41,425 nt of DNA from Synergistaceae bacterium. Its GTDB lineage: Bacteria > Synergistota > Synergistia > Synergistales > Aminobacteriaceae. The stretch lies in assembly GCA_018436595.1 (NCBI GenBank), contig JAHDLC010000028.1, positions 1 through 41,425 of the forward strand, read 5' to 3'. This document shows, in pieces, positions 1 to 41,425 of the stretch. Position 1 is the first letter of the stretch, and every line of letters starts with the position of its first letter. The translations under genes were made by a program, and so were the position numbers. The notes below the pieces were generated by a model. It worked only from the letters and a program-made list of their open reading frames with translations. It was not told the origin of the DNA and made no database searches.

Positions 1-101
1 TTCGCCCGTGACTGCTTTTTTTCCTTGTCCCAGTAGGAGACCGATTCATAGGCGTAGGTGATCCCGGAGCGTTTGTCCTTCTGGAAGACGATGCTTGCCA
101 T
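1..101 (-). CDS. IS1634-like transposase, N-terminal fragment (cut by window edge)
   Basis: The first 33 codons of a transposase start at the ATG at 101 and leave the window at base 1. The peptide begins MASIVFQKDKRSG and continues with SYWDKEKKQSRAK. This is the characteristic start of IS1634-type DDE transposases, which usually read MAS..FQ.DKR.G.TY.Y and then SYWDKEKKQ. The sequence GAGGGGGTGGGG just upstream supplies the ribosome-binding site. The peptide is identical to the fragment at the right edge. The catalytic core is not in the window, so activity cannot be judged. Confidence 0.8.
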   Translation of the reverse strand, partial: MASIVFQKDKRSGITYAYESVSYWDKEKKQSRA

Positions 102-124
102 TGCCCCACCCCCTCGTTACGTAT

Positions 125-153
125 ATATTATTACATAACGAGGAGCACGTCAA
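125..153 (-). promoter_or_regulatory. Promoter of the left IS transposase
   Basis: On the minus strand TTGACG (148-153) and TAATAT (125-130) are separated by 17 bp, about 24 bp upstream of the ATG. An imperfect palindrome (CGTTATGTA and TACGTAACG arms) overlaps the -10 region, so a repressor or self-regulation is possible. Confidence 0.55.
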
Positions 154-237
154 GTACTTTTGTTGTCAAAGTTCGATTTTCACTGGATTTATTGAGGCTA
201 GCCAGGCGTTCTCGTTAGGTGTGGCCGGGAATCCAGG

Positions 238-520
238 TTTTAATGAAGCCGTGAAGCAGAATAAAGCAATCGTCATGGTGAAGAAAATAAAAAAATCCGG
301 GAAGCATCTCCGCCGAACTGTATTCTCAGCTCCCACAACCCTGCAAATTTACCGCTTCGGATTGCTGCAGCATGCGGGCGTTGAAAAAGATCCCGAACTG
401 CTCAAGAAGGTCAATTGCCCGCATGGCTTTTCCCTGGTGTCCGGGAGGAAGTTTTCTCAAAAATTCTTCTACCGGTCTTTTACCGTTCTCATTTACGTAG
501 AAGAGTACTCTCCATCGCAT
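238..520 (-). pseudogene. Decayed HigB/Gp49-like toxin gene, two frameshifts, truncated by IS
   Basis: Reading from the ATG at 520, the protein starts MRWRVLFYVNENGKRPVEEF and continues LRKLPPGHQGKAMRAIDLLE. This is the N-terminus of the phage-derived Gp49-like (HigB/RelE superfamily) toxin family. That frame stops at 326, but the family's core continues in a second frame (GKFAGLWELRIQFGGDASRIF). It then continues in a third frame as FYFLHHDDCFILLHGFIKT. The first shift lies near 380-390 and the second at the T-rich run near 275-290. The 3' end meets the IS boundary at about 238, and the partner antitoxin gene, which normally follows in this family, is missing. An alternative GTG start at 538 exists; AAAGGGG is better placed for the ATG at 520. 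Confidence 0.75.
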
Positions 521-550
521 TGAGAAAACCCCTTTCACTCACTTAGGCGT

Positions 551-578
551 ATCATATCATATAAGATATTAATTGCAA
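551..578 (-). promoter_or_regulatory. Putative promoter of the decayed toxin gene
   Basis: TTGCAA (573-578) and TATGAT (551-556) lie 16 bp apart on the minus strand, about 30 bp upstream of the toxin start. The surrounding AT-rich sequence is partly palindromic (TATCATATAAGATA), as is common for autoregulated toxin-antitoxin operators. Confidence 0.4.
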
Positions 579-599
579 TGAAATTCATTGATTCAGGGA

Positions 600-1160
600 A
601 AGTGAGGAGGGGCCTCGTTTTTTTATCGTCCTGAGCAATGCGATCGCGATCGCGCAGCACCCAAGCGAAGCGGAGGGAGCATCCCCGGAGGGGAAGGACC
701 TGGCGTTACCCTTGCCCTGTCATCCTGACGGCGTGCTTTTCGCCGGAAGGATCTCGGCTTTGAATCTGGACTGCATTAGGGGCGAGATCCTCCCCTCGCT
801 ATGCTCGGGATGCTGCGCGATCACTTCGTTCAGGATGACAACCTTCTGTCGTCCCGAACCACCGCAGGGATCGCGTAGCATCCCCGGCCACAGAGACCGC
901 CTCAGGATGACAACCCGCTGTCGCCCTGAAGCCCGTTCCCCGGTTTTTTGTCGTCCTGAGACCGGCGTTTTGGGCTTTTGTCATCCTGAGGGCTGTTTTT
1001 TCGTTTTTTGTCGTCCTGAGACCGGCGTTTTGGGCTTTTGTCATCCTGAGGGCTGTTTTTTCGCCCGAAGGATCTCGGTTCTGACTCTACAGTTGTTCGG
1101 AATGGCAGACCGAAAGCGAGATCCTTCGCTGCGCTCAGGATGACAACCCTCTGTCCTCCC
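600..1160. repeat. Intergenic cluster of dispersed palindromic repeats
   Basis: No gene is supported here; open frames in this stretch are translations of repeats. Two long imperfect palindromes are visible, at 719-839 and 1040-1144. Each opens with GTCATCCTGA, has GGATCTCG and CGAGATCC-type inner arms, and closes with CAGGATGAC. A direct tandem duplication with a 60-bp period covers about 943-1062. The 1040-1144 copy recurs at 2991-3095. The 719-839 copy is a longer, diverged version of the 92-bp copies at 4403-4494 and 4663-4754. The cluster sits just downstream of the oxidoreductase gene, so it could also act as a transcription terminator. Confidence 0.75.
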
Positions 1161-1182
1161 GAGCGAGCGGATTCCTTCCCCC

Positions 1183-2589
1183 CTACTTCAGCCACTTCAC
1201 CAGCTTCTGCATCCAGCCGGATTTCATCTTCTCCATCATCCAGTCCTCGGCGATCATCTTGTTGATCATGGACACGGACGGGAAGGCGTGCTGCATCATC
1301 ATGACGTGGTACATCCGCTTTTTGTACTGGATGGCCATGGTCCATTCGTGGATGAGTTCGCTGGCTGCCTCGCCGACGATGGAGGCGCCGTGGATCCTGC
1401 CCCGGCCGTCGGTGATGATCTTGATGAACCCTTCGGGGTGTCCGTCCGCCACGGTGCGGCCGTAGGCCCGGAAATCCTTCTTCATGACCTGTATGTTCAG
1501 CCCCCTGGCGCGGGCTTCCTTCTCCGTCAACCCCACCTGGGCTATTTCGGGCTCGGTGAACACCGACCAGGGCACCACGTACCGCTCCCGCTTCAGCATG
1601 GACAGTGAGAAAGGCGACATCGCGTGCATGAGGGCCAGCATGCCCTGGTGCATGGCGGCGTGGGAAAGAAGACTCTGGCCGTTGCAGTCGCCCACGGCGT
1701 AGATGTGTGACCTGTTCGTCCGCATGTGGCTGTCCACTGTGATGCCCTTCTTCGTGAACTCGATCCCCGCCCGTTCCAGGCGCAGGGGCTCGAGCACGGG
1801 CTTCCGTCCGGCGGCCACGAGAATCCGCTCCGACGTCAGCGTTCCCTTGTCCGTGACGGTGACGATCTTCCCGTCCTCCACGGAGACCCCGGTGATTTTA
1901 GCCCCGTTGTACACAGTGATGCCTTCTTTGGCAAAAACGTCCTCCAGCACCCGGGCGGCCTCCTCGTCCCCCACGGGAACGAGATGAGGGTCCATGTGGG
2001 CGACGGCCACTTTCGTCCCGAGGCGGGCGAAGGCCTGGGCCATCTCCGAACCTATGGCGCCCCCGCCGATGATGGTCAGGGATTCGGGCATCTTTTCAAT
2101 CTCGAACATGTTCATGTTCGTCAGGATGTCCGGTACGTCCTTCAATCCCGGAATGGGAGGCACAAAGGGCTCCGTCCCGGTGGCGATGAAGATCTTCTTT
2201 GCGGTGTAGCTCTCGCCGTCCACCTGGACCGTCCGGTCGTCCAGGAATTCAGCCGTTCCGCTGACCAGTGTCGCCCGCTCGAAGGCCTTCTGGAACTTCT
2301 TGTCGTTGATGCCGTGGATCTTGTCCCGGACCACCTGCATGGGGTCGGAGGAATTCAGGTGAAGCTCCCCGTCCAGGCCGTATCTTTTCAGATTGCGTGC
2401 GGAATGGAGGGCCTCTCCTGCCTTCAGCAGGGCCTTGCTGGGAATACAGCCGCTGTTCAGGCACTCCCCGCCGACTTTATGCTTCTCTATCGCCAGCACC
2501 GAAAGCCCCATGGCCGACCCCATGGCGGAAACCGCCATGCCCGCCGGTCCCATGCCTATCACTATGATGTCGAACTGTTTCACGTTCAA
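1183..2589 (-). CDS. FAD-dependent pyridine nucleotide-disulfide oxidoreductase (dihydrolipoyl dehydrogenase/mercuric reductase family)
   Basis: The 468-residue length is typical of class I flavoprotein disulfide reductases. An N-terminal FAD-binding GMGPAG (12-17) is followed by the redox-active disulfide GGECLNSGCIPSK (Cys43 and Cys48). A second Rossmann motif for NAD(P), GGGAIG, lies at 175-180, and the FAD-binding AVGDCNG and a C-terminal dimerisation domain follow. The usual C-terminal active-site motif HxHPTxSE is altered to HAFPSVSM. The histidine is kept but the glutamate that activates it is absent, so lipoamide may not be the substrate. No lipoyl-complex genes are nearby. It is monocistronic with a consensus-like promoter. 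Substrate unknown; family assignment firm. Confidence 0.85.
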   Translation of the reverse strand: MNVKQFDIIVIGMGPAGMAVSAMGSAMGLSVLAIEKHKVGGECLNSGCIPSKALLKAGEALHSARNLKRYGLDGELHLNSSDPMQVVRDKIHGINDKKFQKAFERATLVSGTAEFLDDRTVQVDGESYTAKKIFIATGTEPFVPPIPGLKDVPDILTNMNMFEIEKMPESLTIIGGGAIGSEMAQAFARLGTKVAVAHMDPHLVPVGDEEAARVLEDVFAKEGITVYNGAKITGVSVEDGKIVTVTDKGTLTSERILVAAGRKPVLEPLRLERAGIEFTKKGITVDSHMRTNRSHIYAVGDCNGQSLLSHAAMHQGMLALMHAMSPFSLSMLKRERYVVPWSVFTEPEIAQVGLTEKEARARGLNIQVMKKDFRAYGRTVADGHPEGFIKIITDGRGRIHGASIVGEAASELIHEWTMAIQYKKRMYHVMMMQHAFPSVSMINKMIAEDWMMEKMKSGWMQKLVKWLK

Positions 2590-2629
2590 ACACCCGCCTT
2601 TTTGAGAAAATTTTCATTTAGCCGGAAAT

Positions 2630-2658
2630 ATTATACCCCCTGAGTGTATTTTATTCAA
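2630..2658 (-). promoter_or_regulatory. Sigma-70-type promoter of the oxidoreductase gene
   Basis: TTGAAT (2653-2658) and a perfect TATAAT (2630-2635) with a 17-bp spacer lie on the minus strand, about 41 bp upstream of the ATG at 2589. Confidence 0.7.
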
Positions 2659-2689
2659 CCTGCAAAAACAAAACTGACCTCGTTTTTGT

Positions 2690-3290
2690 CGTCCTGAGGG
2701 AGGCTTTAAGCCCGAAGGACCTCGATTTTGCCCTTGCTTGTCATCCAGAATGAGCGGAGCGATCGCGGAGCATCCCCGAAGGGAGCGAGGGATCTGCCTT
2801 TGGTTCGAAACGCCCTCAAGCCCGAGATCCTTCGGCCATACCCCCGGCCTCAGGATGACAACCCTCTGTCCTCCCGAGGACTTGTTTTATTGTCGTCCTG
2901 AGCAACGCGAAGGACCTCGATTTTGCATTTGATTGTCGTCCCAAACGAGCGCAGTTGGCTGTCGTCCTGAGACCGGTGTTTTGGGCTTTTGTCATCCTGA
3001 GGGCTGTTTTTTCGCCCGAAGGATCTCGGTTTTGACTCTACAGTTGTTCGGAATGGCAGACCGAAAGCGGGATCCTTCGCTGCGCTCAGGATGACAACCC
3101 TCTGTCCTCCCGAGGACTTGTTTTATTGTCGTCCTGAGCAACGCGAAGGACCTCGATTTTGCCCTTGCTTGTCATCCCGAATGAGCGGAGCGATCGCGGA
3201 GCATCCCCGAAGGGGGCGAGGGATCTGCCTTTGGTTCGAAACGCCTTTAAGACCGCGATTTCCCCGGCTTCGCCGTTCGGGATGACCTCC
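2690..3290. repeat. Intergenic cluster of dispersed palindromic repeats
   Basis: Three long imperfect palindromes fill this gene-free stretch: 2740-2859, 2991-3095 and 3171-3286. The second is nearly identical to 1040-1144. The first and third share a common left half (GAATGAGCGGAGCGATCGCG followed by GAGCATCCCCGAAGG) but differ in the right half. Short single units of the form GTCGTCCTGAGCAACGCGAA followed by GGACCTCG lie between them. The modular exchange of half-units suggests spread by recombination or a mobilised non-coding element. Confidence 0.75.
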
Positions 3291-3355
3291 TTCAGGGCCA
3301 TGGATTAGGATTTACTATCGATGGATTTCTCAAGCAAGGGAAGGAGAGTACGATA

Positions 3356-3562
3356 ATGAGGACTGAGACAAAAGAACGAAAGACACTATACAACCTCGTC
3401 AGGCAGCTCCCTCAAGAGGATGTGGAAAAAGTAACGAGTTATGCGGCCTTCCCTTGGTCTTTACAGGAAAAAGAAGATATGGAAGACCTCCGGGCAATCA
3501 GAGAAAGAATTGATGAACCTGCCATACCGTGGGAAACCTTGAAAAAAGAACACGGGCTTTGA
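3356..3562 (+). CDS. Small antitoxin-like protein
   Basis: An acidic 68-residue protein starts at an ATG preceded by GGAAGGAGAG. The C-terminus (IPWETLKKEHGL) resembles the tail of many RelB/Phd-type antitoxins (typically PWE.vKkelGL), and the N-terminal half (LVRQLPQEDVEKVTSYAAF) looks helical. No toxin gene follows on the same strand; the next gene, 43 bp away, is the convergent RelE-like toxin. It may be an orphan antitoxin whose partner was lost. No family is confidently recognised. Confidence 0.6.
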   Translation: MRTETKERKTLYNLVRQLPQEDVEKVTSYAAFPWSLQEKEDMEDLRAIRERIDEPAIPWETLKKEHGL

Positions 3563-3605
3563 CGAACCCTATTTCTGCCGAGAAACAATACTTTCCGGTA
3601 ATGAT

Positions 3606-3884
3606 CTACTTCCTGCGGGAATATACCTGTGAACGATGTCCCACATCGACGGCAATGATAAGCATCTCCCCGTCCCTGATCTCCGCCAGCAAACGGTAAT
3701 CACCTATCCGGTAGCGCCACAATCCCCGAAGAGGTCCCGTCAACGCATTTCCTGAAGCGCGGGGGTCCGGGCAATTTCGGAGATTCCGGTTGATGTAGCT
3801 GAAAATCAGGTGCTGTGTCTCCCTATCGAATTTTTTGATCTTCTTCGCAGCCTCAGAGGAAATTTCCACGGAGTAGCAACTCAT
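3606..3884 (-). CDS. relE: RelE/ParE-family mRNA interferase toxin
   Basis: This basic 92-residue toxin starts at the ATG at 3884, with GGAGGAG seven bases upstream. The start overlaps the antitoxin stop as ATGA. Family signatures are the N-terminal SVEISSEAAKKIKKFDRETQ, the central NALTGPLRGLWRYRIGDYRL and the C-terminal IIAVDVGHRSQVY. Basic residues in the RYRIGDYR and GHR stretches correspond to the RNA-binding and catalytic surface of RelE proteins, which cleave mRNA at the ribosome. An upstream in-frame start (MRFF) would run further into the antitoxin gene and is less likely. The gene appears intact. Confidence 0.85.
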   Translation of the reverse strand: MSCYSVEISSEAAKKIKKFDRETQHLIFSYINRNLRNCPDPRASGNALTGPLRGLWRYRIGDYRLLAEIRDGEMLIIAVDVGHRSQVYSRRK

Positions 3885-4120
3885 AACTCCTCCTCGGAAA
3901 AACCGCACTCCTTCACAAGATCCTCAAACGGCACCGTCTTCCGCCTGCTTTTCAGCCAGGCTGTATAGACTTTCAGGTCGTAGGCGTCCTCGATCTTCTC
4001 AAGAATCGATTCCCGGGCAAACTGGGCAAGGGACATCCTTCGCTCCCTGGCGTATTCTTCCGCCGCCAGGCGTTCCTCCGGGGAAAGCCGTATGGACAGA
4101 GTTTTCTCAAGTGTAGCCAT
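3881..4120 (-). CDS. relB: RelB-like antitoxin with ribbon-helix-helix N-terminus
   Basis: This 79-residue protein starts at the ATG at 4120, after GGAGGGGAAATC. The N-terminus (MATLEKTLSIRLSPEERLAA) is a typical ribbon-helix-helix DNA-binding beta strand and helix. The C-terminal half (FEDLVKECGFSEEEL) is the acidic toxin-binding tail. It precedes and overlaps the toxin gene by 4 nt, which keeps antitoxin synthesis ahead of toxin. Family knowledge predicts that the complex represses its own promoter. A longer frame upstream (MLTVQGF) lacks a ribosome-binding site. Confidence 0.85.
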   Translation of the reverse strand: MATLEKTLSIRLSPEERLAAEEYARERRMSLAQFARESILEKIEDAYDLKVYTAWLKSRRKTVPFEDLVKECGFSEEEL

Positions 4121-4146
4121 GATTTCCCCTCCTCTCTTTGTATTGC

Positions 4147-4174
4147 ATCGTAGCACAAAACCCTGGACAGTCAA
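4147..4174 (-). promoter_or_regulatory. Promoter of the relBE-like operon
   Basis: TTGACT (4169-4174) and TACGAT (4147-4152) with a 16-bp spacer on the minus strand, about 27 bp upstream of the antitoxin start codon. Confidence 0.55.
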
Positions 4175-4199
4175 CAATGAAACCAGTGAAAGAGTTCAA

Positions 4200-4870
4200 G
4201 GGCGGGATCCCTCGCATTCGCTCGGGATGACATCCTCCGTCTCGAACGGGCGGTGTTTCGCTGTCGTCCCGAGGACTTGTTTTATTGTCGTCCTGAGCAA
4301 CGCGAAGGACCTCGATTTTGCATTTGCTTGTCGTCCCGAGCGAACGAAGTAATCGCGGAGCACTCCCGAAGGGGAAGGACCTGGCGGCGTTACCTTTGCC
4401 CTGTCATCCTGACGGCGTGCTTTTCGCCGGAAGGATCTCGGCTTTGAATCTGGACTGCCTTAGGGGCGAGATCCTTCACTTCGTTCAGGATGACAACCCT
4501 CTGTCCTCCCGAGGACTTGTTTTTTTGTCGTCCTGAGCAACGCGATCGCGAAGCATCCCCGAAGGGGAAGGACCTCGATTTTGCATTTGCTTGTCGTCCC
4601 GAATGAGCGGAGCGATCGCGGAGCACTCCCGTAGGGGAAGGACCTGGCGTTACCTTTGCCCTGTCATCCTGACGGCGTGCTTTTCGCCGGAAGGATCTCG
4701 GCTTTGAATCTGGACTGCCTTAGGGGCGAGATCCTTCACTTCGTTCAGGATGACAACCCTCTCTCGTCCTTTGGCCGGTGCCTCGTTTTTTGTCGTCCTG
4801 AGCAACGCGAAGGACCTCGCTCTTGACCCTACACCCTCAGGAATGAGAGATCCCTCGGCCATGGTGCCGG
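4200..4870. repeat. Intergenic cluster of dispersed palindromic repeats
   Basis: There is no supported gene in this stretch. Two near-identical 92-bp palindromes lie at 4403-4494 and 4663-4754. Each opens with GTCATCCTGACGG, carries CGGAAGGATCTCGG and GGCGAGATCCTTC inner arms and closes with TTCAGGATGAC. A longer relative is at 719-839. Around them are single units with the GTCGTCCTGAGCAACGCGAA core (for example near 4288, 4527 and 4793). Spurious reading frames across the region translate the repeats. Confidence 0.75.
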
Positions 4871-4946
4871 TCTCGGGATGCTAGGCCGCCCGTGATAACG
4901 ACAAAGGCGCCCCGGGTTTACAGGCATTCGTCTGGTCCGCCTCCCT

Positions 4947-4981
4947 ACAAAAAAGTGAGGGGCTCGCTTTCCCCCTCACTT
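4947..4981 (-). terminator. Rho-independent terminator of the sigma-factor cassette
   Basis: A perfect 10-bp stem (AAGTGAGGGG at 4953-4962 with CCCCTCACTT at 4972-4981) is followed on the minus strand by a T run read from 4954 down to 4949. It lies 12 bp after the sigma-factor stop codon. Confidence 0.8.
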
Positions 4982-4993
4982 CGTCCTTCTTCT

Positions 4994-5470
4994 CTATTGA
5001 ATCAGCGGTGCAAGGCGCTTCCGTACCAGCCGCAGCCGGGCGCTCACCGCCTGTTGTGTTATGCCGAACCTCTCGGCTGCCTCTTTCTGGGAAAATCCTC
5101 CCGCCAGCAGAATCACAAGTTCCCGATCCTCTCCGCCAAGACACTCCTCAACCGCCCGGTCCGGAAATGACGGCTCCACAAAAACTGAAGGCTCCTCAGG
5201 CGTTCCTTCCATGTCTTCCAGGGGAACACATTGCTGCCGCCATTCCCTCCGGGCTGCGGCTCTCACCCTCGCGGGAAGCCGGTTCTTCAGAAAAAGGGGC
5301 AGCCGTTCCGGATCCCCGCACCTCGGGATCAGCTCCAGCAGGGCAAGGTATCCTTCCTGCACCAGGTCGTCGAAATCCGCTCCCCTCCCGGCGTATCTCC
5401 GGGCCGTGGCCGTCACGAGGGGCCGGAATCGCCGGAGCTCGGACTCCATATCATATTTCGGAAACCCCAT
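4994..5470 (-). CDS. Small sigma-70-family RNA polymerase sigma factor
   Basis: The 158-residue protein contains only sigma regions 2 and 4. Region 2 spans roughly residues 8-75 and includes the core-binding DFDDLVQEGYLALLE. Region 4 spans roughly 110-155 and includes the helix-turn-helix FSQKEAAERFGITQQAVSAR. An acidic linker joins them, as in ECF-like and phage-type sigma factors. No anti-sigma gene is adjacent. It starts at an ATG after GGAGGGATGA, 11 bp after the stop of the M15-type peptidase gene, and is followed by a strong terminator. It is therefore the last gene of the cassette that also encodes DUF1659, DUF2922 and YvrJ proteins. In Bacillus subtilis yvrJ also neighbours an alternative sigma factor gene (yvrI/sigO). 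The target promoters are unknown. Confidence 0.85.
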   Translation of the reverse strand: MGFPKYDMESELRRFRPLVTATARRYAGRGADFDDLVQEGYLALLELIPRCGDPERLPLFLKNRLPARVRAAARREWRQQCVPLEDMEGTPEEPSVFVEPSFPDRAVEECLGGEDRELVILLAGGFSQKEAAERFGITQQAVSARLRLVRKRLAPLIQ

Positions 5471-5481
5471 TCATCCCTCCA

Positions 5482-5838
5482 TTAGGCTATCCCAAGATGC
5501 ATAAAATTCCGCCGGCCGTAGGGAATCACCTGGGTGAAACCTGCCCGCCGGGCAAAGACCTCCACCGCCGACTGTTCATTAAACGGGACCAGCACATCCG
5601 CCGCCCGTCCCTCCAGATGGAGGCTCCGCGACGCACCCTTCACCCGCCTGTTGTGGGACGGGCACCGATATCCGCTGCTGATGACCACGGGTTTTCCCCA
5701 CTGGGCTCTCATGGACTCGAGCAGCTCCACCAGGAGAGGGCAAAGCCTCACGCAGTGGCAGCAGGGGCATTCGAATTCCCGGAGGCGGAAATGCTCCGCC
5801 ACGGGAAGGTCATTCAGTCGGGTTGTTTTTTCTGCCAT
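5482..5838 (-). CDS. M15-type D-Ala-D-Ala carboxypeptidase/endolysin-like peptidase
   Basis: This 118-residue protein carries the zinc-site pattern of peptidase M15A (Peptidase_M15_3). The motif SLHLEGRAAD supplies His74 and Asp81, and FMHLGI near the C-terminus supplies His114. The upstream SSGYRCPSHN (54-63) is also typical. An N-terminal FECPCCHC cluster is common in phage-borne members. There is no signal peptide, so export would need a holin-like partner, and the YvrJ peptide upstream is a candidate. Such enzymes cut peptidoglycan stem peptides. The ATG at 5838 follows AAGGTGGTGA; a longer in-frame extension runs into the repeat array and is not credible. Confidence 0.85.
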   Translation of the reverse strand: MAEKTTRLNDLPVAEHFRLREFECPCCHCVRLCPLLVELLESMRAQWGKPVVISSGYRCPSHNRRVKGASRSLHLEGRAADVLVPFNEQSAVEVFARRAGFTQVIPYGRRNFMHLGIA

Positions 5839-5880
5839 ACATTCACCACCTTTATTGAAAAACGGCTTCGTGCCGGGATT

Positions 5881-6052
5881 GTCGTCCTGAGCAAGGCGAA
5901 GGGCCTCGATTTTGCTTTTGTCTGTCGTCCTGAGCAAGGCGAAGGGCCTCGATTTTGCTTTTGTCTGTCGTCCTGAGCAAGGCGAAGGGCCTCGATTTTG
6001 CCTTTGTCTGTCGTCCTGAGTATCGCGAAGGACCTCGATTTTGACTCTGGAG
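5881..6052. repeat. Four 43-bp tandem repeats
   Basis: Units start at 5881, 5924, 5967 and 6010 with an exact 43-bp period. Each begins GTCGTCCTGAGCAAGGCGAA and then has GGGCCTCGATTTTG. The first two are identical, the third differs by one base, and the fourth is diverged (TATCGCGAAGGACC). There are no unique spacers, so this is not a CRISPR array. The array starts 42 bp upstream of the M15-type peptidase start, inside the cassette. Confidence 0.85.
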
Positions 6053-6310
6053 TACCTCAAGGGCGAGATCCTTCGGCCCAAATACCGGCCTCAGGATGAC
6101 AGACCAGAAGCGAGACCCCTCCCCTCCGGGGACGCGATCGGCCCAAATACCGGACTCGGGATGACAACCCTCTGTCCTCCTGAGCCCCGTGCCCCGATTT
6201 TTTGTCGTCCTGAGCAAGGCGAAGGACCTCGGGGTTGCCTTTAAAGGGCCTTTACCCCAGATTCTTCGGCCATGGATCAGGCCTCAGAATGACAGAACCA
6301 GATCTTTCCT
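6053..6310. repeat. Further dispersed repeat units between the yvrJ and M15 genes
   Basis: This gene-free stretch continues the repeat family: GGCGAGATCCTTCGG with CCTCAGGATGAC at about 6062-6100, ACTCGGGATGAC near 6164, and a GTCGTCCTGAGCAAGGCGAA unit at about 6205. The total gap between the YvrJ and M15-peptidase genes is about 484 bp, almost all of it repeats. Confidence 0.65.
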
Positions 6311-6322
6311 CGCCTTTACCCC

Positions 6323-6478
6323 TCAGGACGACAGCGTTCTCCCCGAAATTATGGCCGCATGCAAATCCCGGATTGCCAGGGACAGTTCCTCCAGGCGGCG
6401 TTCCATGCGTACCAGCAGAAAGGCCGCCACCGCCACGGAGAACCCGTTCTGCACCACCGTGGACATAAAATCCTCCAT
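6323..6478 (-). CDS. yvrJ: YvrJ-family small membrane peptide (holin-like)
   Basis: A 51-residue protein starts at the ATG at 6478, after GGAGGGAGCC. It begins MEDFMSTVVQNGFSVAVAAF and continues LLVRMERRLEELSLAIRDLH. This matches the YvrJ family: a short N-terminal segment, one transmembrane helix at about residues 10-25, then a charged amphipathic helix. The layout resembles BhlA/UviB-type holin-like peptides, although membrane permeabilisation by YvrJ itself is not established to my knowledge. It lies downstream of the DUF1659 and DUF2922 genes on the same strand. The last residues and stop codon run into a repeat unit, so its 3' end may have been altered by repeat insertion. Confidence 0.8.
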   Translation of the reverse strand: MEDFMSTVVQNGFSVAVAAFLLVRMERRLEELSLAIRDLHAAIISGRTLSS

Positions 6479-6548
6479 TGTTCGGCTCCCTCCTTCATAT
6501 CAGAAAACAGAGGGGAGAGGACTCCCCCTCCCCTGCCGTCCCTACCGG

Positions 6549-6749
6549 CTACAGAATCTCCGTCACCGTACGGTCCACAAGCTCCGCACCGGCGATGGAC
6601 ACCAGCGCCTGGTCGAAAATATCGTTGTCGATCACCGCATCCATGGCGGCCTCTGCCTCGGCGGCGGAGATGGTCTCCTTCGCGTAGTTCAGCGACACCA
6701 CGAAGGTCTTGCCGAGATCAGTCAGAAACTTCATCCGAAACGTCTTCAT
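6549..6749 (-). CDS. DUF2922-family protein
   Basis: The 66-residue protein begins MKTFRMKFLTDLGKTFVVSL and ends with a DRTVTEIL strand, the usual form of DUF2922 proteins (about 65-75 residues). In these families it nearly always sits beside a DUF1659 gene. The start has GGAGAG ten bases upstream. It lies 23 bp after the DUF1659 gene and 70 bp before the YvrJ gene. No signal peptide or membrane segment is visible. No biochemical function is known to me. Confidence 0.8.
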   Translation of the reverse strand: MKTFRMKFLTDLGKTFVVSLNYAKETISAAEAEAAMDAVIDNDIFDQALVSIAGAELVDRTVTEIL

Positions 6750-6772
6750 ATTCCGTCACTCTCCTTCCAGCC

Positions 6773-6994
6773 CTAGGCGGCTTCCACGGAATCGGTGCCC
6801 ACTTTCTCCACTGCCAGCACCGGATAATCAAAAAGGGAACCAAGGGCATCCGTCGCCGACTTCAGCGACGTGGCATCCACCGCCGGACGGATCCGGCTCA
6901 TGGTCACGGACCGGACGATCATCTTGCCGTCGCCGCCGGTGCCGGTATTGAGGCGAAGCACTACGGAACTCTTCAAAGGCGAATACACTGCCAT
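6773..6994 (-). CDS. DUF1659-family protein
   Basis: This 73-residue protein is the first gene of the minus-strand cassette. It reads MAVYSPLKSSVVLRLNTGTG, then KMIVRSVTMSRIRPAVDATS, with a C-terminal LFDYPVLAVEKVGTDSV. This is the DUF1659 pattern: a short beta-rich, soluble protein usually paired with DUF2922. GGGAGG lies nine bases upstream of the ATG, and a consensus-like promoter lies about 70 bp upstream. No function is known to me. Confidence 0.8.
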   Translation of the reverse strand: MAVYSPLKSSVVLRLNTGTGGDGKMIVRSVTMSRIRPAVDATSLKSATDALGSLFDYPVLAVEKVGTDSVEAA

Positions 6995-7064
6995 GTCAAT
7001 TCCTCCCGAATTTCAAGATAGCCAGGATTCTTCCCGGACATCTATAAGAGTGCCCTCGACCTCT

Positions 7065-7093
7065 AATATATACAAATAGACATCATATTTCAA
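7065..7093 (-). promoter_or_regulatory. Promoter of the DUF1659-DUF2922-YvrJ cassette
   Basis: TTGAAA (7088-7093) and TATATT (7065-7070) are separated by 17 bp on the minus strand. The leader to the DUF1659 start is about 65 nt. It looks like a housekeeping-type promoter rather than an unusual alternative-sigma site. Confidence 0.6.
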
Positions 7094-7162
7094 GATCACT
7101 TTCTTCCGGATTCCTTTCTGAAGCAAAAACATGAAGAACTAAACGAACAAAAACCCCGCCCG

Positions 7163-7193
7163 CCGTATATGATGCTATAATTTTTCCGTATAT
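7163..7193 (+). promoter_or_regulatory. Putative promoter of the plus-strand polysaccharide operon
   Basis: A perfect TATAAT lies at 7176-7181, about 50 bp upstream of the first gene. No good -35 box is visible at the right distance. Two direct copies of CCGTATAT (7163-7170 and 7186-7193) flank the -10 box 23 bp apart, which could be an activator or repressor site. Confidence 0.4.
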
Positions 7194-7229
7194 CACCCCA
7201 AAAACGTATCTAGGAGGAACTGCATTCCC

Positions 7230-8252
7230 ATGACCGAAATCCAGCAGCCTGCCGATCCCCGAATTCCCTGCGGGAATGAAGACGAAATCGACCTTCTCGA
7301 CCTGCTCATCGTTTTTGCCCGGAACAAATTCTTCATCTTCGGCACGGCTTTCCTTTTTGCCCTCACGGCCGCCGGAGCGACCTTTTTCATGACACCAGCC
7401 TACAAGGCTGAAACCATCTTTCTTCCGGCCACGATGAACGAAGATCAGCGAAATCCAGCAAGCTTCGTCGTCCAGGTTACGAAGAGCACCCCGGTCCTCT
7501 CCAGGATCGCTGAAACCCACAGCCTCCAGAAAATCTGGCAGTCCGAATCTCTGATGAAGACAATCAAAGCCCTGAATGAGTCCATATCCCTAAAGACGGA
7601 CAAAGACTCCTCCCTCATCACCATGACCGTGGAGGTATCGGACCCCGTTCTCGCCGCCGACATGGCCAATTCAATCGTCGAAGAAACACAAAAACAACTT
7701 TTCGTACTCCATCAGGGGCAGATGGAGCAGGTGCGCCGGCAGAAAAAACTCCTTGAAACGGAAATCAAGGAGCTCCAGGCGAAATTCGCCGCCGGGGAGA
7801 GTGCCCTGAGCCGACTGGTAGACTCCTCCCCCCTGACCGAGGAAGAAAAAAAAGAATTGTCCGGCGGGAAGAGGCTCGAGGAAGGGATATCAACGGAAAC
7901 AATCAAAAAATTCCCGAATGGGGGAGCCTCATACATCGAAGCCCTGAGAAACCTAAAGACCCAGGAAGAGCTTTATTTCGCCGTCCTGGGCCAGTACAGC
8001 AAGGTGCTCGAACAGGAAAAGGCGGAGCCCATCTCCCTCCAGATTCTTGAAAAAGCGTCGGTACCCGAGCAGCGCAGCAGGCCCCGCAGAACCCTCATCG
8101 TGGTAATGGCCTGCTTCCTCGGCGGGTTTATCGGCATCTTCGGCGCCTTTATCCGCGAGTTCGCCCGGAATGCGAAAAACGACCCGGCCCGGAAGGCAAA
8201 ACTGGATGAACTCTCGGCAGCCATGAAGCTCTTCGGCGCCCGGAAGGACTAA
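7230..8252 (+). CDS. wzz: Wzz-like polysaccharide chain-length determinant
   Basis: The 340-residue protein has the polysaccharide co-polymerase layout. A short cytoplasmic N-terminus is followed by a transmembrane helix (about residues 34-54) and a large coiled-coil-rich periplasmic domain (about 60-285; for example the stretch around QMEQVRRQKKLLETEIKELQ). A second transmembrane helix lies near 288-308. No tyrosine kinase domain is fused. Wzz proteins set the number of repeat units added by Wzy. It is the first gene of the plus-strand operon, and AGGAGG lies 12 nt before the ATG. The next gene follows after 28 bp. Confidence 0.85.
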   Translation: MTEIQQPADPRIPCGNEDEIDLLDLLIVFARNKFFIFGTAFLFALTAAGATFFMTPAYKAETIFLPATMNEDQRNPASFVVQVTKSTPVLSRIAETHSLQKIWQSESLMKTIKALNESISLKTDKDSSLITMTVEVSDPVLAADMANSIVEETQKQLFVLHQGQMEQVRRQKKLLETEIKELQAKFAAGESALSRLVDSSPLTEEEKKELSGGKRLEEGISTETIKKFPNGGASYIEALRNLKTQEELYFAVLGQYSKVLEQEKAEPISLQILEKASVPEQRSRPRRTLIVVMACFLGGFIGIFGAFIREFARNAKNDPARKAKLDELSAAMKLFGARKD

Positions 8253-8280
8253 CTCCCCCGAAGGGGCTGGAATTGCCTAG

Positions 8281-10128
8281 ATGAAAATCAGCAGGAATTC
8301 CCTCCTGATCAAATTCGCCATCGACCTCACCCTCGCCGCCGCCGCGTCGTGGGGGGCCTTTGCGTTGCGCCTCGGCCTGCCCATCCCCAAGCTCTACTCC
8401 AGGAGCGAAGTCTTCTACATCCTCCTCAGCCTGGGCATCAAGATTGCATTAATCCTCGGCTTCGGCCTCTTCCGGCAGTCATGGAGGAGCATCGGCGTCC
8501 GTGACCTCACCCGCCTCGGCAAGGCCGTCGCCGCCTTCACCCTGCTTTCCTCCACGGCGGCCTTCCTCCTGTCGCCCTACTACCGCATCCCCCGCAGCAT
8601 CCCCCTCATCGACGGCATGCTGCTGCTTATTGTCTGGGGGACCGCCCGCCTCCTGGTCCGACTCTTCCTCGAAGGGAACGTCCGCAGAAAAGGCAGGGGC
8701 CAGAACAAGCGGGTCCTCGTCATCGGCGCCGGTGACGCCGGCACCATGATCGTCCGGGAGATGCTCCGCCATCCCGAATCCTGCCTCACCCCCGTGGGCT
8801 TCCTCGACGACGATCCTGCCAAGCAAAACACCACCTTCGTGGGCTACCCCGTCTTCGGCCCGGTGAAACGCCTCGCCGCGGTGGCCCGGGGCCAGTCGGT
8901 GGACGAAATCCTCATCGCCATCCCCTCCGTCATGGGCGACGCCATCCGGTCCATCCTCGAAACGGCCCGGAAGGCCGACATACCTGCGCGGATCATCCCC
9001 GGAATATGGGAAGTCCTCTCGGGCAAGGTCTCCATCTCCAGCATCCGGGACGTGGAGGTGGAAGACCTCCTCAACCGCGACCCCGTCCGGCTGGACCTGG
9101 ACGAAATCGCCGGGTACATCACCGGCCGTGTGGTCCTCGTCACCGGCGCGGGCGGATCCATCGGCAGCGAGATCGTCCGGCAGATCCTCCCCTTCGATCC
9201 CCGGCACATCATCCTCCTGGGGCGGGGAGAGAACAGCCTCTTCCAGATCGAGCAGGAACTCCGGAACATCCATCACGTCCGCAACATCACCACCGTGGTG
9301 GCCGACGTGCGAAACCGGGAGCGCCTGCGGCGGATCTTCGAGGCCCACTCCCCCCGGGTGGTCTTCCACGCGGCGGCCCACAAGCACGTCCCCCTCATGG
9401 AGGAGAACCCCGAGGAGGCCATCCTGAATAACGTCTTCGGCACCCAAAACCTGGCCGAACTCGCCCTGGAGCACGCCGTGGAGGTCTTCGTCAACATCTC
9501 CACCGACAAGGCCGTGAACCCCACCTCCGTCATGGGCGCCTCCAAGCGGGTGGCCGAAATGATCGTCCGCTCGGCGGCGGAAAAAGCCCTCCCGGGAAGG
9601 GCCTTCGTCTCCGTCCGGTTCGGCAATGTGCTGGGCAGCAGGGGCAGCGTCATCCCCACCTTTAAGGAGCAGATCCGCCGGGGCGGCCCCGTTACCGTCA
9701 CCCATCCGGAGATGACCCGGTACTTCATGACCATCCCCGAGGCCGCCCAGCTCGTCCTCCAGGCGGGAGGCATGAAGCGGAACGGATCCGTCTTCGTACT
9801 CGACATGGGGCAGCCTGTCAAGATCATCGACCTTGCATCGGACCTCATCCGCCTTTCGGGCTTCGAGCCCGGCACCGACATTGACATCGTCTTCTCGGGT
9901 ATCCGCCCGGGCGAAAAACTCTTCGAGGAACTCCTCACCGCCGAAGAAGGCACGGAAGCCTCCCGGTTCAAGAAAATCTTCGTGGCACGGAACAACGGCC
10001 TCCCTACCGAACTGCCCGAACTGCTGGAAGAACTCCGGCAGGCAGCGCAAGAAGAAAACGGACGGGCAATCCGGGAAAAGCTGGGGAAACTCATACCCCA
10101 TTGCCTGGTCTGCAGTGACGACCAATGA
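8281..10128 (+). CDS. pglF: Membrane-bound UDP-GlcNAc 4,6-dehydratase (PglF/WbpM family)
   Basis: This 615-residue protein has about four N-terminal transmembrane helices (residues 8-125) and a first Rossmann domain (RVLVIGAGDAG, near 145). The catalytic short-chain dehydrogenase domain begins with VVLVTGAGGSIGSE near 283. The active site STDKAVNPTSVMGASK (about 407-421) carries the Met in place of Tyr, with the following Lys, that is typical of PglF and WbpM. It would convert UDP-GlcNAc to the 4-keto-6-deoxy sugar, the first step to UDP-diacetylbacillosamine. The next three genes encode the rest of that path. The stop overlaps the PglC-like gene by 4 nt. GC is clearly high here. Confidence 0.88.
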   Translation: MKISRNSLLIKFAIDLTLAAAASWGAFALRLGLPIPKLYSRSEVFYILLSLGIKIALILGFGLFRQSWRSIGVRDLTRLGKAVAAFTLLSSTAAFLLSPYYRIPRSIPLIDGMLLLIVWGTARLLVRLFLEGNVRRKGRGQNKRVLVIGAGDAGTMIVREMLRHPESCLTPVGFLDDDPAKQNTTFVGYPVFGPVKRLAAVARGQSVDEILIAIPSVMGDAIRSILETARKADIPARIIPGIWEVLSGKVSISSIRDVEVEDLLNRDPVRLDLDEIAGYITGRVVLVTGAGGSIGSEIVRQILPFDPRHIILLGRGENSLFQIEQELRNIHHVRNITTVVADVRNRERLRRIFEAHSPRVVFHAAAHKHVPLMEENPEEAILNNVFGTQNLAELALEHAVEVFVNISTDKAVNPTSVMGASKRVAEMIVRSAAEKALPGRAFVSVRFGNVLGSRGSVIPTFKEQIRRGGPVTVTHPEMTRYFMTIPEAAQLVLQAGGMKRNGSVFVLDMGQPVKIIDLASDLIRLSGFEPGTDIDIVFSGIRPGEKLFEELLTAEEGTEASRFKKIFVARNNGLPTELPELLEELRQAAQEENGRAIREKLGKLIPHCLVCSDDQ

Positions 10129-10748
10129 ACAAAAAATATTACCCCTTCATAAAACGATGCATGGATATCGCCGCCTCACTGGGAGGATTGTTTTTTCTTT
10201 CGCCGGTCCTGCTGGTACTTGCGGTTTTCGTCCGGCGGAAACTCGGTTCTCCGGTCCTCTTCCGGCAACAGCGCCCGGGGCTGAACGGAAAAATCTTCAC
10301 CATGTACAAGTTCCGGACCATGACGGACAAACGGGACGGAGAAGGCAACCTTCTTCCCGATGAGCACCGGTTGCCTTCCTTCGGGAAATTCCTTCGCAGC
10401 ACCAGCCTTGACGAATTGCCGGAACTGATCAACGTTCTGAAGGGCGACATGAGCCTCGTGGGCCCCCGGCCTTTGCTTGTTCAATACCTGCCCCGATATT
10501 CCACCTTTCAGGCCCGCCGCCATGAAGTCCGCCCGGGAATCACCGGCTGGGCACAGGTCAACGGACGGAATGCCATCTCGTGGGAGGAAAAGTTCTCCCT
10601 TGACGTCTGGTACGTCGACAATTCTTCCTTCTCCCTGGATCTGAATATCCTCTGGATGACCCTGATGAAAATCCTTAAGCGAGAAGGGATCTCCCAGGAA
10701 GGACAGGCAACCATGAGCCAGTTCCTGGGTACGCGGAAAGAAGAATGA
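10125..10748 (+). CDS. pglC: PglC-like phosphoglycosyl transferase (initiating sugar-phosphate transferase)
   Basis: At 207 residues this is a minimal monotopic phosphoglycosyl transferase of the PglC/WcaJ-core type. The N-terminal re-entrant helix contains the helix-breaking Ser-Pro (GGLFFLSPVLLVL). The family motif FRQQRPGLNGKIFTMYKFRT follows, then the catalytic Asp-Glu pair in STSLDELPELINVLKGDMSL and then VGPRP. It would transfer a sugar 1-phosphate, here most likely diacetylbacillosamine phosphate, to undecaprenyl phosphate at the inner membrane. It overlaps both neighbours by ATGA. The sugar preference is inferred from the adjacent PglD, PglE and PglF homologues. Confidence 0.85.
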   Translation: MNKKYYPFIKRCMDIAASLGGLFFLSPVLLVLAVFVRRKLGSPVLFRQQRPGLNGKIFTMYKFRTMTDKRDGEGNLLPDEHRLPSFGKFLRSTSLDELPELINVLKGDMSLVGPRPLLVQYLPRYSTFQARRHEVRPGITGWAQVNGRNAISWEEKFSLDVWYVDNSSFSLDLNILWMTLMKILKREGISQEGQATMSQFLGTRKEE

Positions 10749-11371
10749 CCTGCCCTCTTTATGTCATCGGGGCCGGAGGGCACGGCAAGGTAGTCATTTC
10801 AACCCTCCAGGAATGCGGTTTTTCTGTGGACGGTGTTCTCGATGATGACCGAACAAAGGTCGGAGACAGTCTTCTTGGAGTGCCTGTCATCGGGACAATC
10901 GATTCTTTTATTGCACGAAATGAACGAGCAAAGGCAATTTTCGCCGTAGGAAACAACCACACAAGAAAAATGCTCTCAGAACGGTTATCATCCGTTCCTG
11001 TGGAATGGATTTCCGCTGTCCATCCAAGGGCATGGGTGCACTCCTCAGTCAAGATAAGGGAGGGAACAGTGGTTTTTGCCGGAGCCGTCCTACAACCTGA
11101 AACCTTTCTTGGGGCCCATTGCATCGTGAACACCGGCGCATTGATCGACCACGACTGCCTCATAGGCGACTTCTGCCATATCGCCCCGGGATGCCGGGTC
11201 ACAGGTGGGGTAACCGTAGGAGAGGGTACTTTCCTTGGTGCAGGCACGACAGTCATTCCGGGAAAAACCATCGGGGCATGGTCAATCACGGGAGCCGGCA
11301 GTACAATAATCCGTGACCTTCCGCCGGAAATTACGGCCGTCGGCACTCCGGCCAGAATACTATCGAGGTGA
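10745..11371 (+). CDS. pglD: PglD-like sialic acid O-acetyltransferase-family N-acetyltransferase
   Basis: The 208-residue protein has the NeuD/PglD layout. An N-terminal Rossmann-like UDP-sugar-binding part (PLYVIGAGGHGKVVISTLQE) is followed by a left-handed beta-helix of hexapeptide repeats from about residue 95. The catalytic region contains NTGALIDHDCLIGDFCHIAP, with the His-Asp-His pattern typical of PglD. It would acetylate UDP-4-amino-4,6-dideoxy-GlcNAc using acetyl-CoA to give UDP-N,N'-diacetylbacillosamine. Starts and stops overlap the neighbouring genes, so translation is probably coupled. Confidence 0.87.
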   Translation: MTCPLYVIGAGGHGKVVISTLQECGFSVDGVLDDDRTKVGDSLLGVPVIGTIDSFIARNERAKAIFAVGNNHTRKMLSERLSSVPVEWISAVHPRAWVHSSVKIREGTVVFAGAVLQPETFLGAHCIVNTGALIDHDCLIGDFCHIAPGCRVTGGVTVGEGTFLGAGTTVIPGKTIGAWSITGAGSTIIRDLPPEITAVGTPARILSR

Positions 11372-11376
11372 CCAGA

Positions 11377-12519
11377 ATGCAGCAGAAAAGAATCTTCCTC
11401 TCCCCTCCCCACATGACGGGGAAAGAGATGGAATATATACAGGACGCTTTTGAATCCAACTGGATAGCGCCCCTCGGACCTCACGTGGATGCCTTTGAAA
11501 AAGAGATGGCTGATTACGTGGGGTGCAAAGGAGCCCTGGCCCTTTCTTCCGGAACCGCGGCCCTGCACTTGGGGCTCAAACTCCTCGGCATCCAGCCTGG
11601 AGATACAGTTTTTTGTTCCTCCCTCACTTTCTCAGCTACGGTGAACCCGGTCATTTATGAGGGAGCCCTACCTGTGTTCATCGATTCGGACAGGGAAACA
11701 TGGAACATGTCCCCTTCTGCCCTCTGGAAAGCCTTCGAGGAAGCCGAGAAAAACGGCAAACTCCCCAAGGCCGTCATAACCGTGGACCTTTACGGGCAAA
11801 GCGCGAATTATGGCCCTATTATTGAGTTATGCAATTCCTACAATGTTCCCGTACTCGAAGACGCAGCAGAAGCCCTGGGGGCCACCTACGGCGCAAAAAA
11901 ATGCGGAACGCTGGGCAAGCTTGGTGTACTCTCATTCAACGGCAACAAGATCATCACCACCAGCGGCGGCGGGATGCTCGTTTCCGATGATCTTGATATG
12001 CTTGCTAAAGCCCGCTTCTGGGCAACCCAAGCCCGTGACCCTGCGCCCCACTACCAGCACAGCGAGATCGGGTACAACTACAGGATGAGCAATATTCTGG
12101 CCGCAACAGGAAGGGCACAGCTTGAAGTCATAGAGGAGCGGGTTGCAGCCCGCAGAAGAATCTTTGATACATACAGAAACGCCCTCGGCAACATTCCGGG
12201 AATTTCCTTCATGCCGGAAGCATCTTTCGGAAGGACCAATCGCTGGCTCACGGTGATGCTCGTTGATTATCAGACGGGAGTGACCCCCGCAGATATCATG
12301 AAAGCTCTGCAGGAAGAGAACGTCGAATCCCGCCCCGTGTGGAAACCCATGCACCTGCAGCCTGTTTTCGAAAAATACGCCTACTTCCCCCACCAGGAAG
12401 GCGAAACCGTTTCGGATGAACTCTTTGCCAACGGAATCTGCCTCCCGTCAGGGTCATCTTTGACTAAAGATGAGCAGGAACGGATCATTTCGATCATCCG
12501 CTCCTTGCTTCGGGGGTAG
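11377..12519 (+). CDS. pglE: PglE-like DegT/DnrJ/EryC1 aminotransferase
   Basis: This is a PLP-dependent sugar aminotransferase of 380 residues from the ATG at 11377. A GTG at 11368 is an alternative start. I chose the ATG because GAGGTGA is well placed and homologues begin near RIFLSPPHMTGKE. Features are the SSGTAALHLGLKL cofactor loop (58-70), the EDAAEA acid motif (161-166) and the catalytic lysine in SFNGNK (Lys191). It would aminate the 4-keto sugar made by the dehydratase upstream, using glutamate. The next gene begins 8 bp after its stop. Confidence 0.87.
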   Translation: MQQKRIFLSPPHMTGKEMEYIQDAFESNWIAPLGPHVDAFEKEMADYVGCKGALALSSGTAALHLGLKLLGIQPGDTVFCSSLTFSATVNPVIYEGALPVFIDSDRETWNMSPSALWKAFEEAEKNGKLPKAVITVDLYGQSANYGPIIELCNSYNVPVLEDAAEALGATYGAKKCGTLGKLGVLSFNGNKIITTSGGGMLVSDDLDMLAKARFWATQARDPAPHYQHSEIGYNYRMSNILAATGRAQLEVIEERVAARRRIFDTYRNALGNIPGISFMPEASFGRTNRWLTVMLVDYQTGVTPADIMKALQEENVESRPVWKPMHLQPVFEKYAYFPHQEGETVSDELFANGICLPSGSSLTKDEQERIISIIRSLLRG

Positions 12520-12527
12520 GAGCAAAA

Positions 12528-13751
12528 ATGAAGATACTCTATCTCCACCAGTACTTCACCACGCCCTCCATGGCAGGAGGAACACGGAGTTATGAGATGG
12601 CCCGACGCCTTGTTGCCTGGGGACATGAAGTGCACATGATCACAACAGACCGCGAAGGGCGATTTGATCCGAAGCAAAAGTGGCATGAAACAGAGGAAGC
12701 TGGAATTCATGTTCACTGGACGCCGATCCCATACAGCAACAGAATGTCCTATGGCCAGAGACTGAAGGCTTTCTTCGCCTTTTCATGGAGAGCAGCAAGA
12801 AAAGCAGCCGAAATAGGCGGAGATATCGTTTTTGCTACCAGTACCCCCCTGACCATTGCGCTGCCCGGTGTATATGCATCGAAAAGACTAAAAATCCCCA
12901 TGGTCTTTGAAGTGCGAGACCTCTGGCCGGAAGTGCCTATTGCTCTCGGGGCCTTGAAGAACCCCTTGACGAAATCAGCTGCACGGTGGCTGGAACGCTT
13001 CGCTTACAGGAATTCTTCCCATATCGTCGCCCTTGCTCCAGGAATGAAAGAACATATCATCGGCAAAGGATTCCCGAGCGAAAAGATAACCGTTATTCCC
13101 AACGGAGCTGACGTCGAATTGTTTAGTGTTCCCGAAGAAACGGGAAAAGTTCTCCGGCAACAGTTTGAATGGCTTGGAGATAGACCATTGGTTGTTTACG
13201 CCGGCACTCTGGGAATGGTGAATGGTGTCGGATTACTTGTGGATTTAGCGGAGGCAGTCAGCACTGTTTCACCTGACGTGCTTTTTGTCATTATAGGTTC
13301 CGGAAAAGAAGAAGACGACATAAGAGAATACGCTGCAAAAAAGAAAGTCATTGGACGCAACTTTTTCATGCTCGGAAAAATTTCCAAGGCCAAAATTCCG
13401 GAATGGCTCTCTGCTGCAACTGCCTGTGCTGTTTTCTATAATGGTCCCGAGATAGTGTGGAGAGACTCTGTACCAAACAAATTTTTCGACTGTCTTGCAG
13501 CCAAAAAACCATTCATTTCCAACATTCGTGGATGGTCTCAGGCAATTGGTGAAGAGACCGAGGCAGGCATCATTTTAAACATGAACGATCCACAAAATGC
13601 AGCGGGATCACTTGTGGATTTTTTACTCAATGATCATCGTTTAAAAAAAGCCTGCCGGAATGCGGAGAACTTGGCAAAAAAACAATTCAATCGAACTCTG
13701 CTCGCAGAAAAACTGGATTACATCCTCAAAGAGGTCAGGTTTTCCAAATGA
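12528..13751 (+). CDS. GT4 glycosyltransferase (WbuB-like)
   Basis: This 407-residue GT-B protein shows the GT4 N-terminal acceptor domain (MKILYLHQYFTTPSMAGGTR, then SYEMARRLVAWGHEVHMIT). The nucleotide-sugar domain includes VIPNGADVELF and the E-x7-E-like region near VWRDSVPNKFFDCLA. The N-terminus matches WbuB-type transferases of O-antigen loci. Because it follows the bacillosamine genes, it is the best candidate to add the second sugar to the lipid-linked diacetylbacillosamine; this is inference. GGAGC lies upstream of the ATG. The stop overlaps the next glycosyltransferase by 4 nt, and by eye AT content starts rising within this gene. Confidence 0.8.
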   Translation: MKILYLHQYFTTPSMAGGTRSYEMARRLVAWGHEVHMITTDREGRFDPKQKWHETEEAGIHVHWTPIPYSNRMSYGQRLKAFFAFSWRAARKAAEIGGDIVFATSTPLTIALPGVYASKRLKIPMVFEVRDLWPEVPIALGALKNPLTKSAARWLERFAYRNSSHIVALAPGMKEHIIGKGFPSEKITVIPNGADVELFSVPEETGKVLRQQFEWLGDRPLVVYAGTLGMVNGVGLLVDLAEAVSTVSPDVLFVIIGSGKEEDDIREYAAKKKVIGRNFFMLGKISKAKIPEWLSAATACAVFYNGPEIVWRDSVPNKFFDCLAAKKPFISNIRGWSQAIGEETEAGIILNMNDPQNAAGSLVDFLLNDHRLKKACRNAENLAKKQFNRTLLAEKLDYILKEVRFSK

Positions 13752-14875
13752 CAACCATCACCCATATGACTTCAGTCCACTCAAGGCATGATATTAGGAT
13801 CTTTTCCAAGGAATGCAGAAGCCTTTCCAAGGCCGGATATACTGTTTGCCTTGTTGTTTCGGATGGAAAAGGAGATGAGGAAAGAGACTCTGTACGCATT
13901 CTTGATGCCGGGGAAAAAAGACACAATCGTTTTTTGCGAATGACCGAAACACTTTATCGGGTGTATAAGAAAGCAGTTTCAACAAAAGCTGACGTTTTCC
14001 ACCTGCATGACCCCGAACTTCTTCTGCTCGTACCAAAGCTTCTAAAACATGGCAAGGTCTTCTATGATGCCCACGAAGACCTTCCGCGGCAGATTATTTG
14101 CAAACACTGGATACCTAAATTTTTCCGGAGACTTGCTTCTTTTTTTTCGGAGAAAGTCGAAAATTTTTATGCCGGAAAAGTGTCGGGGCTCATAGCCGCG
14201 ACCCCTCACATCGCCAACAGATTTCGGAAAATCAACATCAACGTGGTCAATATAAACAACTACCCACTTCTGGAGGAATTCGCCGAGATCACACACAAAC
14301 CAACGAATGAAAGATTTGCATGCTATATAGGCGGCATATCAATAGATCGCGGAATTCTGGAAATGGTAAAAGCAATGGAATTCATTGATGGGAAATTACT
14401 TCTTGCAGGCAGATTTACCAACATTGCAGAACGCGAACTAGTCCAACACCTCCCTGGTTGGGAAAAGGTAGTTGAATTGGGTTTTTGTGATCGTCAAAAA
14501 GTTTGGGATGTTCTTGCTTCGGCAAAAGTGGGATTAGCACTGTTTCATCCTGTTCCCAACCATACTGACGCTCAACCCAATAAACTTTTCGAATATATGG
14601 CATCAGGCCTTCCAGTAATCATCTCTGATTTTCCCTTATGGAAGGAGATAGTCGATTCTGCTCAATGTGGCATATATTTAGATCCATTCAACATTCGGGA
14701 AATTGCAGATGTTGTAAATTATTTTTTTGATCACGATGCACTAGCTACAAAGATGGGGGAAGCAGGGCGAATTGCAGCTAAATCAACATATAACTGGAAC
14801 AATGAACAACAAAAACTAATTTCCTTTTTTTCACCCTTTACTCATACCAATTTTGTTGATCACGAAATAACTTGA
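13748..14875 (+). CDS. GT4-family glycosyltransferase
   Basis: The 375-residue protein has a GT-B-fold glycosyltransferase layout. Recognisable parts are an N-terminal RHDIRIFSKECRSLSKAGY, the loop FHLHDPELLLLVPKLLKHGK, FYDAHEDLPRQI, and a donor domain with YIGGISIDRGILEMVKAME and NKLFEYMASGLPVIISDFPL. These fit transferases often annotated as glycosyltransferase family 4 in exopolysaccharide loci. Donor and acceptor sugars cannot be told from sequence. Codon usage is noticeably more AT-rich than in the dehydratase gene upstream. Confidence 0.8.
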   Translation: MTTITHMTSVHSRHDIRIFSKECRSLSKAGYTVCLVVSDGKGDEERDSVRILDAGEKRHNRFLRMTETLYRVYKKAVSTKADVFHLHDPELLLLVPKLLKHGKVFYDAHEDLPRQIICKHWIPKFFRRLASFFSEKVENFYAGKVSGLIAATPHIANRFRKININVVNINNYPLLEEFAEITHKPTNERFACYIGGISIDRGILEMVKAMEFIDGKLLLAGRFTNIAERELVQHLPGWEKVVELGFCDRQKVWDVLASAKVGLALFHPVPNHTDAQPNKLFEYMASGLPVIISDFPLWKEIVDSAQCGIYLDPFNIREIADVVNYFFDHDALATKMGEAGRIAAKSTYNWNNEQQKLISFFSPFTHTNFVDHEIT

Positions 14876-14900
14876 TCGAATCGAAATACGGGAGGAGAAA

Positions 14901-16376
14901 ATGTTTTTTTCTGACAATAACAAGATTACAAGAGAGCCAAGAGCCTTCACAATTGCAAGGAGAAAGAAATTCCTTCTCTTAACTTACATTGCATTCTATA
15001 TATTGTTTTTTTGCCGTTCTTCAATTTCGAGCGCTATGGAATCATCTTCCTTTGATTTGCCAATGCCCTCAAAGTATGCACTGGAAGGGACATCTACAGA
15101 ATATGCTTCAAAAGGTCGCAACTCTATTGATGAAAATGGTGTTCTTGTTTTTGATTATGGCAAAGCCTACAACAATCTCGGGAAATGGCACAATCCGTTC
15201 TTTATAGCAAGATATGCCCACATGCTCTACAATGAGTGGCATAATTCTGGATACAAAGACAACGAATTAAAAAATAAATTTCTTGCTCAAGCATATTTCC
15301 TTCTTTCATCTAATGTTGGAGGGCTAAACGGAACCGCACGCTGGGAATACCCGTTTGAAAACACCTACTTCGGAATTGACTCTGGTTGGATATCTGGAAT
15401 TGGTCAATCACACATCGCCGGAGTTTTATTCAGAGCATACAAAATTACAGGAGAGAGAAGTTTTGCAGACATTGCTCAAAAAGCCATTCGAGTTTATTTT
15501 ATCCCAATGTCTTCAGGCGGGGTTATAACCGACAACGAAAATGGCTTGTGGATCCAAGAAGTTGCAAGCATTGGAGCTAAACCGTTTTATATTCTAAACG
15601 GACATATTACTGGTTTATTAGGGCTTATTGATGTGGACTATCTTTTTCCTGATCAGCAACTTCATGAGATCGTAAATCGTGGCATTAGCGCTGTACGTGA
15701 TAACATTTTTAAATTTGACGCCGGTTTTTCTTCTTTTTATTCACTTGAAATCAAGGAGAATGAACCAGCAAAAATTGCCCCAAGAAAAGGATACAACAGC
15801 ATTCATGCCTGGCAACTCGAAGAACTTTTTAAAATCACAGGAGATCCTATTTTTTCTAAAGCAGCGCGCCTTTTCAAAGCCTACGACGAAATAAACGATT
15901 TCAGAAAAGCCAAGGGTTCAACGAACCCGTCCAAGCATGGTCCTTCAGAAGCTGCAGGTTGGTACGGAAATCGCTACTGGTCGTATAACGAATTCCCATC
16001 ATTCTTCGAGGTCCACATGACTTCAGAAGAACCTCTGGACGGCATTTTCATTGGAGGCCATTTTCAAAAAGCATCTCCGCGTGCATTCAGTGTTTCTATA
16101 CTCAAAGGAAATGATTGGGAAATGATATGGGAAACTGAAAACAATCAACAAAGGGACATTTATCTATCTTTTGCAAATCCGGTTTTTGCCTCTGCAATAC
16201 GATTGGACATATTCAGTGACAACGGGAATAGGAATGTTGCGCTCGATGCAGTTATGCCAGTAAGGTCACTGAATAGATCCCAAAGTGACCATAAGAATCC
16301 AGTTGCAGTTGTCCAGGCATTTCCCCTTGAACCTGGGTTTCGAAAAGAGAATGCTATTTTTTTCCTTAAACAATGA
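14901..16376 (+). CDS. Exported D-glucuronyl C5-epimerase-like protein with C-terminal discoidin-like domain
   Basis: This 491-residue protein has a signal or anchor helix at about residues 23-43 (KKFLLLTYIAFYILFF), so it should act outside the cytoplasm. The central region matches the D-glucuronyl C5-epimerase C-terminal family (PF06662) in motif order. It has GWISGIGQSHIAGVLFRAYK, then FYILNGHITGLLGLIDV, then FDAGFSSFYSL, then GYNSIHAWQLEELFKITGDP. In heparan-type enzymes the equivalent LNG and YH.tHinQL stretches line the active site. The last 130 residues look like an F5/8-type carbohydrate-binding sandwich. Its role could be glucuronate to iduronate conversion in the polymer. GGGAGGAG precedes the ATG. 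The DNA is AT-rich. Confidence 0.75.
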   Translation: MFFSDNNKITREPRAFTIARRKKFLLLTYIAFYILFFCRSSISSAMESSSFDLPMPSKYALEGTSTEYASKGRNSIDENGVLVFDYGKAYNNLGKWHNPFFIARYAHMLYNEWHNSGYKDNELKNKFLAQAYFLLSSNVGGLNGTARWEYPFENTYFGIDSGWISGIGQSHIAGVLFRAYKITGERSFADIAQKAIRVYFIPMSSGGVITDNENGLWIQEVASIGAKPFYILNGHITGLLGLIDVDYLFPDQQLHEIVNRGISAVRDNIFKFDAGFSSFYSLEIKENEPAKIAPRKGYNSIHAWQLEELFKITGDPIFSKAARLFKAYDEINDFRKAKGSTNPSKHGPSEAAGWYGNRYWSYNEFPSFFEVHMTSEEPLDGIFIGGHFQKASPRAFSVSILKGNDWEMIWETENNQQRDIYLSFANPVFASAIRLDIFSDNGNRNVALDAVMPVRSLNRSQSDHKNPVAVVQAFPLEPGFRKENAIFFLKQ

Positions 16377-16472
16377 AAAACAAGGACACCATTCATTTTA
16401 AACTCAATACATACAAATGTAGTCATTAATCCACTTTTTCTGTTTTCATCTTTTTTAAGGAAGGAAGAGCAA

Positions 16473-17891
16473 ATGAGAAATCCGGCAAATTCCTCAAACA
16501 CTGCATTTCTTTCATCAGATCTTCTCCAAAATGGAAACAGGAAGAGTATCACCCTTTTAAAAGACTCGCTATTTTGCATTTTTTGCTTTATTTTAATCAA
16601 ATTAGCAATTGATTTTTCTTATGTTTATTTTGTTTCACCTCTCTATGCTTATGCGGGACTTTTAACTGACATCAACGTTCTCAAGTTAGCGGAATCATAT
16701 CTTTTAGTTTTTCTCTTGGGCTTGTACTACCCCAAGAATTTGCGAATACCTTCGGATTTTCTTTTATTCTTTTTTTACCTGACTCTTTTTATCCCAATGG
16801 CTTCCATTTATGCCCTTAAAAACGGAAATTCTTTATTTTTCTATGCCATCTGTTTTTGTTTTGTTTTAATGAAGTCAGGAAGAAAACTCGCCAGTTGGTT
16901 TCGAATTCCAACCGTTAAATCGGGAAGGAAAATTTTCATTGCTTTTGCTTTTTTAGCGATTTTAGGTATGTTTTCTTTGATTTTTGCCCGAGGGGGAATG
17001 TCATCATTCAACTTAAACATCTGGAAAGTTTATGAATTACGACGAGTTGCAGGAGCCACGATCTACAGCGGGGCATTTGCCTATATAATGCCTCTCGTCG
17101 GAAAAGTCCTTTTGCCTTCTTTGTTTGCCTATTGCTTATGGAAGAGCAAAAAGACTGGTGCGTTGCTGCTTCTTTTCCTCGAGATCCTTTATTTCGGGTT
17201 CACACATCATAAAACGATGCTCCTTTACCCATTCCTAAGCCTGGGTATATTCTTTTTCTTTAAAACCAGCAATCCATTGCGCAAAATTCTCTCTGCTTTC
17301 ATTTTCCTCCTCCTTTCCAGCATCATTCTCTTCGCTGTTTTTGACTCAATTACAATGCTCACTCTATTTATCCGGAGGGCCCTTTTTGTAACTGCTGACC
17401 TTCATTTCGTATACTATGACTTCTTTCGCGATTTCGGGCAGATTTTCATGTCAAACAGCATACTATCAAACCTTTTTCCCTACCCCTTGGACATGCCTGT
17501 CCCAAACATGATTTCTCTTTTTTACACCGGTCACGATAGAACGTGGATGAACGCCGGTTTTCTCGCCACTGGCTATATGCATTTCGGATACCTGGGAATG
17601 TTTGCTTTCTCGCTCATTGCAAGCATTCTTTTCGCTTTAGTGGATAAGATTAGCAAAAATTCCTTGCCAATGTGGTTATCTATTTGTATAGTATTTCCTT
17701 CATTTATGAGCCTCAGCAGTTCTGACCTTACGACTTCTTTAAAGACACACGGAATTCTTCTCTCGTTGATCGTGTTATGGTTTATCAGTTCAAACAAGAG
17801 ATTTTCAATTCCCAATGGATCACCTAGCTCCAAATGGATCCAGAAACACACTGCTGTCCAAAATAAATCGGAATCAGAAATAGCACCCTGA
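16473..17891 (+). CDS. wzy: Wzy-like O-antigen polymerase
   Basis: A 472-residue polytopic membrane protein with about 11-12 predicted transmembrane segments. It has a large loop around residues 180-215 and another around 310-370 (YDFFRDFGQIFMSNSILSNL, then a DRTWMNAGFLATGYMHFGYLG stretch), typical of oligosaccharide-repeat polymerases. Wzy sequences are poorly conserved, so the call rests on topology, length and position in a locus with Wzz and Wzx. AAGGAAGGAAGAG precedes the ATG. It is the last gene of the plus-strand block and strongly AT-rich. It would polymerise lipid-linked repeat units on the periplasmic face. Confidence 0.75.
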   Translation: MRNPANSSNTAFLSSDLLQNGNRKSITLLKDSLFCIFCFILIKLAIDFSYVYFVSPLYAYAGLLTDINVLKLAESYLLVFLLGLYYPKNLRIPSDFLLFFFYLTLFIPMASIYALKNGNSLFFYAICFCFVLMKSGRKLASWFRIPTVKSGRKIFIAFAFLAILGMFSLIFARGGMSSFNLNIWKVYELRRVAGATIYSGAFAYIMPLVGKVLLPSLFAYCLWKSKKTGALLLLFLEILYFGFTHHKTMLLYPFLSLGIFFFFKTSNPLRKILSAFIFLLLSSIILFAVFDSITMLTLFIRRALFVTADLHFVYYDFFRDFGQIFMSNSILSNLFPYPLDMPVPNMISLFYTGHDRTWMNAGFLATGYMHFGYLGMFAFSLIASILFALVDKISKNSLPMWLSICIVFPSFMSLSSSDLTTSLKTHGILLSLIVLWFISSNKRFSIPNGSPSSKWIQKHTAVQNKSESEIAP

Positions 17892-17928
17892 ATTTCCAGG
17901 GCTTTGCGGAGCTGTTTGGGACAGATTT

Positions 17929-17949
17929 GAAAACAGGCCCCCTGTTTTC
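17929..17949. terminator. Hairpin between convergent wzy and IS4 transposase
   Basis: A perfect 9-bp inverted repeat (GAAAACAGG, 3-nt loop, CCTGTTTTC) lies between the convergent genes. The stem arms themselves contain A4 and T4, but no long T tract follows, so termination is plausible and not certain. Confidence 0.4.
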
Positions 17950-17984
17950 CTGAACCTCGAAAATTAAATCGGCTGTCCAACTTC

Positions 17985-19160
17985 CTACAGGCTGAATTTC
18001 AACTGTTCCGCCTCCGGCACAATGGGCGGCGTTTCATACGGCTCGTCCAGCCAGGCCCGTAAAGCCCGATAGGTAAAGAGGTTCAGCCGAAGCATGGTCG
18101 CCATGTTGGAAAAGGACCATCCAGCTTTGGATAAGTGATGCAGCCACTTGATCACCAGCAAGGAAACCAGGGCTGTCCAAATCTGGATGCGAAGGGCGTT
18201 CTCGCTCTCTCCTACGAAGGTTTTGACCTTCAGGTTCTGCTTCAGCGTCTTGAAGAAGAGCTCGATTTCCCACCGGTCCCTGTAGATCTCACTTATGGTG
18301 CTTGCCGCGAACCGGAGGTGATTGGTGAGAAGAACGATTGTTTCTCCTGTTTCAGGGTTCGCGGCCGTAATCCTGCGGAGGAGTTCCGGATATCTCTCCT
18401 CCATTCCCGTTCCGGTAAGTCGGACGATCTCGTCGGAAAGAACATGCTTGTTTCGGGGCAACGTTCGGACTTCCTTCACGGAATAGACGCAGTTGTCCTT
18501 CATCCGGGTGACGAAGAAGACGCCCTGATCCGTCCAGGCCCGAAACTGGCCGAAGTCCACGTACCCCCTGTCCAGGGCCACGATGGAGCCGGGCTTGAGG
18601 ACAAGCTCCTTCGACAGGCGGCTGTCGTGGGTCTTCGCCTCCGTGATGGAGACGAAGGAGGGCATGTAGTCGTCATGATCCAGCAGTACGTGGACCTTTA
18701 CACCGCCCTTGGCCCTCCGGAATTCCGCCCAGGGAAAGAGGGACAGGCAGAGGCTGATGGTCGTGGAATCGAAGGACAGCAGCTTGTTCTTGAAACGGAA
18801 CTTCTTCTTGCGGCATCCCATGGAGCCCGTGGAGCGGAAATGATCCGACAGCTTCCAGAACAGCTCCTCGAAAAGCTCCGCTTTGCGATGGTTGTTGGCA
18901 TAGGAGAGGGTGGATCTCCTCGGAGGTTCCTTTATCCCCAGGTGAACGAGCTTTCCGTTACAGCAGCTGAGGCCGTTAACGATCTCCCGGAGAGAATCCG
19001 CTCCGGCCAGATGACAGAAGAGCATGGAGATGAGCTGCGTCTTCGATCGAAATCCTTTGGCGTGACGCTCAGCGCCCCATTTGGCGACCAGGTTGTCAAA
19101 GTTCACTGCTGTAAAAATCTCAGAAAGTATTTGACTGAACAGGCTCGCAGGCTTTAGCAT
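17985..19160 (-). CDS. IS4-family DDE transposase
   Basis: About 391 residues from the ATG at 19160, where homologues of this group begin (MLKPASLFSQILSEI). It has a DUF4372-type N-terminal domain and a DDE_Tnp_1 catalytic core. The catalytic residues are Asp in LLSFDSTTISL, Asp in IVALDRGYVDF and Glu in IYRDRWEIELFFKTLK, the last being the Y-(2)-R-(3)-E-(6)-K signature of IS4. The frame is intact. An IS3-family element ends 10 bp upstream of the start codon and separates the gene from its own promoter, so it may be silenced or driven from the IS3. I could not identify the terminal inverted repeats of this IS4 element. Confidence 0.85.
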   Translation of the reverse strand: MLKPASLFSQILSEIFTAVNFDNLVAKWGAERHAKGFRSKTQLISMLFCHLAGADSLREIVNGLSCCNGKLVHLGIKEPPRRSTLSYANNHRKAELFEELFWKLSDHFRSTGSMGCRKKKFRFKNKLLSFDSTTISLCLSLFPWAEFRRAKGGVKVHVLLDHDDYMPSFVSITEAKTHDSRLSKELVLKPGSIVALDRGYVDFGQFRAWTDQGVFFVTRMKDNCVYSVKEVRTLPRNKHVLSDEIVRLTGTGMEERYPELLRRITAANPETGETIVLLTNHLRFAASTISEIYRDRWEIELFFKTLKQNLKVKTFVGESENALRIQIWTALVSLLVIKWLHHLSKAGWSFSNMATMLRLNLFTYRALRAWLDEPYETPPIVPEAEQLKFSL

Positions 19161-19238
19161 TAGTGTGAGGTGGTCCCCATCCTTTGGACACGAAACAAGC
19201 AGAAGTAACAAAGATTTAATGAAGGATGGGTCCGGTTT

Positions 19239-20129
19239 TCAAGATGCTTTTCTTTCTGCTCCGACTGGTTCTTTTCGCTCTTTGACATAAATATCCCAGG
19301 GTGTTCGGTAGCCCAGGCTCTGGTGGGGCCGCTCATGATTATAGAACATAAACCACCTCCTGATTCCATCAACCGCTTCGGTGACGTTGCCATAGTCGCT
19401 CAGGTACACTTCTTCGTACTTCAGGGATCTCCAGAGTCTTTCGATGAAGATGTTGTCGTAGGCCCTGCCCCGGCCGTCCATGGAGATCCGGATTTTTCTG
19501 GCCAGAAGAACCGAGGTGAATTTCTCGCTGGTGTACTGAGCTCCCTGGTCGCTGTTGAAAACTTCAGGTTTACCCCTGGCGAGGGCGCTTTGCAAAGCCG
19601 AGACGCAGAAAGCCGCGTCAAGGGTGTTGGATATCTCCCAGGAGAGAACATAACGGCTGTGCCAGTCCATTATTGCTGTGAGATAGAGAAAACCCTGCCG
19701 GAGGCGGATATAGGTTATGTCGCTGCTCCATACCTGGTCGGGCTTCTCAATGGCAACTCCTCTCAGGAGATAGGGCCAGATCCTCTGGTTATCCCCAGGG
19801 ATGCTCAGTTTTGGCTTGGGGTACAGGGTTTCAATCCCCATAAGCTTCATGAGCCTTCCCACCCGCTTCGGGTTGACTTGGTTTTCAGGAGTAGAGAGCA
19901 TGACTGCGAGCTTTCTTCTCCCGAGAAAAGGGCAGGACGTGTGGAGCTCATCGATCCTTTTCATCAAGTCAAGGTTCAGGGCAGTTTCCCCGGTCTCTTT
20001 GTAGTAGTAGGTGGAGCGGGCGAGGCCGAGAAGAGCGCACTGTTCTTTTACGGTGAGATCCGGTGAGTTGCGATCCACCTTCTCCCGCTTCTCACGAGCG
20101 GGGAGACAATTTTTTTTTAATCCAGTCAA
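19239..20129 (-). CDS. IS3-family transposase orfB (integrase core)
   Basis: This frame encodes up to 296 residues, with an HTH_21-like N-terminal part (LLGLARSTYYYKE) and an rve integrase core. The DDE triad is Asp in WSSDITYIRL, Asp in FNSDQGAQYTS and Glu in FIERLWRSLKYEEVY. The product is probably made as an OrfAB fusion by -1 frameshifting at the A9 run (20118 down to 20110 on the minus strand), because orfB overlaps orfA and lacks a convincing start. The frame is intact. C-terminal NHERPHQSLGYRTP is standard for the family. Confidence 0.88.
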   Translation of the reverse strand: MTGLKKNCLPAREKREKVDRNSPDLTVKEQCALLGLARSTYYYKETGETALNLDLMKRIDELHTSCPFLGRRKLAVMLSTPENQVNPKRVGRLMKLMGIETLYPKPKLSIPGDNQRIWPYLLRGVAIEKPDQVWSSDITYIRLRQGFLYLTAIMDWHSRYVLSWEISNTLDAAFCVSALQSALARGKPEVFNSDQGAQYTSEKFTSVLLARKIRISMDGRGRAYDNIFIERLWRSLKYEEVYLSDYGNVTEAVDGIRRWFMFYNHERPHQSLGYRTPWDIYVKERKEPVGAERKAS

Positions 20130-20373
20130 GTTCGACCTTGAGTTGCCCTATTTGCCTGTGGAGTTCGTCCCGTTCCTCATTCCACTGCCGAAGCGTTTTT
20201 TCGCTCTTTCTGGAAAAAGCCTCGGGCACCATGGCAAGAGCGGACTTTTTCCAAAGGCTGACGAGAGATGACGGCACTTCGTATTCCCTTGCTATCTCGG
20301 CTGCGGTTCTGGTCCCCTTGATGGCTTCAATGGCGACGCGAGTCTTGAGTGCAGGTTCATATTTTTTCCGCAT
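20092..20373 (-). CDS. IS3-family transposase orfA (helix-turn-helix)
   Basis: The 93-residue protein MRKKYEPALKTRVAIEAIKG is an HTH_Tnp_1 protein: the helix-turn-helix spans TAAEIAREYEVPSSLVSLWK and a leucine-zipper-like coiled coil follows (LRQWNEERDELHRQIGQLKV). It ends just past the A9 slippery run shared with orfB. It binds the IS ends and, as an OrfAB fusion, forms the transposase. Confidence 0.85.
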   Translation of the reverse strand: MRKKYEPALKTRVAIEAIKGTRTAAEIAREYEVPSSLVSLWKKSALAMVPEAFSRKSEKTLRQWNEERDELHRQIGQLKVELDWIKKKLSPRS

Positions 20374-20466
20374 GGATGAATTTCAGCTCCTTTTCGTCCA
20401 TCCTTCAAGACTCATTGTACCGCTTGTTTATTTGTTAACTTGGTGTCCAGTTTTTGGGGACCACTA

Positions 20467-20518
20467 TAGTGCGCCCCCCTTTGCCGGTGCTTGAGGATTT
20501 TTTTGTGTTGGCGCACTA
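20467..20518. repeat. 52-bp inverted repeat next to the IS pair
   Basis: The perfect 9-bp arms TAGTGCGCC (20467-20475) and GGCGCACTA (20510-20518) enclose a 34-nt loop that includes T7. It lies directly outside the IS3 element and 41 bp from the Wzx-like gene stop. It could be the outer part of the IS4 element interrupted by IS3, or a terminator of the minus-strand operon. I cannot choose between these. Confidence 0.45.
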
Positions 20519-20558
20519 AGAATATCTCAAGGGCCGCTCTGGGGGCAATTTAATATTC

Positions 20559-22013
20559 TCAAATTCCTATTTTGGACAAGAGTGCCAGAAACAAATAAAT
20601 TAGATAACCTAGTCCTGACATCAAGCACGCCAGAATAGGCATCAATGCCCCCCAAGAAAAAAGAAAGGATAGAGATACAGGCACCAGCAAGGCGGCCGCT
20701 ACAAATATTTCCCTTAAGAACATAGGAAGAAACCGACTCACCCCCACACCAGCAAAGCGAAGAATAATCAAGAGGTATGCAAAATACACCATCATTTTCC
20801 CAATACTGTAAATAATAATTGGGTAATATATCCCGCCCGCAAGGTACCCCAGGTAAAGCGATGCAACTCCCAAAATAAGCATGATTCCCTGAAAAATCAG
20901 GAGATATCTCTGTTTGTTTACCACCAGAAGCACAGTGGAGACAGGAGATGATAGAAATTGAAGCAAAATAAAAGGTGAAAGGAAAAGAGAATACATTCCT
21001 GCGTTTTCCCATTCAGGTCCAAAGAGGAAGGGAAAAATCACCGGTGAAATTGTTCCCAGCCAAAGAATAGGAAAGATCCCCACTTTCAGCAAAACCCTGA
21101 CAGTATTATGTGTTGTATCCATCAAAGTTCCATTTCTCCAGGAAAGACTTGCCCGCTGATAGAACACCTGTCCTATTGCCTGCCCCAAAAAAACGGTCGG
21201 CAGTTGAACAACTCTGAGGCTCATCGAAAACCAGCCCGTTATTTCCCGGGAGAAAAAGGAAAAAAGGAGGAGAGGCATTATTTGTATGCTCAAGATATTA
21301 AGCAGTGTCCCCCAGGGTTGATACAACGGAAAGGTCCTGTAATCCAGTGCTGCTTTCCCAAGTCCTTTCCTTGTAACAACTAAAGGTTCTTTTATTGAGG
21401 CTTTGAACAGGGACACTATTCCCCCTGCCATTCCTGCTATCTGCCCCCAAATCAGGCCAACCGGTCCTTCAAAAAAACCCAGAACAATACTCACAACTGC
21501 CCCCAGACATTTCTGCGATATTTTAGTAGTACCCAGAGCAGAATATGCTTCTTTTCTGAGAGCAAAATATGTCGTGATTGTGTACGTTCCGGTCGCAAAA
21601 ACACCGACAGGGAGAAGCCATTTGTACCTTATCAGAGGATCCCATCCGAAATATGTTAAAAGCCGGGTTCCTATGACTGCTAATACAAGTGCAATAACAA
21701 CCGCAAGCACTCCGTTAAGCAAAAGGCTCAGCACAAAAAGATCCCTTGCAGAGTTATCTTCTTCCGGGAGAGGAATCGCCAGGTGGTAGGAAAAACCAGA
21801 AAATGCCCCCAGAATGCTTAATAATGCTGTATAAACCGCCAGTACACCAAAATCGTAAGGAGTATATAAACGAGAAAGAATTGGGGTTACAAGAACATAT
21901 ATCCCTTGCCCCAATAAAGTCCCGCCAGCAAGAAGCGCCACTTTACCGTAGGCCGAGCCTGGAGAGAATCTTTGCAGAATATCAGAAAAAGCTATTCTTA
22001 TTTTCTGTTTCAA
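20559..22013 (-). CDS. wzx: Wzx-like polysaccharide flippase
   Basis: About 484 residues with some 12-14 transmembrane helices, in the polysaccharide-synthesis/MATE-like flippase family. The N-terminal signature SPGSAYGKVALLAGGTLLGQ, then GIYVLVTPILSRLYTPYDFG, is typical of Wzx proteins annotated as lipopolysaccharide biosynthesis or oligosaccharide flippase. I place the start at the TTG at 22013, which overlaps the upstream 2-epimerase stop (TTGA). An ATG at 22109 would overlap that gene by 100 nt and adds non-conserved residues. It is the last gene of the minus-strand operon and would move the undecaprenyl-linked repeat unit across the inner membrane. Confidence 0.85.
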   Translation of the reverse strand: MKQKIRIAFSDILQRFSPGSAYGKVALLAGGTLLGQGIYVLVTPILSRLYTPYDFGVLAVYTALLSILGAFSGFSYHLAIPLPEEDNSARDLFVLSLLLNGVLAVVIALVLAVIGTRLLTYFGWDPLIRYKWLLPVGVFATGTYTITTYFALRKEAYSALGTTKISQKCLGAVVSIVLGFFEGPVGLIWGQIAGMAGGIVSLFKASIKEPLVVTRKGLGKAALDYRTFPLYQPWGTLLNILSIQIMPLLLFSFFSREITGWFSMSLRVVQLPTVFLGQAIGQVFYQRASLSWRNGTLMDTTHNTVRVLLKVGIFPILWLGTISPVIFPFLFGPEWENAGMYSLFLSPFILLQFLSSPVSTVLLVVNKQRYLLIFQGIMLILGVASLYLGYLAGGIYYPIIIYSIGKMMVYFAYLLIILRFAGVGVSRFLPMFLREIFVAAALLVPVSLSFLFSWGALMPILACLMSGLGYLIYLFLALLSKIGI

Positions 22014-23101
22014 AGCCAATCGTCGTCTTGCTGCAAACACCGGACTATTTTTTCCCCTGCATTCCCCTTGCCATAGACAGCCTCCCCAAAAGGCCATTCT
22101 TGCAGACATTTCATAGATGCCTGCAGTACTGATTCAATTTCCGCCTCCGCAAAAAGGTTCCACTGCACCTCCGTCAGTTCCCTCCACCCGGTATCCGGCA
22201 TTACCACAACTGCTCTCTTACCGGCATAGTAGGCTTCTTTCTGATACCCACCACTGTCGGTCACCACGGCGGCGCAATCCTGAGTGAGGGACATGAGGTC
22301 AAGGTAGCCAATTGGTTCGGTGGTCTTTAAATTCTCCACTAAGCTTTGCATTCCGAATTCAGCAATGCGCTTACGAGTACGGGGGTGAAGCGGCAGAATG
22401 ATTTCAAGTCCCGTTTCCTTTTTCGCCTGTAAAAGTCCCTTGAGAATGTTCCTGAGGGACTCCGGGTTGTCTACATTGAAATCGCGATGCAGGGTGGTGA
22501 TAATGTACGTCCCTTCCTCCAGACCGTATTGTTCCCGTGTCTCTTTCGGGGTAAAACGTGGTTTCATTTTCAAATAGAGATCATACATCACATCACCTAC
22601 AACGAATACACCTTCAGTAATCCCTTCTTTTTCCAGGTTTTTTGCAGCAAGGCCGGAACAACAGAAGAGGTATTTGGATATGTGATCAGTGAGAACACGG
22701 TTGGTTTCTTCAGGCATATCTTTTGGTTCCTGCCTGATCCCCGCTTCAACATGGGCGACAGGGATTTTAAGTTTAACTGCCGCTAAAGCCCCGGCAACAG
22801 TGGTGTTTGTGTCGCCATACACAAGTACGATATCAGGCTTTTCGTTCAGAAGGAGTTCCTCGAACTTGGTAAGAACTTCCGCAGTCTGTTTACCGTGAAG
22901 TCCGGAGCCTACTCCAAGAAAATAATCGGGCTGCTTCATGTCAAGCTCGTTGAAGAAGATGTCGGACATATTGGCATCGTAATGCTGGCCGGAATGGACA
23001 AGGATGTGGTTCCAGGCGTTCTGCCGGCGAACTTCTGCGCCGATGATCGCTTCTTTTATGAACTGGGGACGGGCCCCGACGAGGGAGATGACTTTTTTCA
23101 T
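22010..23101 (-). CDS. UDP-N-acetylglucosamine/uronate 2-epimerase (WecB/WbpI family)
   Basis: The 363-residue non-hydrolysing 2-epimerase starts at the ATG at 23101 after AGGAGAAAACTCC. Motifs are VGARPQFIKEAI, HSGQHYDANMSDIFFNEL, VYGDTNTTVAGALAA, HVEAGIRQEPKDMPEETNR and VTDSGGYQKEAYY. The MSDIFF, GVGSGLHGKQTAEVL and MPEETNR details look closer to WbpI/WlbD, which epimerise UDP-2,3-diacetamido-uronic acid, than to housekeeping WecB, but both remain possible. WbpA-, WbpB- and WbpD-like genes further up the same strand support the uronate reading. It has its own promoter with a perfect palindrome and overlaps the flippase gene by 4 nt. Confidence 0.83.
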   Translation of the reverse strand: MKKVISLVGARPQFIKEAIIGAEVRRQNAWNHILVHSGQHYDANMSDIFFNELDMKQPDYFLGVGSGLHGKQTAEVLTKFEELLLNEKPDIVLVYGDTNTTVAGALAAVKLKIPVAHVEAGIRQEPKDMPEETNRVLTDHISKYLFCCSGLAAKNLEKEGITEGVFVVGDVMYDLYLKMKPRFTPKETREQYGLEEGTYIITTLHRDFNVDNPESLRNILKGLLQAKKETGLEIILPLHPRTRKRIAEFGMQSLVENLKTTEPIGYLDLMSLTQDCAAVVTDSGGYQKEAYYAGKRAVVVMPDTGWRELTEVQWNLFAEAEIESVLQASMKCLQEWPFGEAVYGKGNAGEKIVRCLQQDDDWL

Positions 23102-23151
23102 GGAGTTTTCTCCTATATTAAAGGCGAGAGGCGAGATTCTCCGCCCAAGAT

Positions 23152-23200
23152 GACAGCTGTTATTTCGAGTAATTTTATTACTCGAAATAACAGCTGTCAA
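23152..23200 (-). promoter_or_regulatory. Promoter with perfect 21-bp palindrome upstream of the 2-epimerase gene
   Basis: TTGACA (23195-23200), a 17-bp spacer and TAAAAT (23172-23177) form a near-consensus promoter on the minus strand. A perfect 21-bp inverted repeat (23152-23172 with 23178-23198, loop 23173-23177) spans the spacer, the -10 box and the start region. Its centre, CGAGTAATAAAATTACTCG, is also found with two changes over the -10 box at 39633-39650. This layout suggests a repressor operator or a transcript-end hairpin. The leader to the ATG is about 65 nt. Confidence 0.75.
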
Positions 23201-23343
23201 TCAAATAGCGATTAATCAGGGGGTATTTAAAAAACATTTCAACTTTCTCCCAGTTCCCGATACCTTCAAAACAAGCTTGGATTTCCAAGAAGACTATGTT
23301 GTGGAAGCTAAACTTCTGTTACAGGAAGAAAAGGGGATACTTT

Positions 23344-25365
23344 CTAGATAGGATCAACACGGTAAATAACAAAATAGGCGTTTTTATAAACAGAAGGCAA
23401 CAACAATCCTTTTGTCTTTTGCTTGTCCAGAACAACGTATCGGATTCCCTCGCTGCCGGCGAACTTCTTGAAATCATTCTCATTCAAAGAATAAAAGGCT
23501 TTCTGAACCTCTCTCTCAAACTCTCTATATTCTGGACTCACTGAGCTTTTGCCGTTTTCCAGGGATTTTAACAGAAAATGAGAAGGCTCTACACCGAGCA
23601 AACGAACTCTCCTCAAACCTTCATCGAAATTCAGCCGATTTCCGGAATATAACCAGCCTGTATGAATCCAGTCCCGGAAAGAGCCGAATTTTGGCCGCTG
23701 TGAATAGGCCTCCCAACCGTAGTTTATCCCCGGATCGACCCAAAAAAGGGAACCTGGTTCTGTATTCTCCTTCACCCATAACTGGGCTTCGTAAAACGCT
23801 GTCGCTTTTTCCAGGTTCCTCCAAGGTATCAGAGAAGCACCGCTTTTGAGCGCAGAAGTCACGTTGAATATAACACATAGAGAGACCAGGAAAAACAACC
23901 ATTGTTTCTTTTGAGGAAAATTCTGTCGAGATATTCTGGGCACGAGAAAAATAGTTTCCAAAAAAATCAGCGAAAAAACAATGACGCTCAAATGACCTGT
24001 GAATGCCGGATGATTCCAGCCTGAATAAGAACAAAACAAAAGAAAGCCGGTCATCGAAAATGCCACGAGGATGGCTGTACCAATGCAAAAATCAATATAT
24101 CGCTCGTTCTTTTTACTCGGTCGGAAATAATAGTCTACTCCACAAAGAAAGATGCTGAAAAAAAGAGGAAAACCCCATGTACCTTTTAAAAAAGGAATTC
24201 CCGAAGGTTGTCCGATTACCGGAGAGAGAAGGAGCACACAAGCGAGAAAGCGTTCGGCAAGATTCCCTTTTTTCAGACCATTCCAAAGAAGGTTCAAAGA
24301 CAAGGGCAAACATAGTGCTAAAAGAAACATCGAAGCCCTGTGAAGGGAAATTTTGATTATGGTCGGGTTCGCTATGTACAACGAAGCGAGAAGTCCTGAC
24401 ATAGTTAGGATAAGGAGCGATACAAAAGCAAAGATCCACTTAATCTGTCCTTCCTTCGTAATCTCCCGATCACCCCGAAGGCTTAAGAACGCCAATAGAA
24501 TTATCGATAAGAGAGGAGTAATTCTGCGAAAATGTTCCTGCTGAAAAACCTGAAGAGAAAAAGGATACCAATGCACATTCCCAAACCTGGACCAGTTGAT
24601 CCAGTCTTCCGTGGACATCACTGGAAAATCCGTTAGAGAAGGAAAAATTATAATGACTGCCCAAATTAGGGCAATTGCCAACCCTGTAAAAGCACCTCGC
24701 CAGAAGTTTTTCGTAAGTATAACTCTCGGCTTCGACAAAGCAACTGCCCCACAGGCAAAAAAGGTGTATATGGCTATGGATGGATGAAAGAGAAAAATAA
24801 AGCCGACAAGCATCCAGCATTTTGTCCACTTCTCCCGGAAAGCATACCCTATCGCCAAAAGAGCACCAGTTGCCGAAAAACCATACATTTGGCCAAATGG
24901 TAAACCGGCAAAATCGCTGAAACGTGCGAGATCGTGGTTCAGGACATCCGTTCCCATGCCGAACAAAACAGTCAGAAAATGCACGATATTCGGCGCTGAT
25001 GGCAGCAGACTGCGGGAAAAAAAATACAAAGAGAAAGCAAATAGAAAAACAGTAAGCACGATAATCATTCGCTGAACAAGCTCCGGGTCCAGCCCCACCT
25101 TATGAGCTAATTCATAGAAACGGAAAACAAGGGAATTTCCTAGCTCTTCCACTCCGTTAGGGAATCGGTTTTCAAAGGCCTGAGGGTTAGAGGTAATCTG
25201 AACATAATCAACCGGGGAAAAACCACCCACCGCGTTACGGAGAGTCAAATAGGCAAGGTTGCTCTTTGCGGAAACTAAGAGAAGCACCAGCATTCCCAAG
25301 AAAAAAGCCAATCGTTGAAGTTTCAGCCAACTACCGGTAGTATGTCGTGAAAGAAATTTATCCAT
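23344..25365 (-). CDS. Large GT-C-like integral membrane protein, unassigned
   Basis: The 673-residue protein has about 12 hydrophobic helices and a soluble C-terminal domain (about residues 510-673) that should lie outside the cytoplasm. The layout resembles GT-C glycosyltransferases or related EPS membrane proteins. The first extracytoplasmic loop holds acidic residues (GGFSPVDYVQITSNPQAF), and a conserved-looking stretch reads FSDFAGLPFGQMYGFSATGA. The C-terminal domain includes WVDPGINYGWEAYSQRP and IRYVVLDKQKTKG, typical of the membrane-family C-termini that read active-site tension or substrates. I cannot name the family. AAGGGATAATC precedes the ATG. It lies 17 bp after the EamA-like gene, suggesting a joint role in periplasmic sugar addition. 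Confidence 0.65.
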   Translation of the reverse strand: MDKFLSRHTTGSWLKLQRLAFFLGMLVLLLVSAKSNLAYLTLRNAVGGFSPVDYVQITSNPQAFENRFPNGVEELGNSLVFRFYELAHKVGLDPELVQRMIIVLTVFLFAFSLYFFSRSLLPSAPNIVHFLTVLFGMGTDVLNHDLARFSDFAGLPFGQMYGFSATGALLAIGYAFREKWTKCWMLVGFIFLFHPSIAIYTFFACGAVALSKPRVILTKNFWRGAFTGLAIALIWAVIIIFPSLTDFPVMSTEDWINWSRFGNVHWYPFSLQVFQQEHFRRITPLLSIILLAFLSLRGDREITKEGQIKWIFAFVSLLILTMSGLLASLYIANPTIIKISLHRASMFLLALCLPLSLNLLWNGLKKGNLAERFLACVLLLSPVIGQPSGIPFLKGTWGFPLFFSIFLCGVDYYFRPSKKNERYIDFCIGTAILVAFSMTGFLLFCSYSGWNHPAFTGHLSVIVFSLIFLETIFLVPRISRQNFPQKKQWLFFLVSLCVIFNVTSALKSGASLIPWRNLEKATAFYEAQLWVKENTEPGSLFWVDPGINYGWEAYSQRPKFGSFRDWIHTGWLYSGNRLNFDEGLRRVRLLGVEPSHFLLKSLENGKSSVSPEYREFEREVQKAFYSLNENDFKKFAGSEGIRYVVLDKQKTKGLLLPSVYKNAYFVIYRVDPI

Positions 25366-25382
25366 GATTATCCCTTACACAT

Positions 25383-25739
25383 CTATCTTTCCAGAAAAAA
25401 GATGCCGGCTGCAATCAGGAATACACCCAGAATCTTGTTCCAGAGAAAAGGCTCTTTGAGTATGACCACACCAAAAACAGCAATAGCTGCCAGCGTCATG
25501 CCGGAAGTAACAGGGTAGATGTTGCTGAGGTCGTATCGCGAGAGAAGAAAAAGGTAGAAAAGCAATCCGGTGCCATAGCATGCAAACGCAAAAAGTATGT
25601 AGGGGTTGAAAAGAGCACCCCAAAGGCCTCCGAGAAAATCTGAAAACCCTAAATTCCCAAGGCCGCTTAATCCCTTTTTCAGTGATATCTGTCCTAAAAC
25701 GGCTATAGAAACGATTGCGGATAAGAAAATAAATTTCAC
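25383..25739 (-). CDS. EamA/SMR-like four-helix transporter (ArnE/ArnF-like)
   Basis: About 118 residues from the GTG at 25739, with AGGATAGGG eight bases upstream; a GTG at 25748 would overlap that site. Four transmembrane helices fill the protein. The C-terminal stretch (LSNIYPVTSGMTLAAIAVFG, then ILKEPFLWNKILGVFLIAAG) is the conserved half of EamA/small multidrug resistance proteins. Half-size members such as ArnE/ArnF act as dimers that move lipid-linked sugars across the inner membrane. Beside a GT-C-like gene, that role is more likely here than drug export. This is inference. Confidence 0.7.
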   Translation of the reverse strand: MKFIFLSAIVSIAVLGQISLKKGLSGLGNLGFSDFLGGLWGALFNPYILFAFACYGTGLLFYLFLLSRYDLSNIYPVTSGMTLAAIAVFGVVILKEPFLWNKILGVFLIAAGIFFLER

Positions 25740-25923
25740 TGAATACACCCTATCCTATAAAGTATTTTTCAAGCTATGTAATCCTCAAACGATCCTAAAG
25801 AAATGCACCTTGTTTCCGCTGACGCTTTCGTCTTCTCACGACATTCTTCAATGAATTTTTTGTGCTTTCACCAAAAAAAGCATGCATACTTTATAAATAT
25901 TAAATTAATGTTTTAGGAAAAGA
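25740..25923. other. AT-rich gap between formyltransferase-like and EamA-like genes
   Basis: This 184-bp stretch is AT-rich and contains no gene. It is the only break of this size between the first block of overlapping genes and the EamA/GT-C pair, so it may contain a terminator or a secondary promoter. A weak TTGAGG with ATACTT is the best I see, and I do not claim it. Confidence 0.4.
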
Positions 25924-26517
25924 CTATTCAGATATTGCGCGATTCAATGTCCGTTTCAAGAGTCTAATTCCAGCCAGATATGCAATGTTCTCATTTTCGC
26001 AATATGATTTTCTTGGATCCAGACGATAAGGTTCAGAATCTAAAATTGCTCCAACGTCTATCGTCGACGTAACATTATGGAGAATGGCCTGTTGTTCCCA
26101 TGCTTCATCCTTTATCGCGTTCCAAATTGCACCCAATCCGCCGTAATCAGGGATTCTTGCACAATGTATATTGAATATTGGAATGCAATTTTTGAGCATT
26201 TCTTCGCTAATAATAAGTCCCGCACGAAATAGAATTATGCGATCGATTTTTTTCCATGTAAAAAGAGCCTGAAGATCTCTATTAGACTCTATTCTTGAAA
26301 GTATAGATGCGGGTTTTTCACCTTTTCGGAAATAAGAACACAAAGCCATCTTAATTAGTAGTAAACAAGAAAGTCTTTTTTTGAGTAGAAGGCGGAGAAC
26401 ACGCCTAATATCAGTTGAACAATCTACAGCAACCATAACATGCTCGCTAAGTGGTACTAATTGGTTAAGAGCTTCGCCTGCGAATTTATCATTTCCCAAT
26501 ATGAGTAATGTGTTCAT
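25924..26517 (-). CDS. Formyltransferase-like protein (sugar N-formyltransferase candidate)
   Basis: This short formyl-transferase fold protein has about 197 residues. The catalytic Asn-x-His of the family is visible in FNIHCARIPDYGG (Asn116, His118), and the distal Asp in TSTIDVGAIL (Asp154). The N-terminal MNTLLILGNDKFAGEAL forms the first Rossmann strand. Full methionyl-tRNA formyltransferases are about 310 residues, and this lacks the C-terminal barrel. Sugar N-formyltransferases such as VioF and WbkC share the same catalytic set. The start overlaps the aminotransferase stop (TGATG), which suggests it formylates the amino group made by that enzyme. A few residues upstream could also start it (GTG 26520, TTG 26523). 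Confidence 0.7.
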   Translation of the reverse strand: MNTLLILGNDKFAGEALNQLVPLSEHVMVAVDCSTDIRRVLRLLLKKRLSCLLLIKMALCSYFRKGEKPASILSRIESNRDLQALFTWKKIDRIILFRAGLIISEEMLKNCIPIFNIHCARIPDYGGLGAIWNAIKDEAWEQQAILHNVTSTIDVGAILDSEPYRLDPRKSYCENENIAYLAGIRLLKRTLNRAISE

Positions 26518-27728
26518 CACCAAAGCCTCAACGAATTCAGCGTTTGTTTAATCGGCCCCTTTTCTGATTGGAGACCAATAGGAATGTTTATAGTGTGCAT
26601 ACTAGAATACTTTGAAAACTTGCAAGATATCTTTTGATTTTCATCTATTACGGCATAATTCCTTAACTCCGGCACGCTGTACTGTATCAGCTCTCCCAGA
26701 TGCACATCCTTCGCCGCCATTGCATCGACCACTTTTTTCCTGTCCGGTACACGAACAACGTAGTGAGAGTATGTCGCTCCGTCAACTATTGGCGGGAACG
26801 CCCACCCTTCCGGCCGGTCAAGGTTTTCATCGTACCACTTTGCGACAGTGCGCCGACTTTCGATAATCATCGGGTATTTTTTAAGCTGCTCCAGTCCTAC
26901 CGCCGCTTCGACATCGAGCATTCGGTCGAAAGCATCCGGGGGAAAATGTATCTTGCCGTCCAGGTGATACGACCTGGTCAGCCGGTTCAAAAGAGAGGTC
27001 TTTTCCTGAAGCCACCAGGTAAGGCCGTAGATTTTTTCGTTGAACGCAGCCATGGCAGCAGCAAGGTAAAGGCGCCGGAAAAACGGTTTGAACCAGGATG
27101 CCTGATTGAAGCGGTCATCACGCCACTTCCGGATTCTTCGGGCAAGTTCCCTGTCCCGGAACGTGAGCATGCCCCCGAAGATCGAGGTCATCATCTTGCT
27201 TATATTCAGGGCGTAAAGTGCCGTGTCGCCCGACGTGCCGACCATACGCCCCTTCCATTCGGCACCGAAGGAGTGGGCACAGTCCTGTACGATCCAAATT
27301 TTGTGACCGAATCTTGATTCGGCTGAGGCGACAATGCTCTCCAGTCTGCCGATGTCGAGAGGGTAGCCGAAAAGGTGCGTTGCTATGACAGCCCGCGTTT
27401 TTTCATTTATAGCTTCCGGCAGCAGGTCGAGGTCCATATTGTAGTCGAAGAGGCTGATATCGACAAACCGGGGAGTATTACCTGAGAGAATAATTGCGTG
27501 CGCCACTACGGAGCATGTATAAGCGGGCATGATCACTTCCGCCTCTTTTACTCCTACAGCCTGCAGGAAAGCAAACAGGGCGCTTCTTCCATAGGGAAAG
27601 GCAATAGCTTCGTCTGCGCTGAACGAACGGGCGAACTCCTTTTCAAAACGTTCAACAGCCCCGGTATTCCACCGGAAGAGAGCTTTTATCTCCTGCGAGT
27701 CCAGCCACGGTTTGAAGCGGGGTATCAT
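26517..27728 (-). CDS. DegT/DnrJ/EryC1-family aminotransferase, divergent
   Basis: The 403-residue PLP enzyme starts at the ATG at 27728, which overlaps the upstream stop as ATGA and follows GAGGGGG. It has the sugar-aminotransferase arrangement: FPYGRSALFAFLQA near the cofactor site, QDCAHSFGAEW (Asp149) and the Schiff-base lysine in LYALNISKMMTS (Lys178). It is clearly different from the PglE-like enzyme at 11.4 kb and carries a tryptophan-rich insert near 205-260 (WFKPFFRRLYLAAAMAAF). Substrate unknown. Its direct neighbour is a formyltransferase-like gene, so a 4-formamido or 3-formamido sugar is plausible. Confidence 0.78.
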   Translation of the reverse strand: MIPRFKPWLDSQEIKALFRWNTGAVERFEKEFARSFSADEAIAFPYGRSALFAFLQAVGVKEAEVIMPAYTCSVVAHAIILSGNTPRFVDISLFDYNMDLDLLPEAINEKTRAVIATHLFGYPLDIGRLESIVASAESRFGHKIWIVQDCAHSFGAEWKGRMVGTSGDTALYALNISKMMTSIFGGMLTFRDRELARRIRKWRDDRFNQASWFKPFFRRLYLAAAMAAFNEKIYGLTWWLQEKTSLLNRLTRSYHLDGKIHFPPDAFDRMLDVEAAVGLEQLKKYPMIIESRRTVAKWYDENLDRPEGWAFPPIVDGATYSHYVVRVPDRKKVVDAMAAKDVHLGELIQYSVPELRNYAVIDENQKISCKFSKYSSMHTINIPIGLQSEKGPIKQTLNSLRLW

Positions 27729-29293
27729 GATGATTCCCCCTCGTCCTGAATCTGCCAGTACCCTTTGCTGGCCATGTGGATCGCAACAAAGTCTCCGCAT
27801 TCTTCCAAACGTTTGTAACCGACAGGACCGAGGAGTTCATCGCGAACGAGCAGGTCTTCTCCCAGAATGAACGTCCTTCTGTTCTTCAGCGGCCATTCGT
27901 CTCTTTTCGTGATGAGATGCTTTACAAGCATCTTTTTCGCCCATTCGCGGAAAAAGCTGATGCGAAAGAAGGTGCAGCACAGAATCCGCAGAATCAGGAA
28001 CTCCCACGGGGCCGGTAGGCGTTTCGGCATGGCTGTAACCGGCGCTTCCACCGTGATTTTTTCTTTTTCTAGTGATACAGAGTTTTCCGGACGGTACCCC
28101 TGTGTACTCCCCTTCTTGCCATCCGGGCTCAGGACAACAACGCCGGAGTCAGAGACAGAAAGCTTCCCGTTCCTGAAGTGCGACACTACCCCCCCCTTAT
28201 TGGTGCTGATGATAGTATAGTGTCGCGGGCCTCCATCGAGAATGAGTCCGGCCTCCGGAAACCTTGTGGAGCAGCGGAGAGTAAAGGCGGGGAGATGGCG
28301 CTCCGGTTGATTGTCCTCCTCTATTGCTCCGTGGAGCGAGGCTGCCCTGCAGTAGGCGTTGAACATGGGGACAAGGTTGGGAGTGTCCATGCTGACAAGG
28401 GAGACCACCCGCCTCTTGGAAATGCTCTTCCGCATAAAGCTGCACAGAGTGTTGGCCTCCGGAATGGCTGGGGCAAGCTGTTCAAATCCTGCAGGGTAGA
28501 AAAACCTTGTGGAGCGGCTTCCGTAGTTTCCGCCGAAGGATCCGTCAGGGTGTGCGAAATTGACCAGAAACCTTACCGATTTTCTGAGAGGTTCCAGGAG
28601 TCCCAGGTCAGGGCGAAGAGCATGGACATCCGCGAGGTAGTAGGTACAAAGCGTCTGGTAGCCAGGGTCAGCTCCGTCGTACTCTTTGAACCAGCCTTCG
28701 GTGGACTGGCACTGAAGAATGGTAGCAAGAAGATTCGATGCCTTTTGCTCAGAGCGGAGACAGCCCGTGAGAGAGTGCCATCGAAACAGTGCCGCCGAGG
28801 CAGTGGCAAGATGGTTGGAGATGACGGCATGCGTTTCGTTCGATTTCCGGAGGAAGTCGATCATGGGGGCTATTGTCTCTTTCCATAAATCTTTCGTTCC
28901 CTCGGGCACGTCTTCTTTGAGAAAGTCGAGGGCGCAGAGGAGGTCAAAGGCAACGAGAGCTGTTACGCAAAAGGATCCTTCGTTGGGGAATGCTTCTTCC
29001 AGGCTTCCGTCCCGTCGGGTGAGTTTTGCGGTGGCGGAGAAGATGTCCTTGATGCGTCGAAGAAAAATTTCCCGTTTCGTGGCGTAGGGCCAGAAACCAT
29101 TCTTCCAGAGGGCGGCAAGTCCATGGGCCGCTCCCTGCAAAGTGCCGTTGCCGAAATCGATGAGCCCCCAGGCCCAATGATACCTGTCTCCCATACCGCA
29201 GGACTCGCTTGTGGCATCCCGGTCGAAAAGGGCAAGGAGACGGGGCAGAACTTGCTCAACCTGCTCGAGGTAAGGATTGGACCGTGTCATCAT
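27725..29293 (-). CDS. Unrecognised protein, probable alpha/alpha-toroid plus C-terminal beta domain
   Basis: About 522 residues from the ATG at 29293 (second ATG at 29290); the first overlaps the methyltransferase stop by 4 nt. I do not recognise the family. Residues 20-330 look like repeated helix pairs of an alpha/alpha toroid, with motifs GMGDRYHWAWGLIDFGNGTL, DGSLEEAFPNEGSFCVTAL, NHLATASAALFRWH and AHPDGSFGGNYGSRSTRFFY. The last 180 residues look beta-rich (GGVVSHFRNGKLSVSDSGVV) with a hydrophobic helix (EFLILRILCCTFFR). This resembles heparinase II/III-like lyases in outline, yet no signal peptide is visible, so it is probably cytoplasmic. It lies in a tightly overlapping set with methyltransferase, amidotransferase and deacetylase-like genes. 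Confidence 0.55.
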   Translation of the reverse strand: MMTRSNPYLEQVEQVLPRLLALFDRDATSESCGMGDRYHWAWGLIDFGNGTLQGAAHGLAALWKNGFWPYATKREIFLRRIKDIFSATAKLTRRDGSLEEAFPNEGSFCVTALVAFDLLCALDFLKEDVPEGTKDLWKETIAPMIDFLRKSNETHAVISNHLATASAALFRWHSLTGCLRSEQKASNLLATILQCQSTEGWFKEYDGADPGYQTLCTYYLADVHALRPDLGLLEPLRKSVRFLVNFAHPDGSFGGNYGSRSTRFFYPAGFEQLAPAIPEANTLCSFMRKSISKRRVVSLVSMDTPNLVPMFNAYCRAASLHGAIEEDNQPERHLPAFTLRCSTRFPEAGLILDGGPRHYTIISTNKGGVVSHFRNGKLSVSDSGVVVLSPDGKKGSTQGYRPENSVSLEKEKITVEAPVTAMPKRLPAPWEFLILRILCCTFFRISFFREWAKKMLVKHLITKRDEWPLKNRRTFILGEDLLVRDELLGPVGYKRLEECGDFVAIHMASKGYWQIQDEGESS

Positions 29294-30075
29294 GCACTGT
29301 CCCTTTTTTCGTAGATAAAGCGGATTATGAGATTCATGTCGAGCAGCGGCAGGAATGGGAACGGCCACAATGAAGTGTGCAGCCGCAAAAAACGGTTGTT
29401 CAGTTCGGCGACAATCTCGTCCGCAAAGTTGGGATGCTCCCAGCATATGATTTTGTCGGGATCAATTGTGGTATTGCGCTTCAGCCATCTTCTGGAGGTG
29501 AGGCATCGCCCTCCGCCCCAGGCAAGCCCTCCTTCGGCAGGTATTGCGCCGACGACAATGCCTCCGGCTCTGAGCACCCTGTGAAGTTCCGCCAGGTACG
29601 GAGCGAGCGGGTATATGTGTTCCAGCGAGTAGAATGAAACAATTATGTCGATGGTGCCGTCAGGAATCGGCAACGCGGCGGAATCCCTTTCCATAAGCAT
29701 GGAGGAAGAAGAAACTCCCGCATTCGTCAGCTTCTGAGCCCCCTTATCCAGCATCTCCCGCTGGACATCCGCCAAAATATACCTGCCGGGATGTCCGCCC
29801 CGCCAATAGGCGATGTGGCGTATATCTCCCGGTCCAATTTCCAGAACGGTCTTTCCAGCCATTTCGATGCGGGACATTATGCGGTATCCGGCCTCGTTGA
29901 CCAGAGTGCCTACTCCTGCACGCTGGTTGGCCGTGTAAAATTCGAGATATGTTCTGCTCCACTCCTGCCAGCACGGGTCATCTCTCCTGGCTGTCATCCC
30001 CCATTTGTTCCTGTTCCCCCAGAGGACAGAAGAAAGAGAATCGGGCAGCAGATTACGTACAAAGAGTTTTCTCAC
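29290..30075 (-). CDS. Class I SAM-dependent methyltransferase
   Basis: About 261 residues from the GTG at 30075, which has GGGAGG eight bases upstream. A longer ATG form (30129) would overlap the preceding gene by 77 nt. The SAM-binding motif I is KTVLEIGPGDIRHI, and the Methyltransf_11-type post-motif is IPDGTIDIIVSFYSLEHIYP. An LHRVLRAGGIVVGAIPAEGG strand follows. The C-terminus (SLWPFPFLPLLDMNLIIRFI) may associate with the membrane. Because it sits within the sugar-modifying operon, it probably O- or N-methylates a sugar. The substrate is unknown. Confidence 0.78.
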   Translation of the reverse strand: MRKLFVRNLLPDSLSSVLWGNRNKWGMTARRDDPCWQEWSRTYLEFYTANQRAGVGTLVNEAGYRIMSRIEMAGKTVLEIGPGDIRHIAYWRGGHPGRYILADVQREMLDKGAQKLTNAGVSSSSMLMERDSAALPIPDGTIDIIVSFYSLEHIYPLAPYLAELHRVLRAGGIVVGAIPAEGGLAWGGGRCLTSRRWLKRNTTIDPDKIICWEHPNFADEIVAELNNRFLRLHTSLWPFPFLPLLDMNLIIRFIYEKRDSA

Positions 30076-31396
30076 TGCCCTCACCTCCCAGACAGGCCAA
30101 AACGTCCATGAACCCGTCTTTCCATCCATAGTCGGGGCTCAGCGTGTGGGGATGCCAGAGAAGGGCAATCTGACCCCGCACTGATTCTACCTCACGTATC
30201 CAGAATGAGATTGATTCGCGCCGTGCCTTTTCCGTCATGGGGTTGTAGTCGTAAAAATGGGAGTCCATGAGGACGGAGGGCAGAATTTCGATATTGTAGC
30301 GTTTGCCGCTCTCATGATTGAAAGGCCTCCACCGAAGGGCGGACGATGCCCGAAAGCCGGGGCGGTCGTTGAACATCAGCGTGGTATCGAGTTCTATCCC
30401 TGCCTTTTCCAGGGAGATCAGCGTGGATTCCCATGCGAAACGAAGCCAGTGCTGCCGTGAAATCCTCACAGGAACACCGCAGGCGCTTTCCAGACGAAGC
30501 CGCTGCGCCTCCATCAACTCTGTTGATTTCCAGGAGTCGAAGGTAGGATGGAGACCGATCAAAGCATTTCTTGCCCGCAGCTGCTCAAACAGTCTTATGA
30601 AACGGGGCTCAGTTAAATCATACTGCGGATCGAACAGAAGGCGCTTGAGTGTTCCGGGACGATCATCGGCGGAGAAGTTAAAACAAGGACGCACGGCACC
30701 TGCAGATTCCAGGGCCAGAATCTCGTCGAAAAACCACCACGAACTTCCGGTCGAGAGAAAAAGTGCCATTTTTTTAATGTTCGAACCGGCTCTTCTCCAC
30801 TCACCTTTGAAGAAAGCGCGGAAAGCGTTGAAACCCATAAAAAGGGATTGTTTCAATCGTATAGCCCCTGTTTTTTCAACAGCATCGACATCGTGTGTCA
30901 TAAGAATTTCTGCCTCCGGCAAAGGACCAAAGAGTTCATTCTCGGGGCTGGCATGCAAATGGGCGCTCCACCGTCTAAGGAAAAGCACGATTCTGTTCGC
31001 CCATGCGTGGTCCCAGATTTGGCCGTTCCATCCCTTGAGTCTCAGGCTGTAGGAATGCACTGAACCAAAAGCTCTTTCCCACATACGCTCATGCCATGCC
31101 TCCAACAGCAGAAAAACAGCGAGCCACCAGTCGACCTCCTGCCATTGGGGCGTCCCGGTGCCGGGACAGGCTTCCGAAGGTATGAGCAGAGCCCCGCCAA
31201 CACCGCAGTTTGCTGCCCATTCAGGAAGGTCGATTGAGACCAGGACCGGCTTGCACATCGTCATTGCACATTCGCATTCCTTTATCGGCAGGCTGGAGAG
31301 AACGGCACCTTTCTTCGGCCAGTAGCGGCCAAAGGAAGTAATTATGTGATGAACCATCTCTTTCCTGGAAGGAAGGCGCATGAGTTCAGTGTGCAT
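30053..31396 (-). CDS. Polysaccharide deacetylase-like protein
   Basis: The 447-residue protein contains the THDVD motif (AEILMTHDVDAVEKT) that marks the metal site of NodB/CE4-like deacetylases. GLHPTFDSWKST and a C-terminal ALLWHPHTLSPDYGW supply further histidines. The N-terminal 150 residues are a separate domain without a signal peptide. This long form occurs in exopolysaccharide operons and its substrate is not known. It could remove an N-acetyl group from a sugar intermediate or act in a different hydrolysis. GGAG precedes the ATG, which lies in the last 11 nt of the amidotransferase gene. Confidence 0.7.
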   Translation of the reverse strand: MHTELMRLPSRKEMVHHIITSFGRYWPKKGAVLSSLPIKECECAMTMCKPVLVSIDLPEWAANCGVGGALLIPSEACPGTGTPQWQEVDWWLAVFLLLEAWHERMWERAFGSVHSYSLRLKGWNGQIWDHAWANRIVLFLRRWSAHLHASPENELFGPLPEAEILMTHDVDAVEKTGAIRLKQSLFMGFNAFRAFFKGEWRRAGSNIKKMALFLSTGSSWWFFDEILALESAGAVRPCFNFSADDRPGTLKRLLFDPQYDLTEPRFIRLFEQLRARNALIGLHPTFDSWKSTELMEAQRLRLESACGVPVRISRQHWLRFAWESTLISLEKAGIELDTTLMFNDRPGFRASSALRWRPFNHESGKRYNIEILPSVLMDSHFYDYNPMTEKARRESISFWIREVESVRGQIALLWHPHTLSPDYGWKDGFMDVLACLGGEGSEKTLCT

Positions 31397-33278
31397 CGAT
31401 AAAGCTCCGGTGCCACAGTTCGAGACAGAGCGCCCCCCAGAGAGGCCGGGCTCCTACTCCGCTTTCCTTGATCATGGTTTCAAGGGCTTCTTTCCGGTAG
31501 ATGCCTCTCTCCAGGCTTCTGCGCGACAGAAGGACATCTGCGACAAACTCTCTGACGGGGCCTTCTTTCATCCACTCTTTGAGAGGGACGGGGAAACCCA
31601 TCTTGTCCTTGCGTTCGATCACCCTGGCAGGAAGCATGGTTCGGACCGCTTTTTTTAGGATGTGCTTTGTCCGTCCCCCCTGAAACTTGAGTGGAGGGGG
31701 CATTGTAGTGACCAGATCAACTATCCTGGTGTCGAGCAAAGGGACCCTTGACTCCAAAGATACGGCCATGCTTACGCGGTCTTCTATCTGAAGCAGCGCC
31801 GGAAGAAGAGTTTTCTGGTCGAAATGGGTCATTTTGTTGATGTATGATGCCGTATCAGGCCGGTTGAAGATTTCGCGGAATTCCTCGAACAATCTTTCTC
31901 TATCCAGTTTTTTCGCGAGATCCGGTGCGAGCAGGGAGGAAATTCCCGGGGTACGGTCCAAAAGGTGGAAGTAGCGGGCATCCATGTCTTCGAACAGGCC
32001 CTGAGACCAAAACTGCCGCAGCAGCGGAACGTACTCCTTCAGTACAGGGAGATGGGGAACGATGGTTTCCAGGGTGACAAGGTGCTTGCCCTCTTCCCGG
32101 GTCTGAAAAATAGCGCCTTTGAGCGCCTGCTCAAGGTAACCCACAAGGTACCTGGCGTAACCGCCGAAAATTTCGTCGCCGCCCTGACCTCCCAGGACAA
32201 CTTTCACGTCCCTGCTCGCCAGCTTGCTGACGGCAAACTGCGGAAAGACTCCCGGCCCGGCGACAGGTTCATCAAGCATGTGGATCAGTTCCGGCATCGT
32301 CTGGACAAATTCGGAAGGGGAGGGTACCGTTTCGCAATAGGTCCCCTGAGAAAATGCCGCAATTTCTCGTGCATACTCGGATTCATCGTATTCAGGCCCC
32401 CCAGCGAACCGGCCATGGTACATGGGAACTCCCTCCCCCAAAAATCTGGAGGCGAGAACGGAAATAAGGCTGGAGTCGATTCCGCCGGAGAGATATGCAC
32501 CGAGAGGAACATCGGATCTCAGCTGGAGACGTACGCTGTCCTCGATATTGGATCGCAGTCTGTCGAGGAAATATTCTTCTGTATGGTAGTGGTCTATCTG
32601 ATAATTGGTATTCCAGTAGCATTCGTCAGAAAGAATCTGTGAACCATTGCCTACAAGCAGATGCCCGGGCTCAAGTTTGCGTACACCTTCAAAAAGAGTG
32701 CGCGAACCCAGACAGAACTGGAATGTCAGGTATTGTTGCAGTGCAAATTCGTCCCGCCGTGCAGGGACACCTGGATGGCATAACAGCGCCTTGATTTCGG
32801 AGGCAAAGATGAATTCATTTTCTGTACGGGCGTAATAGAACGGCTTTATTCCAAAGTGGTCCCTGGCTGCAATCCAGTCTCCGGTCTGTGTGTCGTAGAA
32901 AAAAAAAGCGAACATTCCATTGAGCCTTCGGAGCGCAGCTTTCCCTTCCCTTAGGAGGAGAAGGAGCAGGACTTCGGTGTCCGAGTGGGTGGAAAAGCGT
33001 ACTCCCTGCTGCACCAGAAACTGTCTGAGTTCAAGGTAGTTGTAGATCTCTCCGTTGTAGTCGATAACATAGCGCCCGTCTCCAGAGAACATGGGCTGAT
33101 GTCCGGATTCCAGGTCAATGATCGCAAGGCGCCGGTGGCCCAAAAAAGCCTTCCCGGAAAACACACGCCCCTCTCCGTCCGGTCCCCGATGACAGATGGA
33201 GTCCATCATTTCGGCCAGAACAGTCTTTCGATCTTCCTGAAGGAGGTGACTGGAGGAGAAGCCAACTATTCCGCACAT
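31386..33278 (-). CDS. asnB: Asparagine synthase-like glutamine amidotransferase
   Basis: The 630-residue protein is intact. An N-terminal class II glutaminase starts at Cys2 (MCGIVGFSSSH) with YNGEIYN and SDTEVLLL. The ATP-pyrophosphatase synthetase domain holds the PP-loop LGAYLSGGIDSSLIS. Housekeeping AsnB enzymes make asparagine. In polysaccharide loci, close homologues such as WbpS are thought to amidate uronic acids. A nucleotide-sugar dehydrogenase and a WbpB-like oxidoreductase in the same operon support the second role. It overlaps its neighbours by 13 nt upstream and 11 nt downstream. Confidence 0.85.
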   Translation of the reverse strand: MCGIVGFSSSHLLQEDRKTVLAEMMDSICHRGPDGEGRVFSGKAFLGHRRLAIIDLESGHQPMFSGDGRYVIDYNGEIYNYLELRQFLVQQGVRFSTHSDTEVLLLLLLREGKAALRRLNGMFAFFFYDTQTGDWIAARDHFGIKPFYYARTENEFIFASEIKALLCHPGVPARRDEFALQQYLTFQFCLGSRTLFEGVRKLEPGHLLVGNGSQILSDECYWNTNYQIDHYHTEEYFLDRLRSNIEDSVRLQLRSDVPLGAYLSGGIDSSLISVLASRFLGEGVPMYHGRFAGGPEYDESEYAREIAAFSQGTYCETVPSPSEFVQTMPELIHMLDEPVAGPGVFPQFAVSKLASRDVKVVLGGQGGDEIFGGYARYLVGYLEQALKGAIFQTREEGKHLVTLETIVPHLPVLKEYVPLLRQFWSQGLFEDMDARYFHLLDRTPGISSLLAPDLAKKLDRERLFEEFREIFNRPDTASYINKMTHFDQKTLLPALLQIEDRVSMAVSLESRVPLLDTRIVDLVTTMPPPLKFQGGRTKHILKKAVRTMLPARVIERKDKMGFPVPLKEWMKEGPVREFVADVLLSRRSLERGIYRKEALETMIKESGVGARPLWGALCLELWHRSFIDAH

Positions 33279-34113
33279 GTTTTCTTCCGCACAAGGGCAT
33301 AGATCATGAAGCCCGCATGGGCGTCAAGCCAACGGTGCACCCTTTTGGGGACCGGGAAGGGCAAGGCGCGAGCGGGGAAAAAATGAAAAAACATTTCATC
33401 TACATGAAAAAAGGGCGTTAGAAGTTCCATAAAACCGGATTTGCTGAAACTTTTTCCCAGAGGGTTGTCCGCACCATCATAAAGCCGGACAATTTCATCA
33501 ACGTCCTTCTCCAGGAAAATTCTGCTTCTGCCTCGACCTGGAAGGCCGCCTCCAAAGAATGTCAGCGGGTAACCAAGCCACCGTAGATACGGCCAGAGAC
33601 GGAGAAGAACATTTTTGTAATATACTGAGATCAGGGCAGTCCCTTCGCTCTTGAGAACACGGGCAATTTCTGAAACCGCCTGTTCAGTGTCGGGGGTATG
33701 GTGAATAACTCCCTGGCAGTTAACATGATCAAAAGAGGAGTCCGCAAAAGTGAGTTTTTCTGCATTCTCCTGTTTGGTTTCGGCAGCCACTTCATAGAGA
33801 GAACAGCGTTTTCGTGTCATTTCAAGAGCTGCCTCCGTCAGATCAGCAGCGGTTATTTTGTTCAGGCCACGCATGGCAAACTCCACAGACCAGAAACCGA
33901 TTCCACACCCCAGATCGAGGATGTGCATAGCCTGGCCATTAGACCGGGGGGGGGGTAAAACCTGATGTCAAAAGAACCCGCAAAACAGTCGTCAATGTAG
34001 GTTCTTCTGTGTTCTTCGAAGAATTCATAACTCCCAGGCTGGTATGGGGACTCGCCCGTCCAAAGAGGATTTTCTTCCCAGAACTCTCTGACTTGGTGAA
34101 TGTCAACAGACAC
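33266..34113 (-). pseudogene. SAM-dependent methyltransferase, frame broken at a C10 tract (possibly phase-variable)
   Basis: The N-terminal part begins at the GTG at 34113 (MSVDIHQVREFWEENPLWTG) and runs to FYPPP at residue 56, where it leaves frame. The rest (MHILDLGCGIGFWSVEFAMR, SAM motif I, then FDHVNCQGVIHHTPD) lies in the frame running from about 33928 to 33266. The break is exactly at ten consecutive C bases on the coding strand (33946-33955). Eleven or eight C bases would restore one reading frame of about 282 residues. Both parts look well conserved, with no other damage. This is either a slipped-strand switch or a sequencing error. The gene overlaps the GT2 gene by 11 nt. Confidence 0.78.
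33946..33955 (-). repeat. Homopolymer C10 tract inside the methyltransferase gene
   Basis: There are ten G bases on the plus strand (ten C on the coding strand), preceded by TTTTA and followed by GGTCTAATGG in the coding direction. A one-base gain or a two-base loss would put the methyltransferase core in frame with the N-terminal part. Tracts of this length are typical slippage hotspots. Confidence 0.85.
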
Positions 34114-34903
34114 GCTTCATTCTCCATTCGACAAAATCTTTGGGGACCGAAGAGCGCCAGCCGCCCCAAGGCCAGTGATAAAGGATTGTCATGACAATGT
34201 ATCCAAGCGTGGTGACACTGCTGACCATCTTGCTGCTGCTCTGCTTCTGGTCATAGCGCAGAACAAAGGCCTCTTCTCCGAAACGGGCTCCTATGAGTTT
34301 GAGCTTGACCAGTTTTTCGAGGGTACAGGTGAAGCCAAGCCCCTTGAGCTGGATAAAGTTGTTCCCATAAAAAGCTATTGCCATTTTTATCGTTGATCCT
34401 CTATATGCGCGAAATCCGCACGAATACTCCTTCAACCCCTTGATAGGAAAGAAACACTTCATGAAAACATTCGCACACCGGCTGATGAAGGCCCTGTAAG
34501 CACTGACGCCGACCTGACCTCCTCCGGGAGCGAAACGCGAAGCTATGACAACATCATAGCCGCTTCGCAGTTTTTCCACAAGTTTGGGGATAAATTTCGG
34601 CTCGTGTGTATCGTCGCAGTCGAGACGTATGATCACGTCGTCATCAGAACATATTTCGGCTGCTCGTTCAAAGAGATCGCGGGATGTTTCGCCCAAACCC
34701 CTGTTGATCTTGTGCCGAATTTCCTCCAGGGGCATCTTTGCGGAGCAATCTTCAAGCAGACGTATTGTATTATCACTGCTGCCGTCGTTACAGACGATGA
34801 TCCGATAGTCTTCTTTCATAGCATCCAATGCCTCTTTGAGTTTGGGCATGAGGGTGGGCATCGATTCTTCTTCATTGAAAGCCGGAAGCAATACTATGAT
34901 CAT
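34103..34903 (-). CDS. GT2-family glycosyltransferase (DPM1-like)
   Basis: The 266-residue protein has the GT-A core of family 2: IVLLPAFNEEESMPTLMPKL, the donor-binding CNDGSSDNTIRLLED and the metal-binding region LDCDDTHEPKFIPKL. SAYRAFISRCANVFMKCFF and YSCGFRAYR follow, as in dolichol- or polyprenyl-phosphate mannosyltransferase-like proteins. No C-terminal GtrA membrane domain is present. It could make undecaprenyl-phosphate-sugar for the GT-C-like protein in the same operon, or simply extend the repeat unit. It lies 13 bp downstream of the Gfo/Idh gene. Confidence 0.82.
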   Translation of the reverse strand: MIIVLLPAFNEEESMPTLMPKLKEALDAMKEDYRIIVCNDGSSDNTIRLLEDCSAKMPLEEIRHKINRGLGETSRDLFERAAEICSDDDVIIRLDCDDTHEPKFIPKLVEKLRSGYDVVIASRFAPGGGQVGVSAYRAFISRCANVFMKCFFPIKGLKEYSCGFRAYRGSTIKMAIAFYGNNFIQLKGLGFTCTLEKLVKLKLIGARFGEEAFVLRYDQKQSSSKMVSSVTTLGYIVMTILYHWPWGGWRSSVPKDFVEWRMKRVC

Positions 34904-34916
34904 AATGGATGTCCTC

Positions 34917-35957
34917 TTACAGGATACTTCGCCCTTTTACAGGGACATTACTTCCCGTTCGGGCGGATTCATACGCCGCCTGGATGATCTCCACGGTCTT
35001 TCTTCCTTCCCTGCCCGTGAGGAGAGGTTCCGCTTTGCCGTCAAGCACATCCAGCACATGGCGGTAGAAGGGAAGGTGCCCGAAGCCGTAGACACTGGAT
35101 GGGTTGGTGTTGGCTTCATCAACCTCTTCGTCCATGGGGTCGGGGGCATCGAACTGCCACTGCTCTATTTTGTTGAGGGCTACGCCGCCGATGCGCACCG
35201 TTCCTTTTTCTCCAAGGAGAGTTATGCTGCCCTCGAGGTTCTTGGGGTAGGTAAGATTGGTGACGTTGATGCTGCCCAGGGCGCCGCTTCGGTATTTGAG
35301 GTTGACGGTTATGGTATCCTCCGCCTCGATCCTTCGGGCGAGGGTGGCGCTGAAGGCCTGGACGGATTCCACTGCCCCGCCCATCCACTGCATCATGTCC
35401 ACGTAATGGGATGCCTGGTTGCTCAGGCATCCTCCGTCGAGTTCCCAGGTGCCCCGCCACTTCGCCTGGTCGTAGTAGTCCTGGGGGCGGGTCCAAAAAA
35501 CATTGGAGGAGAGCAGGTAGAGGCGGCCGAAGCGGCCGGCCTCGAGGGCACGGCGCAGCAGGGCGATGGTCTTGTTGAACCGGTTCTGCTTGACGACGAA
35601 GTACCCCACTCCCTTTTCGTCGCAGGCGTTGATCGCCCGGTCCACGGAGGAGAGGCTGGTGCCGGCAGGCTTTTCGGAGAGGGTGTGGCGGCCGTACCGT
35701 GCTGCGGTCTCCACGTGGACAGGGTGGAGCCCCGAAGGGGTGCATATGGAGACCACGTCGCATTTCACTGCCTCGAGCATCGATTCCATCGACGGGAAGG
35801 GCTGGCAGCCGGTCCTTTCTGCCACGGCGCAGGCACGCTCCGGAACGGGGTCGCAGCAGGCAAGGAGTTTTGCCCGACCTTCCTTTTCGAGCTCAAGAAG
35901 TGTATCTACATGGTTTTTGCTTATCCGGCCACAGCCGGCAAGGGCGAATGTGTGCAT
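34917..35957 (-). CDS. Gfo/Idh/MocA-family oxidoreductase (WbpB-like candidate)
   Basis: The 346-residue NAD-dependent protein has the N-terminal Rossmann motif ALAGCGRISKNHVDTL, the family SEKPAGTSL loop near residue 95, and the substrate-domain GGCLSNQASHYVDMMQWMGG with its catalytic histidine. This arrangement is seen in UDP-GlcNAcA 3-dehydrogenases such as WbpB/WlbA and in other sugar oxidoreductases. The operon also has a nucleotide-sugar dehydrogenase and a WbpD-like acetyltransferase, which supports 3-oxidation of a UDP-uronic acid. A dedicated WbpE-type aminotransferase is not evident. GGGAGG precedes the ATG by about seven bases. Confidence 0.8.
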   Translation of the reverse strand: MHTFALAGCGRISKNHVDTLLELEKEGRAKLLACCDPVPERACAVAERTGCQPFPSMESMLEAVKCDVVSICTPSGLHPVHVETAARYGRHTLSEKPAGTSLSSVDRAINACDEKGVGYFVVKQNRFNKTIALLRRALEAGRFGRLYLLSSNVFWTRPQDYYDQAKWRGTWELDGGCLSNQASHYVDMMQWMGGAVESVQAFSATLARRIEAEDTITVNLKYRSGALGSINVTNLTYPKNLEGSITLLGEKGTVRIGGVALNKIEQWQFDAPDPMDEEVDEANTNPSSVYGFGHLPFYRHVLDVLDGKAEPLLTGREGRKTVEIIQAAYESARTGSNVPVKGRSIL

Positions 35958-35961
35958 GACT

Positions 35962-37475
35962 CTACCTCCCGAAAGGTTGTTTTTTGCGCATTTCTTCCAG
36001 TTCTTTCCCGCCTTTTTCCGTCAAACGATACTGTTGCAGACGGCTTTTCGGTTTGTCCGGTATCGTCATCTCAATCAGTCCGGATTCCAGCGCGGGAGCG
36101 AGGTATTTTTGCCGGAAGTGTTCAGCATTTTTCAGCCCTAGCCTGGCCTGAAGTTCACGCCTGCTCATTTCACCGTGAAACGCGGAAAGGAAAAGAACTT
36201 CCATGGCGACTTCCGTGGTGACTTCCATGGTAACTTCCGTGGTGACATCCTTTTTGTCCGCAGTCGGCAGATAGACAATGGTTCTGAAGATGTCCCCCTC
36301 CATTAGTTCCGGTATTCTGCCTCCGTATGTTTCACCGTATTTTGTAAGGTTGCGCACACCGGAACCAAGTTCGTCGGCACGGCCTATTTCCCTGAAAAAC
36401 CTGGCAATTACCGGGTTTTTAGGGAAAGGAGAGAATGACTTGGGGTCAATCAGCCCGAATCCATGGGATTTATTGCTGTTTTCTGTGCGTACATCATCTT
36501 TTCCGATGATGAGCTTTGCGGGAAAGGGGTTTGAATATTCTCTGTGGATGAGGATGTTTGATGCTATTTCCCTGAATATCAGCTCCCGCAGGCTTACGCG
36601 CGTGTCACGTTCAAGATGGAAGGGGTCAGGCAGATGTTTTGCGATAAATGCCATAATCCTGTCGTAGCTGTCGATCAGGTTTGTGTGAACGACGTCTCGG
36701 TCATCGTAACGGTCAACATTTTTTATACGCAGGATCAGATCAGTGCGATGATGGGGAACTGCGGAAAGTATGGATTCGTCCTTTCCGAGCAAAAGGATAC
36801 CCGCCAGGGTAATACCGTTTTTCCCCGTTTCAAGGTTCGTTTGATGCAGTTGCGCACTTTTTAACAGTTCCATATCATCCATGCGCATCCAGGGGTGATC
36901 CTTTCGCTGGATTCCCGCTATTTTCCTGACGCGGGCTATAAGGTCTTCGCGGAGATCTGCGAGTTCGGCATGGGGGTAGATACGGTTCTCCGAGTAGGAG
37001 TTTTGTTTTCGTATGTAAAGCTCCGCCACAGACCGGGTATTTCCCGTGATATCGATATCTCCGTCCTCGCTGCGGTCAAAAATCCGCCCTGCGCAGCGAT
37101 GCACCTGAGAACTCTCGGGAACAAAGACCTGCAGGATCGTGACACCGCCCATATCGATTTCATTCAAGGCGAGGTAGGGCGGGGGACTGATTTTTTCCCG
37201 ATTGTTCAAAGTCGAGGCAAATTCTCTTTTTATTCGGGAAATGTTTCCCTGATCAATTCCTGTAATTCTGCCGTCATCGGCTACTCCAAGAAGAATATTT
37301 CCCCCGTTCCGGTTGAGAAAAGCACATACTGATTGGTACACACTTTTGCTGAGAGCCCGCCCTGATTCTTTAAACTCAATGGTCAGACCTTCTCCCTTCC
37401 GGATAAGGCTGCGGATCCGCTCAACCTCATTCAGATCAGCGTTCATTTTTGCAATAAGGTTTGTACCATGTGACT

Positions 37476-37479
<4 letters not shown>
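35962..37479 (-). CDS. AlbA_2 (Schlafen-like) DNA-binding ATPase-type transcriptional regulator
   Basis: The 505-residue protein has an N-terminal AlbA_2/Schlafen-like domain (LTIEFKESGRALSKSVYQSV, then GGNILLGVADDGRITGID). An HATPase_c_4-like region follows (REIASNILIHREYSNPF, then RFFREIGRADELGSGVRNL). A threonine-valine-glutamate repeat linker (VTTE VTME VTTE VAME) separates this from a winged-helix C-terminus (MSRRELQARLGLKNAEHFRQ). Such proteins are usually annotated as ATP-binding regulators or RecG-like proteins. It overlaps the dehydrogenase stop as ATGA and lies 4 bp before the Gfo/Idh gene, so it is co-transcribed with sugar genes. Autogenous or operon control is possible. Confidence 0.75.
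36197..36244 (-). repeat. Four 12-bp tandem repeats inside the regulator gene
   Basis: On the plus strand the units are ACTTCCATGGCG, ACTTCCGTGGTG, ACTTCCATGGTA and ACTTCCGTGGTG. They encode the four-residue Val-Thr/Ala-Thr/Met-Glu repeat. Because the period is a multiple of three, copy-number change would lengthen or shorten the linker without breaking the frame. Confidence 0.8.
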
Positions 37480-38777
<1,298 letters not shown>

Positions 38778-38831
38778 TTGGGTATCATCCTTTATTTGTC
38801 AGTCTGTGTCTGTGAAAAATCTGCCGCTGGT

Positions 38832-39599
38832 CTATTTGCCGTTTTCTGTATCGAAGAAGACCTGGTTTTCGATGAGCTGCTCTTCAGGAACGGGCCGGAG
38901 AACCTTCGCGGGGGAACCCACGACGATCGTCCGGGCAGGAACGTCTTTTGTGACCACGCTGCCGGCGGCGACGAGAGCATCTTCTCCAACGGTCACTCCC
39001 GGAAGGAGGGTGGCGTTGGCGCCTATCCGGGCACCTTTTTTGAGGGTGGGGCCGCCGAAATGCTTTTTCCGCTCTTCGGTGCGGCCGAGGAAGTTGTCGT
39101 TTGTGAAGGCCACGCAGGGAGCGATGAAGCAGTAATCCTCCACGGTTGACATGGCGGTGATGTAGGCCTCGGTCTCGATCTTGCATTTCCGGCCGATGGT
39201 TGTCTTGTTCTCGATGGTGACGCCCCGGCCGATGATGGTGAGTTCGCCTATGGCAACGTCCTCGCGGATTGAGGCGAGGTCCCCCACGAAGACGCCATCG
39301 CCCAGGACCGCCCCCCCGTAGATGACACAGTTGGCGCCGATGGTGACGGCACACCCCAGAACGAGGGGGGGAAGGATACGGGGGTCGCCCGTGGTGGCTG
39401 AGAGGGACGCCTTCGCCGGCAGCTTGCCGAGCACGGCCCCGTCGAGGATTTTGCAGTTTTCGCCGATGCGGACACCGGAACGGATGACCACGTTGTGGCC
39501 GATCTCCACCCCGGGGCCGATCTCAACGTCGTCTTCTATGACCACATTGTGCCCAAGAGTCGCTGTTTCGGGAATGAACACGGTATTCGAAACGCTCAT
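38832..39599 (-). CDS. Left-handed beta-helix acetyltransferase (WbpD-like)
   Basis: The 255-residue protein is almost wholly hexapeptide repeats (VIEDDVEIGPGVEIGHNVVI and onward). Its catalytic region is close to YCFIAPCVAFTNDNFLGRTE, and the C-terminal LLPGVTVGEDALVAAGSVVT, then VPARTIVVGSPAK, is common to these acyltransferases. WbpD and related N-acetyltransferases act on UDP-3-amino uronic acids with acetyl-CoA. It is the first gene of the minus-strand block: GAGAGG precedes the ATG, and a clear promoter lies 39-67 bp upstream. The exact substrate is inferred from the operon. Confidence 0.83.
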   Translation of the reverse strand: MSVSNTVFIPETATLGHNVVIEDDVEIGPGVEIGHNVVIRSGVRIGENCKILDGAVLGKLPAKASLSATTGDPRILPPLVLGCAVTIGANCVIYGGAVLGDGVFVGDLASIREDVAIGELTIIGRGVTIENKTTIGRKCKIETEAYITAMSTVEDYCFIAPCVAFTNDNFLGRTEERKKHFGGPTLKKGARIGANATLLPGVTVGEDALVAAGSVVTKDVPARTIVVGSPAKVLRPVPEEQLIENQVFFDTENGK

Positions 39600-39637
39600 A
39601 GGATACCTCTCACCTGATAATTTGTATTCTTTGAGTA

Positions 39638-39666
39638 ATTTTATTGCTCGTATTGGGGAAAGTCAA
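39638..39666 (-). promoter_or_regulatory. Promoter of the minus-strand polysaccharide operon with palindrome over the -10 box
   Basis: TTGACT (39661-39666), a 17-bp spacer and TAAAAT (39638-39643) on the minus strand form a near-consensus promoter. The imperfect palindrome CGAGCAATAAAATTACTC (39633-39650) covers the -10 box and matches the core of the 23.19-kb promoter in 17 of 18 positions. An IS1202-like element lies about 50 bp upstream of the -35 box. Confidence 0.72.
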
Positions 39667-39715
39667 TTTTTTGGGGTGTTGTCTGTCGTCGGACTGCGAT
39701 AAAGTCATCCCAAAG

Positions 39716-41174
39716 TGGGACAGGGAAAATGTCATCCCTTAATATTCAGGGATGAGGAGTGAAATATTCTTGAGCATCAAGGAAGCGGGAAAGTTATCGG
39801 TTCTGGACAGGGTGATGAAAGGGGAAATAACAGCGGCGGAAGGGGCGAAGCGGCTCTCGATGAGCAAGCGGCATATCTTCCGGCTCAAGGCAAAAATCAA
39901 AGCGACAGACATCTCATCCCTGACCCATGGAAACCGACAGAGGAAGCCGGGAAATGTTCTCCCCGAAGAGATCCGTGCAATGGTACGAGACAGGGGGACG
40001 AATGAATACAGGGGAGCCAGTTATTCCCATATTTCGGAACTGCTCGAACGCAATGAGAACATAAAAATAAGCGGAAAGAGCGTCAGTCGAATTCTCAAAG
40101 CGGCAGGTGTGGAGAACAAGCACAGCCATAAGGCTCCGAAGAAGTATCGAAGCCGGACTAGGCGGAAGAGATTGGGCGAGCTTGTGCAGATCGACGCCTC
40201 CCCCTTCGACTGGCTGGAGCGGGGGGAAGAGTACTCTCTCCACGGGGCTATAGATGACGCCACCGGAAGGGTGCTTTCTCTGTGGCTTGAGAAGAACGAA
40301 TGCGCCAGAGGATATCTTAAGGTACTTGAAGGGCTGCTGAGGCAATGGGGAGTACCGGGGGCCATCTATTCTGACCGCCATACCATCTTCTTCTCTCCGA
40401 AAACGGACAAGCTGACAGAGGAGGACGAGTTCGAGGGGAGACAGGCCCCCTTCACCCGGTACGGACTGAGTCTCCACCTTCTGGGGATAGAGCACATAGC
40501 GGCCCGTTCACCTCAGGCCAAGGGACGGATTGAACGGCTGTGGGAAACATGCCAGCGGCGCCTCGTGGTGGAGATGCGTGTTGCTGGGATACAGACGATT
40601 GAAGAGGCAAACGACTTTCTGCCCCGGTATCTCGAGCGTCATAACAGCCTCTTCGCTGTAGAGGCTGCAGAGGAGAGGACAGATTTTCTTCCCTGCCCTG
40701 AACCTGAGAAACTGAAGCTGGTATTGGGAAGCCGAGATGAAAGAAAAGCTTCTGCCGGGTCTGAGATCTCCTGGAGGGGAAGGAAATACCAGCTGGCAGA
40801 TTCCAGAGGCACGATTATCCTGCTGGGAAAAAAAGAGAGCGTCACGGTAATCTGCGCCATGGACGATTCCCTCTATGCTCTTCGTACTCATGACGCCAAT
40901 GGACCAGTATATGAATTGGTTCCCTTCGTGCGGACTGGAAAAGAGGAGAAAGCCAAAAAGCAGGCTCTGAATAAGGGAGAGGAAGACAAAACTCCTCAAA
41001 GCCCTTCACAAGACCACCCATGGCGTGGGACATGGAAGAGGAAACCAGCGAGGAGGCCTTATTACGATGATCTTGATTCTCTTGAAGAACCGATGGAAGA
41101 TTCGGTGACGGTAGTTTATGGGGTTAAGGTTTCATGAGTAAAAACGAGACAGGGATGACATTATCCCTGTCCCA
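39716..41174 (+). mobile_element. ISNCY/IS1202-like insertion sequence, complete
   Basis: About 1.46 kb, bounded by 24-bp terminal inverted repeats. The left end TGGGACAGGGAAAATGTCAT continuing CCCT lies at 39716-39739, and the right end at 41151-41174 is its near-perfect reverse complement with one mismatch. One complete transposase gene fills the inside. A direct target duplication is not obvious. It stands between the minus-strand operon promoter and the right IS1634-like copy. Confidence 0.82.
39752..41137 (+). CDS. ISNCY-family (IS1202-like) transposase
   Basis: The 461-residue protein has an N-terminal helix-turn-helix (MKGEITAAEGAKRLSMSKRH) and an rve/integrase-like catalytic core. 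Acidic residues are Asp in ELVQIDASPFDWL, Asp in GAIYSDRHTIFF and Glu in SPQAKGRIERLWETCQRR, which form the DDE triad. A basic, low-complexity C-terminus follows. The frame is intact. I keep the ATG at 39752; an in-frame TTG (MSIKEAGK) with a better-spaced GAGGAG is an alternative. Both inverted repeats are present, so it is potentially functional. Confidence 0.88.
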   Translation: MRSEIFLSIKEAGKLSVLDRVMKGEITAAEGAKRLSMSKRHIFRLKAKIKATDISSLTHGNRQRKPGNVLPEEIRAMVRDRGTNEYRGASYSHISELLERNENIKISGKSVSRILKAAGVENKHSHKAPKKYRSRTRRKRLGELVQIDASPFDWLERGEEYSLHGAIDDATGRVLSLWLEKNECARGYLKVLEGLLRQWGVPGAIYSDRHTIFFSPKTDKLTEEDEFEGRQAPFTRYGLSLHLLGIEHIAARSPQAKGRIERLWETCQRRLVVEMRVAGIQTIEEANDFLPRYLERHNSLFAVEAAEERTDFLPCPEPEKLKLVLGSRDERKASAGSEISWRGRKYQLADSRGTIILLGKKESVTVICAMDDSLYALRTHDANGPVYELVPFVRTGKEEKAKKQALNKGEEDKTPQSPSQDHPWRGTWKRKPARRPYYDDLDSLEEPMEDSVTVVYGVKVS

Positions 41175-41272
41175 TTTGGAGCCTTTAGCCTGGATTCCCG
41201 GCCACACCTAACGAGAACGCCGGGTTAGCCGCAATAAATCCAGTGACAATCGAACTTTGACAACAAAAGTAC

Positions 41273-41301
41273 TTGACGTGCTCATCGTTATGTAATAATA
41301 T
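41273..41301 (+). promoter_or_regulatory. Promoter of the right IS transposase
   Basis: TTGACG (41273-41278) and TAATAT (41296-41301) with a 17-bp spacer, in the same place relative to the start codon as in the left copy. The same imperfect palindrome overlaps the -10 box. Confidence 0.55.
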
Positions 41302-41324
41302 ATACGTAACGAGGGGGTGGGGCA

Positions 41325-41425
41325 ATGGCAAGCATCGTCTTCCAGAAGGACAAACGCTCCGGGATCACCTACGCCTATGAATCGGTCTCCTACTGGGACA
41401 AGGAAAAAAAGCAGTCACGGGCGAA
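41325..41425 (+). CDS. IS1634-like transposase, N-terminal fragment (cut by window edge)
   Basis: Thirty-three codons from the ATG at 41325, after GAGGGGGTGGGG, run to the window edge. The peptide is identical to the left-end fragment (MASIVFQKDKRSG, then SYWDKEKKQSRAK). The rest lies outside the window, so function cannot be judged. Confidence 0.8.
   Translation, partial: MASIVFQKDKRSGITYAYESVSYWDKEKKQSRA

Follow-up and report, generated by a model that had tools for sequence, protein, structure and literature searches.

A group of five small genes in a Synergistaceae bacterium forms a conserved operon, recurring far beyond chance proximity, and what is new about it is a promoter common to the Synergistota that carry its sigma gene, located at one exact spacing before the DUF1659 gene. 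The genes lie on the minus strand (4994–6994) of a 41,425-nucleotide stretch of DNA, the whole of which is referred to below as the window. In order of transcription they encode DUF1659, DUF2922, YvrJ, a leaderless M15_3 wall peptidase and a sigma-70 factor (Table 1). We tentatively propose, with a probability of roughly 45%, that this cassette is a self-activating sigma switch serving a single operon, and that it drives a holin/endolysin-like, envelope-opening module for lysis or release. The Pfam families DUF1659, DUF2922 and YvrJ, of which the window genes are members, carry no function. In the literature we found no functional study of DUF2922 or DUF1659, and no description of the operon, its promoter or its swapping hydrolases.

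Results

A conserved operon

In a profile search all five window genes matched Pfam families above the curated cut-offs (DUF1659, 55.7 against 24.1 bits; DUF2922, 76.2 against 25.5 bits; YvrJ, 48.0 against 29.5 bits). An initial annotation, made from the letters of the window alone, had described five genes on one strand followed by a strong 3′ terminator (4947–4981), and both are present: the terminator past the sigma gene consists of an 11-bp stem and a U tract (z = −2.8). The M15 frame as predicted extends upstream into dispersed repeats, and relatives place its start at 5838 (MAEKTT...). These repeats separate YvrJ from M15 in this genome; in the majority of other genera the pair is contiguous or overlapping. 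The window neighbours of the cassette are lipoamide-dehydrogenase-like, ParE/DUF6290 and polysaccharide genes. Neither the cassette nor the genes immediately beside it in the window include one for a toxin or bacteriocin, and the operon encodes no anti-sigma factor or sensor. No spanin-like gene is present, and an Rfam search of the window gave no match.

Table 1. Positions of the cassette genes and their associated elements in the window
Feature	Position	Strand	Description
DUF1659 gene	6773..6994	−	73 aa; Pfam PF07872, 4.4e-15; no signal or membrane segment
DUF2922 gene	6549..6749	−	66 aa; Pfam PF11148, 1.9e-21
YvrJ gene	6323..6478	−	51 aa; Pfam PF12841, 9.3e-13
M15_3 peptidoglycan peptidase gene, leaderless	5482..5838	−	118 aa; Pfam PF08291 (Peptidase_M15_3), 3.4e-23
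Sigma-70 gene	4994..5470	−	158 aa; Sigma70_r2 9.5e-11, Sigma70_r4_2 1.5e-6, TIGR02937 4.9e-15
YvrJ/M15 spacer	5839..6322		Filled with dispersed genomic repeats (GTCGTCCTGAGCAA..CGAAGGACCTCG)
DUF2922/YvrJ hairpin	6511..6534	−	GC-rich, weak U tract; putative leaky terminator/attenuator
Conserved promoter	7047..7076	−	TTTGTA 7076-7071, 18-nt spacer, CACTCT 7052-7047; putative target of the cassette sigma
Intrinsic terminator, operon end	4949..4981	−	Fold −19.4 kcal/mol, z −2.8

DUF2922 was detected in 120 of 167 sampled Synergistota genomes (72%), representing 47 of 57 genera, mostly as a single, chromosomal copy. Within Synergistales, the order to which the source organism belongs, genome G255 has its DUF2922 match at the very contig and coordinates seen in the named Acetomicrobium hydrogeniformans genome. 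The first Synergistota loci examined, 30 loci from the 29 of 41 relatives that have DUF2922, all carry DUF1659 immediately upstream of DUF2922 (30/30); YvrJ is present in 27 of them, M15 lies directly downstream in about 24, and sigma comes next in about half. In relatives M15 often overlaps YvrJ by a few bases, and overlaps of M15 with sigma occur as well. Among 70 Synergistota cassettes, counted on contigs as they are and with cassettes at contig ends included, 59 have YvrJ, 53 have M15 and 39 have an adjacent sigma gene. M15 and sigma are found downstream of YvrJ in most sigma-bearing Synergistota, and in two genomes the two have been relocated together away from the cassette. The flanking genes vary among the genomes that carry it. 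The loci examined are partly the best-scoring ones, and their gene starts were assigned automatically.

The same order is found outside the phylum. DUF2922 is present in 103 of 199 sampled Bacillota genomes, where all 60 loci examined have DUF1659 ahead of it and 43 YvrJ genes were found. Of 41 Bacillota loci, at least 12 have a wall hydrolase gene directly after the triad (Amidase_2 in nine, plus Amidase_3, VanY and M15_3), against a background of at most one each for those families among 114 neighbours, an upper bound taken among the most frequent families listed; since the genomes are related, Fisher values for these neighbours are indicative only. The regulator upstream is sigma or ComK, a sigma gene preceding the triad in 8 of 37 Bacillota loci. 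On plasmids of Geobacillus, Parageobacillus and Peribacillus the enzyme encoded after the triad is of the M15_4/VanY type or an Amidase_3, and on two of these plasmids a ComK-family regulator stands ahead of the triad. Plasmids of Paenibacillus and Halobacillus carry orphan YvrJ genes that adjoin a sigma-70 gene and an HTH gene, the latter having a lysozyme-family gene within 1 kb.

The triad is thus kept, while the hydrolase that follows it and the regulator are interchangeable. Many cassettes, especially in Bacillota, have no adjacent hydrolase or sigma, which indicates that the invariant core is the DUF1659–DUF2922 pair. The initial annotation had named random proximity of the sigma and peptidase genes to the YvrJ cluster as the outcome that would count against a system; in the survey of neighbourhoods the order recurs in Synergistota and Bacillota, and sigma is repeatedly adjacent, on either side. 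At the level of sequence and comparison, then, we take as shown the operon, its conserved order, its leaderless hydrolase and the exchange of hydrolase families.

Promoter and sigma factor

Of the 39 sigma-adjacent loci, 22 carry the motif TTTGT-N19-CACT upstream of DUF1659 at a single fixed spacing, versus 3 of 31 sigma-less Synergistota loci, with 0.015 loci expected after shuffling. When spacings from 10 to 29 were scanned, the motif appeared at 19 alone (22 loci), save for one stray at 26. Sigma orthologues were located genome-wide with orthologue profile A8, and each of the three sigma-less loci that have the motif belongs to a genome encoding sigma elsewhere. In genomes G031 and G040 sigma and M15 form a pair at another site; in G358 the cassette lies close to the end of one contig and sigma at the end of a different one. 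Cassettes of genus g35, which carry a variant of the motif and no adjacent sigma, likewise come from genomes with sigma at another site. Conversely, TTGAC-type promoters (sigma-A, TTGACA/TATAAT-like) precede 0 of 39 sigma-adjacent versus 14 of 31 sigma-less loci. In three families (f1; f3, genome G026; f4, genus g31) the sigma-less members all have a TTGACA promoter, suggesting repeated loss of sigma accompanied by promoter replacement. The 17 of 39 sigma-bearing loci that lack the strict motif include some with variants and some with misassigned starts.

The initial annotation had placed the promoter at 7065–7093. The hexamers there, TTGAAA (7093) to TATATT (7065), do fit the sigma-70 consensus, but TTGAAA is not kept in relatives, and the element that is conserved overlaps it as TTTGTA-N18-CACTCT. 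This element is the sole site in its own genome that departs from the long pattern by no more than 3 mismatches, and the same holds in related genomes. Scanned genome by genome, the long motif was found once, at the cassette, and twice in G002, where a second cassette is present. Across a set of 61 genomes the scan returned five sites, every one of them at a cassette. A role of the sigma as controller of a large regulon was rejected, because the long promoter pattern is restricted to cassettes in the genomes scanned, and at the stringency used the operon is its single evident target.

The sigma protein contains regions 2 and 4, without region 1 or 3, and is of ECF-like size, with both domains on one 158-aa polypeptide. 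We infer that it reads the TTTGTA-N18-CACTCT promoter and drives its own operon; the comparison of loci shows the coupling of promoter to sigma, and the regulation is well supported.

Encoded proteins

AlphaFold2 models of DUF2922 and DUF1659 have the same beta-beta-alpha-beta layout (pLDDT 83 and 86). Their matches to known structures are weak (phi29 p6, Z 5.4, rmsd 2.8, 60 aligned; phi29 p56, Z 4.5), Foldseek returned no match with E below 0.001 for the models, and no sequence relatives of either protein were found in the PDB. The best PDB matches being weak, no fold identity was assigned and no function was drawn from them. Compared with each other by hhalign, the two families gave E 0.0016 and a probability of 16%, and iterated models match each other's family; homology within the pair is suggestive only. 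Synergistota are not known to sporulate, and for that reason sporulation is unlikely to be the whole story for DUF1659. Such a role had been suggested by a domain-frequency study (PMC2955703).

YvrJ has one hydrophobic helix near its N terminus followed by a charged helix (motif LLvRMErrLeeL), and R24 and E26, just past the hydrophobic helix, are invariant. Against BhlA/UviB-type profiles hhalign gave probabilities of 5.3% and 17.4%, the shared traits being short length and one N-terminal helix. YvrJ is unlikely to be an anti-sigma factor, since it is kept in many cassettes without sigma.

The M15_3 peptidase matches PHROG 894, an endolysin (2.9e-29), and its SxHxxGxAxD zinc motif is kept in 53 of 53 M15 relatives. 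A hydrophobic N-terminal segment is absent from every M15 relative examined, and in the typed Bacillota hydrolases the catalytic domain begins within about the first 2 to 17 residues, the figure for the plasmid versions being 3 to 17. The presence of leaderless hydrolases, from unrelated families, beside a small membrane peptide suggests an endolysin that would need a holin.

Intercistronic hairpin

Among loci with DUF2922/YvrJ spacers of at least 30 nt, a terminator-like hairpin lies wholly in the spacer in 27 of 51 from Synergistota and 18 of 38 from Bacillota, with sequences unrelated between loci. In controls, the frequency was about 10% and 7% for shuffled 3′ regions, and ordinary same-strand spacers had such a hairpin in 13 of 47, a moderate enrichment over ordinary intergenic spacers. 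The hairpin of the window is unremarkable against dinucleotide shuffles (z = −1.36), and the case for attenuation is therefore moderate. A hairpin at this place predicts more DUF1659 and DUF2922 than YvrJ, hydrolase and sigma.

Comparison with known systems

In the TcdR/UviA-type loci of clostridia a dedicated small sigma factor is encoded beside its target genes and uses sigma-specific promoters (PMC4885068, PMC4031146). The cassette resembles tcdR-tcdE and uviAB in having a private small sigma gene near a gene for a small holin-like membrane protein. However, its −35-like element is TTTGTA, whereas the promoters of group V (TcdR/BotR/UviA) sigma factors have a conserved −35 TTTACA (PMC4031146); it has no toxin or bacteriocin gene; and its operon also includes a wall hydrolase and the DUF1659/DUF2922 pair. 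Its membrane peptide, YvrJ, also has no detectable homology to UviB/BhlA. An analogy to UviA/UviB, drawn in the initial annotation, suits the architecture, but the profile comparison detected no homology (probability 5–17%) and the cassette has no bacteriocin or toxin cargo. By this analogy the cassette may work like the TcdR/TcdE and UviA/UviB loci, while membership in that group is not supported.

In Bacillus subtilis, SigO-RsoA transcribes yvrJ as part of a regulon comprising oxdC-yvrL, yvrJ and yvrI-yvrHa (PMC8103513), so that there too a YvrJ gene is under a dedicated local sigma. SigO-RsoA is a split, two-subunit sigma with an oxalate decarboxylase target, in contrast to the single protein of the cassette, and its regulon has no reported hydrolase, DUF1659 or DUF2922. 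Together with the neighbours of the orphan plasmid YvrJ genes, the transcription of yvrJ by SigO-RsoA provides independent support for a link between YvrJ and sigma.

Phage holin-endolysin cassettes (for instance SPbeta yomC-yomB/bhlA-yomA) also place a one-helix membrane protein beside a leaderless peptidoglycan enzyme; the cassette differs from them by its own sigma and promoter and by having no surrounding phage structural genes. That it is not an ordinary prophage remnant, as had been proposed, is borne out: no phage structural module flanks it, and a prophage remnant was rejected on the grounds of no phage neighbours, no matches of YvrJ or DUF2922 to phage records, and flanks that differ between genomes. 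A known anti-phage defence system was rejected with PADLOC, the one match being a weak one to MzaA through a shared sigma region.

Discussion

If the cassette is an envelope-opening switch, basal sigma, supplied possibly through the overlapping sigma-A-like promoter (TTGAAA-17-TATATT may provide basal transcription) or through a signal acting on sigma, would start transcription at TTTGTA-N18-CACTCT. Since the sigma gene comes last, its product would feed back on the promoter of the operon, and this positive feedback would make an all-or-none switch. DUF1659 and DUF2922, small cytoplasmic proteins, come first and would probably be produced in excess through the intercistronic hairpin, with YvrJ and the leaderless hydrolase made by read-through past it. 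YvrJ, alone or with DUF1659/DUF2922, would then perturb or gate the membrane, perhaps as a pore, and let the hydrolase reach the peptidoglycan. The outcome would be a programmed opening of the envelope, by lysis or controlled protein release. A more specific version, in which DUF1659 and DUF2922, possibly homologous, assemble on YvrJ into a gated envelope-opening complex that serves any leaderless hydrolase and is placed in Synergistota under a private self-activating sigma that targets its own operon alone, would make the cassette a widespread machine not described before; this version we regard as doubtful. Several observations count against envelope opening: YvrJ has no detectable homology to BhlA/UviB; Synergistota are diderm, and no spanin-like gene is present despite that envelope; many cassettes have no hydrolase or sigma; the strict motif is missing from 17 of 39 sigma-bearing loci; and the hairpin is only moderately enriched over spacer controls.

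The wide, phylum-level distribution of the cassette on chromosomes, mostly in single copy (120/167 genomes), would suit a housekeeping-like function, and the sigma-A-type promoters often found before sigma-less versions would be unexpected in a cassette that kills by lysis. Both fit a module for envelope maintenance or stress, in which sigma responds to envelope stress, a DUF1659/DUF2922 complex is held at the membrane by YvrJ, and the wall is trimmed or repaired with no lysis by the hydrolase, which would leave the cell non-classically or act on cytosolic recycled muropeptides; the place of B. subtilis YvrJ in the SigO regulon with oxdC (PMC8103513) points the same way. Yet hydrolases of four unrelated families are all leaderless where checked, which is the pattern of endolysins, and the operon has no anti-sigma or sensor gene, so that we consider maintenance unlikely, if worth keeping in view.

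What the cassette makes could also be the DUF pair itself, as a bacteriocin-like protein or as a particle or filament that assembles on its own; it would be produced in excess and released by YvrJ and the hydrolase, much as in operons of the colicin or TcdE/TcdR type. Its being the invariant core, placed first and ahead of an often terminator-like hairpin, is consistent with this, as is the variability of YvrJ, hydrolase and sigma, and clostridial toxin-sigma-holin loci follow the same logic (PMC4885068). The pair has, however, no secretion signal and no match to known bacteriocins or particles, the structural matches being weak (phi29 p6, Z 5.4), and we judge such a role improbable. A domesticated phage or plasmid lysis remnant, kept by drift or addiction and with no present role, would explain why M15_3 matches a phage endolysin family, why DUF2922 weakly matches a PHROG of unknown function, why versions on Bacillus plasmids lie beside integrases and why one viral contig carries YvrJ. 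Occurrence in 47 of 57 Synergistota genera with a co-evolving promoter and sigma, and retention of the M15 catalytic motif in 53 of 53, make such a relic very improbable.

DUF1659, DUF2922 and YvrJ thereby gain a common context, sharing an operon with a wall hydrolase and, in many cases, a dedicated regulator, and DUF2922 alone spans about half of the sampled Bacillota and 72% of the Synergistota genomes. The arrangement of one sigma with one operon would be a compact natural switch, and the private promoter and the swapping of hydrolases offer concrete handles on the roles of the three families. Should the cassette serve lysis or release, an unrecognised device for programmed envelope opening would be present, outside prophages, in many common anaerobes.

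Probable break-up of the operon in a Synergistota genome

In the Synergistota genome G031, the family resemblance of the YvrJ protein (locus L036) stops immediately past the membrane helix, and the genes for the M15 peptidase and the sigma factor lie as a pair ~40 kb from the YvrJ gene. This suggests that the operon was broken up by a rearrangement within YvrJ.

Surroundings of the cassette in the window and elsewhere

Dispersed repeats, GTCGTCCTGAGCAAnGCGAAGGACCTCG and its relatives in many copies, are dense at 611-6294 of the window, and occupy the spacer between YvrJ and M15; part of them are tandem, with a 43 nt period (5880-6043). On the 3′ side of the cassette, the ParE-type gene and its DUF6290 partner (3606-4177, minus strand) probably form a toxin-antitoxin pair. 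A further toxin-like ORF runs into repeats at its end, and gave no match in a Pfam search.

Coordinates of YvrJ and toxin-antitoxin-like genes
Feature	Location	Strand	Pfam
YvrJ gene of G031	L036, 7736-7894		
ParE-type toxin gene	window, 3606-3908	-	PF05016
DUF6290 antitoxin-like gene, partner of the ParE-type gene	window, 3881-4177	-	
Short ORF resembling a truncated RelE/HigB-type toxin	window, 326-538	-	
YvrJ gene within a phage contig	L269 (IMG/VR), 4980-5162		

In the phage contig, YvrJ is immediately preceded by a portal-like gene and followed by the gene for a 103-aa membrane protein.

On Geobacillus and Peribacillus plasmids (L060, L062), a ComK-family gene lies immediately 5′ of the DUF1659-DUF2922-YvrJ-hydrolase set, and an integrase comes after it; this hints at a competence-like regulator for these plasmid versions of the cassette. 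At four Bacillota loci (L119, 4220-4759; L146; L161; L163) a protein of ~180 aa is encoded immediately 3′ of the triad; one of these proteins matches ComK marginally (E 0.0095), and the remaining ones matched no Pfam family.

DUF2922 is present in 4-8 copies per genome in three Bacillota (G217, G242, G074). Since two same-strand genes 5′ of cassettes in the Bacillota set match DUF3102, DUF2922 may have multiplied on mobile elements.
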